Positions 1 through 64,000 of a stretch of DNA of 64,000 nucleotides are shown here, in pieces. This DNA comes from an uncultured Thiohalocapsa sp. Lineage in GTDB: Bacteria; Pseudomonadota; Gammaproteobacteria; Chromatiales; Chromatiaceae. The position numbers were made by a program, and so were the translations under genes. The first letter of the stretch is position 1. Every line of letters begins with the position of its first letter. The stretch is taken from positions 62,001 through 126,000 of the forward strand of contig NZ_CAJXYK010000012.1 of assembly GCF_913063425.1 (NCBI RefSeq), given 5' to 3'. The notes beneath the pieces are model-generated. The model was not told the origin of the DNA. It ran no database searches and saw only the letters and a list, made by a program, of their open reading frames with translations.

Positions 1-2291
<2,291 letters not shown>

Positions 2292-3883
2292 GATCGGTGT
2301 CCTCCCGCTTCAAGAGTTGTCCATCGCCGACAACATGAGTTGCCTAATCTTCATGAAACCACAACAAATCACTTCCGATCATTCGCCAAGGCGCCTCCGA
2401 TTGTTCAGCCTGACACAAGTATTCACGGCACGTCAGTATCGCGTGCCCAGTCTGCTGTCACTTTGCCCTGCGACGGCAGGCTTTCGGACCATTTTGCTCG
2501 TACGTCGCCTTGGGTTTGCGCGATTGGTCTGGACGCGCCCCTGCTCCCCCAGATTCTCTTCACAAACGGAACGGCCGCGGTGCTGCGCCTGCGGCTGCAC
2601 AGGTGTTTGCGCACTTGCTCTATATGCCCTGCAAAGCCGACGAGAGATTACGCAAATTAGTATATGCGGATACCTGTAGACGGACCTACCTGTTGCCGCA
2701 CTGGAGGAAGGACTTGTTCCCTGCGGGCTCGTGGCTGATCTGGCGGGATGGTTTTTTTGGCGTGGTGATCGAAGACCGGGATGGCAGGTAAATGGGGGAA
2801 CCTCTGACCGGTAAGCGCTGAACAGCGATCAACCGTGCGCAATTCCCCCATTGCGCTTGTTGCATCATCGACGCTCAGCGACCGTCCGTGCTCGGCTCTT
2901 CGCACATGCTTGTCGGCTTCGCCATGCTGCGACAAAGGCAACACGACGTCGCACGACTGCATCTCCAGATTCAAAAAAATAATGCTAATTCGAATGTTAG
3001 CGCAGACTGGATTGACGGCATCAGGCGATCTCTGTTGCAGGCGTCAAGTCCTCCAGCAGTCTGACAACAACCTGCTCCCGGCCCAATGATTGATACCGTC
3101 ACTGGAGGAATGTTTAAGAGAACGCCGCAACTACAGCCGGGCAGTGGATCAGCGGCCATCATGACCGCCACCTCTGCGCAGGCGCGTGCTGCCGGCCAAC
3201 CAGCCGTTGGTATGGGACTGGCCCGGCATCCACGCCGGGCCGGAAATGACCTGTCAGTGGCCCTATGGGCTGGCGCCACGACCGGAGATTCAGAGAATGC
3301 CCGGTCTGCCGTGAGAGAGACCCGGCGACACAGCTGCGGACGACTGCAGGAAACGAGGGGGAGCCTGGGCTGGCTTACTCATCCTTGGCCATTGCAGGCG
3401 CGACGAACCGGTCGAGCTTCTCGCCGACCAAGGCAGTCAACTCCGAGGGCTGCCGAGAGAGATCAGCACCTATGCGGATCTTGGTGTACCGCAAACAGCT
3501 CAAGAACGCCAGGATCATCTGATCGAGATCGGCAGCGTCACGATACCGTTGCACCAGCCGCCTGACGGCGAGCCCACGGCGCAGATCGTGGGGGCGCTGG
3601 GCGCCATGTGCAGCGCGGTCGCGCAAGTCGAGGCGATCCGGCTACTGATCGAAAATACGATGAACTGGGCGTGAATGGACGCAGTTTCCGCAGCCCGCGA
3701 TACCAAGTTTCCTGCGTGCCATGACCCGGTTGAGCCCGCCGCGTCCAAGCGCCGTGCCATGGGCCAAGGGCGACCTGCCAAGCGTATGCCAGAGCCGATG
3801 CGATCCAGTAGACAATAAGCCGCCGCGCCGACAGGCACGCTGGTTGACCCTTCGCCGGGCGTCTGCGATCCGGCTTCTCGACG
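2292..3883. other. 1.6-kb stretch without a convincing gene
   Basis: No frame here has both a credible start and family-like sequence, and base composition is visibly less GC-rich than in the flanking genes. The best protein-like signal is at about 3375-3674. The plus strand is open from a stop at about 3312 to TGA at 3674, ending IRLLIENTMNWA, with no start codon. The minus strand over 3375-3626 reads a plausible tail ending EKLDRFVAPAMAKDE. Either could be the decayed 3' end of a lost gene, and I cannot choose between them. A perfect hairpin lies at 3220-3241. An interrupted palindrome, GCTAA-N8-TTAGC, lies near 2984-3001. Confidence 0.5.
3220..3241. repeat. Perfect 8-bp-stem palindrome
   Basis: GGCCCGGC and GCCGGGCC flank a six-base loop (atccac). 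There is no T-run, so this is not an obvious intrinsic terminator. It could be a REP-like element or a structured remnant in the degenerate stretch. Confidence 0.5.
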
Positions 3884-4579
3884 TTAGACGGTCAGATACT
3901 GCTTCACCAGTTCATCGCTCAGCTCCGGCATGGGGCCGGCGGCCATGAGCCGGCCGCGGTCGAGGATGACGAAGCGGTCGGCGACGCGGCGGGCGAAGGG
4001 GAGCTTCTGCTCCACCAGCAGCACCGTGAGCCCCAGGTCGTCGATGAGCTTGCGGATGATGTCGCCGATCTCGTGGACGATGTTGGGCTGGATACCCTCG
4101 GTGGGCTCGTCCAGGATCAGGAGCTTTGGATCGATGACCAGGGCGCGGCCGATGGCGAGCTGCTGCTGCTGGCCGCCGGAGAGGTCGCCGCCGCGGCGGC
4201 GCAGCATGTCCTTGAGCACCGGGAAGAGGTCGAAGATGTAGGCGGGCACCTCGCGCTTGCCGTCCACGCGCGCCGGCAGGCCGATCTCCAGGTTTTCCTG
4301 CACCGTGAGCAGCGGGAAGATCTGCCGGCCCTGGGGCACATAGCCGATGCCGAGCTCGGCGCGGCGCTCCGCCGGCAGCCTGGCGATGTCCCGGCCGATG
4401 AAGTCCATACTGCCTCCGCGCAGGGGCAGCAGCCCCATGATGCACTGCATCAGCGTGGTCTTGCCGACGCCGTTGCGGCCCATGACACAGGTGCACTCCC
4501 CCGCCGGAACCTCGACGTTCAGGTCCCAGAGGGTGTGGCTTTCGCCGTAGTATTGGTTCAGCGCGTTGATCGTGAGCAT
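3884..4579 (-). CDS. urtE: Urea ABC transporter ATP-binding subunit UrtE
   Basis: One of two ATPases that drive high-affinity urea import at the inner membrane. The 231-residue product has Walker A GRNGVGKTT, the ABC signature LSGGQQQQLAIGRAL, Walker B LLILDEPTEG and an H-loop-type segment, with the compact length of a LivF-type subunit. I start it at MLTINALNQYYG (4579). A longer frame to 4636 exists, but its extra 19 residues look non-native. It is the last gene of the urt operon. It is separated from urtD by a DUF29 gene, which breaks the usual tight urtD-urtE order. No urease gene follows within the window. Confidence 0.95.
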   Translation of the reverse strand: MLTINALNQYYGESHTLWDLNVEVPAGECTCVMGRNGVGKTTLMQCIMGLLPLRGGSMDFIGRDIARLPAERRAELGIGYVPQGRQIFPLLTVQENLEIGLPARVDGKREVPAYIFDLFPVLKDMLRRRGGDLSGGQQQQLAIGRALVIDPKLLILDEPTEGIQPNIVHEIGDIIRKLIDDLGLTVLLVEQKLPFARRVADRFVILDRGRLMAAGPMPELSDELVKQYLTV

Positions 4580-4717
4580 CGATGTATCAGCTTCCGACGG
4601 CGAATCAGCGCGAGTCATCCTCACGCAATCCTGCAATCTTCAGTCAATGCGCCTGCAGCGCTGACCTTCACTGCGAATGATCCGCAGAGCGGACCCTGCG
4701 GACATGACCCGAGCGGC

Positions 4718-5161
4718 TCAGGCCGGCGCCGCCTGCGGCCAATGGTCACCGAGAATCTCGTCGATGGTCCAGGGGCAAGCGGCCGGAAAGGCGTCGTAGT
4801 CGAGCGGCGTCTCTGCAACGGCAAGGTCCACACCATCGGCATAGGCCCGCTCGATGACCTGCCCCAGCCCGGCGCGCAGGCTCGGATTCTCATCCAGCAG
4901 CTGTGCCAGTGACCGGCGCTGGGTATTGATGGTCGCACGCCAGGACTTGCGGTTCGGATAGTCGGGCTGATGGCGCCACTTGAGCAGATGCCCCAGCAAC
5001 ACCCCGAGCCGGCTTTGCAGCGCCCGGCGCTCCCGTTTGCCCAAGTCCTCGATCTCCTCGGCGACGTGCTCGACGTCGAGCTGACTGAAGCGGCCTGCGC
5101 GCAGCAGGCGCGCCTGCTCCAGCGCCCAGGCGTAAAAGTCGGCGTCGTAGTCGCTGGCCAT
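4718..5161 (-). CDS. DUF29 family protein inserted between urtD and urtE
   Basis: The 147-residue product starts MASDYDADFYAWALEQARLL at 5161. DUF29 features are visible: the opening Asp-Phe-Tyr-Ala-Trp stretch, the segment VEHVAEEIEDLGKRERRALQ, and LGHLLKWRHQP followed by a helical tail. DUF29 proteins are small, soluble, helical and of unknown role, common in cyanobacteria and purple bacteria. The gene lies 46 bases after urtD and 138 bases before urtE on the same strand, so it is probably co-transcribed with the urea transporter. Whether it acts on transport is unknown. It may be a passenger. A longer start at 5215 would overlap urtD and is less likely. Confidence 0.85.
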   Translation of the reverse strand: MASDYDADFYAWALEQARLLRAGRFSQLDVEHVAEEIEDLGKRERRALQSRLGVLLGHLLKWRHQPDYPNRKSWRATINTQRRSLAQLLDENPSLRAGLGQVIERAYADGVDLAVAETPLDYDAFPAACPWTIDEILGDHWPQAAPA

Positions 5162-5207
5162 GCTGGCTGTTCGGGCGGTGTCGTGGTGCGGAAACCCTGG
5201 CCGGAGT

Positions 5208-6107
5208 CTACTCACCCAGATACACCTCCACCACCCGCGGGTCGTTCTGCACCTGGTCCATGCTCCCCTCGGCGAGGACGCTGCCCTGGTGCAGCACGGT
5301 GACGCGGCGGGCGATGGAGCGCACGAAGTCCATGTCGTGCTCCACGACGACGACGGAATGCTTGCCCTGGAGAGACAGCAACAGCTCCGCGGTGCGGTCC
5401 ATCTCCTGGTGGGTCATGCCCGCGACGGGCTCGTCCACCAGCAGCAGCAGTGGGTCCTGCATCAACAGCATGCCGATCTCGAGCCACTGCTTCTGCCCGT
5501 GGGACAGACTGCCCGCCTCGCGGCGAGCGTGCTCGGTGAGGCCGATGGTCTCCAGCACCTCGTCGATGCGCTCCCGCTGTGCCGCGGTGAGCCGCGCCAG
5601 CAGCGTCGGGAAGACGCGCTTGTCGGCGGCCATGGCAAGCTCCAGGTTCTCGAACACCGTGTGGTGCTCGAACACCGTGGGCTTCTGGAACTTGCGGCCG
5701 ATGCCGATCTCCGCAATCTCGGGCTCGGTGAGCCTGAGCAGGTCGATCTTCTGGCCGAAGTACACACTGCCGGAGTCAGGCCGCGTCTTGCCGGTGATGA
5801 TGTCCATCATGGTCGTCTTGCCGGCGCCATTGGCACCGATGACGCAGCGCAGCTCGCCGGCGTCCACATAGAAATTGAGATGATCGATGGCCTTGAAGCC
5901 GTCGAAGCTCACGTTCAGGTCCTCGATGTACAGGATCGGGCCATGGCTCACGTCCAGCTCCAGGTCCTTGGCCTTGACCATGAAGTCGAAGGTCCGGTCC
6001 CGGCGCATGCTCTCCTTGAACTGGAGCCACGCCCGCTGCTGGGCACTGAAGTCGAAGGCGCGGTCCCGATGCAGCAGGTCGCGCCCGTTGTCGACCATCT
6101 GACTCAA
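5208..6107 (-). CDS. urtD: Urea ABC transporter ATP-binding subunit UrtD with N-terminal module
   Basis: The second ATPase of the urea importer. Visible motifs are Walker A GANGAGKTT, signature LSHGQKQWLEIGMLL, Walker B LLLLVDEPVAG and VVVVEHDMDFV. The core starts at GPILYIEDLNVSFDGF. Ahead of it sit about 50 residues with two copies of an R-R/H-D-R-x-F-x-F motif (HRDRAFDF and RRDRTFDF). That module is nearly copied by the small ORF just upstream. The start is uncertain. TTG at 6107 has an AGGAGG site seven bases away. ATG at 6098 lacks a site at good distance. TTG at 6113 would overlap the upstream stop as TTGA. Translation is probably coupled to the small ORF. Confidence 0.93.
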   Translation of the reverse strand: MSQMVDNGRDLLHRDRAFDFSAQQRAWLQFKESMRRDRTFDFMVKAKDLELDVSHGPILYIEDLNVSFDGFKAIDHLNFYVDAGELRCVIGANGAGKTTMMDIITGKTRPDSGSVYFGQKIDLLRLTEPEIAEIGIGRKFQKPTVFEHHTVFENLELAMAADKRVFPTLLARLTAAQRERIDEVLETIGLTEHARREAGSLSHGQKQWLEIGMLLMQDPLLLLVDEPVAGMTHQEMDRTAELLLSLQGKHSVVVVEHDMDFVRSIARRVTVLHQGSVLAEGSMDQVQNDPRVVEVYLGE

Positions 6108-6109
6108 GC

Positions 6110-6271
6110 TCAATCCTCCTGCTTCCGCCCCTTCGCCTTGACCACGAACTGGAACTGTCGGTCGCGGCGAATGGACTCCCGGAACTGCTGCCAAGTCTGG
6201 CGCTGGCCCCGAAAACTGAAGGCGCGGTCGCGGCGCAGCAGGTCCCGCGGCGTATCTTTGCTCATGCTCAT
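6110..6271 (-). CDS. 53-aa small protein copying the UrtD N-terminal module
   Basis: A short ORF between urtC and urtD begins MSMSKDTPRDLLRRDRAF and ends with TGA at 6110. Its ribosome site, aaggaggt, is near perfect and about six bases from the ATG, so translation looks strong. Over 40 aligned residues I count 26 identities with the UrtD N-terminal extension. Both contain RDLL-x-RDRAF-x-F, then W-x-QF-x-ES-x-RRDR, then F-x-F-x-VKAK. The module is therefore duplicated, once free and once fused to the ATPase. The product is very basic and has no membrane segment. Function is unknown. A role in binding UrtD partners, membrane phospholipid or RNA would be speculation. A second in-frame ATG at 6265 is also possible. 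Confidence 0.8.
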   Translation of the reverse strand: MSMSKDTPRDLLRRDRAFSFRGQRQTWQQFRESIRRDRQFQFVVKAKGRKQED

Positions 6272-6368
6272 GGAGTTACCTCCTTACTTCAGATCCTGCG
6301 CCTCTGCGCCGTTCACTCGAATGAACGACCGGGAAGCAGCAGATCATGCGGTTGACTTTGCATATTGC

Positions 6369-7526
6369 TCATGCGGCTGCGCTCTGCGCAGCCGCACCGC
6401 TGCGGCGGCGCTTCAGCTGCCGAAAGAGTCCGGCGATGCCTTGGGGCAGAAACAGGGTCACCAGCACAAAGAGGCCACCGAGGGCGAACAGCCAGGCCTC
6501 AGGAAAGGCGCCGGTGAAATAGGTCTTGCCGTAGTTGACGACGATGGCGCCGATGACCGCGCCATAGAGCGTCGCCCGGCCACCGACGGCCACCCAGACC
6601 ACCAGCTCGATACTGTTCAGGGGTGAGAACTCCCCCGGGTTGATGATGCCCACCTGGGGCACGTACAGGGCGCCGGCGATGCCCGCAAGCATGGCCGAGA
6701 AGGTCCAGATGGCGACCTTGACGCGGTCCACCCGGTAGCCGATGAAACGGGTGCGGGCCTCGGCATCCCGAATGGCCACGGCCACCCGACCGAGCTTGGA
6801 CGTGACGATCCAGCGGCAGGCGAGATAGCCCAGCGCCAGCGCCACAGCCGACGCGACGAAGAGCCCCACCCGGGTGCTGTCCGCCTGCAGGTTGAAGCCC
6901 AGCATGTCCTTGAAATCGGTCAGACCGTTGTTGCCGCCGAAGCCCATCTCGTTGCGGAAGAAGGCAAGCATCAGGGCATAGGTGAGCGCTTGCGTGATGA
7001 TGGACAGGTAGACGCCGGTGACGCGGGAGCGGAACGCCAGCCAACCGAACACGAAGGCCAGCGCCCCGGGCACCAGCACAACCATGAGCGCCGCAAGCCA
7101 AAACATGTCGAAGCCGTGCCAGAACCAGGGCAGCGCCTGCCAGTCCAGGAACACCATGAAGTCCGGCAGAACCGGGTCGCCGTAGACGCCACGGTCGCCG
7201 ATCTGGCGCATCAGGTACATGCCCATGGCATAGCCGCCGAGGGCAAAGAAGGCGCCGTGCCCCAAGCTCAGGATGCCGAGATAGCCCCACACCAGGTCCA
7301 CGGCCACCGCCAGCAGCGCATAGGTCAGGTACTTGCCGAGCAGGGTCACCGTGTAGGTGCTGACGTGCAGCGGATGGCCCTCGGGCACGGCCAGATTCAG
7401 CACCGGCACCACGACGGCCACCGCAAGCAGCAGGCCGAGCATCACCTGCCCGCCGGTATCACCCTTCAACAGCGCCAATGGACCGAACCCCGCGTTCGTA
7501 AATATCGGTTGAAAACCTCGTGACAC
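6369..7526 (-). CDS. urtC: Urea ABC transporter permease UrtC
   Basis: LivM-type inner-membrane permease of the urea importer, 385 residues with about ten hydrophobic helices. Typical UrtC stretches are DLVWGYLGILSLGHGAFFAL, YAMGMYLMRQIG and FGGNNGLTDFKDMLGFNL, plus the loop before the last helices, AEARTRFIGYRVDRVKVA, which contacts the ATPases. The start used is GTG at 7526. It falls inside a 13-bp perfect inverted repeat, which would put the start codon in a hairpin. A TTG about 16 codons downstream is an alternative. The gene follows urtB by 135 bases and precedes the small ORF by 97. Confidence 0.94.
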   Translation of the reverse strand: MSRGFQPIFTNAGFGPLALLKGDTGGQVMLGLLLAVAVVVPVLNLAVPEGHPLHVSTYTVTLLGKYLTYALLAVAVDLVWGYLGILSLGHGAFFALGGYAMGMYLMRQIGDRGVYGDPVLPDFMVFLDWQALPWFWHGFDMFWLAALMVVLVPGALAFVFGWLAFRSRVTGVYLSIITQALTYALMLAFFRNEMGFGGNNGLTDFKDMLGFNLQADSTRVGLFVASAVALALGYLACRWIVTSKLGRVAVAIRDAEARTRFIGYRVDRVKVAIWTFSAMLAGIAGALYVPQVGIINPGEFSPLNSIELVVWVAVGGRATLYGAVIGAIVVNYGKTYFTGAFPEAWLFALGGLFVLVTLFLPQGIAGLFRQLKRRRSGAAAQSAAA

Positions 7527-7545
7527 CGCTCTGCGGTGTCACGAG
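7517..7545. repeat. 13-bp perfect inverted repeat over the urtC start
   Basis: CTCGTGACACCGC is followed by a three-base loop (tct) and its exact complement. The urtC GTG lies inside the stem. The left arm plus two more bases (ctcgtgacaccgctc) recurs at 48644-48658, so this may be a dispersed element. Confidence 0.8.
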
Positions 7546-7603
7546 ATGGGATCTCAAGCTCCCCCGGTTGGCGTCCCGGTCCCGGGGGCGGAACGTCCGC
7601 CAG

Positions 7604-7629
7604 GGCTCCCACGCTGGAGCTTGGGAGCC
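7604..7629. repeat. Intergenic hairpin repeat between urtB and urtC
   Basis: GGCTCCCA and TGGGAGCC form an eight-base stem around cgctggagct. The pattern CTCCCACGCTGGAGC resembles a short palindromic repeat found between genes in many gamma-proteobacteria and cyanobacteria. It may fold the urtB-urtC mRNA junction. No transposase is nearby. Confidence 0.55.
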
Positions 7630-7661
7630 GGACGGATACGCGCGCTCTTCGCCCCTAGAGC

Positions 7662-9725
7662 CTATCCTTCAGCCGCCCGGCCCCGCTGCGGGAACAGCCC
7701 ACGCGGGCGCCACTGGATGAACAGGATGATGAACACCAGCACCAGAATCTTCGCCAGCACCGCACCGGTCCAGGGCTCCATGAACTTGTTCGCCACGCCG
7801 AGCGTGAGCCCGCCCACCAGGGTGCCCCAGAGATTCCCGACACCGCCGAAGACCACCACCATGAAGGAGTCGATGATGTAGGCCTGCCCCATGTTGGGGC
7901 CCACGTTGGTGAGCTGCGACAGGGCCACGCCGGCGACCCCCGCGATGCCGGCGCCGAGCCCGAAGGTGAGCGCGTCCACCCGCGCCGAGCGCACGCCCAT
8001 AGCCCGCGCCATGGCCCGGTTCTGGGACACGGCCCGCACCTGAAGACCGAGCGCCGTGCGCTTCAGCACCAGCAGCAGGGCCACGAACACCAGCAGCGCG
8101 AAGACGAAGATGTAGAGCCGGTTGAAGGTGAGCGACAGCGCCGGATTCAGCTGAAGCGAGCCGCTCATCCAGCTCGGGTTCTCGACAATGACGTTCTGCG
8201 CCGAGATGGTCGTGCGCACCAGCTGCTGGAGGATCAGGCTGAGACCGAAAGTCGCCAGCAGCGTCTCCAGCGGGCGCCCGTACAGGAAGCGGATCACGCC
8301 CCGCTCAATGGCCACGCCGAAGAGCCCGGCGACCAGAAACGCCGCCGGGATCGCCACGAAGAGCGACCAGTCGATGGCATTGGGCATGGCCAGCTGCACC
8401 AGGTAGGTGGTGTAGGCGCCGATCATGATGAGCTCGCCATGGGCCATGTTGATGACCCCCATGACACCGAAGGTGATGGCGAGCCCGATGGCCGCCAGCA
8501 CCAGCACCGAGCCCAGACTCAAACCGAAGAAGACGGTCTCCAGACGGCGCATGTTCTTGACCCGCTGCGCCATGTCGGCCCGCGCCGCCTCGGCCGCCGC
8601 CAGCACGGCCGGGTCCTGCTCGGTGCCGATCAAGTCATCCAGGGCGTTACGCGCCTCCGGATAGAGGCTGGTGCCCAGCGCCTGGACCGCCGCCATACGC
8701 TCCGCCGGCGACTCGGCCTGGAGGCCGGCGACGGCCAGCGCCAGCTCGATGGCGTCGCGCACCTGGGGGTCCTCCTCCTGTGCCAGCTGCGCCCGCAGCG
8801 CCGCCACGCCGGTGTCGTCCACGTCACCCATCATCTCCTTGGCGGCGGACAGCCGTTGCGCCGGGTCCGGGCTCGCCAGCGTCAGCGCGGCGATGTCAGT
8901 GCGCAGCGCACTGCGCATGCGGTTGTTGATGGTGATCTTGCGGGCGTCGCGGCTGCCGACGCTGCCGAGGTCGTCGCCGGTGAGGGCGTCCGTGAGCGCC
9001 CAGCCGCCGCTGGTGCGCTCGGCGTAGACGATGCGGTTGTCATCGCGCCGGTAGTAGAGGTCGCCCTCAAGCAAGGCCTTCAGGAACTCCGCGGCACGGG
9101 GGTCACCGCTTGCGGCGATGTCCGCCGCCGCCTGTTCTTTGACCTTGAAGGAGCGGTCCGTGAGCTTCGCCAGGGCCGCCGCGAGGCTCGGCGGCTCCGG
9201 GCCGCTCGCCACGGCTGCTGCGTCGCCCGCGCTGTCCGTTCCCACGGCCTCGTCCGGTGTCGGGGCTTCGGCGCCCGCGGCCTGCGATGACGCCGGGGGC
9301 TGCTGCTCCTGCGCTGTTGCCGGAACCTCTGCCCCGGAGACCGCCCCCGCGCTGTCGTTCGCCGAAGCGGCCGCGGCGGCAGTCCGGTCCGTGGTCCCGG
9401 ACATCGTCGCTTCGGTGTCTCGTGCGCCTGCGGCCTCCGGCTGCAGCGCTGCCTCGGCCGATGCCGATGCACCAGACTCAGCCGCCGCGTCCGTGAGCAC
9501 GGACGGCTGCATCGGCGCCGACTGCTCGTCGGACACCGCACCGATGGCGGACTGCTCAAGCGTCAACTCCGGGGCCGACTGCCCCCAAGCCATGCCGCAG
9601 ACAAGCATCAGCGCCGCCCACAGCGACGCCCTGCTGCACTGGCTTGGGGCGCCCGCCTGGGGCAGGTGTCCGGCACTTGCGCTCAATGGACGCGATCTAC
9701 GCATCAGTGGAGGGATTCCCTGCAT
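7662..9725 (-). CDS. urtB: Urea ABC transporter permease UrtB with enlarged periplasmic region
   Basis: LivH-type permease, about 687 residues from ATG at 9725 (ATG at 9704 is also possible). After a hydrophobic export segment (SLWAALMLVCGMAWG) comes a run of about 110 residues very rich in Ala, Ser, Glu and Pro. A helical, HEAT-like region follows (ALAKLTDRSFKVKEQAAADI), as found in proteobacterial UrtB. The permease core starts at about RLETVFFGLSLGSVLVLAAI and includes GVINMAHGELIMIGAYTTY and RAMARAMGV. The low-complexity linker is unusual for the family. It could hold the periplasmic domain away from the membrane. The frame continues to 9878, but those residues overlap urtA and look artificial. 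Confidence 0.93.
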   Translation of the reverse strand: MQGIPPLMRRSRPLSASAGHLPQAGAPSQCSRASLWAALMLVCGMAWGQSAPELTLEQSAIGAVSDEQSAPMQPSVLTDAAAESGASASAEAALQPEAAGARDTEATMSGTTDRTAAAAASANDSAGAVSGAEVPATAQEQQPPASSQAAGAEAPTPDEAVGTDSAGDAAAVASGPEPPSLAAALAKLTDRSFKVKEQAAADIAASGDPRAAEFLKALLEGDLYYRRDDNRIVYAERTSGGWALTDALTGDDLGSVGSRDARKITINNRMRSALRTDIAALTLASPDPAQRLSAAKEMMGDVDDTGVAALRAQLAQEEDPQVRDAIELALAVAGLQAESPAERMAAVQALGTSLYPEARNALDDLIGTEQDPAVLAAAEAARADMAQRVKNMRRLETVFFGLSLGSVLVLAAIGLAITFGVMGVINMAHGELIMIGAYTTYLVQLAMPNAIDWSLFVAIPAAFLVAGLFGVAIERGVIRFLYGRPLETLLATFGLSLILQQLVRTTISAQNVIVENPSWMSGSLQLNPALSLTFNRLYIFVFALLVFVALLLVLKRTALGLQVRAVSQNRAMARAMGVRSARVDALTFGLGAGIAGVAGVALSQLTNVGPNMGQAYIIDSFMVVVFGGVGNLWGTLVGGLTLGVANKFMEPWTGAVLAKILVLVFIILFIQWRPRGLFPQRGRAAEG

Positions 9726-9850
9726 TGGGAGCTGTGATGACGGGAGCACTGGTCCGAAAACGGGGGCATCGGCCCAGCCGCCGGCGCCGCGCGCCGGCGA
9801 GCCGGGCTCGAACAACCGGCGCTCCCGCCGCGACGACCCACGCCGCGCCC

Positions 9851-11203
9851 TTACTCCGCGGCCTCGGCGCCGAGGCACTCCTCGGTCTTGGTGTTGTAGT
9901 TGCCGCAGTTGACGGGGTCGGTCCAGTCGCCCTTCAGGTCCTTCGAGCCCTCCAGGTAGTCGGACCAGGCATCGCCGGGCACCTCTTCATCGGTCTGCCA
10001 GACGACGGCAAACTGGCCATCCTCCTGGATCTCGCCGATGAGCACCGGCTTGGTGATGTGATGATTGGGGAGCATCTTGGCCGTGCCGCCGGTGAGGTTC
10101 TTGGTCTCAAGCCCCACGATGGCGTCGATGACGGCATCCGGGTCGGTGCTGCCGGCCTTCTCCACGGCCTTCACCCAGAGGTCGAAGCCGATCTTGTGCG
10201 CCTCCATGGGGTCATTGGTGACCCGGTCCTCGTCCTCGATGAATGTGTGCCAGGTCTCGATGAAGGCGTCGTTCTCGTCCGTGGGCACGCTCATGAAGTA
10301 GTTCCAGGCGGCGAGATGGCCCACCAGCGGCTTGGTGTCGATGCCGGAGAGCTCCTCCTCGCCCACGGAGAAGGCCACAACAGGGATGTCCTCGGCGGAA
10401 ATGCCCTGGTTGCCGAGCTCCTTGTAAAAGGGCACGTTGGCGTCGCCGTTGATGGTGGAGACCACGGCGGTCTTCTTGCCCTCGGAGCCGAACTGCTTGA
10501 TGTCGGCGACGATGGACTGCCAGTCCGAATGGCCGAAGGGCGTGTAGTTGATCATGATGTCCTCATCCGCCACACCGTTCTGCTTGAGGTAGGCCTCGAG
10601 GATCTTGTTGGTGGTGCGCGGATACACGTAATCGGTGCCCGCCAATACCCAGCGCTCCACGCCCAGCTCGTCCTTCAGATAGTCCACGGCCGGGATCGCC
10701 TGCTGGTTCGGCGCCGCGCCGGTGTAGAACACGTTGCGCGAGGACTCCTCGCCCTCGTACTGCACCGGGTAGAAGAGCAGCCCGTTCAGCTCCTCGAACA
10801 CCGGCAGCACGGACTTGCGCGACACCGAGGTCCAGCAGCCGAACACCGCCGCCACCTTCTCCTGATCCAGCAGCTCGCGCGCCTTCTCGGCGAACAGCGG
10901 CCAGTCCGAGGCCGGGTCCACCACCACGGGCTCCAGCTGCTTGCCGAGCAGGCCGCCCTTCTCGTTCTGCTGCTCGATGAGCATCAGCATGGTGTCCTTC
11001 AGCGTCGTCTCGCTGATGGCCATGGTGCCGGAGAGCGAGTGCAGGACGCCGACCTTGATGGTCTCGTCGCCGGCGGCCTCGGTCGCTTCGCCTTCCTCTT
11101 CGGCGTGCGCCAGGCCGCCGCTAAGGCCGACCGTGAGGGCGGCGGCGAGCACAAAGGACTTGCGTCGTGAAATCGTGGACCACAGGGGCAAGGGGTTCCG
11201 CAT
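9851..11203 (-). CDS. urtA: Urea ABC transporter substrate-binding protein UrtA
   Basis: Periplasmic urea-binding protein, 450 residues. The signal peptide has SRRKSF followed by a hydrophobic core and a cut near GLAHA, so export may be by Tat or Sec. The mature N-terminus is acidic (EEEGEATEAAGDE). UrtA hallmarks are IKVGVLHSLSGTMAISE, VFGCWTSVSRKSVLPVFE, LFYPVQYEGEE and PNHHITKPVLIGEIQEDG. It is the first gene of the urt operon. Upstream there is a sigma-54 promoter match and an NtrC-like palindrome, so induction under nitrogen limitation is likely. The C-terminus ends in a short acidic tail after a Cys-containing segment. Confidence 0.96.
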   Translation of the reverse strand: MRNPLPLWSTISRRKSFVLAAALTVGLSGGLAHAEEEGEATEAAGDETIKVGVLHSLSGTMAISETTLKDTMLMLIEQQNEKGGLLGKQLEPVVVDPASDWPLFAEKARELLDQEKVAAVFGCWTSVSRKSVLPVFEELNGLLFYPVQYEGEESSRNVFYTGAAPNQQAIPAVDYLKDELGVERWVLAGTDYVYPRTTNKILEAYLKQNGVADEDIMINYTPFGHSDWQSIVADIKQFGSEGKKTAVVSTINGDANVPFYKELGNQGISAEDIPVVAFSVGEEELSGIDTKPLVGHLAAWNYFMSVPTDENDAFIETWHTFIEDEDRVTNDPMEAHKIGFDLWVKAVEKAGSTDPDAVIDAIVGLETKNLTGGTAKMLPNHHITKPVLIGEIQEDGQFAVVWQTDEEVPGDAWSDYLEGSKDLKGDWTDPVNCGNYNTKTEECLGAEAAE

Positions 11204-11271
11204 AGGTTCGGGCTCCGTATCGGGTCAAGTGCGGCGGGCATTGGGGTCGCCCGCGATGGCGCCGCAATGAA

Positions 11272-11287
11272 AGCAAGGGCCGGGCCA
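11272..11287 (-). promoter_or_regulatory. Sigma-54 (RpoN) promoter for urtABCDE
   Basis: The minus strand reads TGGCCCGGCCCTTGCT. Against the RpoN consensus TGGCACG-N4-TTGCW, 11 of 12 fixed positions match, and the GG and GC elements have correct spacing. The predicted transcript start is near 11262, about 59 bases before the urtA ATG. Confidence 0.75.
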
Positions 11288-11362
11288 AGCTGGCCGTCTG
11301 CGCTATGCCCCTGCAAGCGCGAAGACCGCCCCAGCGTGGCGCATCCCGGGCTACGATGGGCC

Positions 11363-11378
11363 GCACCGTTTTGGTGCA
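11363..11378. promoter_or_regulatory. NtrC-type activator site
   Basis: The minus strand reads TGCACCAAAACGGTGC, which fits the NtrC dyad GCACC-N5-GGTGC. It lies about 105 bases upstream of the predicted sigma-54 transcript start, normal enhancer distance. Together with the promoter it suggests nitrogen-limitation control of urea uptake. Confidence 0.7.
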
Positions 11379-11426
11379 ATTTGCGCACCATCCGCCGGAG
11401 AATGACCTGCACAGGTGCATGAAGCC

Positions 11427-12404
11427 TCAGGCCCACTCGACGGGAAGCGCGAGAACTGCGTCGAGATGGTCGGCGCCGAGCATGCCCATGAGCAGCCGGT
11501 CCAGGCCAAGGGCGACACCGCTGGTTGCCGGCACCCCTGCCTCCAGCGCCGCCAGCAGACGCTCGTCCATGGGTGTTGACACCCGGCCCAGCTCCCGTCG
11601 CTCATCGAGGTCGCGTTGGAAACGCCGGCGCTGCTCGTCCGCGTCCAGCAGCTCGTCGAAGCCGTTGGCGAGCTCCATGCCCTGCCAATACAGCTCGAAG
11701 CGACGTGCCGCCGGCGGGTTGCCGGGCTCGATGCGGGCGAGCGCTGCCTGGCTCGGGGGATAATCGTGGACGAAGGTGAGCCCATCGCGGCCAAGGTCGG
11801 GCTCCAGGCAGTGCGTCAGCAGCAGGTCGAGCCAGCCGTTGGTGTCGAGCGCCAGCAGGTCCGCATCGGCGATGCCCCGGGCTTGGGCCGCGGCCTGCAA
11901 TTCGGCCGTGGTCGCCGTCCAGGGGTCGAGGCCGAGGCGGCGCCGGAACAGCTCGCGATAGCGAAGCCGCTCCACCGGCAGCTCCGGGCGCCCGACGAGG
12001 CGGCGCACCAGCACCGCCACCTCGTCCATCAAGTCCTCCAGCGAGAAGCCCGGTCGGTACCACTCCAGCATGGTGAACTCAGGATGATGGCGCCGGCCAC
12101 GCTCGTCGGCACGGAAGACCTTGCAGACCTGGTAGATGGGCCCGCTGCCGGCGGCGAGCAGGCGCTTCATCGGGAATTCCGGCGAGGTCTGGAGATACCA
12201 GCGCCGGTTGCCGGTGCCGGTGAGGTCGGCGTCGAGGTGCAGCGGCTCGATGGCGGGGTCCGGGTTCGCAGCGGCGGAGAGGATGGGGGTTTCGACCTCC
12301 AGGACGCCGCGCTCGGCGAAGAAGGTGCGCAGCTCGGTGAGAAGCCGGGCGCGGGCCTCGAGGGCTGCGCGCGTGGCGAGTGGGCGCCAGTGGTGTTGCG
12401 TCAC
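11427..12404 (-). CDS. epmA: Elongation factor P--(R)-beta-lysine ligase EpmA
   Basis: A class II lysyl-tRNA-synthetase paralogue that attaches (R)-beta-lysine to EF-P. The 325-residue length fits the family, and no anticodon-binding domain is present. Visible motifs are YLQTSPEFPMKRLLAAG, the motif 2 region VCKVFRADERGRRHHPEFT followed by LEWYR, FHDYPPSQAAL-like FVHDYPPSQAALARI, NGFDEL and motif 3 GVALGLDRLLMGM. The likely start is GTG at 12404, read VTQHHWRPLA. The frame extends to 12755 but there overlaps efp. It follows efp by about 20 bases, so enzyme and substrate are co-expressed. The EpmB aminomutase that makes beta-lysine is not in the window. Confidence 0.94.
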   Translation of the reverse strand: MTQHHWRPLATRAALEARARLLTELRTFFAERGVLEVETPILSAAANPDPAIEPLHLDADLTGTGNRRWYLQTSPEFPMKRLLAAGSGPIYQVCKVFRADERGRRHHPEFTMLEWYRPGFSLEDLMDEVAVLVRRLVGRPELPVERLRYRELFRRRLGLDPWTATTAELQAAAQARGIADADLLALDTNGWLDLLLTHCLEPDLGRDGLTFVHDYPPSQAALARIEPGNPPAARRFELYWQGMELANGFDELLDADEQRRRFQRDLDERRELGRVSTPMDERLLAALEAGVPATSGVALGLDRLLMGMLGADHLDAVLALPVEWA

Positions 12405-12424
12405 CGCGGAGCCCAGTGAGGCGG

Positions 12425-12997
<573 letters not shown>

Positions 12998-13083
12998 GAC
13001 GCGCGTCTCCGTGATTGCGAAAGCAATCGCATATGATACCCCGAAGGCCGCCCGCCGGCCCCGGTTCGCGCCCCGGTCCGCGC

Positions 13084-14004
13084 TCACCCGAGTGCACCGC
13101 CGTCCCTGTTCAGCACCCGCAGGCCGAGCGCGAAGGCGAGCGTCAGCAGCCCCGCCACCAGCACCGAGCCGGGGGCCGCCCCCAGGCGCTCGAACCATTG
13201 CGTCAGGAAGTGGATGGCGCCGAATACGGCGCAAAGGTTCACGAGCCAGCGACGCCCGGCCCACCAGCCCCAGAGGCCGGCGCCCAGCAGCGCCAGCGCC
13301 CAGGTGACGGCAAAGGCGAGCGGGCTGATGGCCCATTCGGCCTCACCGAGCGCCAGCCGGTCCCCGAACAGGGAGCCCACCCAGAAGCCGAGGTTCACCA
13401 GGAAGACGCCGGTGCGGGCGGCACTCAGCGCCAGCCCGGAGCTGCTCGCCGGCAGGCGCAGATGCAACAGGAAGGCGAGCCCGGCGAACAGCGTGAAGGC
13501 GAGCACCGTCAGCGCCGGGGCGTCCACGCCGAGCAGGTAGCTCGCGTCGAAATAGCCCGCCCTGGCGCCGAGCGCGGAGGCCAGCGCCAGCACCGCGAGC
13601 ACCACCAGCAGGTGGCTTCGCACCAGCACCCCCGGCACCGCCAGCAGCAGCGCTGCCGCCACGAAGGCCGCCGGCGCCCCTTCGGTAGCCAGCACCAGCC
13701 CTCCCGCCGTGAGCAGCGTACCGACGAAGACCCAGAGCGTCGCCACGAGCCGCCAGGCGGATGCGCCGAAGCAGGCAAGGGCGAGGCCGAGCGCGGCCAC
13801 TGCCAGTCCCACTGCCATGGCCGTCTGCGGTGCCGGCAGCAGCGCAATGCCCGCGCCCGCCACGGCCACGACGCCGAGCCCCGCCAACAGGCCGTAGGCC
13901 AAACTCGCGGTCTCCTGCGCGGCGTGCCGGCGCAGACGTGCGTGCTGCCGGGCGCTGATCTCGCCGTCGGCGAGCAGCCGGTCGAGGTCCAGCAGGGCCT
14001 TCAT
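13084..14004 (-). CDS. Multi-pass membrane protein, DUF2157-like
   Basis: The 306-residue product has a soluble N-terminus ([20 protein letters not shown]) followed by about ten hydrophobic helices. The N-terminal pattern of a Leu-rich segment with GEIS, then [20 protein letters not shown], resembles DUF2157 membrane proteins of unknown function. There are no catalytic motifs. It lies 86 bases upstream of efp on the same strand, with no sign of a shared role. Three 12-bp repeats lie directly before its start codon and cover the ribosome-binding region, which otherwise has only a weak AGG. Confidence 0.7.
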
Positions 14005-14007
14005 CGC

Positions 14008-14043
14008 GAGCCTGTGTGCGAGCCTGAGTGCAAGCCTGAGTGC
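14008..14043. repeat. Three 12-bp tandem repeats before a start codon
   Basis: Units are gagcctgtgtgc, gagcctgagtgc and aagcctgagtgc, back to back, four bases from the ATG of the membrane protein gene (minus strand). The unit nearest the gene provides the only Shine-Dalgarno-like AGG. Confidence 0.8.
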
Positions 14044-14074
14044 GATCCGGCGCCGCCGCCGGGCGTGCGCGCCC

Positions 14075-15193
14075 TCAGCCGCCGGTGAGCCGGTAGAGGT
14101 TCAGGTCGGCGGCGAACGCCAGCATGGTGTCAGGCATGGACTCCGGGCTGCCGCCGTTCAGCGCCGCGGTGAAGAGCTGCTTCAGGGCCGCGTTGGCCGC
14201 CGGTACCTCGCCCACGAAATAGCCATGTGCCTCGCCGACGCCTTCGGCATGGGTAACATCGACATAGAAGGCGTTGGCGGCCACGAGGTTCTTGACGTAG
14301 TGCCCGAGGCGCGGCAGCTGCTCCTCGCCCGGCTTGCGCCGCGACCACTTGAGCGCAAAGTCCTCCTCGTTGATGAAGACGTAGACGCGGTTGCGCACAT
14401 CCAGCGCCTGCACCCAGGACTCGTGTCCGCTGTTGTTGGCGTCCGCCGCCACCAGGCAGACGTTGTCGAAAATCAGCGCCCGGGCGCCGGCCATGCTCGG
14501 GCGCAGCGCATACTTGAGCACATAGTTGCCCATGCTGTGGCAGACGAGGCTGAGCTTGGTGGCGCACTGCTCGCTGCAGAGCTTGGCATACAGGGCCTGA
14601 GTGCGGTCGGGGTTGTCCGGATGGCGCTCGGCGGCCTTGCGGCGCAGCGTCTCGCGCATGCCCGCCGTGAGCGTTTCGTGGAAGAACTGCACCTTCTCGA
14701 AGAAGCGGTTCAGCGCGTCCATGGAGGCCCGGGCATCCTTCTTGTCCCGGCGGTAGGCGACGGTACCGCTGACCAGACCGCCGCCGTTGGCGGGCCAGCT
14801 GAACACCAGGCAGATGACGCCGTGGTCCGCCTCGATCTGCGCCGCCGTCTCCACCACATCGCGGATATCGTTGTTGTAGCCGTGCACATAGACGACGAGA
14901 TTGCGGCCCGTGGTCTGGGTCTGCTCGTACAGCTCGCAGGCCACCTGAAGACTCGCATGCCGGACCTCGCTCGGGTCGATGTCCAGGTTCCACTGCTCCT
15001 TGAGCGCGCGGGCCTCGCGCACCAAAAGCTCGTCCTTCAGGGTCTCGGCGGTCCAGTCGTTGCCGTCATGCTCTACACGTACGATGCGCAGCTCATTGGG
15101 GCCGTCGCGGTTGGGCCGCTTGCCGAAGATATCGAGGTCCTCGGGTGCGCCGGGCTTGGTTTCGCGCACTTCACGGTTGGTGACCACGTACAT
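14075..15193 (-). CDS. DUF900 alpha/beta hydrolase
   Basis: The 372-residue product is a predicted cytoplasmic alpha/beta-hydrolase. Evidence is the strand-helix LVVYVHGYNND after a beta-rich N-terminus, LVFSWPANG, and the nucleophile elbow LVCHSMGNYVLKYALR, in which CHSMG replaces the usual GHSMG. This matches DUF900-type esterase-like proteins, whose substrates are mostly unknown. The start at MYVVTNREV (15193) is supported by AGGAGG eight bases upstream. Longer forms to 15283 lack such a site. A late FYVDVTHAEG segment probably supplies the catalytic His. It appears to be a single gene with no linked pathway. Confidence 0.8.
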   Translation of the reverse strand: MYVVTNREVRETKPGAPEDLDIFGKRPNRDGPNELRIVRVEHDGNDWTAETLKDELLVREARALKEQWNLDIDPSEVRHASLQVACELYEQTQTTGRNLVVYVHGYNNDIRDVVETAAQIEADHGVICLVFSWPANGGGLVSGTVAYRRDKKDARASMDALNRFFEKVQFFHETLTAGMRETLRRKAAERHPDNPDRTQALYAKLCSEQCATKLSLVCHSMGNYVLKYALRPSMAGARALIFDNVCLVAADANNSGHESWVQALDVRNRVYVFINEEDFALKWSRRKPGEEQLPRLGHYVKNLVAANAFYVDVTHAEGVGEAHGYFVGEVPAANAALKQLFTAALNGGSPESMPDTMLAFAADLNLYRLTGG

Positions 15194-15426
15194 GCAGGTG
15201 TCCTCCTGGACAAGCAGATGAGCCGGCGCCTCCATTCGGAGCCGCCATTCACGACGCACGCAGCCGGACTTTGCGCAGACCACGCGCGGAGGCCGCCGGC
15301 ACGAGAGTCAGCTGCAAACGATCAACGCCAAGTATAGGCAGCCCGTCGAAGGGCGTGCATGCCGGGCAGCCGCCCCCCTGACCAGGGCACCCGGTCCCCC
15401 GATACAGCGCTCCTGTATAACCCGGC

Positions 15427-15750
15427 TCAGTAGCCGTAGCCGCCGCTTTCGATGCGCTTGATGCGGCCGTCTTCGATGGTGATGCGCTGGATGAAGCGCC
15501 GCGGACCGAAATTGTAGGTCCAGATCTCCACGGGCACGCTGTCATAAGCGGTGATGGTGCGGCCCTGCACCCGGTCGTAGATCTGGTAGGGGATCTTGCG
15601 CTCGGTGGTCTCCCGCAGCGTCGGCTCGCCGCAGGTCTTGAGCAGCTTGAAGGTGCTGTCGCCCTCGCTCACGACATTGGTGCCGCAGCGCAGCGCCTGG
15701 GCCGGCGCCGCGACGGCGAGGCAGAACAGCAGGACAAGGCACCGATGCAT
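15427..15750 (-). CDS. DUF2845 periplasmic protein
   Basis: The 107-residue product has a signal peptide (MHRCLVLLFCLAVAAPAQA), so it is periplasmic. The mature part begins LRCGTNVVSEGDSTFKLLKT, followed by CGEPTLRE and WTYNFGPRRFIQRI, the standard DUF2845 pattern. That family consists of small proteins with a conserved Cys pair and unknown function, often encoded singly. The longer frame to 15834 adds a non-native leader, so 15750 is used. It precedes the DUF900 gene on the same strand with a 233-base gap. Confidence 0.88.
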   Translation of the reverse strand: MHRCLVLLFCLAVAAPAQALRCGTNVVSEGDSTFKLLKTCGEPTLRETTERKIPYQIYDRVQGRTITAYDSVPVEIWTYNFGPRRFIQRITIEDGRIKRIESGGYGY

Positions 15751-15837
15751 AAGGGTCACCCGCGCCCGGCAGGCGCCGGCAGGGGCTTGCCGGTCACGGG
15801 GAGATGCAGTCTGGGTGGGTCGCATGACAGGCATGGG

Positions 15838-16314
15838 CTATTCGTAACGGACTTCCAGCACCTCCAGCTCGCGCTTGCCGCCGGGTGCATCCACCAGGGC
15901 CACATCGCCCTCGCCCTTGCCGATCAGGCCCCGGGCGATGGGCGAGCTGATGCTGATCTTGCCCTGCTTGATGTCCGCCTCGTCGTCGCCGACGATGATG
16001 AAGGTGTGCTCCTCGTCCTTGTCCACATCGAGCACGTCCACGGTGACGCCGAAGACCACCTTGCCCGTGCGCGGCAACTGCGACACATCGATGATCTGCG
16101 CATGCGAGAGCTTCCCCTCGATATCCTTGATGCGGCCCTCGACGAAGCCCTGCTGCTCGCGCGCGGCATGGTACTCCGCATTCTCCTTGAGGTCGCCGTG
16201 GGCCCGCGCCTCGGCGATGGCCTCGATGATGCGCGGACGCTCGATCTTCTTCAGGTGCTCCAGTTCGGCGCGCAATTGCTCAGCGCCCCTGGCCGTGAGA
16301 GGTACCTGGCTCAT
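15838..16314 (-). CDS. greA: Transcription elongation factor GreA
   Basis: GreA rescues backtracked RNA polymerase by stimulating cleavage of the nascent RNA. The product has 158 residues, the normal length. The N-terminal coiled coil carries the acidic tip ([20 protein letters not shown], with the conserved D and E). The C-terminal globular domain includes [10 protein letters not shown] and [16 protein letters not shown] use the start [14 protein letters not shown] at 16314. The frame to 16443 is a longer artefact. carB lies 228 bases upstream on the same strand, a common gammaproteobacterial order (carA-carB-greA). Confidence 0.97.
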
Positions 16315-16542
16315 CTGTGAAATCCTCTTCCGCGCCACGGTACGTCTGCGAGCCGCGGCGTGCTGTTTGGGTTGCGTTCGGAGGTGCTCCGGCGCCGAGT
16401 GCCGATGCCGTTGACAGGCCGGCTGTTGCGAGCTGGCAGTCACGGGCCGGCCGCGCCGGCTGCAACGGGCAGCCCGGCGCGATCCCGACCTTGCAGCGCG
16501 CCGGACGCGTGAGAGGGCCTTAGCCTAGCGCCGGCACCTGGG

Positions 16543-19749
<3,207 letters not shown>

Positions 19750-19924
19750 GACCGCTGGCTTGGCTGTCTGTGTTCACTGACCCGCTGCACCATCGGTCCC
19801 GGTCGCAGTGGGCGCAGGGGCTGACGGTTGCGGCGGCGAATGGCTTATTCCGGTGCGGGCGAATCAGGCGCCGCAGAGGCACGTGGTCGCTGTCATCCCG
19901 GGTGTGCGTCCGGCGGCCGCGGCA

Positions 19925-21067
19925 TCACTGCCGCTCGGCCATGGCCGCGATGAAGGCATCGAACAGCGGTGCCACATCGTGCGGACCTGGACTCGCCTCC
20001 GGATGGCCCTGGAAGCTGAACGCGGGACGCTCGCGATGGCGGATGCCCTGGAGCGAGCCGTCGAACAGCGAGCGATGGGTCGCCGCCACCGCCGCCGGCA
20101 GCGTCGACTCGTCCACCGCGAAGCCGTGGTTCTGGCTGGAGATCATGACGGTGCCCGTCGCCAGGTCCACCACCGGGTGGTTCGCACCATGGTGCCCGAA
20201 CTTCATCTTCACGGTGCGGGCGCCGCAGGCGAGACCCAGCAGCTGGTGCCCGAGACAGATGCCGAACAGCGGAATCTCCGCGTCCAGCAGGGTGCGGATG
20301 GCCTTGACGGCGTAGTCGCAGGGCTCCGGGTCGCCCGGGCCGTTGCTCAGGAAGACGCCGTCCGGGCGCAGCGCCAGCACCTCCGCCGCCGGGGTCTCGG
20401 CGGGCACCACCGTAATGCGGCAGCCGCGTGCGGCGAGCATGCGCAGGATATTGCGCTTGATGCCGTAATCGTAGGCGACGACGTGGAACCGCAGCGACGG
20501 GTCGTCCGCCGCGACGGGCGCCCCCTGCCCCAGCTCCAGCGACCACAGGCCGGCGGTCCAGCTGTACGTGGACGCAGTGGTGACCTCCCGCGCCAGGTCC
20601 ATACCGGCGAGCCCCGGAAAGGCCCGCGCCGCAGCCAGCGCCGCCGCCTCGTCAATGCCGCCGCCCGCCTGCAGACAGCCGTTCTGGGCGCCCTTCTCGC
20701 GCAGGATGCGCGTGAGCCTGCGGGTGTCGATGTCGGCGATGCCGGGGACGCCTTGGTCGCGCAGGTACGCAGGCAGGTCCTGCGTCCGGCGCCAGTTGCT
20801 GGTGCGCGCCGGCACGTCCCGGACCACCAGCCCCGCCGCATGCACGCGGGCGGACTCCTCGTCCTCGTCGTTGACGCCGGTGTTGCCGATGTGCGGATAG
20901 GTGAGCGTCACCAGCTGACGGGCGTAGGACGGGTCCGTCAGGATCTCCTGGTAGCCCGTCATGGCCGTGTTGAACACGACCTCGCCGACGGCCTCGCCCG
21001 CCGCACCTGTGGAGACGCCGCGGAAGATCGAGCCATCCTCCAGAACCAGAACGGCGGGTTGGTGCAA
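19925..21067 (-). CDS. carA: Carbamoyl phosphate synthase small subunit
   Basis: Glutaminase subunit that frees ammonia for CarB. I use TTG at 21067, which has GGAGG six bases upstream and gives 380 residues, the normal length. The frame to 21121 adds 18 unsupported residues. The N-terminal domain begins [20 protein letters not shown]. The class I amidotransferase domain has the nucleophile Cys in [15 protein letters not shown] and the His/Glu pair in [13 protein letters not shown]. No dapB or DnaJ gene precedes it. trxC lies 354 bases upstream on the same strand. Confidence 0.96.
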
Positions 21068-21421
21068 CGGGGACCTCCGGGCGAAGCGTGGGCGAGCTGT
21101 GGGTCGGCCAATGGGGCGCACTATGACGCAGGCGTCTTCGCGGTGCCGGCCATCCCGCCTGTCACCGTGCCGAGCCGCAGCGTCGTGCCAAGAGTGCGCT
21201 GCCGCCCATGCCGGCGCAGGGGACAGCGCTCGCGAGATACTAATGGATGCCCCAGATGCTGTCCACGCGCCCCGCCGGCTGTGTCCGCCTGCGGGCGACG
21301 GCGCACGACAGCGGCGGGCCGGACATGGGCTGCCCGGGGGCAGATGCAGCGGGACCGCCTGACGGGCCTGCGGCTGCGAGAGGCCCGCAGCCGTGACCGC
21401 GCCCCGCCGGCTGGGCCGCCG
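21068..21421. other. carA-trxC intergenic region
   Basis: The 354 bases hold no supportable gene. It should contain the carA promoter, but I see no clear -35/-10 pair and no arginine or pyrimidine regulatory site I could defend. Confidence 0.5.
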
Positions 21422-21856
21422 CTAGAGATACGGCTGCATCCAGCGCACCAGCTGTGCCGTGTCCATGGCGCCCGCCTGGCGCGCCAGCTCCCGCCCCCCG
21501 CGAAACACCGCGAGCGTCGGAATCGAGCGGATGCCGTGGCGCATGGCAAGCCCCTGCGCCTCCTCGGTGTTCACCTTGGCCAGTCGGGCGTTGGGCTCCA
21601 GGCGTGCGGCCGCGGCCTCGAAGGCGGGCGCCATCATCCGGCATGGGCCACACCAGGGCGCCCAGAAGTCCACCAGCACCGGCACATCGCTGCGGGCGAT
21701 GTGGCGCTCGAACCGCGCCTCGTCCAGCGCCACCGGGTGGCCGTCGAACAGGGGTCGATGGCACTTGCCGCAGGCAGGCCCCTGGGTCAGCCGTGCCCCG
21801 GGGACCCGGTTGACGGCATCGCAATGCGGACAGACGAGGTGCAGCGGATCGGCCAT
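21422..21856 (-). CDS. trxC: Thioredoxin 2 TrxC
   Basis: Cytoplasmic thiol-disulfide reductase of the zinc-containing thioredoxin-2 type, 144 residues. The N-terminal zinc domain has two Cys pairs, LVCPHC and ACGKC. The thioredoxin fold follows with the active site WAPWCGPCRMMAP and the cis-proline region SIPTLAVFRGG. I start at MADPLHLVCPHC (21856), where GGAGGAG stands six bases away. A longer frame to 21889 is not needed. It is divergent from cnoX with only 122 bases between, so the two thioredoxin-fold genes may share control. Confidence 0.96.
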   Translation of the reverse strand: MADPLHLVCPHCDAVNRVPGARLTQGPACGKCHRPLFDGHPVALDEARFERHIARSDVPVLVDFWAPWCGPCRMMAPAFEAAAARLEPNARLAKVNTEEAQGLAMRHGIRSIPTLAVFRGGRELARQAGAMDTAQLVRWMQPYL

Positions 21857-21911
21857 GGCGCTCTCCTCCGGGCAGTTTCCTCTGGTCACCCGCGGCTCGC
21901 GGGCGCCCTGC

Positions 21912-21940
21912 TTGAATCGGCGTCACTGACCAATTATTTT
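21912..21940 (+). promoter_or_regulatory. Predicted sigma-70 promoter of cnoX
   Basis: TTGAAT and TATTTT are separated by 17 bases, in the AT-rich part of the trxC-cnoX gap. The ATG is about 39 bases downstream, after a GGAG ribosome site. Confidence 0.5.
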
Positions 21941-21978
21941 CCACCGCGTGAGCAATTGCCAGACATCCGGAGCACTGC

Positions 21979-22839
21979 ATGGCCGAGTCACCGCACGTGA
22001 TCAACGTCACCGAAGCCGACTTCGAGCGGGTGGTCATCGCCGGCTCCGCCGAGCGCCCCGTGCTGGTGGACTTCTGGGCCGACTGGTGCGCACCCTGTCG
22101 CCAGCTGATGCCGCTCCTGGCCAAGCTCGCAGATGAGTTTGCCGGCGCCTTCCTGCTCGCCAAGGTGGACACGGAAGCCGAGCAGGCCCTGGCGGCGGCG
22201 TTCGGCATCCGCAGCCTGCCGACGGTGCAGCTGTTCAAGGGCGGCCGCCCCGTGGATCAGTTCATGGGCGCGCTGCCGGAGGGCCAGATCCGCGACTTCC
22301 TGGCCCGCCACGTCGAAAGCGAGAGCGACCGCCGCATCGCCACCGCCGCCGATGCGATAGCCAGGGGCGAGCTGGAGGCCGCCGCCTCGCTGCTCGCCGA
22401 GCTGCGGGCCGAAGACCCCGACAACACCCGCCTGTTTCCGCTGGAGGTGCGCCTGGCACTGGCCCGGGGCGAGCACGACGCCGCGGCCGACATGCTGGCG
22501 CACACCCCCATCGAGCTCGCCAACGACCCCGAGATCGCGCAGCTGCACGGACAGATCGCCTTTGCGGAGGCCGCGGCCGAGGCGCCGTCGCCGGCGGCGT
22601 GCGAGGCCCGCCTCGCCGCTGACCCCGGCGACAGCGCCGCGCGTTACGGACTCGCCGCGCAGCAGGTGCTCGCAGGTGACTACCAGGCGGCCCTGGACAA
22701 CCTGCTCACAGTCATGCAGCGCGATCGCGGCTACGGCGACGATGCCGCCCGCAAAGCCATTGTGATGGTCTTCGACCTGCTGGGCGATGATCCGCTGGTG
22801 AAGACCTACCGCGCCAAGCTCTCCCGGCTCCTGTACTGA
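21979..22839 (+). CDS. cnoX: Chaperedoxin CnoX (YbbN-type thioredoxin with TPR-like domain)
   Basis: The 286-residue product joins an N-terminal thioredoxin domain to a C-terminal TPR-like helical domain, the layout of CnoX/YbbN, which holds oxidised proteins and hands them to chaperones. The active site is WADWCAPCRQL, a complete CxxC. E. coli CnoX has lost one of these cysteines, so this version is probably also redox-active. The region after about residue 115 (RRIATAADAIARGELEAAAS) and the later ARYGLAAQQVLAGDYQAALD form the helical repeats. It is divergent from trxC. Confidence 0.93.
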   Translation: MAESPHVINVTEADFERVVIAGSAERPVLVDFWADWCAPCRQLMPLLAKLADEFAGAFLLAKVDTEAEQALAAAFGIRSLPTVQLFKGGRPVDQFMGALPEGQIRDFLARHVESESDRRIATAADAIARGELEAAASLLAELRAEDPDNTRLFPLEVRLALARGEHDAAADMLAHTPIELANDPEIAQLHGQIAFAEAAAEAPSPAACEARLAADPGDSAARYGLAAQQVLAGDYQAALDNLLTVMQRDRGYGDDAARKAIVMVFDLLGDDPLVKTYRAKLSRLLY

Positions 22840-23063
22840 GCACCGCGCAACCCGACCGGCATCACAACTCCAACGGTTGGCCCGGGCAGCGCGCGCAAAG
22901 GGCATCGTGTCCTTTGTGGAAATCCATTAGACTTGCGCCGGATAGGGTTGGAGCGGTCGCATCAAGGCCGATGCTCGGCAGGTGCTGGCCCAGGGGCTGC
23001 CGCATACCGGTCGGCGGGCCGTTCCCGCAGCAGTCCTGAGTCATCCCGCATGGAGCCGGTGTC

Positions 23064-23639
23064 ATGTCACGCCTGATCGCTTTCACTGCCGCGGCCCTGG
23101 TGGTCGCAGCAACCGCCCACGCCGACCCGGTCACGGACCAGATCGACGCCGCCAAGCGCGCCTACGAGGCAGGCGAGGAGCAGGTCGCCATCCAGGCGCT
23201 GGAGTTCGCCGTCGCGCAGATCCAGGAGCAGCTCAAGGCGGAGCAGCTGGACCTGCTGCCGCCACCCCTGCCCGGCTGGACCGCAGAGGACCCGGTAAGC
23301 GACGCCGGCGGCATTGCGGCGATGCTCACCGGCAACAACCTGATGCGGACCTACCGCCGGGAGAACGGCGCCAGCGTCACGGTCAGCATCACAGCGGACT
23401 CCCCGCTGCTGTCCATGCTCACAACGCTGATGCAGGCCAGCCCGAGCGCAACCCCCTACACCCGCGCCGGCCACCGCGGCGTGCTGGAGCTGCACGAAGG
23501 CGGCACGAGCCGCATCCTGCTGCTGGTGGGCACGCGCATCCAGGTACAGGTGGAGGGCAGCGGCGTGGACCAGCAAACGCTTGAGGCCTATCTGGATGCC
23601 GTGCCGCTGGACCGCCTGGAGGACGCCCTACTGGGCTGA
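23064..23639 (+). CDS. Periplasmic protein of unknown function
   Basis: The 191-residue product has a signal peptide (MSRLIAFTAAALVVAATAHA). A helical segment (AKRAYEAGEEQVAIQALEFA) follows, then PPPLPGWTAEDPVS and a beta-rich half with MRTYRRENGASVTVSITAD and GRTRI-like VGTRIQVQVEG. I have seen this layout in uncharacterised proteobacterial exported proteins (helical hairpin, then a GWTAE motif) but cannot name a function. Translation starts shortly after a weak GGAG. Nearby genes offer no pathway clue. Confidence 0.75.
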   Translation: MSRLIAFTAAALVVAATAHADPVTDQIDAAKRAYEAGEEQVAIQALEFAVAQIQEQLKAEQLDLLPPPLPGWTAEDPVSDAGGIAAMLTGNNLMRTYRRENGASVTVSITADSPLLSMLTTLMQASPSATPYTRAGHRGVLELHEGGTSRILLLVGTRIQVQVEGSGVDQQTLEAYLDAVPLDRLEDALLG

Positions 23640-23692
23640 ATCGATTGGGCTGAATCGATCAGAGCTGGTCGGGATGCGCCTGGGTGGATTGC

Positions 23693-23737
23693 GGCCGGAC
23701 AGACTGTGGCCGGACAGACTGTGGCCGGGCAAACTGC
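23693..23737. repeat. Three 15-bp tandem repeats
   Basis: Two identical copies of ggccggacagactgt are followed by a diverged third (ggccgggcaaactgc). A separate direct repeat, ggctgaatcgat, occurs twice just upstream at about 23635-23659. Both lie in the 250-base gap before the diguanylate cyclase gene. Confidence 0.8.
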
Positions 23738-23889
23738 GGCAGGGCGGTGTGCGTCGGGGCTCCGGCACACAGACCGGCGGGGTGTGCATCCGCCCGGGTG
23801 TGAGGCACTCACCATGCCCGCGGGCTGTTCCATCGGCACGCACGCCTCAACCAAGCCACAAACAACCAGACCACTGACGCACTGCCGCC

Positions 23890-24957
23890 ATGACGGAGCC
23901 GCACGACGCCGGTAAGCAAGCCGGCACCATCGAGCTCAAGGGGTTCAATCGGACCCTCGCCGAGATCGAGTGGCTGCTGCTGGTGCTGATCCTCGTGTAC
24001 ATGACCCTGCCGGACGAGCCGGTGGATCAGCCCCTGCGCATCCTTGCCGCCGGCGCGGCCTTCGCGGCCTTCGTGGTGGGCTTCCGCTACGCCAACCTGT
24101 TCACGCTGCCGGCGCGCTGGAAGTTCACCATCGAGACCTGGGCCATGCTCGCCCTCACCGCGGTGGCCGTCTGGCACACAGGCAAGGTGGACAGCCCGCT
24201 GCTGAATCTCTTCCTGCTGGTGGTCATCTTCAGCGCACTGACCCTCGGCAAGGTCATCACCCTGCTGGAGCTTGCGCTCATCACCAGCTTCTATCTGCTC
24301 GCCGCCTATGCCGCGGGGGGCATCGAGATCTTCCGCTACGAGATCTTCAGCTCGCTCATGCTGCGCTTCGCGCCCTTCGTGCTGGTGGCCTATGTGACCT
24401 CCCTGCTGGCGGCGGACCTCGGCTTTGCGCGCGCCTATGTCGAGCAGCTCGCCGACACCGACACCCTCACCGGGCTCAGCAATATGCGCGCCTTCAATCA
24501 GGCCCTGTCACAGCACGAGCGCCTGGCACGCCGGCGCGCGGAGCCCCTGTCGGTGCTGATGATCGACATCGATAACCTGAAGGCCATCAACGACCACCAC
24601 GGCCACGAGACGGGCAACCGCGCCATCCGCAATGTGGCTGCCGCCATCAAGGACTGTGTGCGCGCAAACGACGTGGTGGCGCGCTATGGCGGGGATGAGT
24701 TCATCGTACTGCTGCCGTCCGCACCCGAGAGCGCTGCACAGAACGCGGGCGAGCGCATTTTGAAGCGTATGGCCGATGCACCCGTTGAGGGATCGGCAGG
24801 ACACGTGAGCGTCAGCGTCAGCATCGGGCTCGCCACGCTGCCCGTCGCGGCGGGTGATGTCGAGGAGCTTCTGCGCCACGCCGATGAGGCGCTCTATGCA
24901 AGCAAGCGCGCAGGCCGCAACCGCCTGTCGAGCTTCGCGAGCCTGTGCGCTGCTTAA
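23890..24957 (+). CDS. Membrane-bound diguanylate cyclase
   Basis: The 355-residue product has about six hydrophobic helices (residues 25-180), then a GGDEF domain. The domain shows DTDTLTGLSNMRAFNQAL, the catalytic motif RYGGDEF and IGLATLPVAAGDVEELLRHA. An RxxD inhibitory site (RAND) sits five residues before GGDEF, so product feedback is expected. It therefore probably makes cyclic di-GMP in response to a membrane signal. The membrane part does not match a sensor family I know. It is a single gene, preceded by a repeat-rich gap. Confidence 0.92.
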   Translation: MTEPHDAGKQAGTIELKGFNRTLAEIEWLLLVLILVYMTLPDEPVDQPLRILAAGAAFAAFVVGFRYANLFTLPARWKFTIETWAMLALTAVAVWHTGKVDSPLLNLFLLVVIFSALTLGKVITLLELALITSFYLLAAYAAGGIEIFRYEIFSSLMLRFAPFVLVAYVTSLLAADLGFARAYVEQLADTDTLTGLSNMRAFNQALSQHERLARRRAEPLSVLMIDIDNLKAINDHHGHETGNRAIRNVAAAIKDCVRANDVVARYGGDEFIVLLPSAPESAAQNAGERILKRMADAPVEGSAGHVSVSVSIGLATLPVAAGDVEELLRHADEALYASKRAGRNRLSSFASLCAA

Positions 24958-25060
24958 GCGCGGCCGCCGGCGCCCCTCCGTCAGACCCGCCCGCTTGGCC
25001 AACCCACGCGCCCCAGCCCACGCGGCGGGCGCGCGCCGGACCCCTGCGCGCAGGCAGCGC

Positions 25061-25933
25061 TCAGAGCGCCAGCTGCTTCAGATAGGCGCGAAAGGCCTCA
25101 CCCAGCTCAGGGTGCGTCAGCGCATATTCCACCGTGGCCTCCAGGTAGCCCTCCTTGCTGCCGCAGTCGTAGCGCTTACCCTCGAAGGGATAGGCCACCA
25201 CGGGCTCTTCTTCCAGCAGCGCGGCAATGGCATCGGTGAGCTGGATCTCGCCGCCGGCGCCCGGCTTGGTCTGCTCCAGCTTGTCGAAAATGGTCGGTGA
25301 CAGCAGGTAGCGGCCCACCACGGCGAGGTTCGAGGGCGCATCGCCGGGCTTGGGCTTCTCCACCATGGAGACCACACGCAGCGTGCCGTCCGGCTGCTGC
25401 TCGGTGGCGACGATGCCGTACTTGTCGGTCTCGCTCGGCGGGACTTCCTGCACGCTCAGCACGCTGGCGCCCGTGCGCTCGTACACCTCCGCCATCTGCT
25501 CCACCACGCCCTTGGCGTCGTTGCGGATCAGATCGTCGGCGAGGATGATCGCAAACGGCTCGTTGCCCACCACCGGCTTGGCGCAGAGCACGGCATGGCC
25601 CAGTCCCAGGGCCTCCGGCTGGCGCAGAAAGATGCAGTCCACGTGCTCCGGCAGGACGTTCTGCACCAGCTTCAGGAGCCGGTCCTTGCCGGCCTCCTTG
25701 AGCTCCGTCTCCAGCTCGTAGTTCTTGTCGAAATGATCCTCGATCGAGCGCTTGTGCCGGCCCGTGATGAAGATCAGGTGCTCGGCGCCGCCGGCTTCCG
25801 CCTCCTCGGCGGCGTACTGGATCAGCGGTTTGTCCACCACCGGCAGCATCTCCTTCGGGCTCGCCTTGGTGGCGGGCAGAAAGCGCGTCCCGAGGCCCGC
25901 CACCGGGAACACGGCTTTGCGGATTTTGGCCAT
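25061..25933 (-). CDS. galU: UTP--glucose-1-phosphate uridylyltransferase
   Basis: Makes UDP-glucose for envelope polysaccharides and glycolipids. The 290-residue product begins [20 protein letters not shown] at 25933, with the nucleotide-binding signature continuing [33 protein letters not shown] and [17 protein letters not shown] complete the family pattern. The extended frame to 26467 crosses pyrF in the wrong frame and is ignored. It follows pyrF and lapB on the same strand, so the three may be co-transcribed. Confidence 0.97.
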
Positions 25934-26016
25934 ATCGACTCCTGTTGTGTGTTGCTCGTGTCGAAGAGATGCGGTGCACCAGGGGCCGATCCCGGTGCCG
26001 GCGGCGTGAGCCGGGC

Positions 26017-26721
26017 TCAGTCGCCGAGTTCCGCGGCGATGGCGGCCAGTGCCGCCGCCTGATCCTGTGCGCCCGTGATGGGCCGGCCGATCACCAGGTA
26101 ATCGGCGCCGGCTGCGACGGCTGCCGCGGGCGTCATGACCCGCTTCTGGTCCTGAACCGCCGCGCTCGCCGGCCGTACGCCCGGTGTCACCAGGCGGAAG
26201 TCCGGGCCGAACCGCGCCCGCAGGGCCGCCGCCTCCTGCGGCGAGCAGACCACGCCGTCGAGCCCCGCCCGCGCGGCCAGCCCGGCGAGGTCCAGCACCC
26301 GCTCGGCGGGCATGCCGGGGCAGCCGATGGCGGCGAGGTCCTCCGCGCCGAGGCTCGTGAGCACGGTCACCGCAATGAGCAGCGGCGGCTCGCGGCACTG
26401 CGCGAGCCGCTCCCGGGCGGCGGCGAGCATGGCAGGACCGCCCTGGGCATGGACGTTGACCATCCACACGCCCAGGTCCGCCGCCGCCGCGCAGGCGCCG
26501 GCCACGGTGTTGGGGATATCGTGGAATTTGAGATCCAGGAACACGGCGAAGCCCGCATCCACCGCCCGCCGCACCAGCGCAGGACCCGCACGGGTGAACA
26601 GCTCCTTGCCGATCTTGACGCGGCAGCGCGCGGGGTCCAGGCGCTCCAGCAGGGCAAGCGCCGGCGCTGTGTCGGCGAAGTCCAGGGCGACGATGATGCG
26701 CGGTCCGACGGGGTGAGTCAT
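26017..26721 (-). CDS. pyrF: Orotidine 5'-phosphate decarboxylase
   Basis: Last step of UMP synthesis. The 234-residue product starts [20 protein letters not shown]. The catalytic Lys-Asp motif is [16 protein letters not shown], and the phosphate-binding region is [11 protein letters not shown] and [14 protein letters not shown]. It lies 85 bases after lapB. The lapB-pyrF pairing is conserved in gammaproteobacteria, which supports both calls. Confidence 0.97.
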
Positions 26722-26806
26722 CGCTGCGGGAGCGCTCCTGTGTATGGACAGTCGGCGCCGCGGTGGCGGTGCTGCAGCGGCGCGATGGACATGGCAGCTC
26801 GGGCGG

Positions 26807-27988
26807 TCAGGCGATCTGTCGCTGGCGCAGCACCGCCGGCATGGCGATGGGCTCGGGCTCGACGGCCTTGATACTGCCCCAGCGCTTGCAGCTCGGGCAC
26901 TGCCAGTGCAGCTCCCGCGCCTCGAAGCCGCAATGGTCGCACTGATAGCCGGGCTGCGCCGCGAGCTGGCGGGCGATGACCTCCAGCAAGACGCAGTCCT
27001 CCACCGACGGCGGCTGCTGCACCTGCCCCCGCAGCGCGAGCAGCCGCTCCGCGCCGGCGAGATCCGCACGGCGGCTCAGGTAGCTCACGAGGAACTCGCG
27101 TGCGGCGGCGACACCGCGCTCCGCCTCGATGGCGTCGCAGAGCCGCAGCATCAGCGGCGGCGATGGATGCTGCTCGAACAGCCCCCGCAGCTCCGCAATG
27201 ACGGCCCCCCGGCCGAGCCGCTGCCAGCATTCCATCAAGCCCGGCAGCATCGCCGGCAGATACCTGGGGCCGCGCTGGGCCACACGGCGATACAGCAGTG
27301 CCGCGGTCTCCACATCCCCTCCGGCGAGCTCCATGCGCGCCTGCACCAGACTGGCACGAATGCAGTCGGGGTCCACCGCCTGCGCGTCCAGCAGGTGGGA
27401 GCGGGCAAGGTCCCCGTTGCCCTCGCGCAGGCACTGCTCGGCCAGCTCGCAGTGATAATGGGCGATCTCGGTGCTCAGGGATTCGTCGCTGATGCGCTGA
27501 AGCGCCTCGGCCGTCTCCACACACCTGGGCCATTCCTTCTCGGCCTGGTAGATCTCGATGAGGGCGCGCAGGGCGCGCTGCTGCTGGAGCCCATGCTCCA
27601 CCAGCTCCCGGAACAGGCTCTCGGCGCGATCGAACAGTCCCGCCAGCATGTAGTCCCGCCCCAGCTCGTAGAGCGCGACGCCGCGCTGGGCGGCACCGAG
27701 ACCCTGCCGGGCCACCAGGCTCTGGTGGATGCGGATGGCGCGGTCCACCTCGCCCCGACGCCGGAACAGCGCCCCGAGCGCCAGGTGCGTCTCCGCGGTC
27801 TCGCTGTCCACTTCGACGAGCTTGAGAAAGACGTCGATGGCCTTGTCCGGCTGCTCATTCAGGAGGTAGTTGAGGCCGCGGAAGAATACGGGCTCCCGCT
27901 CGTCGCCGCCGCTGGCCCGCGTGCTGCGCCGCGCCATCCACCAGCCGCTTGCCGCGGCCACCGGCAGCAGCAGGAAGAGCCATTCCAT
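26807..27988 (-). CDS. lapB: Lipopolysaccharide assembly protein LapB (YciM)
   Basis: Inner-membrane protein that controls LpxC turnover through FtsH and so sets LPS levels. The 393-residue product starts with one membrane helix ([17 protein letters not shown]). Tandem TPR repeats follow, then a C-terminal rubredoxin-like zinc module with Cys pairs in [19 protein letters not shown]. All are LapB features. The usual partner gene lapA, normally directly upstream, is not seen in the 383 bases before it. pyrF follows. Confidence 0.96.
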
Positions 27989-28371
27989 CAGCCGCCCCCC
28001 AGGCCGCCCGAGTCCGGCCCCAGGCGGCTGCGGTGTCGGCGAGGTCCCACGCCGGCGTGCGGCCGGCGCAAGGGCAGGCCCTGGACGAGCCCGGCGGCCG
28101 CACAGGCGCAAGCCGCGGCCGGGCGCGACACAGCCATGCCACTGCCTGGGCACGCCAGGACAACCGTTGCGGCGGTGTGTGCTGGGGTCATGCGGTTATC
28201 ATACAAGCTGAGGTTGGCCGCCGCATTGCGCTGCCGGCGGCCATGCGCAGACGGGCGCCGCGGCGGCGCCTGACGCGGAGCGCTTCGTGCCGGGCGCTTT
28301 ATGCCGGGCGGGCGCGCCCTCAGTTGTCCTGGCTTGGAATGCAACGCCAGCCCCATCAGGAGACCCATCTT
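27989..28371. other. lapB-SDR divergent intergenic region
   Basis: The 383 bases contain no supportable gene, in particular no lapA-like two-helix membrane protein. A short AT-rich patch near 28195-28210 could hold a promoter for either side. I cannot assign one. Confidence 0.5.
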
Positions 28372-29085
28372 ATGAGCGAATTCCAAGGCCAAGTCGCCGT
28401 GGTCACCGGCGCCGCCGGCAACCTCGGCACGGCGCTCTGCCGCAGGCTCGCCGAAGCCGGCGCCAGCATCGCGCTGCTGGACCGCGACGCCGAAGCCATG
28501 GCGCAGCAGCAGGCGCAGCTGCCGCAGGCCACGGACGCCGCCAGCTTCACCGTGGACCTGCTCGACCCGGCTTCGGTGCAGGGCACCGTCGAGGCCGTGC
28601 ATAAGCGCTTCGGCCGCATCGATCTGCTGGCCAACGTCGCCGGTGGCTTCGCCATGGGACCGCCGCTGGACGAAACCGACGACGCCACCTGGGACCTGAT
28701 GCTGGACCTGAACGCCCGCTCGGTCTTCCACATGGCCCGCGCCGTCCTGCCGCTGATGCGTGCCGCGGGCTATGGGCGTATCGTCAATGTCGCCGCCCGC
28801 GCCGCCCTGCAGGGCCAGGGCAACATGGGTCCGTACTGCGCTTCCAAGGCGGCGGTGGTCTCCCTCACCGAGAGCCTCGCCGCCGAGACCAAGGCGCTCG
28901 ACATCAACGTCAACTGCATCCTCCCCGGCACCGTGGACACACCGCAGAACCGCGCCGCCATGCCGGACAAGGACCATGACAGCTGGGTGCCCACGGATGC
29001 CCTGGCGGACGTGATGCTCTTCCTCGCCTCCCCGGCCGCGCGCTGCGTCAGCGGTGCCGCCGTGCCCGTCTACGGGCGCAGCTGA
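28372..29085 (+). CDS. Short-chain dehydrogenase/reductase lacking the catalytic serine
   Basis: The 237-residue product has the NAD(P)-binding TGAAGNLGTALCRRLAEAG, the NVAG motif and YCASKAAVVSL with the catalytic Tyr and Lys. Twelve residues before the Tyr, where classical SDRs have Ser, the sequence is VNVAARAALQG, with Ala. Quinoid dihydropteridine reductases are SDRs that also lack this Ser and have a similar AKAALDG-type stretch, so a reductase of that style is possible. The start is MSEFQGQVAVV at 28372 after AGGAGA. The longer frame to 27949 is an artefact. It is followed after two bases by a small secreted protein gene. Confidence 0.88.
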   Translation: MSEFQGQVAVVTGAAGNLGTALCRRLAEAGASIALLDRDAEAMAQQQAQLPQATDAASFTVDLLDPASVQGTVEAVHKRFGRIDLLANVAGGFAMGPPLDETDDATWDLMLDLNARSVFHMARAVLPLMRAAGYGRIVNVAARAALQGQGNMGPYCASKAAVVSLTESLAAETKALDINVNCILPGTVDTPQNRAAMPDKDHDSWVPTDALADVMLFLASPAARCVSGAAVPVYGRS

Positions 29086-29087
29086 GC

Positions 29088-29573
29088 GTGCCGGCACCCA
29101 AGACACCCCAGGTCGCGGTCACCACGGAGCCGCAGCGGGCGGCGCACGGGCGCCGCCGGCACCTGCGGCGCACAGCGGCACTGTGGCTCCTGCTCGCCTG
29201 TCTGCCGCCCGCGGCGGGCGCTGTGGATGAGGCGTTTCTCACCGACGCGGACCGCGCACTGCTGGTGGAGGCGGTGGAGGCGGCCTACGAGCTCGACCTC
29301 TACAACGCCCGCTGCCGCAACGATCAGTCCGGTCGGCGCACGGAGAACCTCAACAAGGAGCTGGTGAGCCGCTATCGGATGACGGTGCTGGACGTCCTCG
29401 ACGACCTCTTCCCGGAGGGCTACTACCGCAGCGCCCGGGAGCGCATGCAGGAGGACTTCCTCACCCGGTTGCGCGAGATGGGCGGCTGTGCCGGCGCCAA
29501 GACGGCGGGTCTGCGCGACGAGCTGGGCGCCCGCTATGACGCTGCCATGGAGCAGGTGGGCGAGCGTTCCTGA
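29088..29573 (+). CDS. Small secreted protein of unknown function
   Basis: The 161-residue product starts at GTG, two bases after the SDR stop, so translation is likely coupled. A basic n-region (RRRHLRRTAALWLLLACLPP) leads to a signal-peptide cut near AAGAVDEAF. The mature part is helical and charged, with two Cys (NARCRNDQ and GGCAGAK). It also has LVSRYRMTVLDVLDDLFPEG. I do not recognise the family. The native start may lie further downstream. Confidence 0.65.
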   Translation: MPAPKTPQVAVTTEPQRAAHGRRRHLRRTAALWLLLACLPPAAGAVDEAFLTDADRALLVEAVEAAYELDLYNARCRNDQSGRRTENLNKELVSRYRMTVLDVLDDLFPEGYYRSARERMQEDFLTRLREMGGCAGAKTAGLRDELGARYDAAMEQVGERS

Positions 29574-29707
29574 GCGGCTGTGAATAAACCCGCCGACCTA
29601 CTGCAACGGCCGGCAGACTTTTCGCAACATCTGAGCCCGCCGGAGCGCGGCCTTCCTCGTGCGCCGCGTGGCTCACATACCGGCCCCAGGGCCAACCGCT
29701 GCGACGC

Positions 29708-30943
29708 TCAGGTGCCGCCGATGCCATCGCCGGGCGTCATGACCCGGGTCAGCCGCAGGTCCGCTGGCCGCCGCCGCAGGATCGGGTCGAGCTGCGCCAA
29801 TGCCGGCGGCAGCGCCCCCATGGCCCGTGCGGCCTCGGCGCGGGTGCGGAAACCGCCGAGATAGAGGGTATGCCAGGGCGCCCCGCGCCAGCGGCCGGTG
29901 GACATCCAGCCGCCGGGTGCGTCGGCGCCCGCGAGGCCGTGCTCCAGCGCGAAGGACTTAAGCCGCGCCGCGTCCCGAAAGCCGATGAGCTGGATCAACC
30001 AGGGTGCCGGCGCCACGGCGCCGTGGTGCGGCGCCGCAGGCTGCCCGGGACGCTGCGGCGGCGCTGCGGCAGTACGCTCGCCGGCGGCAACCGCGCCCAT
30101 CGCAGCCCGACGGCTGTCCCCGCCCGCCGCCTCCAGCCGTCGCAGGCGCGCCAGCAGATCGCCCATCAGCGCGCTGTCGGACACCTGCGCCAGCACCTCA
30201 CGCTGACGCTGGGCCAGGGTCGCGTCGGCGCCCTCCAGGCGGGTGATCTCCTGCTGCAGCGCGGCGAGGCGTTGCTGAAGCTGGGCGCGATCGGCATGGC
30301 GCTCGCTGCTGGCCTGCTCGTCCAGCGCCGCCAGGCGCCGGTCCATGGCCGCCGCCTGGCGCTCCAGCTGCCACCAGGCGCCCGCGGCAAGCAGGCCGAC
30401 CATCGCCAGGGCCGCGGCGAAGGGGCCACCGAGCAGCAGCACTGAGCGGCGGCGGCGGGCGTCGTTCCACGCGCGTTGGGTCTCTGCCTGGCGGCGGGCG
30501 TAGGTGCGTGCGGCGGTGACCTGGGCCTCGAGCCCGTCCAGGCGCGCGGTCAGGGCATCGGCGAGCTCGGTGAGCCGCTGCTCCAGGCTCGCGCTGTGCG
30601 CCGCGTCGTCATTGGCGGCCGCCAGCCCCAGCAGCGCCGTGGGGCCCGGGTCCGCGCCGCCGAACGGCGCCGCCAGCAGATCGCGCAGCGCAGTGACCTC
30701 CGCCGCCACGGCGTCCACACGCGCGGCGAGTCCGGCATCCGGTGCCGCCGCCCGCTCCAGGGCGCCGATGCGGTTGGCGAGCTGCGACCACTGCTCCTCC
30801 TGCGCCCGGGACAGCGTTTGCAGATCCGCAAGGCGCTCGCGCAGCCGGGTGAGATCATCCAGCCTGGGCGGCGGCTCCGGCGGCCGTGGCGCGGCGGCCG
30901 GCTCGGGATGACAGCGGGGGCGGGGTGAGCAAGGCTCGGTCAT
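29708..30943 (-). CDS. SPOR-domain membrane protein with coiled coils
   Basis: The 411-residue product starts MTEPCSPRP at 30943. It has a Pro-rich N-terminus, a long coiled coil, one membrane helix (SVLLLGGPFAAALAMVGLLA at about residue 165), a second coiled coil and a C-terminal SPOR-like domain (WLIQLIGFRDAARLKSFALE, then WHTLYLGGFRTRAEAARAMG). SPOR domains bind denuded peptidoglycan at division sites. The helix in the middle with coiled coils on both sides is not the usual DamX/FtsN layout. It is next to cobS but has no clear link to cobalamin. Confidence 0.85.
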   Translation of the reverse strand: MTEPCSPRPRCHPEPAAAPRPPEPPPRLDDLTRLRERLADLQTLSRAQEEQWSQLANRIGALERAAAPDAGLAARVDAVAAEVTALRDLLAAPFGGADPGPTALLGLAAANDDAAHSASLEQRLTELADALTARLDGLEAQVTAARTYARRQAETQRAWNDARRRRSVLLLGGPFAAALAMVGLLAAGAWWQLERQAAAMDRRLAALDEQASSERHADRAQLQQRLAALQQEITRLEGADATLAQRQREVLAQVSDSALMGDLLARLRRLEAAGGDSRRAAMGAVAAGERTAAAPPQRPGQPAAPHHGAVAPAPWLIQLIGFRDAARLKSFALEHGLAGADAPGGWMSTGRWRGAPWHTLYLGGFRTRAEAARAMGALPPALAQLDPILRRRPADLRLTRVMTPGDGIGGT

Positions 30944-31044
30944 CCGCGTGCTCCGGGCAGCGGTGTTGTACGCTCGGGCCATGACCGCGGCTCAGGCCGC
31001 GCGGCCACCGGCATGGCGCGCGGGAGTCTACCGTAACCGAACGG

Positions 31045-31917
31045 TCATGGGACAGGCGCCTGACCCGCCAGAGGGCCGGACAGAGGGGCTCCGGTTGCGG
31101 CGAGCACCAGGGCGGCGCCGAGCAGCGCCAGGGTTTCGGTCAGCTCCACCAGGGCGCCGACGCCGTCGCCCGTGTAACCGCCGAGGCGCCGGCACAGGGA
31201 GGCGCGCCAGCGCACCAGCACCAAGCCCGCAGCAATGCCGGCCGCCAGGGCCGCCGGCAGACTCACGGCGGCGATGCCGAGCAGCGCCGCACCGCTCGCG
31301 ATGCCCGTGGCCAGCCACGCACGGCGGCGCGGCAGGTGGCGGCCGAGCACCGCGCCCAGACCCTCAGGGCGCGCGGCGGGCGTCGTGAGCGCAAGCCAGA
31401 GGATCTGCGCCCGTGCCAGCACCGGCACCCACAGCAGCACCCAGACGCCGGGCATCGCACCCCCACCCGCGTCGCCCATGCCGGGCCCCAGCAGCACCCC
31501 CAGGGCCGTCAGCTTCCCGAGCAGCACCAGCAGCAGGGCCACCACACCCATGGTGCCGATGTGCGGGTCCTTCAGAATGGCAAGGGTCCGCTCGCGACTG
31601 CCGAGCCCGCCCACCCAGGCATCGGCACAATCGGCAAGCCCGTCCAGATGCAGCGCGCCGGTGGACCAGGTCCAGAGGCCGAGCAGCACCAGCGCCAGCG
31701 CCGGTGCACCCGACCCACCGGCGAGCCCGAGCATCTGGCCGGCCCAGGCGAGCCCACCGAGCACGGCACCGAGCACCAGGCCGATGACGGGGTAGAAGGG
31801 CGCCGCGTGCCCGTACAGCGTCGGCGGTGCGTCCGTGGCCACCGGAAAGGGCCAGCGCGTCAGAAAGCGGCCGGCGAGGAGCAATGCCCGAAGGGCGTCG
31901 CGGAGCCGGGTGACCAC
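31045..31917 (-). CDS. cobS: Adenosylcobinamide-GDP ribazoletransferase CobS
   Basis: Membrane cobalamin synthase, which joins adenosylcobinamide-GDP to alpha-ribazole. The 290-residue product has about six or seven helices and the signatures TGALHLDGLADCADAWVGG and ILKDPHIGTMGVVALLL. The active-site Asp residues are in DGLADCADA. It completes the lower-ligand assembly set with cobT, cobU and cobC, which lie 3-6 kb to the right. Three unrelated genes separate it from them. Confidence 0.95.
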   Translation of the reverse strand: MVTRLRDALRALLLAGRFLTRWPFPVATDAPPTLYGHAAPFYPVIGLVLGAVLGGLAWAGQMLGLAGGSGAPALALVLLGLWTWSTGALHLDGLADCADAWVGGLGSRERTLAILKDPHIGTMGVVALLLVLLGKLTALGVLLGPGMGDAGGGAMPGVWVLLWVPVLARAQILWLALTTPAARPEGLGAVLGRHLPRRRAWLATGIASGAALLGIAAVSLPAALAAGIAAGLVLVRWRASLCRRLGGYTGDGVGALVELTETLALLGAALVLAATGAPLSGPLAGQAPVP

Positions 31918-31984
31918 GAGCGTTCGTTGCGGGATGGGCTGAGGGTGGACTTGGGCCGCAGTTGGGGCCGGAGTTGGGCCGCAC

Positions 31985-32914
31985 TCAGGCCGGGCTGCCG
32001 CGCAGCCGGGCCAGGTAGCTCACCGCTGTCAGGGCGGCGGCGCCCGCGGCGACCCCGATGAGTCCGTTCGCCACCACGCCGAGCAGCCCTTCGAGCGCCG
32101 GCATGCCGTGGACCACATGGGACAGGTGCTCGATACCGTGGTGCAGCGCCGGGATGCCGTGCACCAGAATGCCACCGCCCACCAGGAACATGGCGATCAT
32201 GCCGAGCACGGACAGGGACTTCATCAAATAGGGCGCCGCCGCCAGGATGGCGCGCCCGGTGTGGTGCTGTACTTCACGCCACAGCCCCTCGCCCTTGCGC
32301 TTGGTGAGGTAGAGCCCGGCGTCATCGAGCTTGACGATGCCGGCGACGAGTCCGTAGACGCCCACGGTCATCAACAGCGCGATGCTGGCGAGCACGAGAA
32401 TGCGCATCGGCAAGGCCTGCGCCGCGACGATACCGAGCGTGATGGCGACGATCTCCGCCGACAGCACGAAGTCCGTGCGGATGGCGCCCTTGATCTTCTG
32501 TCGCTCGAGCTTGGCCAGATCGACGTTCGGGTCGTTCAGGGCGTCGGCAATTTCCTGGTGGCGATCGAAGTCTTCCTTCGGGTGCAGGTACTTGTGTGAG
32601 AGCTTCTCGAAGCCCTCGTAGCAGAGGAAGAGCCCGCCTGCCATCAGCAGGGGCGTGATGACCCAGGGCGCGATGACGCTCAGCAGCAGGGCCGCCGGCA
32701 CCAGGATGGCCTTGTTCAGCAGCGAGCCCTTGAACACCGCCCAGACGACAGGGATCTCGCGTTGTGCGCGCACCCCGGTCACCTGCTCTGCGTTCACGGC
32801 GAGGTCGTCACCGAGCACCCCGGCAGTCTTGCGCGCGGCGACCTTGGTGAGCACGGCCACATCGTCCAGGACGGTGGCGATGTCATCGAGCAGGGCGAGC
32901 AGGCTGGTGGCCAT
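31985..32914 (-). CDS. DUF808 family membrane protein
   Basis: The 309-residue product starts MATSLLALLDDIATVLDDVA at 32914, a hallmark N-terminus of DUF808. This is followed by KTAGVLGDDLAVNAEQV, EIPVVWAVFKGSLLNKAIL and LCYEGFEKLSHK. Several membrane helices follow. The family is widespread in proteobacteria and uncharacterised. The long frame to 33241 adds non-native residues. It is on the same strand as cobS and 67 bases before it, perhaps co-transcribed. Confidence 0.93.
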   Translation of the reverse strand: MATSLLALLDDIATVLDDVAVLTKVAARKTAGVLGDDLAVNAEQVTGVRAQREIPVVWAVFKGSLLNKAILVPAALLLSVIAPWVITPLLMAGGLFLCYEGFEKLSHKYLHPKEDFDRHQEIADALNDPNVDLAKLERQKIKGAIRTDFVLSAEIVAITLGIVAAQALPMRILVLASIALLMTVGVYGLVAGIVKLDDAGLYLTKRKGEGLWREVQHHTGRAILAAAPYLMKSLSVLGMIAMFLVGGGILVHGIPALHHGIEHLSHVVHGMPALEGLLGVVANGLIGVAAGAAALTAVSYLARLRGSPA

Positions 32915-33044
32915 CGTGGCTCCTGTGTGCAGCGTCCGGTAGAGACAGGGGCGCCGCAAATGCGTGCGGCGGCGGGACCGGGTGCTCGGCGCCCGGACGG
33001 CACGGTAGCAGCGCCGCCGCCCGCGGGCAAGCAAGCAGCGCGCC

Positions 33045-34037
33045 TCATGAGCCACGCTCCAGCCGGTGCAGTGTGATCTCCGGGGGGCAGAACCAGCGCA
33101 GCGGTACCCCACAGGCGCCGGTGCCGACGGAGGTGTAGCCCACCAGCTGCCGGTAGTGCCAGGGTCCGGCCTGCATGGGCTTGGGCGCGTTGCACACCTG
33201 CACCAGCGCATGGCCGCCGGGCAGGCAGATCTGTCCGCCATGGGTGTGGCCCGAGAGCATCACATCGAAGCCGTAATCCGCCGCCTCGCGGTAGGTCTCG
33301 GGCGAGTGGCAGAGCAGCAGCGTGAAGCCCTCGTCGGGGATGGCATCGCGCACACCGGCCAGGTCATGGGTGCGGTAGAAGTGCGGATCATCCACACCGG
33401 CGAGGTACAGCCGGGCGCCGCCGTAGGGCACCGGCACGACCTCGTTCAGCAGAAAACGCAGCCCTGCCCGCTCCAGCGGCGGCACGATCTCGATGAAATC
33501 ATGGTTGCCGAGCACCGCATACACAGGCGGGCGGAGCACCCCGAGCAACGCCAGCGTCTCCGCCACGGACGGCCCGTGATCCGCATCCGTGGTGTTGCGG
33601 AAATCGCCGGTGATGACGGCGATGTCGTAGTCCACGCCGGCGAGCCGCTCGCGCAGCACGGTGCCCAGCGCCGGGTCCAGGTCCAGATGCAGGTCGCTCA
33701 GCTGCAGCACGCGCAGGCCTGCCAGCGCCGGCGGCAGGCGCGGATGCGCCAGGCGGTGCTCCACCAGCCGCAGGTCGAGGAAATTGCGATAGCCCCAGCC
33801 GTGGATGCGCAGCAGGCGTGCCGTGCGGTCCGCCAGCACGTCGATGTCCAGCACCCGGGAGAGCCCGAGCAGGATCGCATCCTGGTGGGCGTCGCCGGCG
33901 ACATGGTCGATTTGGGTGTTGAGCCGCCGGCGCAGCCGTGCCCGGCCCAGGCGGCGGGCCAACTCGGCGTAGTCCGCCGCGTCCATGCCCGATGCCGCAT
34001 CCGGCATCTGGCGCGCCGCCTCTGCGCGATCTGTCAT
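33045..34037 (-). CDS. Calcineurin-like metallophosphoesterase
   Basis: The 330-residue product has the full set of metal-binding motifs: LQLSDLHLD, VITGDFRN, VLGNHDF, LLLCHSP and LSGHTHGGQICLPGG. The order fits YkuE-type phosphohydrolases. There is no obvious signal peptide or membrane helix, so it is probably cytosolic or peripheral. The start MTDRAEAARQM at 34037 follows GGGAGGG by about seven bases. An N-terminal helical region of about 100 residues precedes the catalytic core. The substrate is unknown. Confidence 0.9.
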   Translation of the reverse strand: MTDRAEAARQMPDAASGMDAADYAELARRLGRARLRRRLNTQIDHVAGDAHQDAILLGLSRVLDIDVLADRTARLLRIHGWGYRNFLDLRLVEHRLAHPRLPPALAGLRVLQLSDLHLDLDPALGTVLRERLAGVDYDIAVITGDFRNTTDADHGPSVAETLALLGVLRPPVYAVLGNHDFIEIVPPLERAGLRFLLNEVVPVPYGGARLYLAGVDDPHFYRTHDLAGVRDAIPDEGFTLLLCHSPETYREAADYGFDVMLSGHTHGGQICLPGGHALVQVCNAPKPMQAGPWHYRQLVGYTSVGTGACGVPLRWFCPPEITLHRLERGS

Positions 34038-34316
34038 GGCTGAGCCCTCCCGGTGCTGCGCCCGTCTCTGCCCCGGCGCGGATGGTGCCCGGGATGCGGC
34101 GGCTGATACAACAGGCCGCCGGCTCGGTGCCACGCCTCACCAGTGACGGATCTGCCATCCGACATGTTGCCAATGGCCCCGCCTTGCCCAGCCGGGCCCT
34201 GGGCGTACCCCGGACCGGCGCTTCCGGGCAGCACCGCAGCGGCGAAATGGGTTATCTTGAATTGGCTGGAAGCCGTACATCCCCCGCAGCCCTCCAAGCG
34301 CCAGGACCAGCCGGAC

Positions 34317-34886
34317 ATGCAGCTGTTCCAGCAGATCGATGCCCGCACCTTCGTGCACTGCGTGGACGCGCGGGGCCGCCTCAGTCACGTGAACGACGCC
34401 TGGCTCGACTTCGCCACGGAGAACGGCTGGTCGGTGACGGCCGCAGACGTGCTCGGGCGGCCGCTGATGGACAGCATCGCGGATGGCCACCTGCGCTACC
34501 TCTACGGCCTGCTGATGGCCCGGCTGCGGGACGGTCACGGCCCCTTCCGCTTCCCATACCGCTGCGACGCACCGGACTGCCGGCGCTACATGCAGATGCA
34601 CATGCTCTACCACCAGCGCTTAGGGGAGATCGAGTTCCGCAACCGGATTCTGCGCATCGAGCGGCGCACCGCTCAGGAGCTGCTGAACGTCCAGCACCCC
34701 ACCGACGAGCGCAGCGTGACGCTCTGCAGCGCCTGCAAGCGGGTGGACACGGACCAGGGCTGGCTTGAGCTGGAGGACGCGGTGCTGCGCCTGCACCTGT
34801 TCGATTGCGACCGGCTGCCGCGCACCAGGCACGGCGTCTGTCCGTCCTGTGCGGGGCGGTTCGTGGAGCTGGCCCGCTGCGGCTGA
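34317..34886 (+). CDS. PAS-domain protein with C-terminal zinc-type Cys motif
   Basis: The 189-residue product starts with a PAS-like fold (TFVHCVDARGRLSHVNDAWL, then LGRPLMDSIADG). It ends with two Cys pairs, LCSACKRVDTDQGWLELED and GVCPSCAGRFVEL. The Cys arrangement is like the CxxC tail found after PAS or receiver domains in many proteobacterial regulators. There is no output domain, so it may sense a ligand and bind a partner. The start is uncertain. The frame is open to 34143, and ATG 34317 is preferred because sequence before it is not PAS-like. Confidence 0.7.
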   Translation: MQLFQQIDARTFVHCVDARGRLSHVNDAWLDFATENGWSVTAADVLGRPLMDSIADGHLRYLYGLLMARLRDGHGPFRFPYRCDAPDCRRYMQMHMLYHQRLGEIEFRNRILRIERRTAQELLNVQHPTDERSVTLCSACKRVDTDQGWLELEDAVLRLHLFDCDRLPRTRHGVCPSCAGRFVELARCG

Positions 34887-34898
34887 CAGTCCGAGCCC

Positions 34899-35498
34899 TC
34901 AGCGACCGTGTGCCACCAGGCTCGGCAGCCCGCCCGCCATGGGCAGGCGGATGCGGCTGCGGCAGGCGTGGGGCACCTCCAGCAGCAGGAGCGCCGTATC
35001 GGCGAGGCCAAGCACTTCACCGAGGATGGCGCGCACCACGCCGCCGTGGGTCACCACCAGGGGTCGCCGGGCCGGGGCGTCCAGCACCTGGCGCCAGCCG
35101 GCGGCGACGCGCCCGCGGAAGTCGGCGAGCGGCTCGGCACCCGGCGGCGTGAAGCCGGCGGGGTCCGTCCAGAAGGCGGCCAGATCAGCCGGCGGCAGCT
35201 CGGCCGCGCGCTTGCCCTCCCAGGTGCCGAAATCGCGCTCGCGCAGCGCGGGCAGCACGGTCACCGGCAGGTCGAGCCGGATCGCAAGGGCCTCGGCGAA
35301 GGCGGCGCAGCGCCGTGCCGGCGAGCACAGCACCGCATCCCAGTGCCCGGCGGCGGCGTCCGCCGTGGCCGCCTCCAGCTGCGCCCAGCCGAGCGCGGTG
35401 AGGGGGTCGTCGCGGCTGCCGCGGAAACAGGACCCGCCGGCGGCCTCGCCGTGGCGGAGCAGGTCCACGAAGCCAGCGTCTTCGACGTATCCCGTCAT
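34899..35498 (-). CDS. cobC: Alpha-ribazole phosphatase-type histidine phosphatase CobC
   Basis: The 199-residue histidine phosphatase has the phospho-His motif DLLRHGEAAGG, ALRERDFGTWEGKR and the second catalytic His in LVVTHGGVVRAILGEVL. Its position directly after cobT, and the EGK/DFGTWEG pattern, suggest the CobC role of removing the phosphate from alpha-ribazole-5'-phosphate. Another phosphoglycerate-mutase-like role cannot be excluded by sequence alone. The gap to cobT is 37 bases. Confidence 0.86.
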   Translation of the reverse strand: MTGYVEDAGFVDLLRHGEAAGGSCFRGSRDDPLTALGWAQLEAATADAAAGHWDAVLCSPARRCAAFAEALAIRLDLPVTVLPALRERDFGTWEGKRAAELPPADLAAFWTDPAGFTPPGAEPLADFRGRVAAGWRQVLDAPARRPLVVTHGGVVRAILGEVLGLADTALLLLEVPHACRSRIRLPMAGGLPSLVAHGR

Positions 35499-35535
35499 CG
35501 CCGCACCCTCTCACCGAGCTGCCGGAAGCCGACCA

Positions 35536-36591
35536 TCAACGCCCCGCGGCAACACCCGCCTCGGCAAAGGTGGCCATGTCGTTGTGCAGCGCGCAGGCGA
35601 GGCGCAGCAGCGGCACCGCCGCGGCGGCGCCGCTGCCTTCGCCCAGGCGCATGCCGAGGTCCAGCAGCGCCGCCCCGTCCAGATCCGCCAGCATGGCCGC
35701 ATGGCCGGGCTCCGCCGAGCGATGGGTGAGCAGCAGCCAGTCGCCGGCGCCGGGGCAGAGGCGGGTCGCCGCGAGCGCCGCCGCCGTGCTGATGAAGCCG
35801 TCCACCAGCACCGGGACGCCCTGCTGGGCACAGGCCACATAGGCCCCTGCCAGCGCGGCGATCTCGAAGCCGCCCACGGCCGCGAGCACCGCGGCCGGGT
35901 CGCCGAGCCGCCCCGCATGCAGCGCCAGGGCCCGCTCGATGACGGCCGCCTTGCGCCGCACGCCGGCGGCGTCGAGGCCGGTGCCGGGACCCACAAGCTC
36001 CGCAGGGCGTGCCCCGAGCAGGGCGCAGGCCACGGCCGTGGCGGCGGTGGTGTTGCCGATGCCCATCTCGCCGCCGATGAAGAGGTCCACGCCCTGCGCT
36101 TGCGCCCGCGCCACCGCGGCGGCGCCCGCCTGTACCGCCGGCGCCACCTCGCCGTCGCGCATGGCCGGCCCCTGGCAAAAGTCCGCGGTGCCCGGGGCGA
36201 TGACAGCGTCCTGCACCAGCGGGTGCTCCGGCACCGCCACCACGGTGCCGAGATTCACCAGCTCGAGCCGGGCACCGAGCTCGCGCGCCAGCACGGAGAT
36301 GGCGGCACCGCCCGCGGCCATGTTGGCCACCATCTGTGCGGTGACGGACTGCGGGAAGGCCGAGACGCCGCCGGCGGCGACGCCGTGGTCCGCCGCGAAC
36401 ACGGTGATCCACACCCGGTCCGCCGTCGGCCGCGCCCGGCGCTGCAGACCGGCCAGGCGCAGGGCAAGCCCCTCCAGCATCCCCAGGGCGCCGCGGGGCT
36501 TGGTGAGCTCGCCCTGGCGGGCCGCGGCGCGGTCGGCGGCGTCCGGGTCCGGTGCGATGGCGGGTCGGCGTAGCCAGTCAATGTCAGTCAT
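35536..36591 (-). CDS. cobT: Nicotinate-nucleotide--dimethylbenzimidazole phosphoribosyltransferase
   Basis: Activates the lower ligand of cobalamin to alpha-ribazole phosphate. The 351-residue product starts [12 protein letters not shown] at 36591. Motifs visible are [43 protein letters not shown] and the catalytic Glu region [16 protein letters not shown]. Its ATG overlaps the cobU stop (TGATG), so translation is coupled. The frame to 36666 is longer but unneeded. Confidence 0.96.
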
Positions 36592-37130
36592 CAATCGTTG
36601 CCTTGGAGCGGCGGCCCCTTGAGCGCCAGCGGCAGGCCGGCGGCGGTGAAGTAGACGGCGTCGCAACGGGCCGCCAGCTGCTGATGCAGGCTGCCGGCGA
36701 GGTCGCAGTAGCGCCTTGCAAGCGCGTTCATGGGGATGACGCCGAGGTTGGTCTCGTTGCCGACGAAGATGACCTGCCCCGGCAGGTCGGCGAGCAGGGC
36801 CGGCAGGGCTTCAAGCTCCCGACCCAACCGCTCCTCGTCGCCCGCCCAAAGCAGGTTGCTGAGCCAGAGCGTCAGGCACTCCACCAGCACACAGCGGCAG
36901 GCGGCGGCCTCCCGGCGCAGGCTGTCCACCAGCGCCAGCGGCTCCTCCACCAGCCGCCAGTCGGCGGGCCGGCGCTCGCGGTGGGCGGCAATGCGCGCCG
37001 TCATCTCGTCGTCCGAGGCCCTGGCGGTGGCGATATAGGTCACGGCGAGGCCCGAATCGCGCGCCAGGCGCTCGGCGAGGCGGCTCTTGCCGGAGCGGAC
37101 GCCGCCCAGGATCAGCCTATGCATGGACAT
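36591..37130 (-). CDS. cobU: Adenosylcobinamide kinase/guanylyltransferase
   Basis: Phosphorylates adenosylcobinamide and adds GMP. The 179-residue product has the P-loop [15 protein letters not shown] and the family motifs [23 protein letters not shown] and [14 protein letters not shown]. It starts at 37130 or two codons later. It overlaps cobT and lies 108 bases after btuB, so the order btuB-cobU-cobT-cobC forms one probable operon under the cobalamin riboswitch. Confidence 0.96.
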
Positions 37131-37238
37131 CCAGGTTCGCGTATCGAGTTTCGAGGTTCGAGGTTCGCGGTTCGGGTGACGCGGCGCATTGTCCGGGAAT
37201 GCAGCAGGAGGCCCGCCTCTCGCCCCTCGCCCTTCAAA

Positions 37239-39164
37239 TCAAGGCACATAGCGCAGCGTCACATAGAGCCCCCGCCCCGGCTGGTTGTAGTAGGCCACGG
37301 TTTCGTATTCGGTGTCGAAGACGTTCTCCAGCCGGGCCTGGATCTTAAGGGCCTCGCTGAAGGCGTAGGACGCCCGCAGGTCCAGCAGGGTATAGCCGTC
37401 CAGGCGCACGGAATTCGCGGGGTCGTCGAAGCGCCGGCCGGCGGCGAAAACGCTTGCACCCACGCCGACCCGCCCGAAGCGGCGGTCCAGGTCCAGGCGG
37501 AAGCTCTGCTCCGGGCGCCGGGCCAGCAGATTGCCGTCATCCGGGCCCTTGGATGTATTGCGTGGGTCGAGCAGGGTCAGGTTGGCCTGAATGTCCGTGC
37601 CCAGCAGGCGGCCGACGGTCACGGCCTCCAGGCCCCGGATGCGCGCCTGGTCGATGTTCTCGGCGGCGAAGGTGGGCGGCACCAGGGTGATGAGGTCGTC
37701 GATGTGGGTCTCGTAGACATTCAGCGAGAAGTCCAAGGGACCGGCGCGCCCGGCGATGCCGAGCTCGGCGCTGCGGGATTCCTCTGGGTCCAGGTCCGGG
37801 TTGCCGCCGGCGAAGAAGGCATCGCCCGGATAGTAGAGGTCGTTGAAGGTGGGTGCCGTGAAGGCCGTGCCATAGGCCGCGGTGACCCGCAGGTCCGGCG
37901 TGATGTCATAGCCGAGCACAAGGTCGCCGGTGGTGTGGCCGCCGAACTGCTCGTTGTCGTCATGCCGCAGGCTCGCCTTGACCGCGGCGGGACCGAGCCA
38001 GGCCTGGTATTCGCCGAAGACGCCGATGTTGTCCCGGGAGCTCAGGGTGTAGTCCACGTCGCTGGTGACGGCGTCCTCCTGGTAGTCAACGCCGACGGTG
38101 ACGAGATGATCGGCGCCCACGGCGACATCGTTCTGCAGGCTCAGGCTGTCGCGACGGGTGTCGAAGCGGCTTGCGAAGGCGCCGTCCTTGAAGTTGCGCT
38201 GCTCGTCCCAGCTGCGTCCCGCGGAGAGCTTCACGTCCCAGGCGTCCAGCGGGCGCAGGCGCAGACTGACGCCTGCCACCTGCTGGACGTTGCGGGCCTG
38301 GTTCTGGAAGGCGCCGTCGTAGTCCACGTCCGTCTCGGCGCGCAGGAATGTGGCGTCGACGCTGAACCGCTCGGAGAGGTCGTAGCCGGCGCTGGCGCTG
38401 ACACCCTGATTGGTGTAGCCGTCTGCATCCGGCTCGTCCGTGCCGCAGCCGTCGAAGTACGGGAAGCCGCGCCCGGCGCAGGCATCGAAGCCGCGGCTCT
38501 GATCGAAGTTGCCGGCGACACTGAAGCGCCCCTGCTCGCCGCCGCCGCGGATGCCGCCGGCGATACCGGCCGTCTGATACCGCCCGGCGCTGAGGCTGCC
38601 GAAGGCCCGCAGCGGCCCGCCGCCGCGGCGGGTGAAGACCTGCACCACGCCGCCCGCGGCCTCCGAGCCATAGAGGCTGGAGCGTGGGCCGCGCACCACC
38701 TCGATGCGCTCGATCTGATCCACCGGCAGATTCTGAAACTCGGTCTGCCCGGTGGTGGCGGAGCCGACCTTGATGCCGTCCACCAGAAACAGGACCTGGT
38801 TGGGATTGGTGCCGCGCAGATACAGGTTCGCGACCCGCCCCGGCCCACCGAAGCTTGCCATGGAAATGCCAGGCAGGCCGCGCAGCAGGTCCAGGGTGCT
38901 GCGCGCCTGGGAGCGCTCGATGTCGTCTCGGGTGACGACGCTCACGGGCGCCAGGGTGGCATCCGCGGTTTCCGCGGTGCGGGTGGCCGTGACCACCACG
39001 GGGTCCACCTCGCTCACAGCATCGACGAAGCCCGCGTCCGGGGCGGAATCGGCGTCAGTCGCGGCACTCGTCGCGCCGGTTGTTGCGAGCGACAGCAGCG
39101 ACGCTGCCACGAGCACACCGCTGCGGCGCCGCTGCCGCAGAGGCTTTTCTGGTAGACGTGTCAT
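37239..39164 (-). CDS. btuB: TonB-dependent vitamin B12 receptor BtuB
   Basis: Outer-membrane cobalamin transporter, 641 residues. It starts MTRLPEKPLRQ at 39164 after AGAGG, with a signal peptide ending near TSAA. A TonB box (DPVVVTATRTAE) is followed by the plug domain (LPGISMASFGGPGRVANLYL, then VLFLVDGIKVG and EVVRGPRSSLYGSEAAGG) and a 22-strand-type barrel. The segment RGFPYFDGCGTDEPDADGYT matches BtuB-like receptors that have a Cys-bearing loop. It lies downstream of a cobalamin riboswitch, which supports a B12 role. The last residue is Pro rather than the usual Phe, a minor oddity. Confidence 0.94.
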   Translation of the reverse strand: MTRLPEKPLRQRRRSGVLVAASLLSLATTGATSAATDADSAPDAGFVDAVSEVDPVVVTATRTAETADATLAPVSVVTRDDIERSQARSTLDLLRGLPGISMASFGGPGRVANLYLRGTNPNQVLFLVDGIKVGSATTGQTEFQNLPVDQIERIEVVRGPRSSLYGSEAAGGVVQVFTRRGGGPLRAFGSLSAGRYQTAGIAGGIRGGGEQGRFSVAGNFDQSRGFDACAGRGFPYFDGCGTDEPDADGYTNQGVSASAGYDLSERFSVDATFLRAETDVDYDGAFQNQARNVQQVAGVSLRLRPLDAWDVKLSAGRSWDEQRNFKDGAFASRFDTRRDSLSLQNDVAVGADHLVTVGVDYQEDAVTSDVDYTLSSRDNIGVFGEYQAWLGPAAVKASLRHDDNEQFGGHTTGDLVLGYDITPDLRVTAAYGTAFTAPTFNDLYYPGDAFFAGGNPDLDPEESRSAELGIAGRAGPLDFSLNVYETHIDDLITLVPPTFAAENIDQARIRGLEAVTVGRLLGTDIQANLTLLDPRNTSKGPDDGNLLARRPEQSFRLDLDRRFGRVGVGASVFAAGRRFDDPANSVRLDGYTLLDLRASYAFSEALKIQARLENVFDTEYETVAYYNQPGRGLYVTLRYVP

Positions 39165-39408
39165 GCAATACCTCTCGACTCCCCGCTCACCCGCTGGGGA
39201 TTTCGGTGAATTCAAGCGCCGAGAGGCGGCGGGCGGCGTGGGCGATGGACGAGGCAGGACGCACAAGGCGGCGGCCCGCGGATGCGGACGCGACCGATTG
39301 CTGCGGCGGGCACACGAGCGGCACCGGCACGCCGGCACCGCCCACCGCGACGCCGCGAGCAACCGTTGGGCCGGTATCCGGGCTCACGAGCTGGGAGGCG
39401 GGCCTGGC
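39165..39408. other. btuB leader, repeat-free part
   Basis: The untranslated stretch between the btuB start and the repeat array. Nothing is recognisable beyond the AGAGG ribosome site just before the ATG. Confidence 0.5.
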
Positions 39409-39490
39409 GGCTCCTGGGGGGCTCCTGGGGGGCTCCTGGGGGGCTCCTGGGGGGCTCCTGGGGGGGCTCCCGGGGGCGCTCCTGGGGGGC
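39409..39490. repeat. Seven tandem 11-12 bp repeats in the btuB leader
   Basis: The unit ggctcctgggg recurs with ctcc starts at 39411, 39422, 39433, 39444, 39455, 39467 and 39479. The first five are identical with an 11-base period. The last two are 12 bases and diverged. In the btuB mRNA the unit reads CCCCAGGAGCC, so each copy carries an AGGAG anti-SD-like core. It lies between the riboswitch and the start codon. Confidence 0.92.
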
Positions 39491-39511
39491 CTTTGCCCGC
39501 ACATCCCGGCC

Positions 39512-39706
39512 GCGACGCCTTCCCGCGGCCCAGCTGGCCACAGTGGCATGTGTCACGGCGCGACTCGCCTACCGTTGCGGGGGCAGCGCCGGCATCACGC
39601 GGCATCGGCGGCAGCGCTGCGGTTGCGCGCACCGACACCGGCGTTGGACCGGCTTCCCGTTCAACCCCGCCACCGCCTGGCGAATGCCGGCGGCCGGGGC
39701 ACCCAT
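39512..39706 (-). promoter_or_regulatory. Cobalamin riboswitch upstream of btuB
   Basis: Read on the minus strand, the conserved blocks appear in order: GGTGCC (39703-39698), GAACGGGAAGCCGG (39662-39649), CGCTGCCCCCGCAACGGT (39588-39571), the B12 box GCCACTG (39547-39541) and GGGAAGGCG (39524-39516). Spacing is normal. It should repress btuB and probably cobUTC when adenosylcobalamin is abundant. I do not see a clear terminator, so control may be at ribosome binding. Confidence 0.93.
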
Positions 39707-39991
39707 CGGAAAGCCCGAATATTCTGATGTTTCTTTGCCCCCGACCGCAAGCGCGCCGCCTGACACGGGTCAACGGCAAGGCTCGCGGCGCCGCCGGGCA
39801 AGGCGCTGTTCCACTGGACGCTGGATGGGCTGGGCCGATGGATGCCGCCGGCAGGCCATCACCAGTGCACCCGGTGCCGAGGCAGGGGGGCCGCCGCGGC
39901 AGACTGCGACCTCCCCGCAGGGCTTAGGCGCTTCAATGGCGTACAATCCGTAGGATAACGCTGGACCCTATCACGCAGAGCAGTGCCCCCA

Positions 39992-42931
39992 ATGCCAGAC
40001 ACCAGCAGCGGCGTCGACCTGCCGCACACCGAGGACACACCGGCTGAAGCCAGATTCTATGTCGTCGCCGTGGGCGCCTCCGCCGGCGGACTCGACGCAC
40101 TGGAGCGCTTCTTCCACGGCCTGCCGGCGCGCTCTGGGGCCGCCTATGTGGTGATCCAGCACCTGTCGCCGGATCACAAGAGCATGATGGGTAACCTCCT
40201 CGGCCGACACACCGGCATGCCGGTGGTCACCGTCGAGGACGGCATGGACATCAAGCCGGATCGGGTGCACCTGATCCCGCCGGCGAGCGTCATGAGCGTC
40301 TCGCGCAGCCAGCTGCGCCTGAGCCCGAAGAACCCCCGTGGGCTCACGCTGCCCATCGACCTCTTCTTCACCGCCCTGGCACGGGAGTTCGGCAAGTACG
40401 CCATCGGTGTGGTGCTGTCGGGCACCGGCTCCGACGGCACCCGCGGCGCGGTGGCCATCAACGACGCCGGCGGCCTGCTGCTGGCGCAGGAGCCCGAGTC
40501 CGCCAAGTTCGACGGCATGCCGCGCAGCGTCATTGCCACCGGGCTGGTGGACGGCACCCTGCCGCCGGAGGAGCTGGGCCCGCGGGTGATGGACCACATC
40601 AGCCAGGCGCCGCGCCCGCGCATCCGCCCGCCCGAGGAAGGCATCACCGCGGACCGCCAGAGCGCGCTGGAGGAGACCATGCACCTGCTTCAGCAGCAGG
40701 GCGGCATCGACTTCCGCGAGTACAAGCCGGCCACGGTGATGCGCCGCATCGAGCGCCGCATGCAGGTGCGCCACGTGCCGGACCTGGAGAACTACGCCCG
40801 CCTGCTGGACGGCGACCGCACCGAGCTCAACGCCCTGCGCCGGGAGCTGCTCATCCCGGTCACCAGCTTCTTCCGCGATCCCGTGGCCTTCGAGGTCCTC
40901 GCCCAGACCGCCATCGACACCATCGTCAAGGAGCGCGGCGAAAACCAGCCCATCCGCATCTGGGTGCCCGGCGCCTCCACCGGCGAGGAGGCCTACTCCA
41001 TCGCCATTCTCTTCGCCGAGGCCTGCGCGCGGGCGCGGCGCTGGCCGCCGATCAAGCTGTTCGCCACCGACGTCGAGCAGCACAACGTGGACTTCGGCAG
41101 CGCCGGCGTTTTCTCCGAGGCCATCACCACCGAGGTCTCGCCGGAGCGCCTGGAGCAGTGGTTCTACAAACGCGGCAACCACTTCGTCATCAAGAACGAG
41201 ATCCGCCAGAACATCGTCTTCGCACGCCACAACCTGCTGCAGGACCCGCCCTTCACGCGCATGGACCTGGTCTCCTGCCGCAACCTGCTCATCTACTTCC
41301 GCACCGAGGCCCAGGAGCGGGCGCTCAGGCGGCTGCAATACGCCCTGGCCCCCGGCGGCTTCCTGTTCTTGGGATCCAGCGAGACCCTGGCACAGCTCCA
41401 GACCGACTTCACCGCCGTCAACTCCAAGGCCAAGGTGTTCCGCATCCTGCGCCACGTCGCACTGCCGCTGGACACCGGCGCCTCGCAGCTGCAGCGCCTC
41501 GCCGGCGCTGCCCATGCCCACCCGCGACGCCACAGCCACAAGGACCGCCAGCTCACCGACGCCGCCGCCATCGAGGCGGGCGAGTCCGTGCTGCTGCGCT
41601 CCTACGCGCCCACCAGCCTGCTGCTGAACGGCAACCAGGAGCTGATGCACGTCTTCGGCGACGTCAGCCATTACCTGCGCATCGGCGAGGGCGCCGTCAC
41701 CCTGGACCTTGCCAAGCTGCTGCCGCCGGCGCTGGCCCCGGTGGCCCAGGCCCTGCTGCACAAGACCGCCCGCGGCCATGAGCCGCTGCGCTCGGACCTG
41801 CTCACCATGCAGCTGCCCGACGGCAGCAGCGAGCGGCTGCGGCTGGTGGCGCGCAGCGTGTCGCTGGACCAGGGCGAGCCGCACCTGCTGTTGTCCTTCG
41901 AGCCGGACACCGCGCCGGTGGACGAGACGCTGGCGCGCGGCAGCGCCATCGAGACCATGAACATGGACCAGGAGCACGCCGAGCGCGTGCAGACCCTGGA
42001 GCGCGAGCTGGCCGCCACCCGCGAGAGCCTGCAGGCCACCATCGAAGAGCTGGAGACCGCCAACGAAGAGCTCCAGGCCACCAACGAGGAGCTGATGGCC
42101 TCCAACGAAGAGCTTCAGTCCTCCAACGAGGAGCTGCAGTCCGTCAACGAGGAGCTCTACACCGTCAACGCCGAGAACCAGGAGAAGATCGAGATCCTGA
42201 ACCGCCTCAACGCAGACCTGGACAACATGGCCAAGGCGGCGGCCATCGCCACCATCTTCGTGGACGCCAACCTGCTGCTGACCCGCTTCACGCCGGAGGC
42301 CACCAGCCTGTTCAAGATCCGCGACGGCGACATCGGCCGCTCCATCGAGGACTTCACCAATCTGCTGGACTATCCAGAGTTCGTCGCCGAGCTCAAGCGC
42401 ACCATCGCCGACGGCGAGATGAGCCAGCGCGAGATCCGCGCCGCCAACGGCCGGCTCTATCTGCTGCGGGTGCTGCCCTACGCGGTGCGCGAGCGCGAGG
42501 CCCGGGGCGCCGTGGCCACCTTCGTGGACGTCACCGTGCTGCGCGACGCCGAGCGCCTGCAGGCGGTGCTGGACTCGCTGCCGGAGCACGTCGCGCTGCT
42601 GGACGACGACGGCGAGGTGAAGATGATCAATCGCGCCTGGCGTGAGTTCGCGGCGGCTCACGACGCCGCGGGCGGACTGGGCAGCCGCTATCCGGAAGCC
42701 TGGGCCGGCGAAAAAGGCTTCGACGAGCCGCAGGAGTCCCAACTGCGTGATGGGCTCGACGCCCTCATCGGCGGGGCCAGCGAGACCTTCTCCATGATCT
42801 ACCCGTACCACGGCGACGACGGGGAGCGCTGGTTCGCCATGCACGCCGCACCCATCGTGCACGGCAACGGCGGCATCGTCGTGAGCCACGTGGATATCAC
42901 CCGCTGGTATCGCGGCGCCACCCCGGCCTGA
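39992..42931 (+). CDS. CheB-CheR-PAS fusion protein
   Basis: The product has about 979 residues. The N-terminal CheB methylesterase domain has GASAGGLDALERFF, IQHLSPDHKS and VLSGTGSDGTRGAVA (Ser, His and Asp of the triad). A CheR methyltransferase domain follows (SFFRDPVAFEVL, VPGASTGEEAYSIAI, DLVSCRNLLIYF). A long coiled coil built on ANEELQATNEELMASNEEL follows, then a PAS-like region and a second one near the end. There is no receiver domain on CheB and no kinase. Such fusions occur as stand-alone signalling proteins. No chemotaxis operon is nearby. GTG at 39983 is an alternative start. Confidence 0.92.
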   Translation: MPDTSSGVDLPHTEDTPAEARFYVVAVGASAGGLDALERFFHGLPARSGAAYVVIQHLSPDHKSMMGNLLGRHTGMPVVTVEDGMDIKPDRVHLIPPASVMSVSRSQLRLSPKNPRGLTLPIDLFFTALAREFGKYAIGVVLSGTGSDGTRGAVAINDAGGLLLAQEPESAKFDGMPRSVIATGLVDGTLPPEELGPRVMDHISQAPRPRIRPPEEGITADRQSALEETMHLLQQQGGIDFREYKPATVMRRIERRMQVRHVPDLENYARLLDGDRTELNALRRELLIPVTSFFRDPVAFEVLAQTAIDTIVKERGENQPIRIWVPGASTGEEAYSIAILFAEACARARRWPPIKLFATDVEQHNVDFGSAGVFSEAITTEVSPERLEQWFYKRGNHFVIKNEIRQNIVFARHNLLQDPPFTRMDLVSCRNLLIYFRTEAQERALRRLQYALAPGGFLFLGSSETLAQLQTDFTAVNSKAKVFRILRHVALPLDTGASQLQRLAGAAHAHPRRHSHKDRQLTDAAAIEAGESVLLRSYAPTSLLLNGNQELMHVFGDVSHYLRIGEGAVTLDLAKLLPPALAPVAQALLHKTARGHEPLRSDLLTMQLPDGSSERLRLVARSVSLDQGEPHLLLSFEPDTAPVDETLARGSAIETMNMDQEHAERVQTLERELAATRESLQATIEELETANEELQATNEELMASNEELQSSNEELQSVNEELYTVNAENQEKIEILNRLNADLDNMAKAAAIATIFVDANLLLTRFTPEATSLFKIRDGDIGRSIEDFTNLLDYPEFVAELKRTIADGEMSQREIRAANGRLYLLRVLPYAVREREARGAVATFVDVTVLRDAERLQAVLDSLPEHVALLDDDGEVKMINRAWREFAAAHDAAGGLGSRYPEAWAGEKGFDEPQESQLRDGLDALIGGASETFSMIYPYHGDDGERWFAMHAAPIVHGNGGIVVSHVDITRWYRGATPA

Positions 42932-43032
42932 AGGCCCGCCGCCGGGTGCCCACTGTGCGGGGACCCCGGTGGCGGCGGCTCGATGCCCGGCGCTTGACTC
43001 CGTTGGCGGCACCGCGGCCCAGAACGGCAACC

Positions 43033-46000
43033 ATGACAAGAGACAAGACGCACAGCGCCGACGCGGCCGAACCGCCCGCCGCTTACACCGAGACCGATGC
43101 AGCGCTGCGTCACCGTGCCCTGGACGCGCTGCGCACCGGGCGCTTCGATCTGGTGGAGCAGGTCCTCGCCGACGGCGACCTGGACGCCGCCGCCCTGGTG
43201 GAAAACCTGAGGGTCTACCAGGCGGAGCTGGAGCTCCAGAACGAGGAGCTGCGCGCCAGCGAGCAGCACGCGCAGACGGCGCTCGCGCGCTACACCACGC
43301 TGTTCACCAACCTGCCCATGGCCGGTCTGGTGGTGGACGGCTACGGACTGGTGCTGGAGACCAATCCACAAGCCCGGCGTCTGCTCGCCCTGCGCGACGT
43401 GCGCTCGCACCAATACTTCCTGGTGCGCCTGGTCCACCCGGATGACCGCAGCGCCGTCGCCGGCGCCTTCGAGCGCGCCAAGCAGAGCCAGGCGGAGGGC
43501 CTGTCCGGACTGCGCTTCGACGCCGCCGACGGCAGCCGCTTCCAGGCGGACCTGCACATCGCCCGTCTGCCGGGCGCCGAGGGCGCGCCGCTGCAGTTCG
43601 TCTGCGCCGTGGTGGACCAGACGGAGACCATCCGCCAGCGCAATGCCCTCGCCCGGGCCTACGACGCCCTGGAGCAGAGCGAGGAGCGCTACCGCGTGCT
43701 CGCCGACTTCAGCCCGGACTGGGATTACTGGTACGGGCCGGACCGCCGGTTCGTCTACGTCTCTCCCGCCTGCCTGGCGGTCACCGGCTACAGCGCCGAG
43801 GACTTCCGCAAGGACGCGGGCCTATTCGAGCAGCTGGTGCACCCCGACGACCTGGCGCAATGGCAGGCGCACATGGCCTCGGTTCAGGACAGCACGCACA
43901 CGGACACCTGCCACCTCCAGTTCCGCATCCGCTCCCGCGACGGCCACACGCGCTGGATCGAGCACGTCTGCCGGCCGGTGACCACCCCGGACGGGCGCTT
44001 TCTCGGGCGCCGCGGCATCAACCGGGACATCACGCCACGCCACGACGCGCAGGAAGCCCTGCGGCGCAGCGAGGCCCGCTTCCGCTCCATCTTCGATGCC
44101 GCCCCCGTGGGCATCGCCCTGCTGGACAACGACGGGCGGCCGGTGATGACCAATCCGGCCCTGCAGCGCTTCCTCGGCTACAGCGGCGAGGAGCTTTCGC
44201 AGCTCAGCTTCCGTGACTACACCCATGCCGAGGACCTGGCCGCGGAGACCCCGCACTTCCGCGAGCTGTGCGCCGGCCGGCGCTCGAGCTACACCCGCGA
44301 GAAGCGCTACCTGCGCAAGGACGGCAGCGTCGTCTGGGGGCGGCTCACGGTGACCCGCGTCGAAGGCGACGACGATAACCGCTACACGCTCGCCATGATC
44401 GCGGACATCCACGAGCAGCGTACCGCGGAGCAGGCCCTGCGCGATCAGGACCGCCGCTACCGGGCGCTGTTCGAGTCCGCCGGCGAGGGCATGACCATCA
44501 TCCAGGACGGTGTCTTCCGGTCCTGCAACCAGGCCGCACTGGACATGCTCGGCTGCACCGACGCGGCGGCGCTGATCGGCAAGCGCCCCGCGGATGTCTC
44601 ACCGCCGGTGCAGCCGGACGGCGAGCCCACCACCGCGAAAGAGACCCGGCTGCTGCGCGAGGCCGCAAACGGGGGCGTGGCGCGCTTCGAATGGGAGCAT
44701 GTGCGCAGCGACGGCAGCACGCTGCCCGTGGAGGTGACGCTGATCCCGGTGGAGATCGACGGCCACCCGGCCCACTACGCCATCTGGTACGACCTCACCG
44801 ACCGGCGCATCGCCGAGCAGCGAGAGGAGCGCGCCCGCACGGTGTTCGACAACACCTCCGAGGGCATCGTCGTCACGGACCCGGAGCAGCGCATCGTCGC
44901 CGTCAATCGCGCCTTCACGGAGATCACCGGTTACACCGCGGCAGAGGCCCTGGGCCAGACTCCCCGTATTCTGCAGTCCGGGCGCCAGGACGCGAGCTTC
45001 TACCAGACCATGTGGGCAGCACTGGATCGCACCGGCCAATGGCGCGGGCAGTTCTGGAACCGGCGCAAGAACGGCGAGCTCTACCCGCAGCTCAGCACCA
45101 TCAGCGCCGTGCGCGACGCCGGCGGGCGACTCACCAACTACATCGGCGTGTTCGGCGACATCACCCAGCTGAAGCGCTCCGAAGAGGCGCTCTACGAGCT
45201 CGCGCACAAGGATGCCCTCACCGGGCTCGCCAACCGCACCCTGCTGCGCGCCAGACTGGAGCAGTCGCTCGCGCGCGCCGGCCGCGATGGGCGCATGCTG
45301 GCCCTGCTCTTCCTGGACCTGGACCTGTTCAAGAACGTCAACGACACCCTGGGCCATCCCGTGGGCGACGCCCTGCTGCAGAGCGTGGCCGCCGCCATGT
45401 CCAAGCGCGTACAGGATGCAGTCAGCATCGCCCGTCTCGGCGGCGACGAGTTCGTCGTGCTGCTGGAGGACATGGCAGCGCCCAACGCCGCTGCCGAGCT
45501 GGCGGAGGATCTGCTCAAGGTCTTCACCCAGCCGTTTCCGGCACAGGGCCGCGAGCTGCACATCACCGCCAGCATCGGCATCAGCGTCTACCCGCCGGAC
45601 GGCGCGGACATGGATGCCCTGCTCGCCAAGGCAGACGTGGCCATGTACCGCGCCAAGGAGCAGGGCCGCAACACCTATCGCTTCTTCAAGCCGGAGATGA
45701 CCGAAGGCGCCGTGGAGCGCCTGCGCCTGGAGAACGCGCTGCGCGGCGCCCTGGCCCGGGACGAGCTCAGCGTGGAGTATCAGCCCCAGGTGCATCTCAA
45801 GGACGGCTGCATGCACGGGGCCGAGGTGCTGATGCGCTGGCATCACCCGCAGCTCGGGGCCGTGCCGCCGGCGCGCTTCATCCCCATCGCCGAGGAGCTC
45901 GGGCTCATTGTCGAGCTGGGCACCTGGGCCCTGACCCACGCCTGCCGGCAGCTCGCGGACTGGGATGCCCGTGGCTTCCTGGTGCCGCGGCTCGCTGTGA

Positions 46001-46509
46001 ACCTGTCGGTGCTGCAGCTGGAGCGCCCGGGGCTGGTGGAGGAGGTCGCCGCGGCACTGCGCGCCGCCCGCATCGAGCCGGACCGCCTGGAGCTTGAGGT
46101 CACCGAGTCCATGCTCATGCGCCATGCGGAGCAGGTCATCGCCAACCTCGCAGCGCTGCGCGGCATGGGCATCACCATCGCCGTGGATGACTTCGGCTCC
46201 GGCTTCTCGTCCCTTGCCTACCTCAAGCGCCTGCCCATCCACCGGCTCAAGATCGACAAGTCCTTCATCGATCAGCTCACCGCGGATGCCAACGACGACG
46301 CCATCGCCCGGGCCATCATCGCCCTGGGGCGCGGCCTCGGGCTAGAAGTCATCGCCGAGGGTGTGGAGACCGAGGCACAGGCCGCATTTCTGCGCCGGGA
46401 GGGCTGCACCGAGGCCCAGGGCTTCCTCTACGGGCGTCCCATGTCCGCGGCGGACCTGGAGGCGGCCGTCGCCCCGGGCCGGCCCCTGCGCGTCGCAGCC
46501 GCCCACTGA
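43033..46509 (+). CDS. Five-PAS GGDEF-EAL cyclic di-GMP protein
   Basis: The product has 1158 residues, starting at ATG 43033. A coiled coil (YQAELELQNEELRAS) precedes five PAS domains with starts near ALARYTTLFTNLPMAG, ERYRVLADFSPDWDYW, FRSIFDAAPVGIALLD, YRALFESAGEGMTII and ARTVFDNTSEGIVVTD. The GGDEF domain has RLGGDEFVVLLED near residue 800, with no RxxD inhibitory site at the usual place. The EAL domain has EVLMRWHHP (EVL for EAL), EVTESMLM, DDFGSGFSSL and AEGVETEAQA, all needed for phosphodiesterase activity. It is likely a cyclic di-GMP turnover enzyme. It starts 102 bases after the CheB-CheR fusion on the same strand, so the two may work together. Confidence 0.93.
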   Translation: MTRDKTHSADAAEPPAAYTETDAALRHRALDALRTGRFDLVEQVLADGDLDAAALVENLRVYQAELELQNEELRASEQHAQTALARYTTLFTNLPMAGLVVDGYGLVLETNPQARRLLALRDVRSHQYFLVRLVHPDDRSAVAGAFERAKQSQAEGLSGLRFDAADGSRFQADLHIARLPGAEGAPLQFVCAVVDQTETIRQRNALARAYDALEQSEERYRVLADFSPDWDYWYGPDRRFVYVSPACLAVTGYSAEDFRKDAGLFEQLVHPDDLAQWQAHMASVQDSTHTDTCHLQFRIRSRDGHTRWIEHVCRPVTTPDGRFLGRRGINRDITPRHDAQEALRRSEARFRSIFDAAPVGIALLDNDGRPVMTNPALQRFLGYSGEELSQLSFRDYTHAEDLAAETPHFRELCAGRRSSYTREKRYLRKDGSVVWGRLTVTRVEGDDDNRYTLAMIADIHEQRTAEQALRDQDRRYRALFESAGEGMTIIQDGVFRSCNQAALDMLGCTDAAALIGKRPADVSPPVQPDGEPTTAKETRLLREAANGGVARFEWEHVRSDGSTLPVEVTLIPVEIDGHPAHYAIWYDLTDRRIAEQREERARTVFDNTSEGIVVTDPEQRIVAVNRAFTEITGYTAAEALGQTPRILQSGRQDASFYQTMWAALDRTGQWRGQFWNRRKNGELYPQLSTISAVRDAGGRLTNYIGVFGDITQLKRSEEALYELAHKDALTGLANRTLLRARLEQSLARAGRDGRMLALLFLDLDLFKNVNDTLGHPVGDALLQSVAAAMSKRVQDAVSIARLGGDEFVVLLEDMAAPNAAAELAEDLLKVFTQPFPAQGRELHITASIGISVYPPDGADMDALLAKADVAMYRAKEQGRNTYRFFKPEMTEGAVERLRLENALRGALARDELSVEYQPQVHLKDGCMHGAEVLMRWHHPQLGAVPPARFIPIAEELGLIVELGTWALTHACRQLADWDARGFLVPRLAVNLSVLQLERPGLVEEVAAALRAARIEPDRLELEVTESMLMRHAEQVIANLAALRGMGITIAVDDFGSGFSSLAYLKRLPIHRLKIDKSFIDQLTADANDDAIARAIIALGRGLGLEVIAEGVETEAQAAFLRREGCTEAQGFLYGRPMSAADLEAAVAPGRPLRVAAAH

Positions 46510-46579
46510 GCACACCCACTGAGCCCCGCCCCCCGCCGGCGACCTCACCGGCGCCGGCCGTGACCGAGCGGCACGCCGC

Positions 46580-47065
46580 ATGAAGATCATCGACAACGAC
46601 CTGTTCAAACGTCTCTGCGAGCGCGCCGACGACGACCCACGCCGGCGCGTGCATCATCTGCTGCACGATGCCCACGACGAGCCCGTGCAGCGCATGCTCA
46701 TCGCCGTTCAGCCCGGCACCTACTTCCGCCCGCACCGGCACAGCGATCCACCCAAGTGGGAGCTGATGCTGGTGCTGAAGGGCGCCGCCGCCTGGCTCGC
46801 CTTCGACGACGCGGGGACCGTCACCGCCCGCCACGAGGCCGGCGCCCACCGCGGCGCCAAGGGCCTGGAGTACCCTGAGGGTCTCTGGCACGCCCTCGTC
46901 TGCCTGAGCCCGGACACGGTCCTGTTCGAGTGCAAGCAGGGCCCCTTCGCGCCGACGGCGGCAGCCGACTTCGCGCCCTGGTCACCGGCCGAGGATGATC
47001 CGCGGGCCGGCGACACTGTGCGCTGGATGCTGCGGGCGCAGCCGGGGGAGACGTTCGCGGGTTGA
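46580..47065 (+). CDS. WbuC-family cupin metalloprotein
   Basis: The 161-residue product is a single-domain cupin. MLIAVQPGTYFRPHRHSDPP and KWELMLVLKGAAAW give metal ligands, and EYPEGLWHALVCLSPD supplies the later His. The pattern matches the WbuC family, often near polysaccharide loci, whose reaction is unknown. No polysaccharide genes are adjacent here. It lies 70 bases after the GGDEF-EAL gene and might be in the same transcript. Confidence 0.85.
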   Translation: MKIIDNDLFKRLCERADDDPRRRVHHLLHDAHDEPVQRMLIAVQPGTYFRPHRHSDPPKWELMLVLKGAAAWLAFDDAGTVTARHEAGAHRGAKGLEYPEGLWHALVCLSPDTVLFECKQGPFAPTAAADFAPWSPAEDDPRAGDTVRWMLRAQPGETFAG

Positions 47066-47528
47066 GCGAGCCGTCGCGCGCAACAGCCCCGTTCGAGATG
47101 CGGCTCCCCAGCTGCGCCGGCACTCCATCCCGGCGAGAAGAAGCCGCATCCAGGTGTGGTCACGACGCCGACCATGCCCGGACACGGCGGCATCCATCCA
47201 TCCTGCACGGCGATGTACCCAAGAGAAACCCTGATGCTCTTCCAGGGATCTGTGGCAGGGATCTGTGGCCGGAATAGGGATTAGCCCCGAGGCGTATACT
47301 GGAATGCCCCATTCCATTCATCATTCCCTTCAAGCCATCCCGGCGCCGGCCTCCATCACAACCTCGGCGAGCAGCTGCGCGCCGCGGGTGCGACGTCCTC
47401 GCCGCGACCGGCCAGGATCGCCCGGCGCACGGCGCTCCAACAGCAGTGGGCGGACTTGCCCTCGGCGCCTACCCCCTTATTCATACAATCCTTTACATTA
47501 AAACAGATCGGCATGCACTAGATTCTCG
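47066..47528. other. wbuC to Lcl-protein intergenic region
   Basis: The 463 bases hold no supportable gene. A 13-bp unit, agggatctgtggc, is repeated back to back at 47244-47269. The final 60 bases are AT-rich (tacaat near 47486 and tttaca near 47494) and may include the promoter of the next gene. I could not fit a convincing -35/-10 pair. Confidence 0.55.
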
Positions 47529-48407
47529 ATGACGGATGTCATTGCCCAGCCGGACAGCAGGGCGGCCGCCGGCAAGGATGTGCTCGGCGGTGGATCGGAT
47601 GCCTTTGATCAACATCTTGCGTTGAGCACGACACGAATGAGATCGAACACGCACTTATATCGACAAGAATCAGGCGCACACGCCGCCCGCAATCGCGAAG
47701 ACGTCCTGCTGCTGTGCTGCCGCACACAGGGGGTGGACCTGGTTTTCGACGTCAACGCCCGCGCCGACGGCCTCACCTGGACCGCGGATGCGAACCTTTT
47801 CAGAACGCAATGCCGCAGCGACCCCGGCCTGGTGGATACCATCATCGCACGGATACCAAGCGTCACCGATGCCAACGACACCCACTACCTGACACCGGCA
47901 GAGTTCGATACCGACACCGGCGCGATGACCTGGTGGGCGGCGCTCGCCTGGACGCAGTGGCTGAATTACACCCGATTCGCCGGCGGCGACAGCTGGTGCC
48001 TATTCTCGGCCACCTCGTGCGACGGCGGCCAACCGCGCGCCGGACGGCAGAATCCGTGCAATGAAATCGGCCGGCTGTGCTGCGGCAGCTGGAGTCCCGA
48101 CGCCGCCACCAGCGGGACGCGGCGCAAGAGCAGGGCATTGTTCACCCATCTCCAAGACGGCTTGTACTGGGGCCGGACCGAGTATGCACCCAATACGAAA
48201 GGCGCCTGGCTGTTCTGCACGCGCAGCGGCAACCAGTACTTCGAGCCCAAGCACCGCAAACGGCTCGCCTGGGCCGTCCATCCCGGAGCCGTCGCGGCCA
48301 CGGCGTCCGCACCCAGCCGGGGTCTGGACGAGCATCTGGCCGCCCTCCTCGGCTTGAGAACGCTGGACGTCACACAGTCCGTCACGAGCGGCGCCCACCT
48401 CGGATGA
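47529..48407 (+). CDS. Lcl/DUF1566-like protein with unusual Cys substitutions
   Basis: The 292-residue product has no signal peptide. The last half fits the Lcl/DUF1566 C-terminal domain, a C-type-lectin-like fold. Evidence is MTWWAALAWTQWLNYTRFAG, LFTHLQDGLYWGRTEYAPNT and AWLFCTRSGNQYF followed by RLAWAVHPG. In place of the usual DWRLPT and hydrophobic-aromatic positions there are SWCLFSATSCDGG and GRLCCGSWSPDAA, which add several Cys. There is no clear ribosome site before ATG 47529. It could be a real divergent domain or a decaying gene. No reverse transcriptase or template repeat is in the window. Confidence 0.65.
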   Translation: MTDVIAQPDSRAAAGKDVLGGGSDAFDQHLALSTTRMRSNTHLYRQESGAHAARNREDVLLLCCRTQGVDLVFDVNARADGLTWTADANLFRTQCRSDPGLVDTIIARIPSVTDANDTHYLTPAEFDTDTGAMTWWAALAWTQWLNYTRFAGGDSWCLFSATSCDGGQPRAGRQNPCNEIGRLCCGSWSPDAATSGTRRKSRALFTHLQDGLYWGRTEYAPNTKGAWLFCTRSGNQYFEPKHRKRLAWAVHPGAVAATASAPSRGLDEHLAALLGLRTLDVTQSVTSGAHLG

Positions 48408-48839
48408 CAGCCGCGCCCGGCGGCATCCCGAGCGCATCGCCCGGGAGCAACGCGTCATCCCGGATCCGCTGTCTGAGTCACGAAGCGCACGAAGAGCACA
48501 TAAGAGGGCCGGCAGGATAGGCAGGTTTGCGGCGTCATCCAGCAGGTGAGCGAGACCTCCGGCGAAGCTCGCCTGCACGCGTCTCTCTGTGCTCGTGCGC
48601 TGCGTATGCCTCGTGGTGCAGTGTTCTTCTTAAGAAGCTTGCTCTCGTGACACCGCTCGGTGGTGCCGCCCTCCACGCTCCACGCGGCGGCTCCGGGCGC
48701 CCCTGACAGCAGCCGGACTTTTCCGCCTTGGTGGGGCGCAACGCCCCGCGGACGCCTGACACGGCAAAGCGGTATCAGGCTCGGCAACCAGGGCTGCCGA
48801 TCCACCCGGCTTGCGGTTACCACGCTCGCGCCCCCGCGC
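48408..48839. other. Intergenic region with inverted CACGAAG-type repeats
   Basis: The 432 bases have no supportable gene. Near 48475-48505 the strand reads gagtcacgaagcgcacgaag. Near 48581-48620 a diverged reverse copy occurs (gtgctcgtgcgctgcgtatg, then cctcgtggtgc). Such CACGAAG strings often flank small GxxExxY-type protein genes, so this may be a collapsed remnant. The string ctcgtgacaccgctc at 48644-48658 repeats the arm of the hairpin near urtC. Confidence 0.5.
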
Positions 48840-49826
48840 TCAACCCCAAACCAAACAGTGCACGCTGAACAGCGCATCCGGGTCGGTCCAGACCTGCTCG
48901 GCCGTGAAGCCGGCCTCGGCGGCCAGGGCGTGGAAGCCGTCGATGCGGTATTTGTAGGAGCACTCGGTGTGGATGCTCTCGCCCTCGGCGAAGCTGAAGG
49001 TCTCGCCGGCCAGGGTGACCTGCTGCGGGCGGGTGCTGATCAGGTGCATTTCGACCCGGCTTAAGCTCGCGTCGAAGACGGCCTCGTGGCGGAAGGCGTT
49101 CAGGTCGAAGTCGGCGCCGAGCTCGCGGTTGATGCGGGTCAGCAGGTTCAGGTTGAAGGCGGCGGTGACGCCGTCGGCGTCGTTGTAGGCCGCCTCCAGC
49201 CGCTGCCGGTCCTTGATCAGATCGACGCCGATGAGCAGCCGCCCGCCGGGCCCGAGAATCTGCCCCACCCGCGCCATGAAGCGCGCGGCGGCCGCGGGCT
49301 CGAAGTTGCCGACGGACGAGCCCGGAAAGAACGCCGCCCGTGGATGGTCATGATGGTCCACCGGCAGCACGAAGGCGCTGGAGTAGTCGGCGCAGACCGC
49401 GTGCACGTCGAGCCCCGGGAAGGCCGCCGCCAGGTCCTGCGCTGATCGCAGCAGGTGCTCCTTGGAGATGTCCACGGGCATGTAGACTGCCGGCCGCAAT
49501 GCCTCCAGCAGGGTGCGGATCTTGAGGCTGGAGCCGCTGCCGAGCTCGATGAGCAAGGCCTCGCGACCGAGCCGCTCGGCCATCTCGGCACCGTGGCGGC
49601 GCAGGATGCCGATCTCGGTGCGGGTGGGATAGTACTCCGGCAGCTCGCAAATGGCGTCGAACAGCCGCGAGCCCTCGGCGTCGTAGAAGAACTTGGGTGA
49701 CAGGCGCTTCTGCGGCAGGTCAAGCCCCGCCAGCACCTCGGCGCGCATGTCCGCGGGCGTGGGATGCAGGTCGTGGAAGTGGACGCGGCCTGCGGCCGCC
49801 GCCCCAGTGGTGGTCTCCGGTTTCAT
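48840..49826 (-). CDS. egtD: L-histidine N-alpha-methyltransferase EgtD
   Basis: Makes hercynine by three SAM-dependent methylations of histidine, the first step of ergothioneine. The 328-residue product includes LSPKFFYDAEGSRLFDAICE and ELPEYYPTRTEIGILRRHG, then the SAM-binding ELGSGSSLKIRTLLEAL. FFPGSSVGNFEP and the C-terminal RVEMHLISTRPQQV also match. It overlaps egtB by four bases (ATGA), a coupled pair. Confidence 0.96.
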   Translation of the reverse strand: MKPETTTGAAAAGRVHFHDLHPTPADMRAEVLAGLDLPQKRLSPKFFYDAEGSRLFDAICELPEYYPTRTEIGILRRHGAEMAERLGREALLIELGSGSSLKIRTLLEALRPAVYMPVDISKEHLLRSAQDLAAAFPGLDVHAVCADYSSAFVLPVDHHDHPRAAFFPGSSVGNFEPAAAARFMARVGQILGPGGRLLIGVDLIKDRQRLEAAYNDADGVTAAFNLNLLTRINRELGADFDLNAFRHEAVFDASLSRVEMHLISTRPQQVTLAGETFSFAEGESIHTECSYKYRIDGFHALAAEAGFTAEQVWTDPDALFSVHCLVWG

Positions 49827-51175
49827 TGTTGGTCCTCCGCCAGTCGTAGGCCCTTGAACTGCCAGCGCTCATGGGGATAGAAAAAATTGCGGTAGCTGGC
49901 GCGGGTGTGGTCCTGTGAGGTGGCGCAGGAGCCGCCGCGCATGACCATCTGTCCGCACATGAACTTGCCGTTGTACTCGCCGAGTGCGCCGGCGGGCGGC
50001 CGATAGCCCGGATAGGCCAGGTAGGCGCTGCCGGTCCACTCCCAGCAGTCGCCGAACAGCTGCCGCAGGCCGCCGCCGGCCGTGCGCGCCGGCGCGGGCA
50101 TGGGGTGCAGCACGCCGGCCTGGACACAGTTGCCGGTGACGGGCACACCCGCCGCAGCAACCTCCCATTCGGCCTCCGTCGGCAGCCGCTTGCCCGCCCA
50201 GCGCGCAAAGGCGTCGGCCTCGAAGTAGCTCACATGGCAGACGGGCTCCGCCGGGCTCAGCGGGCGCAGTCCGCCGAGCGTCATCTGCGCCCAGGCGTCG
50301 GCGCTCGCGAGCTCCGCCCGGGAAGCGCCCGCCGCCGGCTCCCAATACAGCGGCGCCCGCCAGCCGTGCTGCTGCACCGCACCCCAGCCGTCGGCGAGCC
50401 AGAGCGCGGGATTCTGGTAGCCGCCGTTGCTGATGAATTCGAGGTACTCGGCATTGGTCACCAGCCGGTCGGCGAGCCGGTAGGGCCGCAGCCACACCTG
50501 GTGGCGTGGGGTCTCGTTGTCGTAGGCGAAGCCGGCGGCGGCGTCGGCGCCGATTGCTTGGAGGCCGCCGTCGAAGCCGAGGTAGGCCACGGCATCCGGC
50601 CCGGCGCTGGGCGCCTGCGGCAGGTCCTCGCGGTAGGCGGGCCTGAGCGGGTTGTAGGCCAGGTTGTACTTGATGTCCGTCACCAGCAGCTCCTGGTGCT
50701 GCTGCTCGTGGTTGATGCCGATGGCGAGCCGCTCGGCCACAGCGGGCCAGTGCGCCTGCGGGCAGTCCTCCAGCAGCCGCGCCATGCCCGCGTCCACGTG
50801 GCGGCGGTACTCGTAGACCTCCGCCACCGTGGGCCGGGACAGGAGGCCGCGCTCCGGGCGCGGCCAGAAGCCGGTTTCTGTCTGCTCGTAGTAGGAGTTG
50901 AACAGGTACTCGTAGCGCGGGTGGAACACCCGATAGCCGGGCAGATAGGGCCGCAGCAGGAAGGTCTCGAAGAACCAGGACACGTGCGCGATGTGCCAGC
51001 GCGGCGGGCTGGTCTCCACCGCGGTCTGGAGCACATAGTCCTCCACGGCCAGGGGCTCGCAGAGCTGCTCGGTCAGGGCGCGCACGCGGCGGTAGTCGGC
51101 GGCGAGCTGAGCGGGTTGTGCGGCGGCTTGCCGCTGGTCGCTGCGCCTGGATTCGGTATCTGGTGGCTGCTGCAT
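49823..51175 (-). CDS. egtB: Hercynine oxygenase EgtB
   Basis: Non-heme iron enzyme that joins a sulfur donor to hercynine. The 450-residue product has an N-terminal DinB-like domain with the iron ligands HIAHVSWFFE and NHEQQHQELLVTD, then a formylglycine-generating-enzyme-like domain with EFISNGGYQ, GKRLPTEAEWEVAA and GDCWEWTGSAY, ending RASYRNFFYPHERWQFKG. Whether it uses gamma-glutamylcysteine or cysteine cannot be told from the visible motifs. No egtA, egtC or egtE is in the window. It lies 374 bases after btaB. Confidence 0.95.
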   Translation of the reverse strand: MQQPPDTESRRSDQRQAAAQPAQLAADYRRVRALTEQLCEPLAVEDYVLQTAVETSPPRWHIAHVSWFFETFLLRPYLPGYRVFHPRYEYLFNSYYEQTETGFWPRPERGLLSRPTVAEVYEYRRHVDAGMARLLEDCPQAHWPAVAERLAIGINHEQQHQELLVTDIKYNLAYNPLRPAYREDLPQAPSAGPDAVAYLGFDGGLQAIGADAAAGFAYDNETPRHQVWLRPYRLADRLVTNAEYLEFISNGGYQNPALWLADGWGAVQQHGWRAPLYWEPAAGASRAELASADAWAQMTLGGLRPLSPAEPVCHVSYFEADAFARWAGKRLPTEAEWEVAAAGVPVTGNCVQAGVLHPMPAPARTAGGGLRQLFGDCWEWTGSAYLAYPGYRPPAGALGEYNGKFMCGQMVMRGGSCATSQDHTRASYRNFFYPHERWQFKGLRLAEDQQ

Positions 51176-51549
51176 GGGTCGCTCCTTTGCTTGGCGTGCG
51201 CGGCGGCGGCTTCGGGGTCCGGGCTCGTTGCGGGTGTGCGCAGCCCTGCGCCGGGCTGCTCGGCGGCGATGAACGGTGATCTGTGGGATCGGCGTCGGGG
51301 GCCGGAGCGCGGCCGGGGCGGATCGCGCGTCACGTTCCTCAATACCGGCGGGGTGTCGCGCCCACGGGCCATGCGTCCTGGCGCTTGCCGCCGCCTGGGG
51401 GCGGCAGACTCTGATCGATCTGATGCTGCGGGCGTCTTCTCGGGTGGCGCATGGTCACCGGGGTGCGGGCGCGGGCTTGCCGCTCAAGCATGGCGGGGGA
51501 AGCGCAGAATTCAACCACCACCGCGGCCCTTGCGCCGCAACGCTGGGCC
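51176..51549. other. btaB-egtB intergenic region
   Basis: The 374 GC-rich bases contain only shadow frames and no supportable gene. It may hold a promoter for egtBD, but I see no site. Confidence 0.5.
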
Positions 51550-52296
51550 TCAGCCGGGCAGCCGGCCGACGAAGCGGTAGTAGGGCACCCGCAGCAGGGG
51601 CAGATAGGGCACGGGCGCCGTCGCCTCGTGCAGTTGGTGCAGGGGCAGGCGCTCGCGCAGCGCCTGCAGGTGCTCAGGACTCGGCCGGACGCCGTCGTGT
51701 GCGAACCAGCGCGGCCAGAACAGGCGCGCGAATGCCCCATGGCGGGCCAGACCCGCCTCCGGCCTCGGCGCCGAGACATAGAAGTCCACCACGCCCAGCA
51801 CGCCGCCGGGCTTGAGCATGGCGAGCGCGTTGTCCAGAGCCGCCCGCCAGTCCGGGATCATGGTCAGTGCGTAGGAGAAATAGACGGCATCGACGGGCGT
51901 CTCGGGGCGCCAGGTGCAGGCGTCGGCCTCGGTGACGTGCACATTCACTTGGTCCGCGAAGCGCCGGCGCGCCTCGGCAAGCAGCGGCCCGCAGAGGTCC
52001 ACCAGGTCCACCCGGCCGAGGCGGTCCAGCCGCTCGCCGAAGAAGCGCAGGTTACGCCCGGTGCCACCGCCGAGCTCCACCACATGCGCGCCGTCCAGGC
52101 CGCCGCGCTGCTCGGTGAGCGCGGCCACCAGCGTCTCGACCATCTCGGCACGGCCATGCAGCAGCCGCTCGCGGAAAGCGTCGTACTGACCCGCCTGGGG
52201 TCCGTAAAAGGCGGCGAGCCGCTGCGCGTGGGAGCCGTGCCTGGGCTGCCCGCGCAGCATGGACAGCAGGACGCGGGCGTCGCCGGCGAGGGACAT
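51550..52296 (-). CDS. btaB: Betaine-lipid N-methyltransferase BtaB
   Basis: Predicted SAM-dependent methyltransferase that adds three methyl groups to diacylglyceryl-homoserine, giving the betaine lipid DGTS. The 248-residue product has the SAM motif HVVELGGGTGRNLRFFGERL, VDLVDLCGPLLAEARRRF and YFSYALTMIPDWRAALDNA, then GGVLGVVDFYVS. Its place 50 bases after a BtaA gene supports the specific function. The start used is MSLAGDARVLLSML. DGTS membranes let bacteria spare phosphorus. Confidence 0.93.
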   Translation of the reverse strand: MSLAGDARVLLSMLRGQPRHGSHAQRLAAFYGPQAGQYDAFRERLLHGRAEMVETLVAALTEQRGGLDGAHVVELGGGTGRNLRFFGERLDRLGRVDLVDLCGPLLAEARRRFADQVNVHVTEADACTWRPETPVDAVYFSYALTMIPDWRAALDNALAMLKPGGVLGVVDFYVSAPRPEAGLARHGAFARLFWPRWFAHDGVRPSPEHLQALRERLPLHQLHEATAPVPYLPLLRVPYYRFVGRLPG

Positions 52297-52346
52297 GGGC
52301 GCAAGCGGTGCTGGACGTTTGCGGGTGGCGGCGAGGTGCTGCCGGC

Positions 52347-53549
52347 CTAGGCCAGCACGTCGGCGACGTGGAAGCCCGCGTAGGTGTGCACCCGATCCAG
52401 CGGCTGCAGGGACGCCGCCAGCTCTGGATGGAACTGCAGGCGGTCGCTGAGGCGGCTGCGCTCCGAGCCGATCTCCAGGCTCTCAAGGTAGGCGGGTGCC
52501 GCATGGGCGCTGCGGAAGATGATGCGCGCATCGTCCCGGGCGCGCTTCAGGATCAAGGCCCACTCCTCCGCCAGGGCATCCGGGTGGTAGGAGCTCATCC
52601 AGTCCATGTGGTCCAGCAGGACATACTTGGAGTAACGCCGGTCGCTTTCGGTGAGCAGCTCCGCGACCGTCGCCGTGTGCAGCGAGATGCGATCCACCAG
52701 CCCGTCCTTCAGGGCCGTGAAATTGTCGGGCTTGAGGTATTCGGGGCAGCAGTGCTCGCTGTAGCTGCCGCGCAGGTAGACCATCCAGAAATAGTTGGTC
52801 CAGACCGGCAGCTGGCGGAACACGTACTCGATGGACTCCCGCACGAAGCCCGCCACGCCGCGCTCGTGCTGCTGCTGCACCTCCTTGCGCTGGGGGTGCG
52901 GCACGCCGAGCATGCTCATGGTGAGCTGGCGCGACAGGGTCCAGTTGACGCCCGGTGTCCAGAACAGTGGGCGGACCTCGTCGTCGTAGATGCGGCGCTG
53001 GTCGTCCAGGGAGCGGGTCTCGAACAGGTCGCGGATGCTGCCGGCGAGCCGCGGGCGGAAGCGCAGGTAGGCGTGGAAGGTCTTGGCGACGATGCCCGAG
53101 AGGCCATGAAAATAGAAGCTGCCGCGGGGGTTGCCGAACCAGCGCACGCGCTTGTCCCAGAAGCCCTGCGCGAAGGGCGTCAGCTGCGCTCGCAGCTCGG
53201 CGCGGTAGAGCTGCTCGAAGCGTGGGTGATAGCCGCGGCCGAAGGCGGCGAAGAAGTCTTCGAACTCAAGCCGGCGGATGCCGGCGAGCTTGAGCTCCAA
53301 AAGCGCGTTCTGGCGTGGATTGGCGTCCACGGCGTGGACCTGCTCCGGGCCCAGCAGGACGTAGTCCAGCACGTTGCAGCCGGCGCTGGTGATGACCAGC
53401 ATGCGGTCCCCGGCGCCGATGTTGAGCACCTGGCGGTCCACTGCCGGGTCTTCCCAACAGGTGTTGTAAACGAGTGCCCGGGAGTAGATGGCGTCGAAGA
53501 CCTTTTGGTCGAACTTGTCTGCCAAAGTGGCCTTGGTCTTCGGTGCCAT
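52347..53549 (-). CDS. btaA: Diacylglycerol 3-amino-3-carboxypropyl transferase BtaA
   Basis: Transfers the aminocarboxypropyl group of SAM to diacylglycerol, the first step of DGTS betaine lipid. The 400-residue product belongs to DUF3419. The opening KFDQKVFDAIYSRALVYNT is followed by CWEDPAVDRQVL, NIGAGDRMLVITSAGCNVLD and VHAVDANPRQNALLELK, then WTLSRQLTMSMLGVPHPQR and LLDHMDWMSSYHPDALAEEW. It is the first gene of a leftward group btaA-btaB, then egtB-egtD. Confidence 0.94.
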   Translation of the reverse strand: MAPKTKATLADKFDQKVFDAIYSRALVYNTCWEDPAVDRQVLNIGAGDRMLVITSAGCNVLDYVLLGPEQVHAVDANPRQNALLELKLAGIRRLEFEDFFAAFGRGYHPRFEQLYRAELRAQLTPFAQGFWDKRVRWFGNPRGSFYFHGLSGIVAKTFHAYLRFRPRLAGSIRDLFETRSLDDQRRIYDDEVRPLFWTPGVNWTLSRQLTMSMLGVPHPQRKEVQQQHERGVAGFVRESIEYVFRQLPVWTNYFWMVYLRGSYSEHCCPEYLKPDNFTALKDGLVDRISLHTATVAELLTESDRRYSKYVLLDHMDWMSSYHPDALAEEWALILKRARDDARIIFRSAHAAPAYLESLEIGSERSRLSDRLQFHPELAASLQPLDRVHTYAGFHVADVLA

Positions 53550-53672
53550 GCCCTATGCGTCTCTCGAGGTCAGGTGAAACCGCATCAGATTACAGCACGA
53601 AGATGACAGTCTGATGGCGTCATGCTGTCGCAATTGTGTCACACTCCGCCGCGTCGGGCGATGCCGGATCGA

Positions 53673-55145
53673 TCAGTCGGCGGGCGCCCGGCCGTACTGG
53701 CGCACCAGCCGGGTGAGGCGCGCCGGCAGCTCCGGCGTCACCTGCTCCCAGGTAAAGCGCCAGCGCCAGTTGCCGTCCGCGGTGCCGGGCGTGTTCATGC
53801 GGTGCTCGCTGTCCAGCCCCAGCACGTCCTGCATGGGCAGGATGGCCAGATTCGCGCGGGAGCCCAGCGCCGTGCGGATCAGCGGCCAGGGCATGGGCTC
53901 GCCGGGCAGGCCCAGGTAATCGTCCACGGCGTGGCACGCCTCCTCCGGCAGGGATTCGTACCAGCCGAGGGTGGTGTCGTTGTCATGTGTGCCGGTGTAG
54001 ACCACAGCATCGCGGCTGTGCCGGAACGGCAGGTACGGATTGTCCGGACCGCTGTCGAAGGCGAACTGCAGGATTTTCATGCCGGGCATGCGGTACTTTT
54101 TGCGCAGGGCCGTCACCGCATCGGTGATGACGCCCAGGTCCTCCGCCACCAGCGGCAGGCGGCCGAATTCCTGCTCCAGGCGCGCAAACAGCGCATCGCC
54201 CCCCGCCGGCACCCAGCGCCCGTTCATGGCCGTCTCGGCCTCCCCCGGCACCTCCCAGAACGACTCGAAGCCGCGGAAGTGGTCGATACGCACCACATCG
54301 AACAGCTTGAGCTGGGTCTGCATGCGGTCGATCCAGAACTTGTAGTCGCTCGCCGCCAGCCGGTCCCAGCGGTACAGGGGATTACCCCAACGCTGGCCGG
54401 TCTCGGAGAAATAGTCCGGCGGCACGCCGGCGACATTGCGCGTCTCGCCGGTGTCGGTGAGATCGAAGTCGCCGGGCCGGGCCCAGACCTCGGCACTGTC
54501 GTGGGCGACGAAGATGGGCATGTCCCCGAACAGCAGCACGCCGCGCTCACGGGCATGCTCGTGCAGGTCCTGCCACTGGCGGAAGAAGACGAACTGCTCC
54601 CAGATAAGGTAATCCAGCTCAGCGGCGAGGCGCTTGCGTGCCTGGCCCAGCGCCCGGGACTCACGGCCGCGCAGGCCCTTGGGCCACTGCCACCATGGCG
54701 CCCTGCGCTCGTCGTGGATGGCCTGGTAGAGCGCGTAGTCATCGAGCCAGCAGCCCTGCTCGGCGTGGAAGGCATCCAGCTCACGGCGCGCCGCGTCGTC
54801 GGCGCGCGCCTGGAAGCCTGCATGCGCCCGGCGCAGCGCCCGCACTTTTGCCGCGGCGTCATAGGGTGCGGGCGGCGCGGCGTCGAGCCAGCCAGCCTGC
54901 ACCAGCGGATCGAGCCCGATCAGCTGCGCCCAGCCCGCGTGCGCAGAGCTGGTCTGGTAGGGCGAGAGACTCCCCTGCGGCGGCCCCACCGGCAGCATTT
55001 GCCAGAGCGTGAAGCCGCAGTCGGCGGCGAAGTTGACGAAGTTGTGCGCCTCCCAGCCGAGGTCGCCGCAGGCACCGGCGCCGGGCAGTGACGTGAGATG
55101 CAGCAGCAGCCCGGCGCGGCGCCGGTCGAGCAGATCGGGGGACAT
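53673..55145 (-). CDS. malQ: 4-alpha-glucanotransferase (amylomaltase)
   Basis: Moves alpha-1,4-glucan segments between maltodextrins or glycogen-derived chains. The 490-residue GH77 enzyme has the usual blocks: RRAGLLLHLTSLPG, GPPQGSLSPYQTSSAHAG, GDMPIFVAHDSAEVWA, the nucleophile Asp in VRIDHFRGFESFW, the acid Glu in LVAEDLGVITDAV, and YTGTHDNDTTLGWY. It stands alone. The 5' region (479 bases) has no maltose-type regulator gene. A glycogen role is likely. Confidence 0.97.
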   Translation of the reverse strand: MSPDLLDRRRAGLLLHLTSLPGAGACGDLGWEAHNFVNFAADCGFTLWQMLPVGPPQGSLSPYQTSSAHAGWAQLIGLDPLVQAGWLDAAPPAPYDAAAKVRALRRAHAGFQARADDAARRELDAFHAEQGCWLDDYALYQAIHDERRAPWWQWPKGLRGRESRALGQARKRLAAELDYLIWEQFVFFRQWQDLHEHARERGVLLFGDMPIFVAHDSAEVWARPGDFDLTDTGETRNVAGVPPDYFSETGQRWGNPLYRWDRLAASDYKFWIDRMQTQLKLFDVVRIDHFRGFESFWEVPGEAETAMNGRWVPAGGDALFARLEQEFGRLPLVAEDLGVITDAVTALRKKYRMPGMKILQFAFDSGPDNPYLPFRHSRDAVVYTGTHDNDTTLGWYESLPEEACHAVDDYLGLPGEPMPWPLIRTALGSRANLAILPMQDVLGLDSEHRMNTPGTADGNWRWRFTWEQVTPELPARLTRLVRQYGRAPAD

Positions 55146-55624
55146 AACGGCTCCCTGGACTAGCGAAGCGACGATGTTAGCGGATCAGGCAGGCCGAGCG
55201 CAGACGACATCGCCCTCACCCGCGCCCGGCTGTTCCGGGACCGCGCCGCACTGGCGCCGACGCGACGGCTGATCGAGCAGTGTGGGTATGGGCGGCGGCT
55301 ACCGGCGCTTGAAGACACCGCGGCGGCTGCTGCGGGGTGGTGAGAGGGGTTGGTGGCTGGTGGCTTTTCGGTCACGCGCTGAGCGTCCCGCGCCCCAACT
55401 GGTGACGCTGCCCGGTCCGCTTCGGCGGCGCGGGTGGGGCGCTGACTGAGTAGGGAAGGCACCAAGCAGGACCTGGACGTTGCGGCGTAGGGGGATCAGC
55501 GGAGCGCAGCCACCGCAGTCAGAACGGCGGATGCGCTTCACTGATACGGCCTACTTGCCGGCCCGCAGGTTGAGGCCGCCTGGCGGTGGCTGTCGCCGAC
55601 TTCAAGGCGGCGCCCCCGGTGTGG
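55146..55624. other. malQ to cowN intergenic region
   Basis: The 479 bases have only shadow frames and no supportable gene. No terminator with a T-run or promoter could be assigned. Confidence 0.5.
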
Positions 55625-55921
55625 TCAGCAGCACTCGTGCTCCAGGGTCTCCAGCAGGTCCAGCAGGTCCTCGCGCTCGGCGCGAAGCAGCATGTCGCGG
55701 ACGGGGTTGAGGTTGGAATGAATGTGGTAGAGCGCGTCGTGGGCCGGGCCGCGGTCGCCGTCGAGCTTGGCGCGGAAGTAGATCCAGAAGGGGTCGGCGT
55801 CGGTGCCGGTGTCCAGCGCCTCGCGCATGGCGGCGGCGAAGCGCTCGGCCTTGCCGTCGCAGTCGAGGCCGATGAAGCTGATGTAGCGGTCGAGCCCGGC
55901 GGGCTGAGGGGATTGGGTCAT
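55625..55921 (-). CDS. cowN: N2-fixation sustaining protein CowN
   Basis: The 98-residue product matches CowN, which lets nitrogenase keep working in the presence of carbon monoxide. Typical CowN features are DRYISFIGLDCDGKAERF, then a segment with PFWIYFRAKLDG, the helix LYHIHSNLNPVRDML and the C-terminal LETLEHECC, ending in two Cys. I use the start MTQSPQPAGLDRY at 55921. No nif genes are in the window, so the organism is probably a diazotroph with its nif cluster elsewhere. A sigma-54-like site lies about 200 bases upstream. Confidence 0.92.
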   Translation of the reverse strand: MTQSPQPAGLDRYISFIGLDCDGKAERFAAAMREALDTGTDADPFWIYFRAKLDGDRGPAHDALYHIHSNLNPVRDMLLRAEREDLLDLLETLEHECC

Positions 55922-56116
55922 GGGAGCCTTCGGTTGGGTCGTCTCGGGGTACACGGCGCCCAGTGCAGCGGTGCTTGAGCGGCATGAAGCCGACAAACAC
56001 GCGGACACTGCGTGGGAAAGCCTGCATGCCTATGGGTCGGGCTGCCGCAGGCGCCATGCAGATCAGTGACATGAGGCCAGGGTCTTGTTGGGCGATGGTC
56101 CCTGCCGGGGGAATTA

Positions 56117-56132
56117 AGCAGGTTCCCTGCCA
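56117..56132 (-). promoter_or_regulatory. Sigma-54-like promoter upstream of cowN
   Basis: The minus strand reads TGGCAGGGAACCTGCT. Ten of 12 fixed positions match TGGCACG-N4-TTGCW, and the GG and GC elements are correctly spaced. The expected transcript start is near 56107, giving a 5' leader of about 185 bases. I found no TGT-N10-ACA NifA site within the 70 or so bases further upstream. Confidence 0.45.
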
Positions 56133-56200
56133 AACCCGCACCGGGGGCCGACTGAAGTTGGCGTACCCCGGGGCGGGCTCGCTGTCTCAGCAGTGGTGCG

Positions 56201-57157
56201 TCAGCGCCCGAGCCAGTCCTCGTCGGCGCTGGGGTAGAGGGTACGCACACTGAACACGGGGTCGGCATGCGGGTCGATGCTGACCCGGACCCCGGCCACC
56301 AGCGGCGAGCCCGGGACTTCCAGGCGCTGCACCCGGCCGATGGGTGAACTGCCGGCAGCGTCCAGGACGGGGCGGTCGAACCTGTAGCTGTGGGTGTCGC
56401 CGTGGATCAGCAGCACCGGGCCATCGAAGCCGGCCAGCAAACGCCGGAGGTTCTGTTTGAGGGCGACAAAGCCGCGCTTGCCGGGTTGCTCGAACAGCGG
56501 GTTGGCGTGGAAGATCACCACCACTGCACGCACGCCGGCGCCCTGCCCCGCCTCCAGCGCCTGTTCCAGCAAGGCGCGGTTCGCGTCCGTGCGCGCCTTG
56601 AAGGCCGCGTGGCCCGCCGGGTCGCGCGGACTCCAGGCGTTGTTGCTGCCCACCACGTGCATGACCACGAAGAGCACGTGGTCGCGGATGAGCCAGGCGT
56701 TCTCGGGGAAGTCGGGCTGCGGGACCCGGAGCCCGAGGGCGGCGTTGTGCAGCACCGCAGGGTCGCCGAACATCATGCGGCGCAGGCTCGCGAGGCGCGC
56801 CAGCGGGTCGCGCCCGCCGGCACGGCCGCGGTGGCAGTCCGTCCACTCGTTGTCGCCGGGTGTGTAGATCACCGGCACCGGCAGCGCCCGAAACAGCTTG
56901 GCGACGGCTCGGTTGCGGGCGTCCGTGCAGGGCTGGCTGCCGCCCTTGATGTCGCCCACGTGGACGATGAAGGCCGGCTCCTCGGCGGCGGCCTGCGCGA
57001 GCAGGCGCTCCAGCAGCACGGCCTCGCCGTCCGAGTAGGGCAGGTCACCGACGGCGAAGAAGCGCAGCGGTTCACCGGCCGCCGGCAGCGTGGCGGTGAG
57101 CAGCACCAGGCCGCAGACGGCGACGGAGAGTTGGCGCGGCAGCGGGATCATGGCCAT
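56201..57157 (-). CDS. Secreted metallophosphoesterase-like protein
   Basis: The product has about 318 residues. A signal peptide (LSVAVCGLVLLTATLPAAG) is followed by a calcineurin-like fold. Likely metal-binding motifs are FFAVGDLPYSDGEAV, IVHVGDIKGGSQPC, VIYTPGDNEWTDC, VVVIFHANPLFEQPG and LLIHGDTHSYRFDRPV. It is probably periplasmic with an unknown phosphoester substrate. Three starts are possible (57175, 57157, 57151), all before the same signal sequence. Neighbours give no pathway hint. Confidence 0.85.
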   Translation of the reverse strand: MAMIPLPRQLSVAVCGLVLLTATLPAAGEPLRFFAVGDLPYSDGEAVLLERLLAQAAAEEPAFIVHVGDIKGGSQPCTDARNRAVAKLFRALPVPVIYTPGDNEWTDCHRGRAGGRDPLARLASLRRMMFGDPAVLHNAALGLRVPQPDFPENAWLIRDHVLFVVMHVVGSNNAWSPRDPAGHAAFKARTDANRALLEQALEAGQGAGVRAVVVIFHANPLFEQPGKRGFVALKQNLRRLLAGFDGPVLLIHGDTHSYRFDRPVLDAAGSSPIGRVQRLEVPGSPLVAGVRVSIDPHADPVFSVRTLYPSADEDWLGR

Positions 57158-57305
57158 GGAACGACGGCAAAGCATGGGTTACGACTGGGGAGGGCCGGCA
57201 CCGGCGGGGGCTTCTGCGTGCGGGCTTGAGTGCCTGGCAGACAAGCGCCTATCGCAGTGGCCGGCTCCATGCCTTGGCGCCGATCAGCCCACCCGGCGCG
57301 GCAGC

Positions 57306-57806
57306 TCAGCGCAGATGCCCGCGACCACCCGGCTCCGCCGGCCGGATGTTGAGATGCCCCGGCCGCCGAGGCTGCCGCGGCTGCGCGGGCACCGGCACCG
57401 GCACGGCATAGGGCACCACCACGGGCGCCGCGCCATAGCCGCTGCCGGAGTAGGCGGGGTGGTTGCAGTCGCCGGTGTGCCCCCAGCCACGGGCGCGCTG
57501 CTGCACGCACTTGCTGGACCAGTACTGGCGCACCGCAGGGTCCACGCGCTCCATCACCGTCGGCCCCCGCCCGCGCACCGAGGGCGTCACCAGGCGCTCG
57601 CCCGTGCGCCCGTGCCCCGGCTGGCGCTCGGTGCTGCGCGCCATGCCGCCCGACGGATGCCGCGACGTATCCGTGCCCGAACGGCGGCGCTCGTCAGCCA
57701 CGGCGAGGGATGGCAACAGACCAAGCACAAGGACCGCGATGGCGGCGATGGCGGGTGCTGCGCGCCTTGCGCACGAGGCCGCGGTGGGATACGGCCGGGC
57801 CGTCAT
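57306..57806 (-). CDS. Small basic exported protein of unknown function
   Basis: The 166-residue product from ATG 57806 has a hydrophobic export segment (AIAAIAVLVLGLLPSLAVAD). It then has a basic, disorder-prone body rich in Arg, Gly and Pro, and two Cys (SSKCVQQRARGWGHTGDCNH). The C-terminus has PVVVPYAVPVPVPAQP. I recognise no family. Its low complexity makes it less certain as a gene, but the signal peptide and spaced cysteines support it. Confidence 0.55.
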   Translation of the reverse strand: MTARPYPTAASCARRAAPAIAAIAVLVLGLLPSLAVADERRRSGTDTSRHPSGGMARSTERQPGHGRTGERLVTPSVRGRGPTVMERVDPAVRQYWSSKCVQQRARGWGHTGDCNHPAYSGSGYGAAPVVVPYAVPVPVPAQPRQPRRPGHLNIRPAEPGGRGHLR

Positions 57807-57860
57807 GGATGCCGGAATGGGAGCTTGAACAGGCACAGGCGCAGTCATTGGGGCCAATGG

Positions 57861-58628
57861 TCAGGCGGGCGCCGGGCGCGACCCATGCCCCGCCCGCACA
57901 TCCAGGGTAATGAGCGGCGTCGGCAGGCCGTCGCGGATGACGGCCCGGTTCCAGGGGATCAGTGCGGTGTCCAGCACCTCGCGCGCACGCGCGCGGGCGT
58001 AGGGGTCCAGGTTGACTTCCACCGCGCAGCGCCAGCGGCGCAGGCCGAAGCCGTCCTCGCAGCGCGACATCAGCCGGTAGCGGGCCGGCGGCAGCAGCCC
58101 CTCGGCGATACAGGCATCCAGGGCCTGACGCAGCAGGGCCTCGGCGGCGTCGGCGCTCGCCGGGCACTCATGCCGCGAGCCCTGCCAGGCCCGCGCCTGC
58201 TCCGCCAGCGCGCGCTCCGGCTGCGCCAGCAGGCGCCGGCGGCGTTCCAGAATCCAGTCCCCGGCCACCAGGGTAAGCGCGACCGACGCGACCTCTTCGG
58301 ACGGGAACCGGCGCCCGGACAGGGCGACCACGGCAGGCGGGACATAGACACCCAGCAGGCGCATGGCGCGGCGCTGCTCGGCGGGGGTGAGCGGCCGGCG
58401 GCCGGCGGTGCCGACGCTGCGCTCCGCCATCTCGAACCAGCGCCGGGCCTCGGCCATGGCATGCGTGTCCACGACGCGGACGGCGCCGTCGCACTCCAGG
58501 ACCCAGCCGTCGGGCCAAAGGGCGACGCGATAGGCCGGGAGGGCACGCACGATGTCGGCGGCGGCTCGCCTGGCGGCGATTCGTGTGCGGATGGGCTGGC
58601 TGCGCAAGAGCAGACGACTCGGCAACAT
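57861..58628 (-). CDS. Conserved hypothetical soluble protein
   Basis: The product has 255 residues from ATG 58628 (the frame is open to 58658). It has a basic N-terminus, WPDGWVLECDGAVRVVDTHA, then helical, Arg-rich sequence, and LRRWRCAVEVNLDPYARARA near the C-terminus. No signal peptide or membrane helix is visible, and I recognise no family. The long open frame has consistent codon use. Confidence 0.55.
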   Translation of the reverse strand: MLPSRLLLRSQPIRTRIAARRAAADIVRALPAYRVALWPDGWVLECDGAVRVVDTHAMAEARRWFEMAERSVGTAGRRPLTPAEQRRAMRLLGVYVPPAVVALSGRRFPSEEVASVALTLVAGDWILERRRRLLAQPERALAEQARAWQGSRHECPASADAAEALLRQALDACIAEGLLPPARYRLMSRCEDGFGLRRWRCAVEVNLDPYARARAREVLDTALIPWNRAVIRDGLPTPLITLDVRAGHGSRPAPA

Positions 58629-58716
58629 CGGCGCGATGCCTCGGCTTGGCTGTGGCACCGACTATACCGAACAAGCGCCCGAGCACGAAGCCCGGACACC
58701 GGCGGGCAGCGCCGCC

Positions 58717-59556
58717 TCAATGCAGGCGCAGCGGCTGTTGCGCCAGCGCTTCGATGACGGGGGTCACTGCGGCGATCTGTTCCGCGTCGTCCGACACCTC
58801 CGCAAAGCGCTTAAGGTCCGTGAGCGCGGCCGGCGCATGGCCCAGCTTGTGCAGCAACGTACCGCGCTGATGCAGCGCATCCGGCAGGTCCGGCACCAGG
58901 TTGAGCATGGCGGTGAGCGCCTCCAGCAGGTTGGCGTCGTCCCCGCGCTGCGCGTAAATCCCGGCCAGGTTGCGCAGCATGCGCACCAGGGTCTCGCGGC
59001 GGCCGGCGGGTCGCAACAGCGAGGGGTAGGAGCGAACCGTGACGGCACCCTCGCCGTAGACCTCCGCAAGCCGGCGGTCCAGCTCCGCCTCCGGCAGGGG
59101 GATTCCGCCGCTGTAGACGTCCAGAACCAGCGTGCTGTTGCCGCGACCGACCCGCACCAGGAAATGCGCCGGAAAGCTGACGCCATGGGCCGGCAGCCCA
59201 AGCCGGCGCGCCACTTCGCAGTACAGCACCGACAGTGAGATGGGAATGCCGCGACGGCGGGCCAGGACTTGGTCGAGAAAGCTGTTGCGGGGGTCGTAGA
59301 AGTCGTCGCGCTCACCGGCGAAGCCGAGCTCCCCGAACAACAGCTCGTTCAACCGCTGTACCCGGTCGAGCAGGTCACCCTCTGCCGGCACCTGCGCCCG
59401 CGCCGCCGCCGCGAGCAGGTCCAGCTCACCGACACTGGCCGCCACATTCACCTGCGGCTGAAACAACCGGCTGATGGCGAGCGCCGCACGCCCAAGGTCT
59501 ATGGTGTCGTCCGGACAGCGCCCAAGGGCGGTGAAGGTCTGCTGTGCATCGTCCAT
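58717..59556 (-). CDS. SirB1-family transglutaminase-like/TPR protein
   Basis: The 279-residue product fits the SirB1 family, a transglutaminase-like domain plus short TPR region. Evidence is NELLFGELGFAGERDDFYDP, RNSFLDQVLARRRGIPISLS, the active-site-like VLYCEVARRLGLPAHGVSFP with Cys and His, and PAHFLVRVGRG. The C-terminus has LRNLAGIYAQRGDDANLLEA. The biochemical role is not established. It is often linked to RNA or methyl-transfer genes elsewhere, but not here. It is divergent from cysZ. Confidence 0.9.
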   Translation of the reverse strand: MDDAQQTFTALGRCPDDTIDLGRAALAISRLFQPQVNVAASVGELDLLAAAARAQVPAEGDLLDRVQRLNELLFGELGFAGERDDFYDPRNSFLDQVLARRRGIPISLSVLYCEVARRLGLPAHGVSFPAHFLVRVGRGNSTLVLDVYSGGIPLPEAELDRRLAEVYGEGAVTVRSYPSLLRPAGRRETLVRMLRNLAGIYAQRGDDANLLEALTAMLNLVPDLPDALHQRGTLLHKLGHAPAALTDLKRFAEVSDDAEQIAAVTPVIEALAQQPLRLH

Positions 59557-59695
59557 CGGCGACTCCGTTGTCGAGGATCAGGATGGATCGGCCGGCATCG
59601 GGGCGCTCACCCGACGGGCGCCGAGGACGACGGCACGATGGCGGTGGCCTGCTTCTATAATGTCGGCCGATCCGCCGGAAGCAAACCCCTCGACG

Positions 59696-60436
59696 ATGCC
59701 TTCGAACCCCGCATCAGGCGCACTCTATATGCTGCAAGGCATCGGCATGCTGACGCGCCCGGGGCTGAAGCGGTATGTGCTGATCCCGCTCGCCGTGAAC
59801 GTGGTCGTGTTCGGCGGCGGCATCTGGCTCGGCGCTGCCGCTTTCGAAGCCCTGATGGACCGCATGCAGGCCAGCCTGCCGGCCTGGCTCGGCTGGCTGG
59901 AATGGCTGCTGTGGCCGGTGTTCCTGCTGGCGGCGCTGGTGGTCGTGTTCTACTGCTTCACCCTGGTGGCGAATTTCCTTGCGGCGCCCTTCAACGGGCT
60001 GCTCGCGGACAAGGTCGAGCGCGTGCTGACCGGCCGGCCCGTGACCGCGGACGGTGATTGGGAGCAGCTGCTGCGCGAGCTTCCGGGCACGCTCGCGGAC
60101 GAAGCCCGGAAGATCGGGTACGCAATGCTCTGGGGCGTGCCGTTGCTGGTCCTCGCCTTCGTCCTGCCCGTGATCGGCCCGCTGCTCTGGTTCTTGTTCA
60201 GCGCCTGGTCGCTTGCGCTCGAGTATGCCGACTTTCCCATGGGCAACCACGGGCTCAAATTCCGCGACATGCGCGCCGCCCTCGCCCGTCGGCGCCTGCT
60301 GAGCCTCGGCTTCGGGGCCACCGCCACGGCCCTGACGGCGATTCCGGTGGTGAATTTCCTGGTCATGCCGGGCGGCGTCGCCGGCGCAACGCTGCTGTGG
60401 GTCCGGGAGCTCCGCGAGGCGGCGGACACAGTCTGA
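59696..60436 (+). CDS. cysZ: Sulfate transporter CysZ
   Basis: Inner-membrane sulfate uptake protein of the CysZ family, 246 residues. Evidence is GALYMLQGIGMLTRPGLKRY, VANFLAAPFNGLLADKVE and SAWSLALEYADFPMGNHGLK, then the C-terminal GGVAGATLLW, plus several membrane helices. The ATG at 59696 is chosen. The frame extends to 59474, but upstream sequence is not CysZ-like. No cys regulon genes are adjacent. Confidence 0.93.
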   Translation: MPSNPASGALYMLQGIGMLTRPGLKRYVLIPLAVNVVVFGGGIWLGAAAFEALMDRMQASLPAWLGWLEWLLWPVFLLAALVVVFYCFTLVANFLAAPFNGLLADKVERVLTGRPVTADGDWEQLLRELPGTLADEARKIGYAMLWGVPLLVLAFVLPVIGPLLWFLFSAWSLALEYADFPMGNHGLKFRDMRAALARRRLLSLGFGATATALTAIPVVNFLVMPGGVAGATLLWVRELREAADTV

Positions 60437-60651
60437 CAGTACCGCAGGCGCGACTGAGCCGAGGACACTCCACCCGCTGCGGCAGGCGGTGGGTGTCAGA
60501 GAGAGTCTGCCGCCTAATCCCGCAGGGCGGTGCTCACGCCACTTGCAAGCCGGCCTGATCGCCGCGACTTTACCTGGATCAGGCAATCTGCTAGCGGCTG
60601 GATCAGCACAAAAACGTGATAGCGTCAGCATAACACCCTCATCATACTGCT

Positions 60652-60680
60652 TTGACACCCCATCACTTTGCTGGTGGAAT
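60652..60680 (+). promoter_or_regulatory. Predicted sigma-70 promoter
   Basis: A perfect TTGACA is followed after 17 bases by TGGAAT. The expected transcript start is near 60687, about 37 bases before the GTG start of the next gene. Confidence 0.6.
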
Positions 60681-60723
60681 ACCCGATAACACTAGCCTGA
60701 CGCTTTCTTCAAGAGGTGTTGTC

Positions 60724-61296
60724 GTGAAATACACCCGTCATGTTGCGCTTACGCTGGGCGTGATTTCCGGCGCCACTGGTCTGGACGCGCCGGCGGCCCC
60801 ACCGCCCCCGACACAGTCACCGGCTCCGGCGCCCCTTGCCGTCATTTCGGCGCTTGAGGGGGCTGCCGTCGTGTCTTTGGGAAACGACATCATGCCGGCG
60901 CTCGCGGGCATGGAGCTGCGCCCATTGAACCGTGTCTTCGTGCTTGACGGCGGCAAGGCGACGATCCAGTTCAACGATCGCTGCGAGCGTGAGCTCAGCG
61001 GCGACACCGTGTTGACCATCACCGCGGAGGACATGTGCGCGGCCGCTGACGAGATCGAGCGCGGCGCGCAGTCGGTTGCCGATCCTACAGGCGCTTCGCC
61101 GCAGAGCAGCTTCGCCGCTGCGGCGGGAGCGCCGCCCAAGACCGGGCCGTTACTCTTCCCAGACTTGGGGGCAGGGGCCGGAGCAAACGCAGCGTTGGCC
61201 GTTGGCGGTACGCTTGCGGCAGGAGGTCTCGTCTGGGCCATCACCGATGATGACGATGACGACAGTCCACCGCCGCCGCCCATCAGTCCGCAGTAG
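60724..61296 (+). CDS. Exported protein with FecR-like core and Pro/Asp tail
   Basis: The 190-residue product starts at GTG 60724 after AAGAGG, with a good promoter upstream. An export-type N-terminus is followed by a Pro-rich linker (PAAPPPPTQSPAPAP). A beta-rich core follows: AVISALEGAAVVSLGNDIMP, then RVFVLDGGKATIQFNDRCER and TVLTITAEDMCAA, like FecR-type domains with a Cys pair. A hydrophobic segment (LAVGGTLAAGGLVWAI) precedes six Asp and a Pro-rich end. Function is unknown. It probably sits in the envelope, and translation of its Pro runs may need EF-P. Confidence 0.7.
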   Translation: MKYTRHVALTLGVISGATGLDAPAAPPPPTQSPAPAPLAVISALEGAAVVSLGNDIMPALAGMELRPLNRVFVLDGGKATIQFNDRCERELSGDTVLTITAEDMCAAADEIERGAQSVADPTGASPQSSFAAAAGAPPKTGPLLFPDLGAGAGANAALAVGGTLAAGGLVWAITDDDDDDSPPPPPISPQ

Positions 61297-61659
61297 GCTG
61301 GAGCGACCGCTGATGGCTGTGGGTCCGTCATGCGGTACACAAAATTGACCTCTGCCCCCTAGGTTGTGAGCAGGTCGGAAAGGGTCCTATCGATCAGCCT
61401 CGCCTCAGCGCCCGACAGGACCCGGGCGTTGGTCATGGAGCCGGGGGCAATGCGGGCTTGCGCACACCCGCACGACTTGATGGCACGACTGACTTCGACC
61501 GCGATGCCGCAGAGCAGATGCGTGCCGCGTGACAAACGAGGTCTTCCGGCCACACCACGCAAGCTTGGGACACGCGCGAGTGTCGCCCGCCCGCAGCAAG
61601 CATGCAGCCGTCGGGTGATGCCCTGCCTGAAGGAGCAGGGCTCAGCGACGGGGGCCGCC
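61297..61659. other. Intergenic region with possible gene and IS remnants
   Basis: A 67-codon minus-strand frame at 61359-61562 has protein-like sequence (SCGCAQARIAPGSMTNARVL) but looks like a 3' fragment with no proper start. At about 61341-61363 the strand reads aaaattgacctctgcccc, which resembles the ends of some insertion sequences. No transposase is present. Confidence 0.45.
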
Positions 61660-62031
61660 TCAGGGCTCCATACCGAGCCGATTCAGGTTCTCTTCCGCAA
61701 GCACGCTGAGCGGTTTGCCGAGCTCTGCGGGGATGTTGGAGCGCGCTGCCGTCGCACTGGTGCCGGACTCGATCACGCGGTTGTACATCTCCCGAGCCTC
61801 GGCCTCGCGGCCGGTCTGCTGATACACCACGCCGAGATTCAACAAAGCGTAGGGGTTGTCAGCATCGGCATCCAAGGCGTCCAGGAGGTCTGCCTCGGCT
61901 TCGGACCATTGCTGGTTCACGATGTGCTCGTAGCCGCTTTGCACCAACGCGCTGTTTTGAGTCGTTGGCATCGCGCAGCCACCGAGGGCGAGGATCAAGG
62001 ACGCTGCGGGCAAGAGGCGTTTCGTCGTCAT
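61660..62031 (-). CDS. TPR-containing lipoprotein
   Basis: The 123-residue product starts MTTKRLLPAASLILALGGCA at 62031, with a lipobox (LGGC) for lipidation, so it is membrane anchored. The mature part has TPR helices (SGYEHIVNQQWSEAEADLLD, then NPYALLNLGVVYQQTGREAE). It may act as an assembly or scaffold protein. The function is unknown. It is convergent with the 60724 gene and the gap between them is 363 bases. Confidence 0.82.
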   Translation of the reverse strand: MTTKRLLPAASLILALGGCAMPTTQNSALVQSGYEHIVNQQWSEAEADLLDALDADADNPYALLNLGVVYQQTGREAEAREMYNRVIESGTSATAARSNIPAELGKPLSVLAEENLNRLGMEP

Positions 62032-62292
62032 GTCGTTCTCCACGGATCAGGTACGCCCATGATGTGGGGTTATGGGCCAAACGTCGTGGTGAGAGCGTAA
62101 ATCAACTTAGGTGAATAAGCACGCACTTCTATGGTGCTTTAACTTCACAATGTCCTAAGCAAAAGCCTTACCTCAGCACTCCCCGGAAGTGGTCCGATAA
62201 GCGGTGTCAGCAAGCCCCTCGCGCAGAGGACGCGTGTCCCGCAAGGCCGGGCAATCTCGCAGTATGGGCAGCACCGGCTATGCTGGGAGGTC

Positions 62293-63504
62293 TCACGCGA
62301 TCGCCTCGCGCGTCTGGCGGGCGATCTCCAGTTCTTCGTCGGTGGGGACAACGAGCACGGCGACACGGCTCTCCCGACGGGACACCCACCCGGCCTCGCC
62401 CTGCACCCCCGCGTTCGCGTCGATGTCGAGCTCGACCCCCAGATGCGCCAGCTCGGCACACGCGCACTCGCGGACTGCGGCATCGTTCTCGCCGATGCCA
62501 CCCGTGAAGACCAGGGCATCGACGCGGCCCAGGATCGCGGCATAGGCACCGATATATTTCTTCAGGCGGTGGCAGGCGACCCCGAGGGCCAGCTCCGCAT
62601 CCTCGTCGCCGGTCTCGGCGAGGCGATGCACTTCGCGCATGTCATTGACGCCGCACAGTCCCAGCAGGCCGCTCTGGCGGTTCAGCAGGTCGTCCAGGGT
62701 GTCGTTGTCGAAGCCCAGGTGGCGGTGGAGATAGAAGTGGACGGCCGGGTCGATGTCACCACAGCGCGACCCCATCACCAGCCCTTCCAGCGGCGTCATG
62801 CCCATGGAGGTATCGATGCTGGCACCGTCGCGAATCGCCGTCGCGCTGGCCCCATTACCCAGGTGCAGGGTGATCAGGTTGCAGTGGGATAAGGGCTTGC
62901 CGAGCATGGCCGCTGCTTCCTTGGCCACGTAATGGTGGGACGTGCCGTGGAAGCCGTAGCGGCGCACATGGTGCTCACGGTAGAGGTACCCCGGAATCGC
63001 ATAGCGGTACGCGGTGCGCGGCATGGTCTGATGGAAGGCCGTGTCGAACACGGCGACCTGGGGCACGCCCGGGAACAGCTCCCGAGCCACCAGGATGCCG
63101 TCGAGATTGGCCGGATTGTGCAGCGGCGCCAGCGGAATCATCTGCCGGATGGCGGCGATGACATCGTCATCCACCAGCGTCGGCGCGTGGAAGGCCTCAC
63201 CCCCGTGCACCACCCGATGGCCGACGGCGCGGAGCTCGCCAACGCCGGCGAGGCTGCCGGTCTCCTGCAGCACTTGGGCGATGCGCTCGATGCCCGCGTG
63301 GTGTGAGGGAATCTCGCCGGGGTCGTCCCGCGTCTGCGGCTCCCCGCCGTCGCCCTGCCAACTGAGGCGCAAAGACGCACCGGACTCACCAATGCGCGTG
63401 GCGGCACCCTGGGCCGCCGGCTGCCAATGGTCCGCGGCCTCATCCACCGCGAACAGCCGGAACTTGATGGACGAGCTGCCGGAGTTCAGCACCAGAATCT
63501 TCAT
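62293..63504 (-). CDS. ackA: Acetate kinase
   Basis: Makes acetyl phosphate and ADP from acetate and ATP, reversibly, with Pta. The product has 403 residues (start at 63504, or one codon earlier at 63507). Signature blocks are MKILVLNSGSSSIKFRLF, VFDTAFHQTMPRTAYRYAIP, NLITLHLGNGASATAIRDG and ALVFTGGIGENDAAVRECA. pta ends 16 bases before the start on the same strand, so the two are one operon. Confidence 0.97.
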   Translation of the reverse strand: MKILVLNSGSSSIKFRLFAVDEAADHWQPAAQGAATRIGESGASLRLSWQGDGGEPQTRDDPGEIPSHHAGIERIAQVLQETGSLAGVGELRAVGHRVVHGGEAFHAPTLVDDDVIAAIRQMIPLAPLHNPANLDGILVARELFPGVPQVAVFDTAFHQTMPRTAYRYAIPGYLYREHHVRRYGFHGTSHHYVAKEAAAMLGKPLSHCNLITLHLGNGASATAIRDGASIDTSMGMTPLEGLVMGSRCGDIDPAVHFYLHRHLGFDNDTLDDLLNRQSGLLGLCGVNDMREVHRLAETGDEDAELALGVACHRLKKYIGAYAAILGRVDALVFTGGIGENDAAVRECACAELAHLGVELDIDANAGVQGEAGWVSRRESRVAVLVVPTDEELEIARQTREAIA

Positions 63505-63519
63505 CAATTCCTCCCCTGC

Positions 63520-64000
63520 TCAGACCTCGGCGACGAGCCGCTGCTCGACCTCCGCCGCTTCCTCCACCGCCTTCTGTGCCTGAATGGCGGTGATGGTGAC
63601 GGTGTTGACGATGTCCGTCACGGTACAGCCGCGGCTCAGATCGTTCACCGGTTTGTTCAGACCCTGCAGCACCGGCCCGATGGCCACCGCCCCGGCGCTG
63701 CGCTGCACGGCCTTGTAGGTGTTGTTGCCGGTGTTCAGGTCCGGGAATATGAACACCGTGGCCTGCCCGGCCACCTCGCTGTCCGGCAGCTTGGAGCGGG
63801 CGACACTGGCATCCACCGCGGCATCGTACTGGATCGGGCCTTCGATTTTCAGATCCGGCCGGCGTGCGCGGGCGATGCGCGCCGCCTCACGCACCCGCTC
63901 CACGTCCTCGCCCTTGCCCGATGCGCCGGTGGAATAGGACAGCATCGCCACCCGCGGCTCGATGCCGAAGGCCGCCGCCGTGCCGGCGGACGTAATGGCG
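63520..64000 (-). CDS. pta: Phosphate acetyltransferase (C-terminal part)
   Basis: Converts acetyl-CoA and phosphate to acetyl phosphate. Only the last 160 residues are in the window. The gene continues past the right edge. The PTA-type domain is clear: [58 protein letters not shown] and [18 protein letters not shown]. It lies just upstream of ackA. Whether the full protein has the long N-terminal regulatory half cannot be seen. Confidence 0.95.

Follow-up and report, generated by a model that had tools for sequence, protein, structure and literature searches.

Does an open reading frame of 53 codons, placed between the permease gene urtC and the ATPase gene urtD of a urea-importer operon and resembling the N-terminal arm of that same ATPase, specify a protein of use to the transporter, serve chiefly by being translated, or merely survive as the residue of a duplication? 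The locus is in a stretch of 64,000 nucleotides from an uncultured Thiohalocapsa sp. (the window), where the operon order on the minus strand is urtA, urtB, urtC, the small ORF, urtD, a DUF29 gene and urtE. A sequence-only reading had reported the 53-codon ORF and a strong ribosome site ahead of it, and both are confirmed (6271..6110, minus strand). The pertinent features are:

6369..7526, minus strand: urtC, permease (BPD_transp_2), upstream neighbour of the small ORF
6313..6372, minus strand: 19-codon open stretch MSNMQSQPHDLLLPGRSFE, its start overlapping the urtC stop as ATGA; probably what is left of a further, decayed copy, sORF1
6278..6286, minus strand: Shine-Dalgarno site TAAGGAGGT of the small ORF, ending 6 bases before the ATG
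6110..6271, minus strand: the small ORF (sORF2), a free copy of the UrtD N-terminal arm, 53 amino acids, ATG start
6115..6119, minus strand: GGAGG, likely Shine-Dalgarno sequence of urtD, inside the small ORF
6110..6113, minus strand: TTGA overlap, candidate TTG start (6113-6111) over the small-ORF TGA stop (6112-6110)
5208..6113, minus strand: urtD, urea ABC transporter ATPase (TIGR03411, 397.8 bits against a cut-off of 304.1), predicted start TTG at 6113 or 6107
5955..6083, minus strand: N-terminal arm of UrtD, 43 codons with two RRDRxFxF half-modules, paralogous to the small ORF

The likeness that had been noted, 26 identities in 40 positions, is reproduced exactly by ungapped alignment (RDLL to KAKG in the small ORF, RDLL to KAKD in UrtD), as is the construction of the module as a tandem pair built on RRDRxFxF, the half-modules being 22 residues apart. 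When the whole 5.9 Mb genome is searched with the small ORF, the UrtD arm is matched at E 7.9e-14 (60% over 47 amino acids) and, apart from the ORF itself, nothing else is found at E<=10; with only these two matches, and the arm at such a value, the resemblance is not due to chance, and the description of the ORF as a free copy of the arm is supported. At the level of sequence comparison common descent of the two is established. What the small ORF shares with UrtD (TIGR03411) is thus this one module with its two half-modules, whereas it has a start and stop of its own, a basic tail and fixed changes, and is without an ATPase domain, since no Pfam entry, PF00005 included, matches it at E<=10. 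TIGR03411 does not match it at E<=10 either, and the sole NCBIfam match is below threshold (14.4 bits, cut-off 116). An AlphaFold model of the small ORF (mean pLDDT 60.5, pTM 0.25, one helix at 21-52) is too poor for use.

The genus sample consisted of 10 Thiohalocapsa genomes, nine of them with urtD (G006 is without), and the small ORF is intact in five of the nine: the window's genome, G001 (ML1), G003, G007 and G008 (T. halophila). Copies in the other carriers have 74-81% amino acid identity to the window copy, and in all five the ORF sits between urtC and urtD with a purine-rich site at the Shine-Dalgarno place. G002, G004, G005 and G009 have the UrtD arm only, so that urea import in the genus does not depend on the small ORF; urease alpha is present in nine of the ten genomes and missing only in G006. 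Absence from close relatives had been named beforehand as refuting, and the outcome is divided: the frame is intact in every carrier, but the ORF is absent from four of nine urtD-bearing genomes. In other urt operons of the family the module is common in UrtD N-termini; among the genomes searched, the free ORF was recognised in the five Thiohalocapsa only. When 84,980 species genomes were scanned for a pattern, nine loci were confirmed, eight in the Thiohalocapsa group (G004 among them) and one in another Chromatiaceae genus, where the match is inside UrtD. With an alignment of the arm, 44 of 210 family genomes are matched at E<=0.01 (9 of the genus, 32 by UrtD N-termini, 3 unrelated), and no small ORF is recognised outside Thiohalocapsa in these 210, though a strongly diverged copy would escape. 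An order-level search likewise returned 210 genomes, all of the same family among the matches listed. Matches in G106, G057 and G156 were rejected as further small ORFs, being in unrelated frames, and so was an unrelated match in G069, from another family. In an open library of titles, abstracts and some passages, no literature was found that treats this ORF or any free-standing copy of the arm of a Urt ATPase.

Is the frame then maintained for its product? With a codon model for the five species, on the UrtD-body topology, omega over all 53 codons of the small ORF is 0.099 and omega of 1 is rejected (2dlnL 91.7); for a 38-codon core it is 0.033 (2dlnL 101.5). The corresponding figures for the UrtD arm and UrtD body are 0.055 and 0.014. 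Shifted frames give 2.26 (+1) and 2.19 (+2), on the 49 and 46 codons left after dropping those that read as stop in any species. The small ORF is under purifying selection at the protein level and is a coding gene, not a scar, because of this low omega, its likelihood support and values above 2 in the shifted frames; the check on conservation and dN/dS that had been proposed has thus come out strongly on the side of constraint, and by these sequence measures the ORF behaves as a translated, selected gene in five species, as had been suspected. As a supporting check, resting on near-saturated branch lengths, 1000 neutral runs were simulated with the fitted synonymous rate; in none did the frame stay open in every one of the five species, and mean pairwise identity came to 0.14, against 0.77 observed. 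Since selection acts on the amino acids, the ORF probably encodes a functional small protein, as opposed to a duplication remnant or a mere spacer. Nor does the constraint seem to be borrowed from urtD. In a tree with nine UrtD arms the five small-ORF copies are set off as a single clade (bootstrap 94). Three fixed sites (R21/S, I34/M and G48/D) distinguish copies from arms, as does net charge, which is +7 to +10 in the copies and 0 to +3 in UrtD pieces three residues shorter; this separation and these differences argue against upkeep by gene conversion.

The reading preferred here, with a probability of roughly 0.45, is that the small ORF encodes a real basic protein which arose from duplication of the urtD 5' end, is co-translated with UrtD and acts on the Urt transporter as an accessory subunit or as a competitor. 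In the sequence of events envisaged, a duplicated 5' end whose unit length breaks the frame would have become an independent gene, chained to its neighbours by 4-base overlaps, and a strongly basic protein of 53 residues would be made from its own strong ribosome site. The free arm might dock on the surface of Urt that is used by UrtD's own arm, a shared contact being plausible because the small ORF copies that arm and is made just before UrtD; alternatively, as UrtE has no arm, the free arm could serve the UrtE half and dock there. By either contact it would tune assembly or activity of the transporter, though its higher charge could mean a different partner. A more specific form of the proposal, that a free-standing copy of an ABC ATPase arm has turned into a new accessory subunit, or a regulator, of a urea importer, its dose tied to that of UrtD by overlapping translation, is put forward tentatively; it might, for instance, provide the UrtE half with the contact that UrtD's arm makes, or compete for that contact. 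PII, a trimeric signal protein, is unrelated in sequence to the small ORF. In Synechocystis it binds and acts on UrtE and shows no two-hybrid interaction with UrtD (PMC6603209), and the putative parallel is that an ATPase subunit of Urt is acted on by a cytoplasmic protein encoded apart from it. AcrZ, SgrT, MgtR, FeoC and LucB are short transporter-linked proteins, some of which alter activity or turnover; the small ORF, a short conserved ORF in a transporter operon in five of nine urtD-bearing genomes of the genus, has the hallmark of such transporter-binding proteins, its own binding being putative, but in the source's passages on these proteins none is described as a copy of a transporter ATPase's own arm (PMC10710835).

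The distribution of constraint within the ORF could point away from the transporter. The C-terminal half with the basic tail is its most conserved part (omega 0.038 for codons 27-52, against 0.157 for codons 1-26) and, taken with the shift in charge and the three fixed changes, this would suit a selected protein that has moved to another job, as a small basic peptide binding RNA, membrane or a nitrogen-control protein. Yet the ORF has stayed between urtC and urtD in every carrier, both RRDRxFxF half-modules are kept, and the window's genome has no second locus at which the module was found, and a change of employment is considered unlikely, if still to be reckoned with.

For an accessory or competing arm co-translated with UrtD, the junction of the two genes is also pertinent. 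The ATG at 6098, taken at the outset as the edge and start of urtD, is probably not the start: it is present only in the window's species, the other four carriers having no ATG there. The block GCAGGAGGrTTGAGCTTGAG, in which a single base varies, is common to all five where the small ORF ends, and for this reason the start is placed at TTG 6113 or at the second in-frame TTG, 6107-6105. The TTG of TTGAGC occupies the place expected for an ancestral ATGAGC start, and the non-carriers, all four of them, have an ATG start for urtD that overlaps the urtC stop itself (ATGA in three, TGATG in G004). Each of the five carriers has the arrangement of coupled gene pairs, in which stop and start overlap and a Shine-Dalgarno sequence lies inside the upstream gene. 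The coupling to urtD that had been thought probable fits this layout, in which the small-ORF stop overlaps the likely urtD start, and a weak start beside an overlapping stop is what dependence on ribosomes finishing the small ORF would look like; translation of the small ORF would most likely feed urtD, whose start would have turned into TTG in the carriers. Folds of the RNA around the urtD start in the five carriers give unpaired probabilities of 0.24-0.62 for the ribosome site and 0.13-0.64 for the start, and no common structure hiding the site, for or against coupling, is seen in them.

Could this be the whole purpose, the small ORF being mainly a translational device from which ribosomes re-initiate at urtD, with a peptide of little weight? 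The TTGA overlap, the embedded Shine-Dalgarno sequence and the near-invariance of the block are all congenial to that, as is the direct overlap of urtC with urtD where the small ORF is absent, but a device would have no need of particular amino acids, and the selection on them, most severe in the core, makes it a rather improbable account. Less probable again is a regulatory leader peptide, the nascent chain of which would control ribosome stalling and hence expression of urtD: the conserved C-terminal half and the position just before urtD are in keeping with one, whereas a length of 53 codons, derivation from a protein arm, the conservation of the N-terminal core as well and the lack of a consistent RNA switch in the five folds are not. 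As to ribosomal frameshifting late in the small ORF to yield UrtD with two arms, for which UrtD is in the appropriate -1 frame and the Shine-Dalgarno-like GGAGG lies just upstream, the five aligned ends display by eye no conserved slippery run and the overlap explains the layout more simply, leaving very little in its favor.

T. halophila has urtC, ORF1 (sORF1, 55 amino acids), ORF2 (the conserved small ORF) and urtD in succession, with every junction a 4-base stop/start overlap (ATGA, ATGA and TTGA). The start-to-start distances are 164 and 158 bases and, since neither is a multiple of three, the copies remain separate genes. Between urtC and the small ORF of the remaining four carriers lies a shorter, out-of-frame stretch that opens on the same overlap. 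When its core DNA is aligned with T. halophila sORF1, the first 8 and last 22 bases being left out, the score is reached by 6 of 1000 shuffles for the window, 50 for G001, 205 for G003 and 376 for G007, and while it is probably a decayed sORF1 in all four, the DNA comparison is weak evidence except in the window. The one locus would then show both fates of a duplicate, with two intact copies in T. halophila and apparent remnants of the second in the other four.

The urtC stop and the first ATPase strand are 167-170 bases apart in non-carriers and 422-495 in carriers. Of 77 family loci, 51, outside Thiohalocapsa and its sister genus g16, have 20-113 bases, and six g16 loci have 188-440, larger because UrtD itself is longer there. 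Twenty failed the first parse; 19 of these have 89-107 bases by a second pattern with an end point slightly further on, one paralogue being left unmeasured. With distances so short, those family loci offer no room for a small ORF. Tandem duplication of the urtD 5' end, comprising the start region and some 50 codons, is strongly indicated. A tree of the operon, which leaves out wrong urtE matches of 33-35% identity in four genomes, groups the window's genome, G007, G008 and G003 at bootstrap 100 and puts G001 outside with weak support; a single group of all five carriers is not rejected (p-AU 0.48), and a single origin, with or without later loss, would fit. An rpoB match was obtained in only six of the 10 genus genomes. 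In-operon tandem duplication of a gene's 5' end, in a unit that breaks the frame and so gives rise to a selected gene of domain size, would be a route for the birth of small proteins. That the small ORF is a duplication scar open by chance and merely still translated, as the sequence-only reading had offered as its alternative, can be set aside as scarcely credible, for although a tandem copy and the suggested decay of sORF1 in four of five carriers are what a scar might leave, the low omega with its 2dlnL of 91.7, the failure of every neutral simulation to keep the frame in five species, the mean simulated identity so far below that seen, and the distinctness from UrtD arms are not.

The arm from which the preferred accessory protein would derive is itself outside the curated UrtD model: TIGR03411 begins after it, at residue 58 of UrtD as given, and alignment to solved structures also starts beyond it. 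The nearest solved relative of the ATPase domain, LivG of Methanocaldococcus (PDB 1g6h, E 6.8e-35), differs in that its alignment starts at that same residue, and neither arm nor small ORF has a counterpart in it. An AlphaFold model of UrtD, with nine close sequences, is too poor for use (mean pLDDT 38.7). UrtD of this family usually has at its N-terminus just one half-module, with RRDRxFxF or a near form at its end. The strict pattern occurs in 38 of the 51 family loci parsed beyond Thiohalocapsa and g16, and a wider class sample has it in 8 of 28 parsed loci; the arm, common in the family, would be a functional part worth study. Two half-modules are present in UrtD of Thiohalocapsa and of g16. 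In one g16 UrtD (L043, from G024) they are arranged differently, as RRDRQFGL...RRDRQFDF, and judging from that arrangement the repeats may have arisen more than once.

Some further observations concern the operon and its relatives. A second urtD, with a short N-terminus without the arm, is present in two genomes (G003:C2:73245-73967, L028, and G009:C39:17962-18684, L027). The DUF29 gene between urtD and urtE (PF01724, E 5.2e-48; window 4718-5170, minus strand) is present, among 12 operons, in those of the window's genome, G008, G001, G004, G002 and the g16 genome G120, and not in the stretches examined of the other six. UrtB (window 7662-9878, minus strand) is long and has similarity to HEAT repeats (PF13646) ahead of its permease domain.
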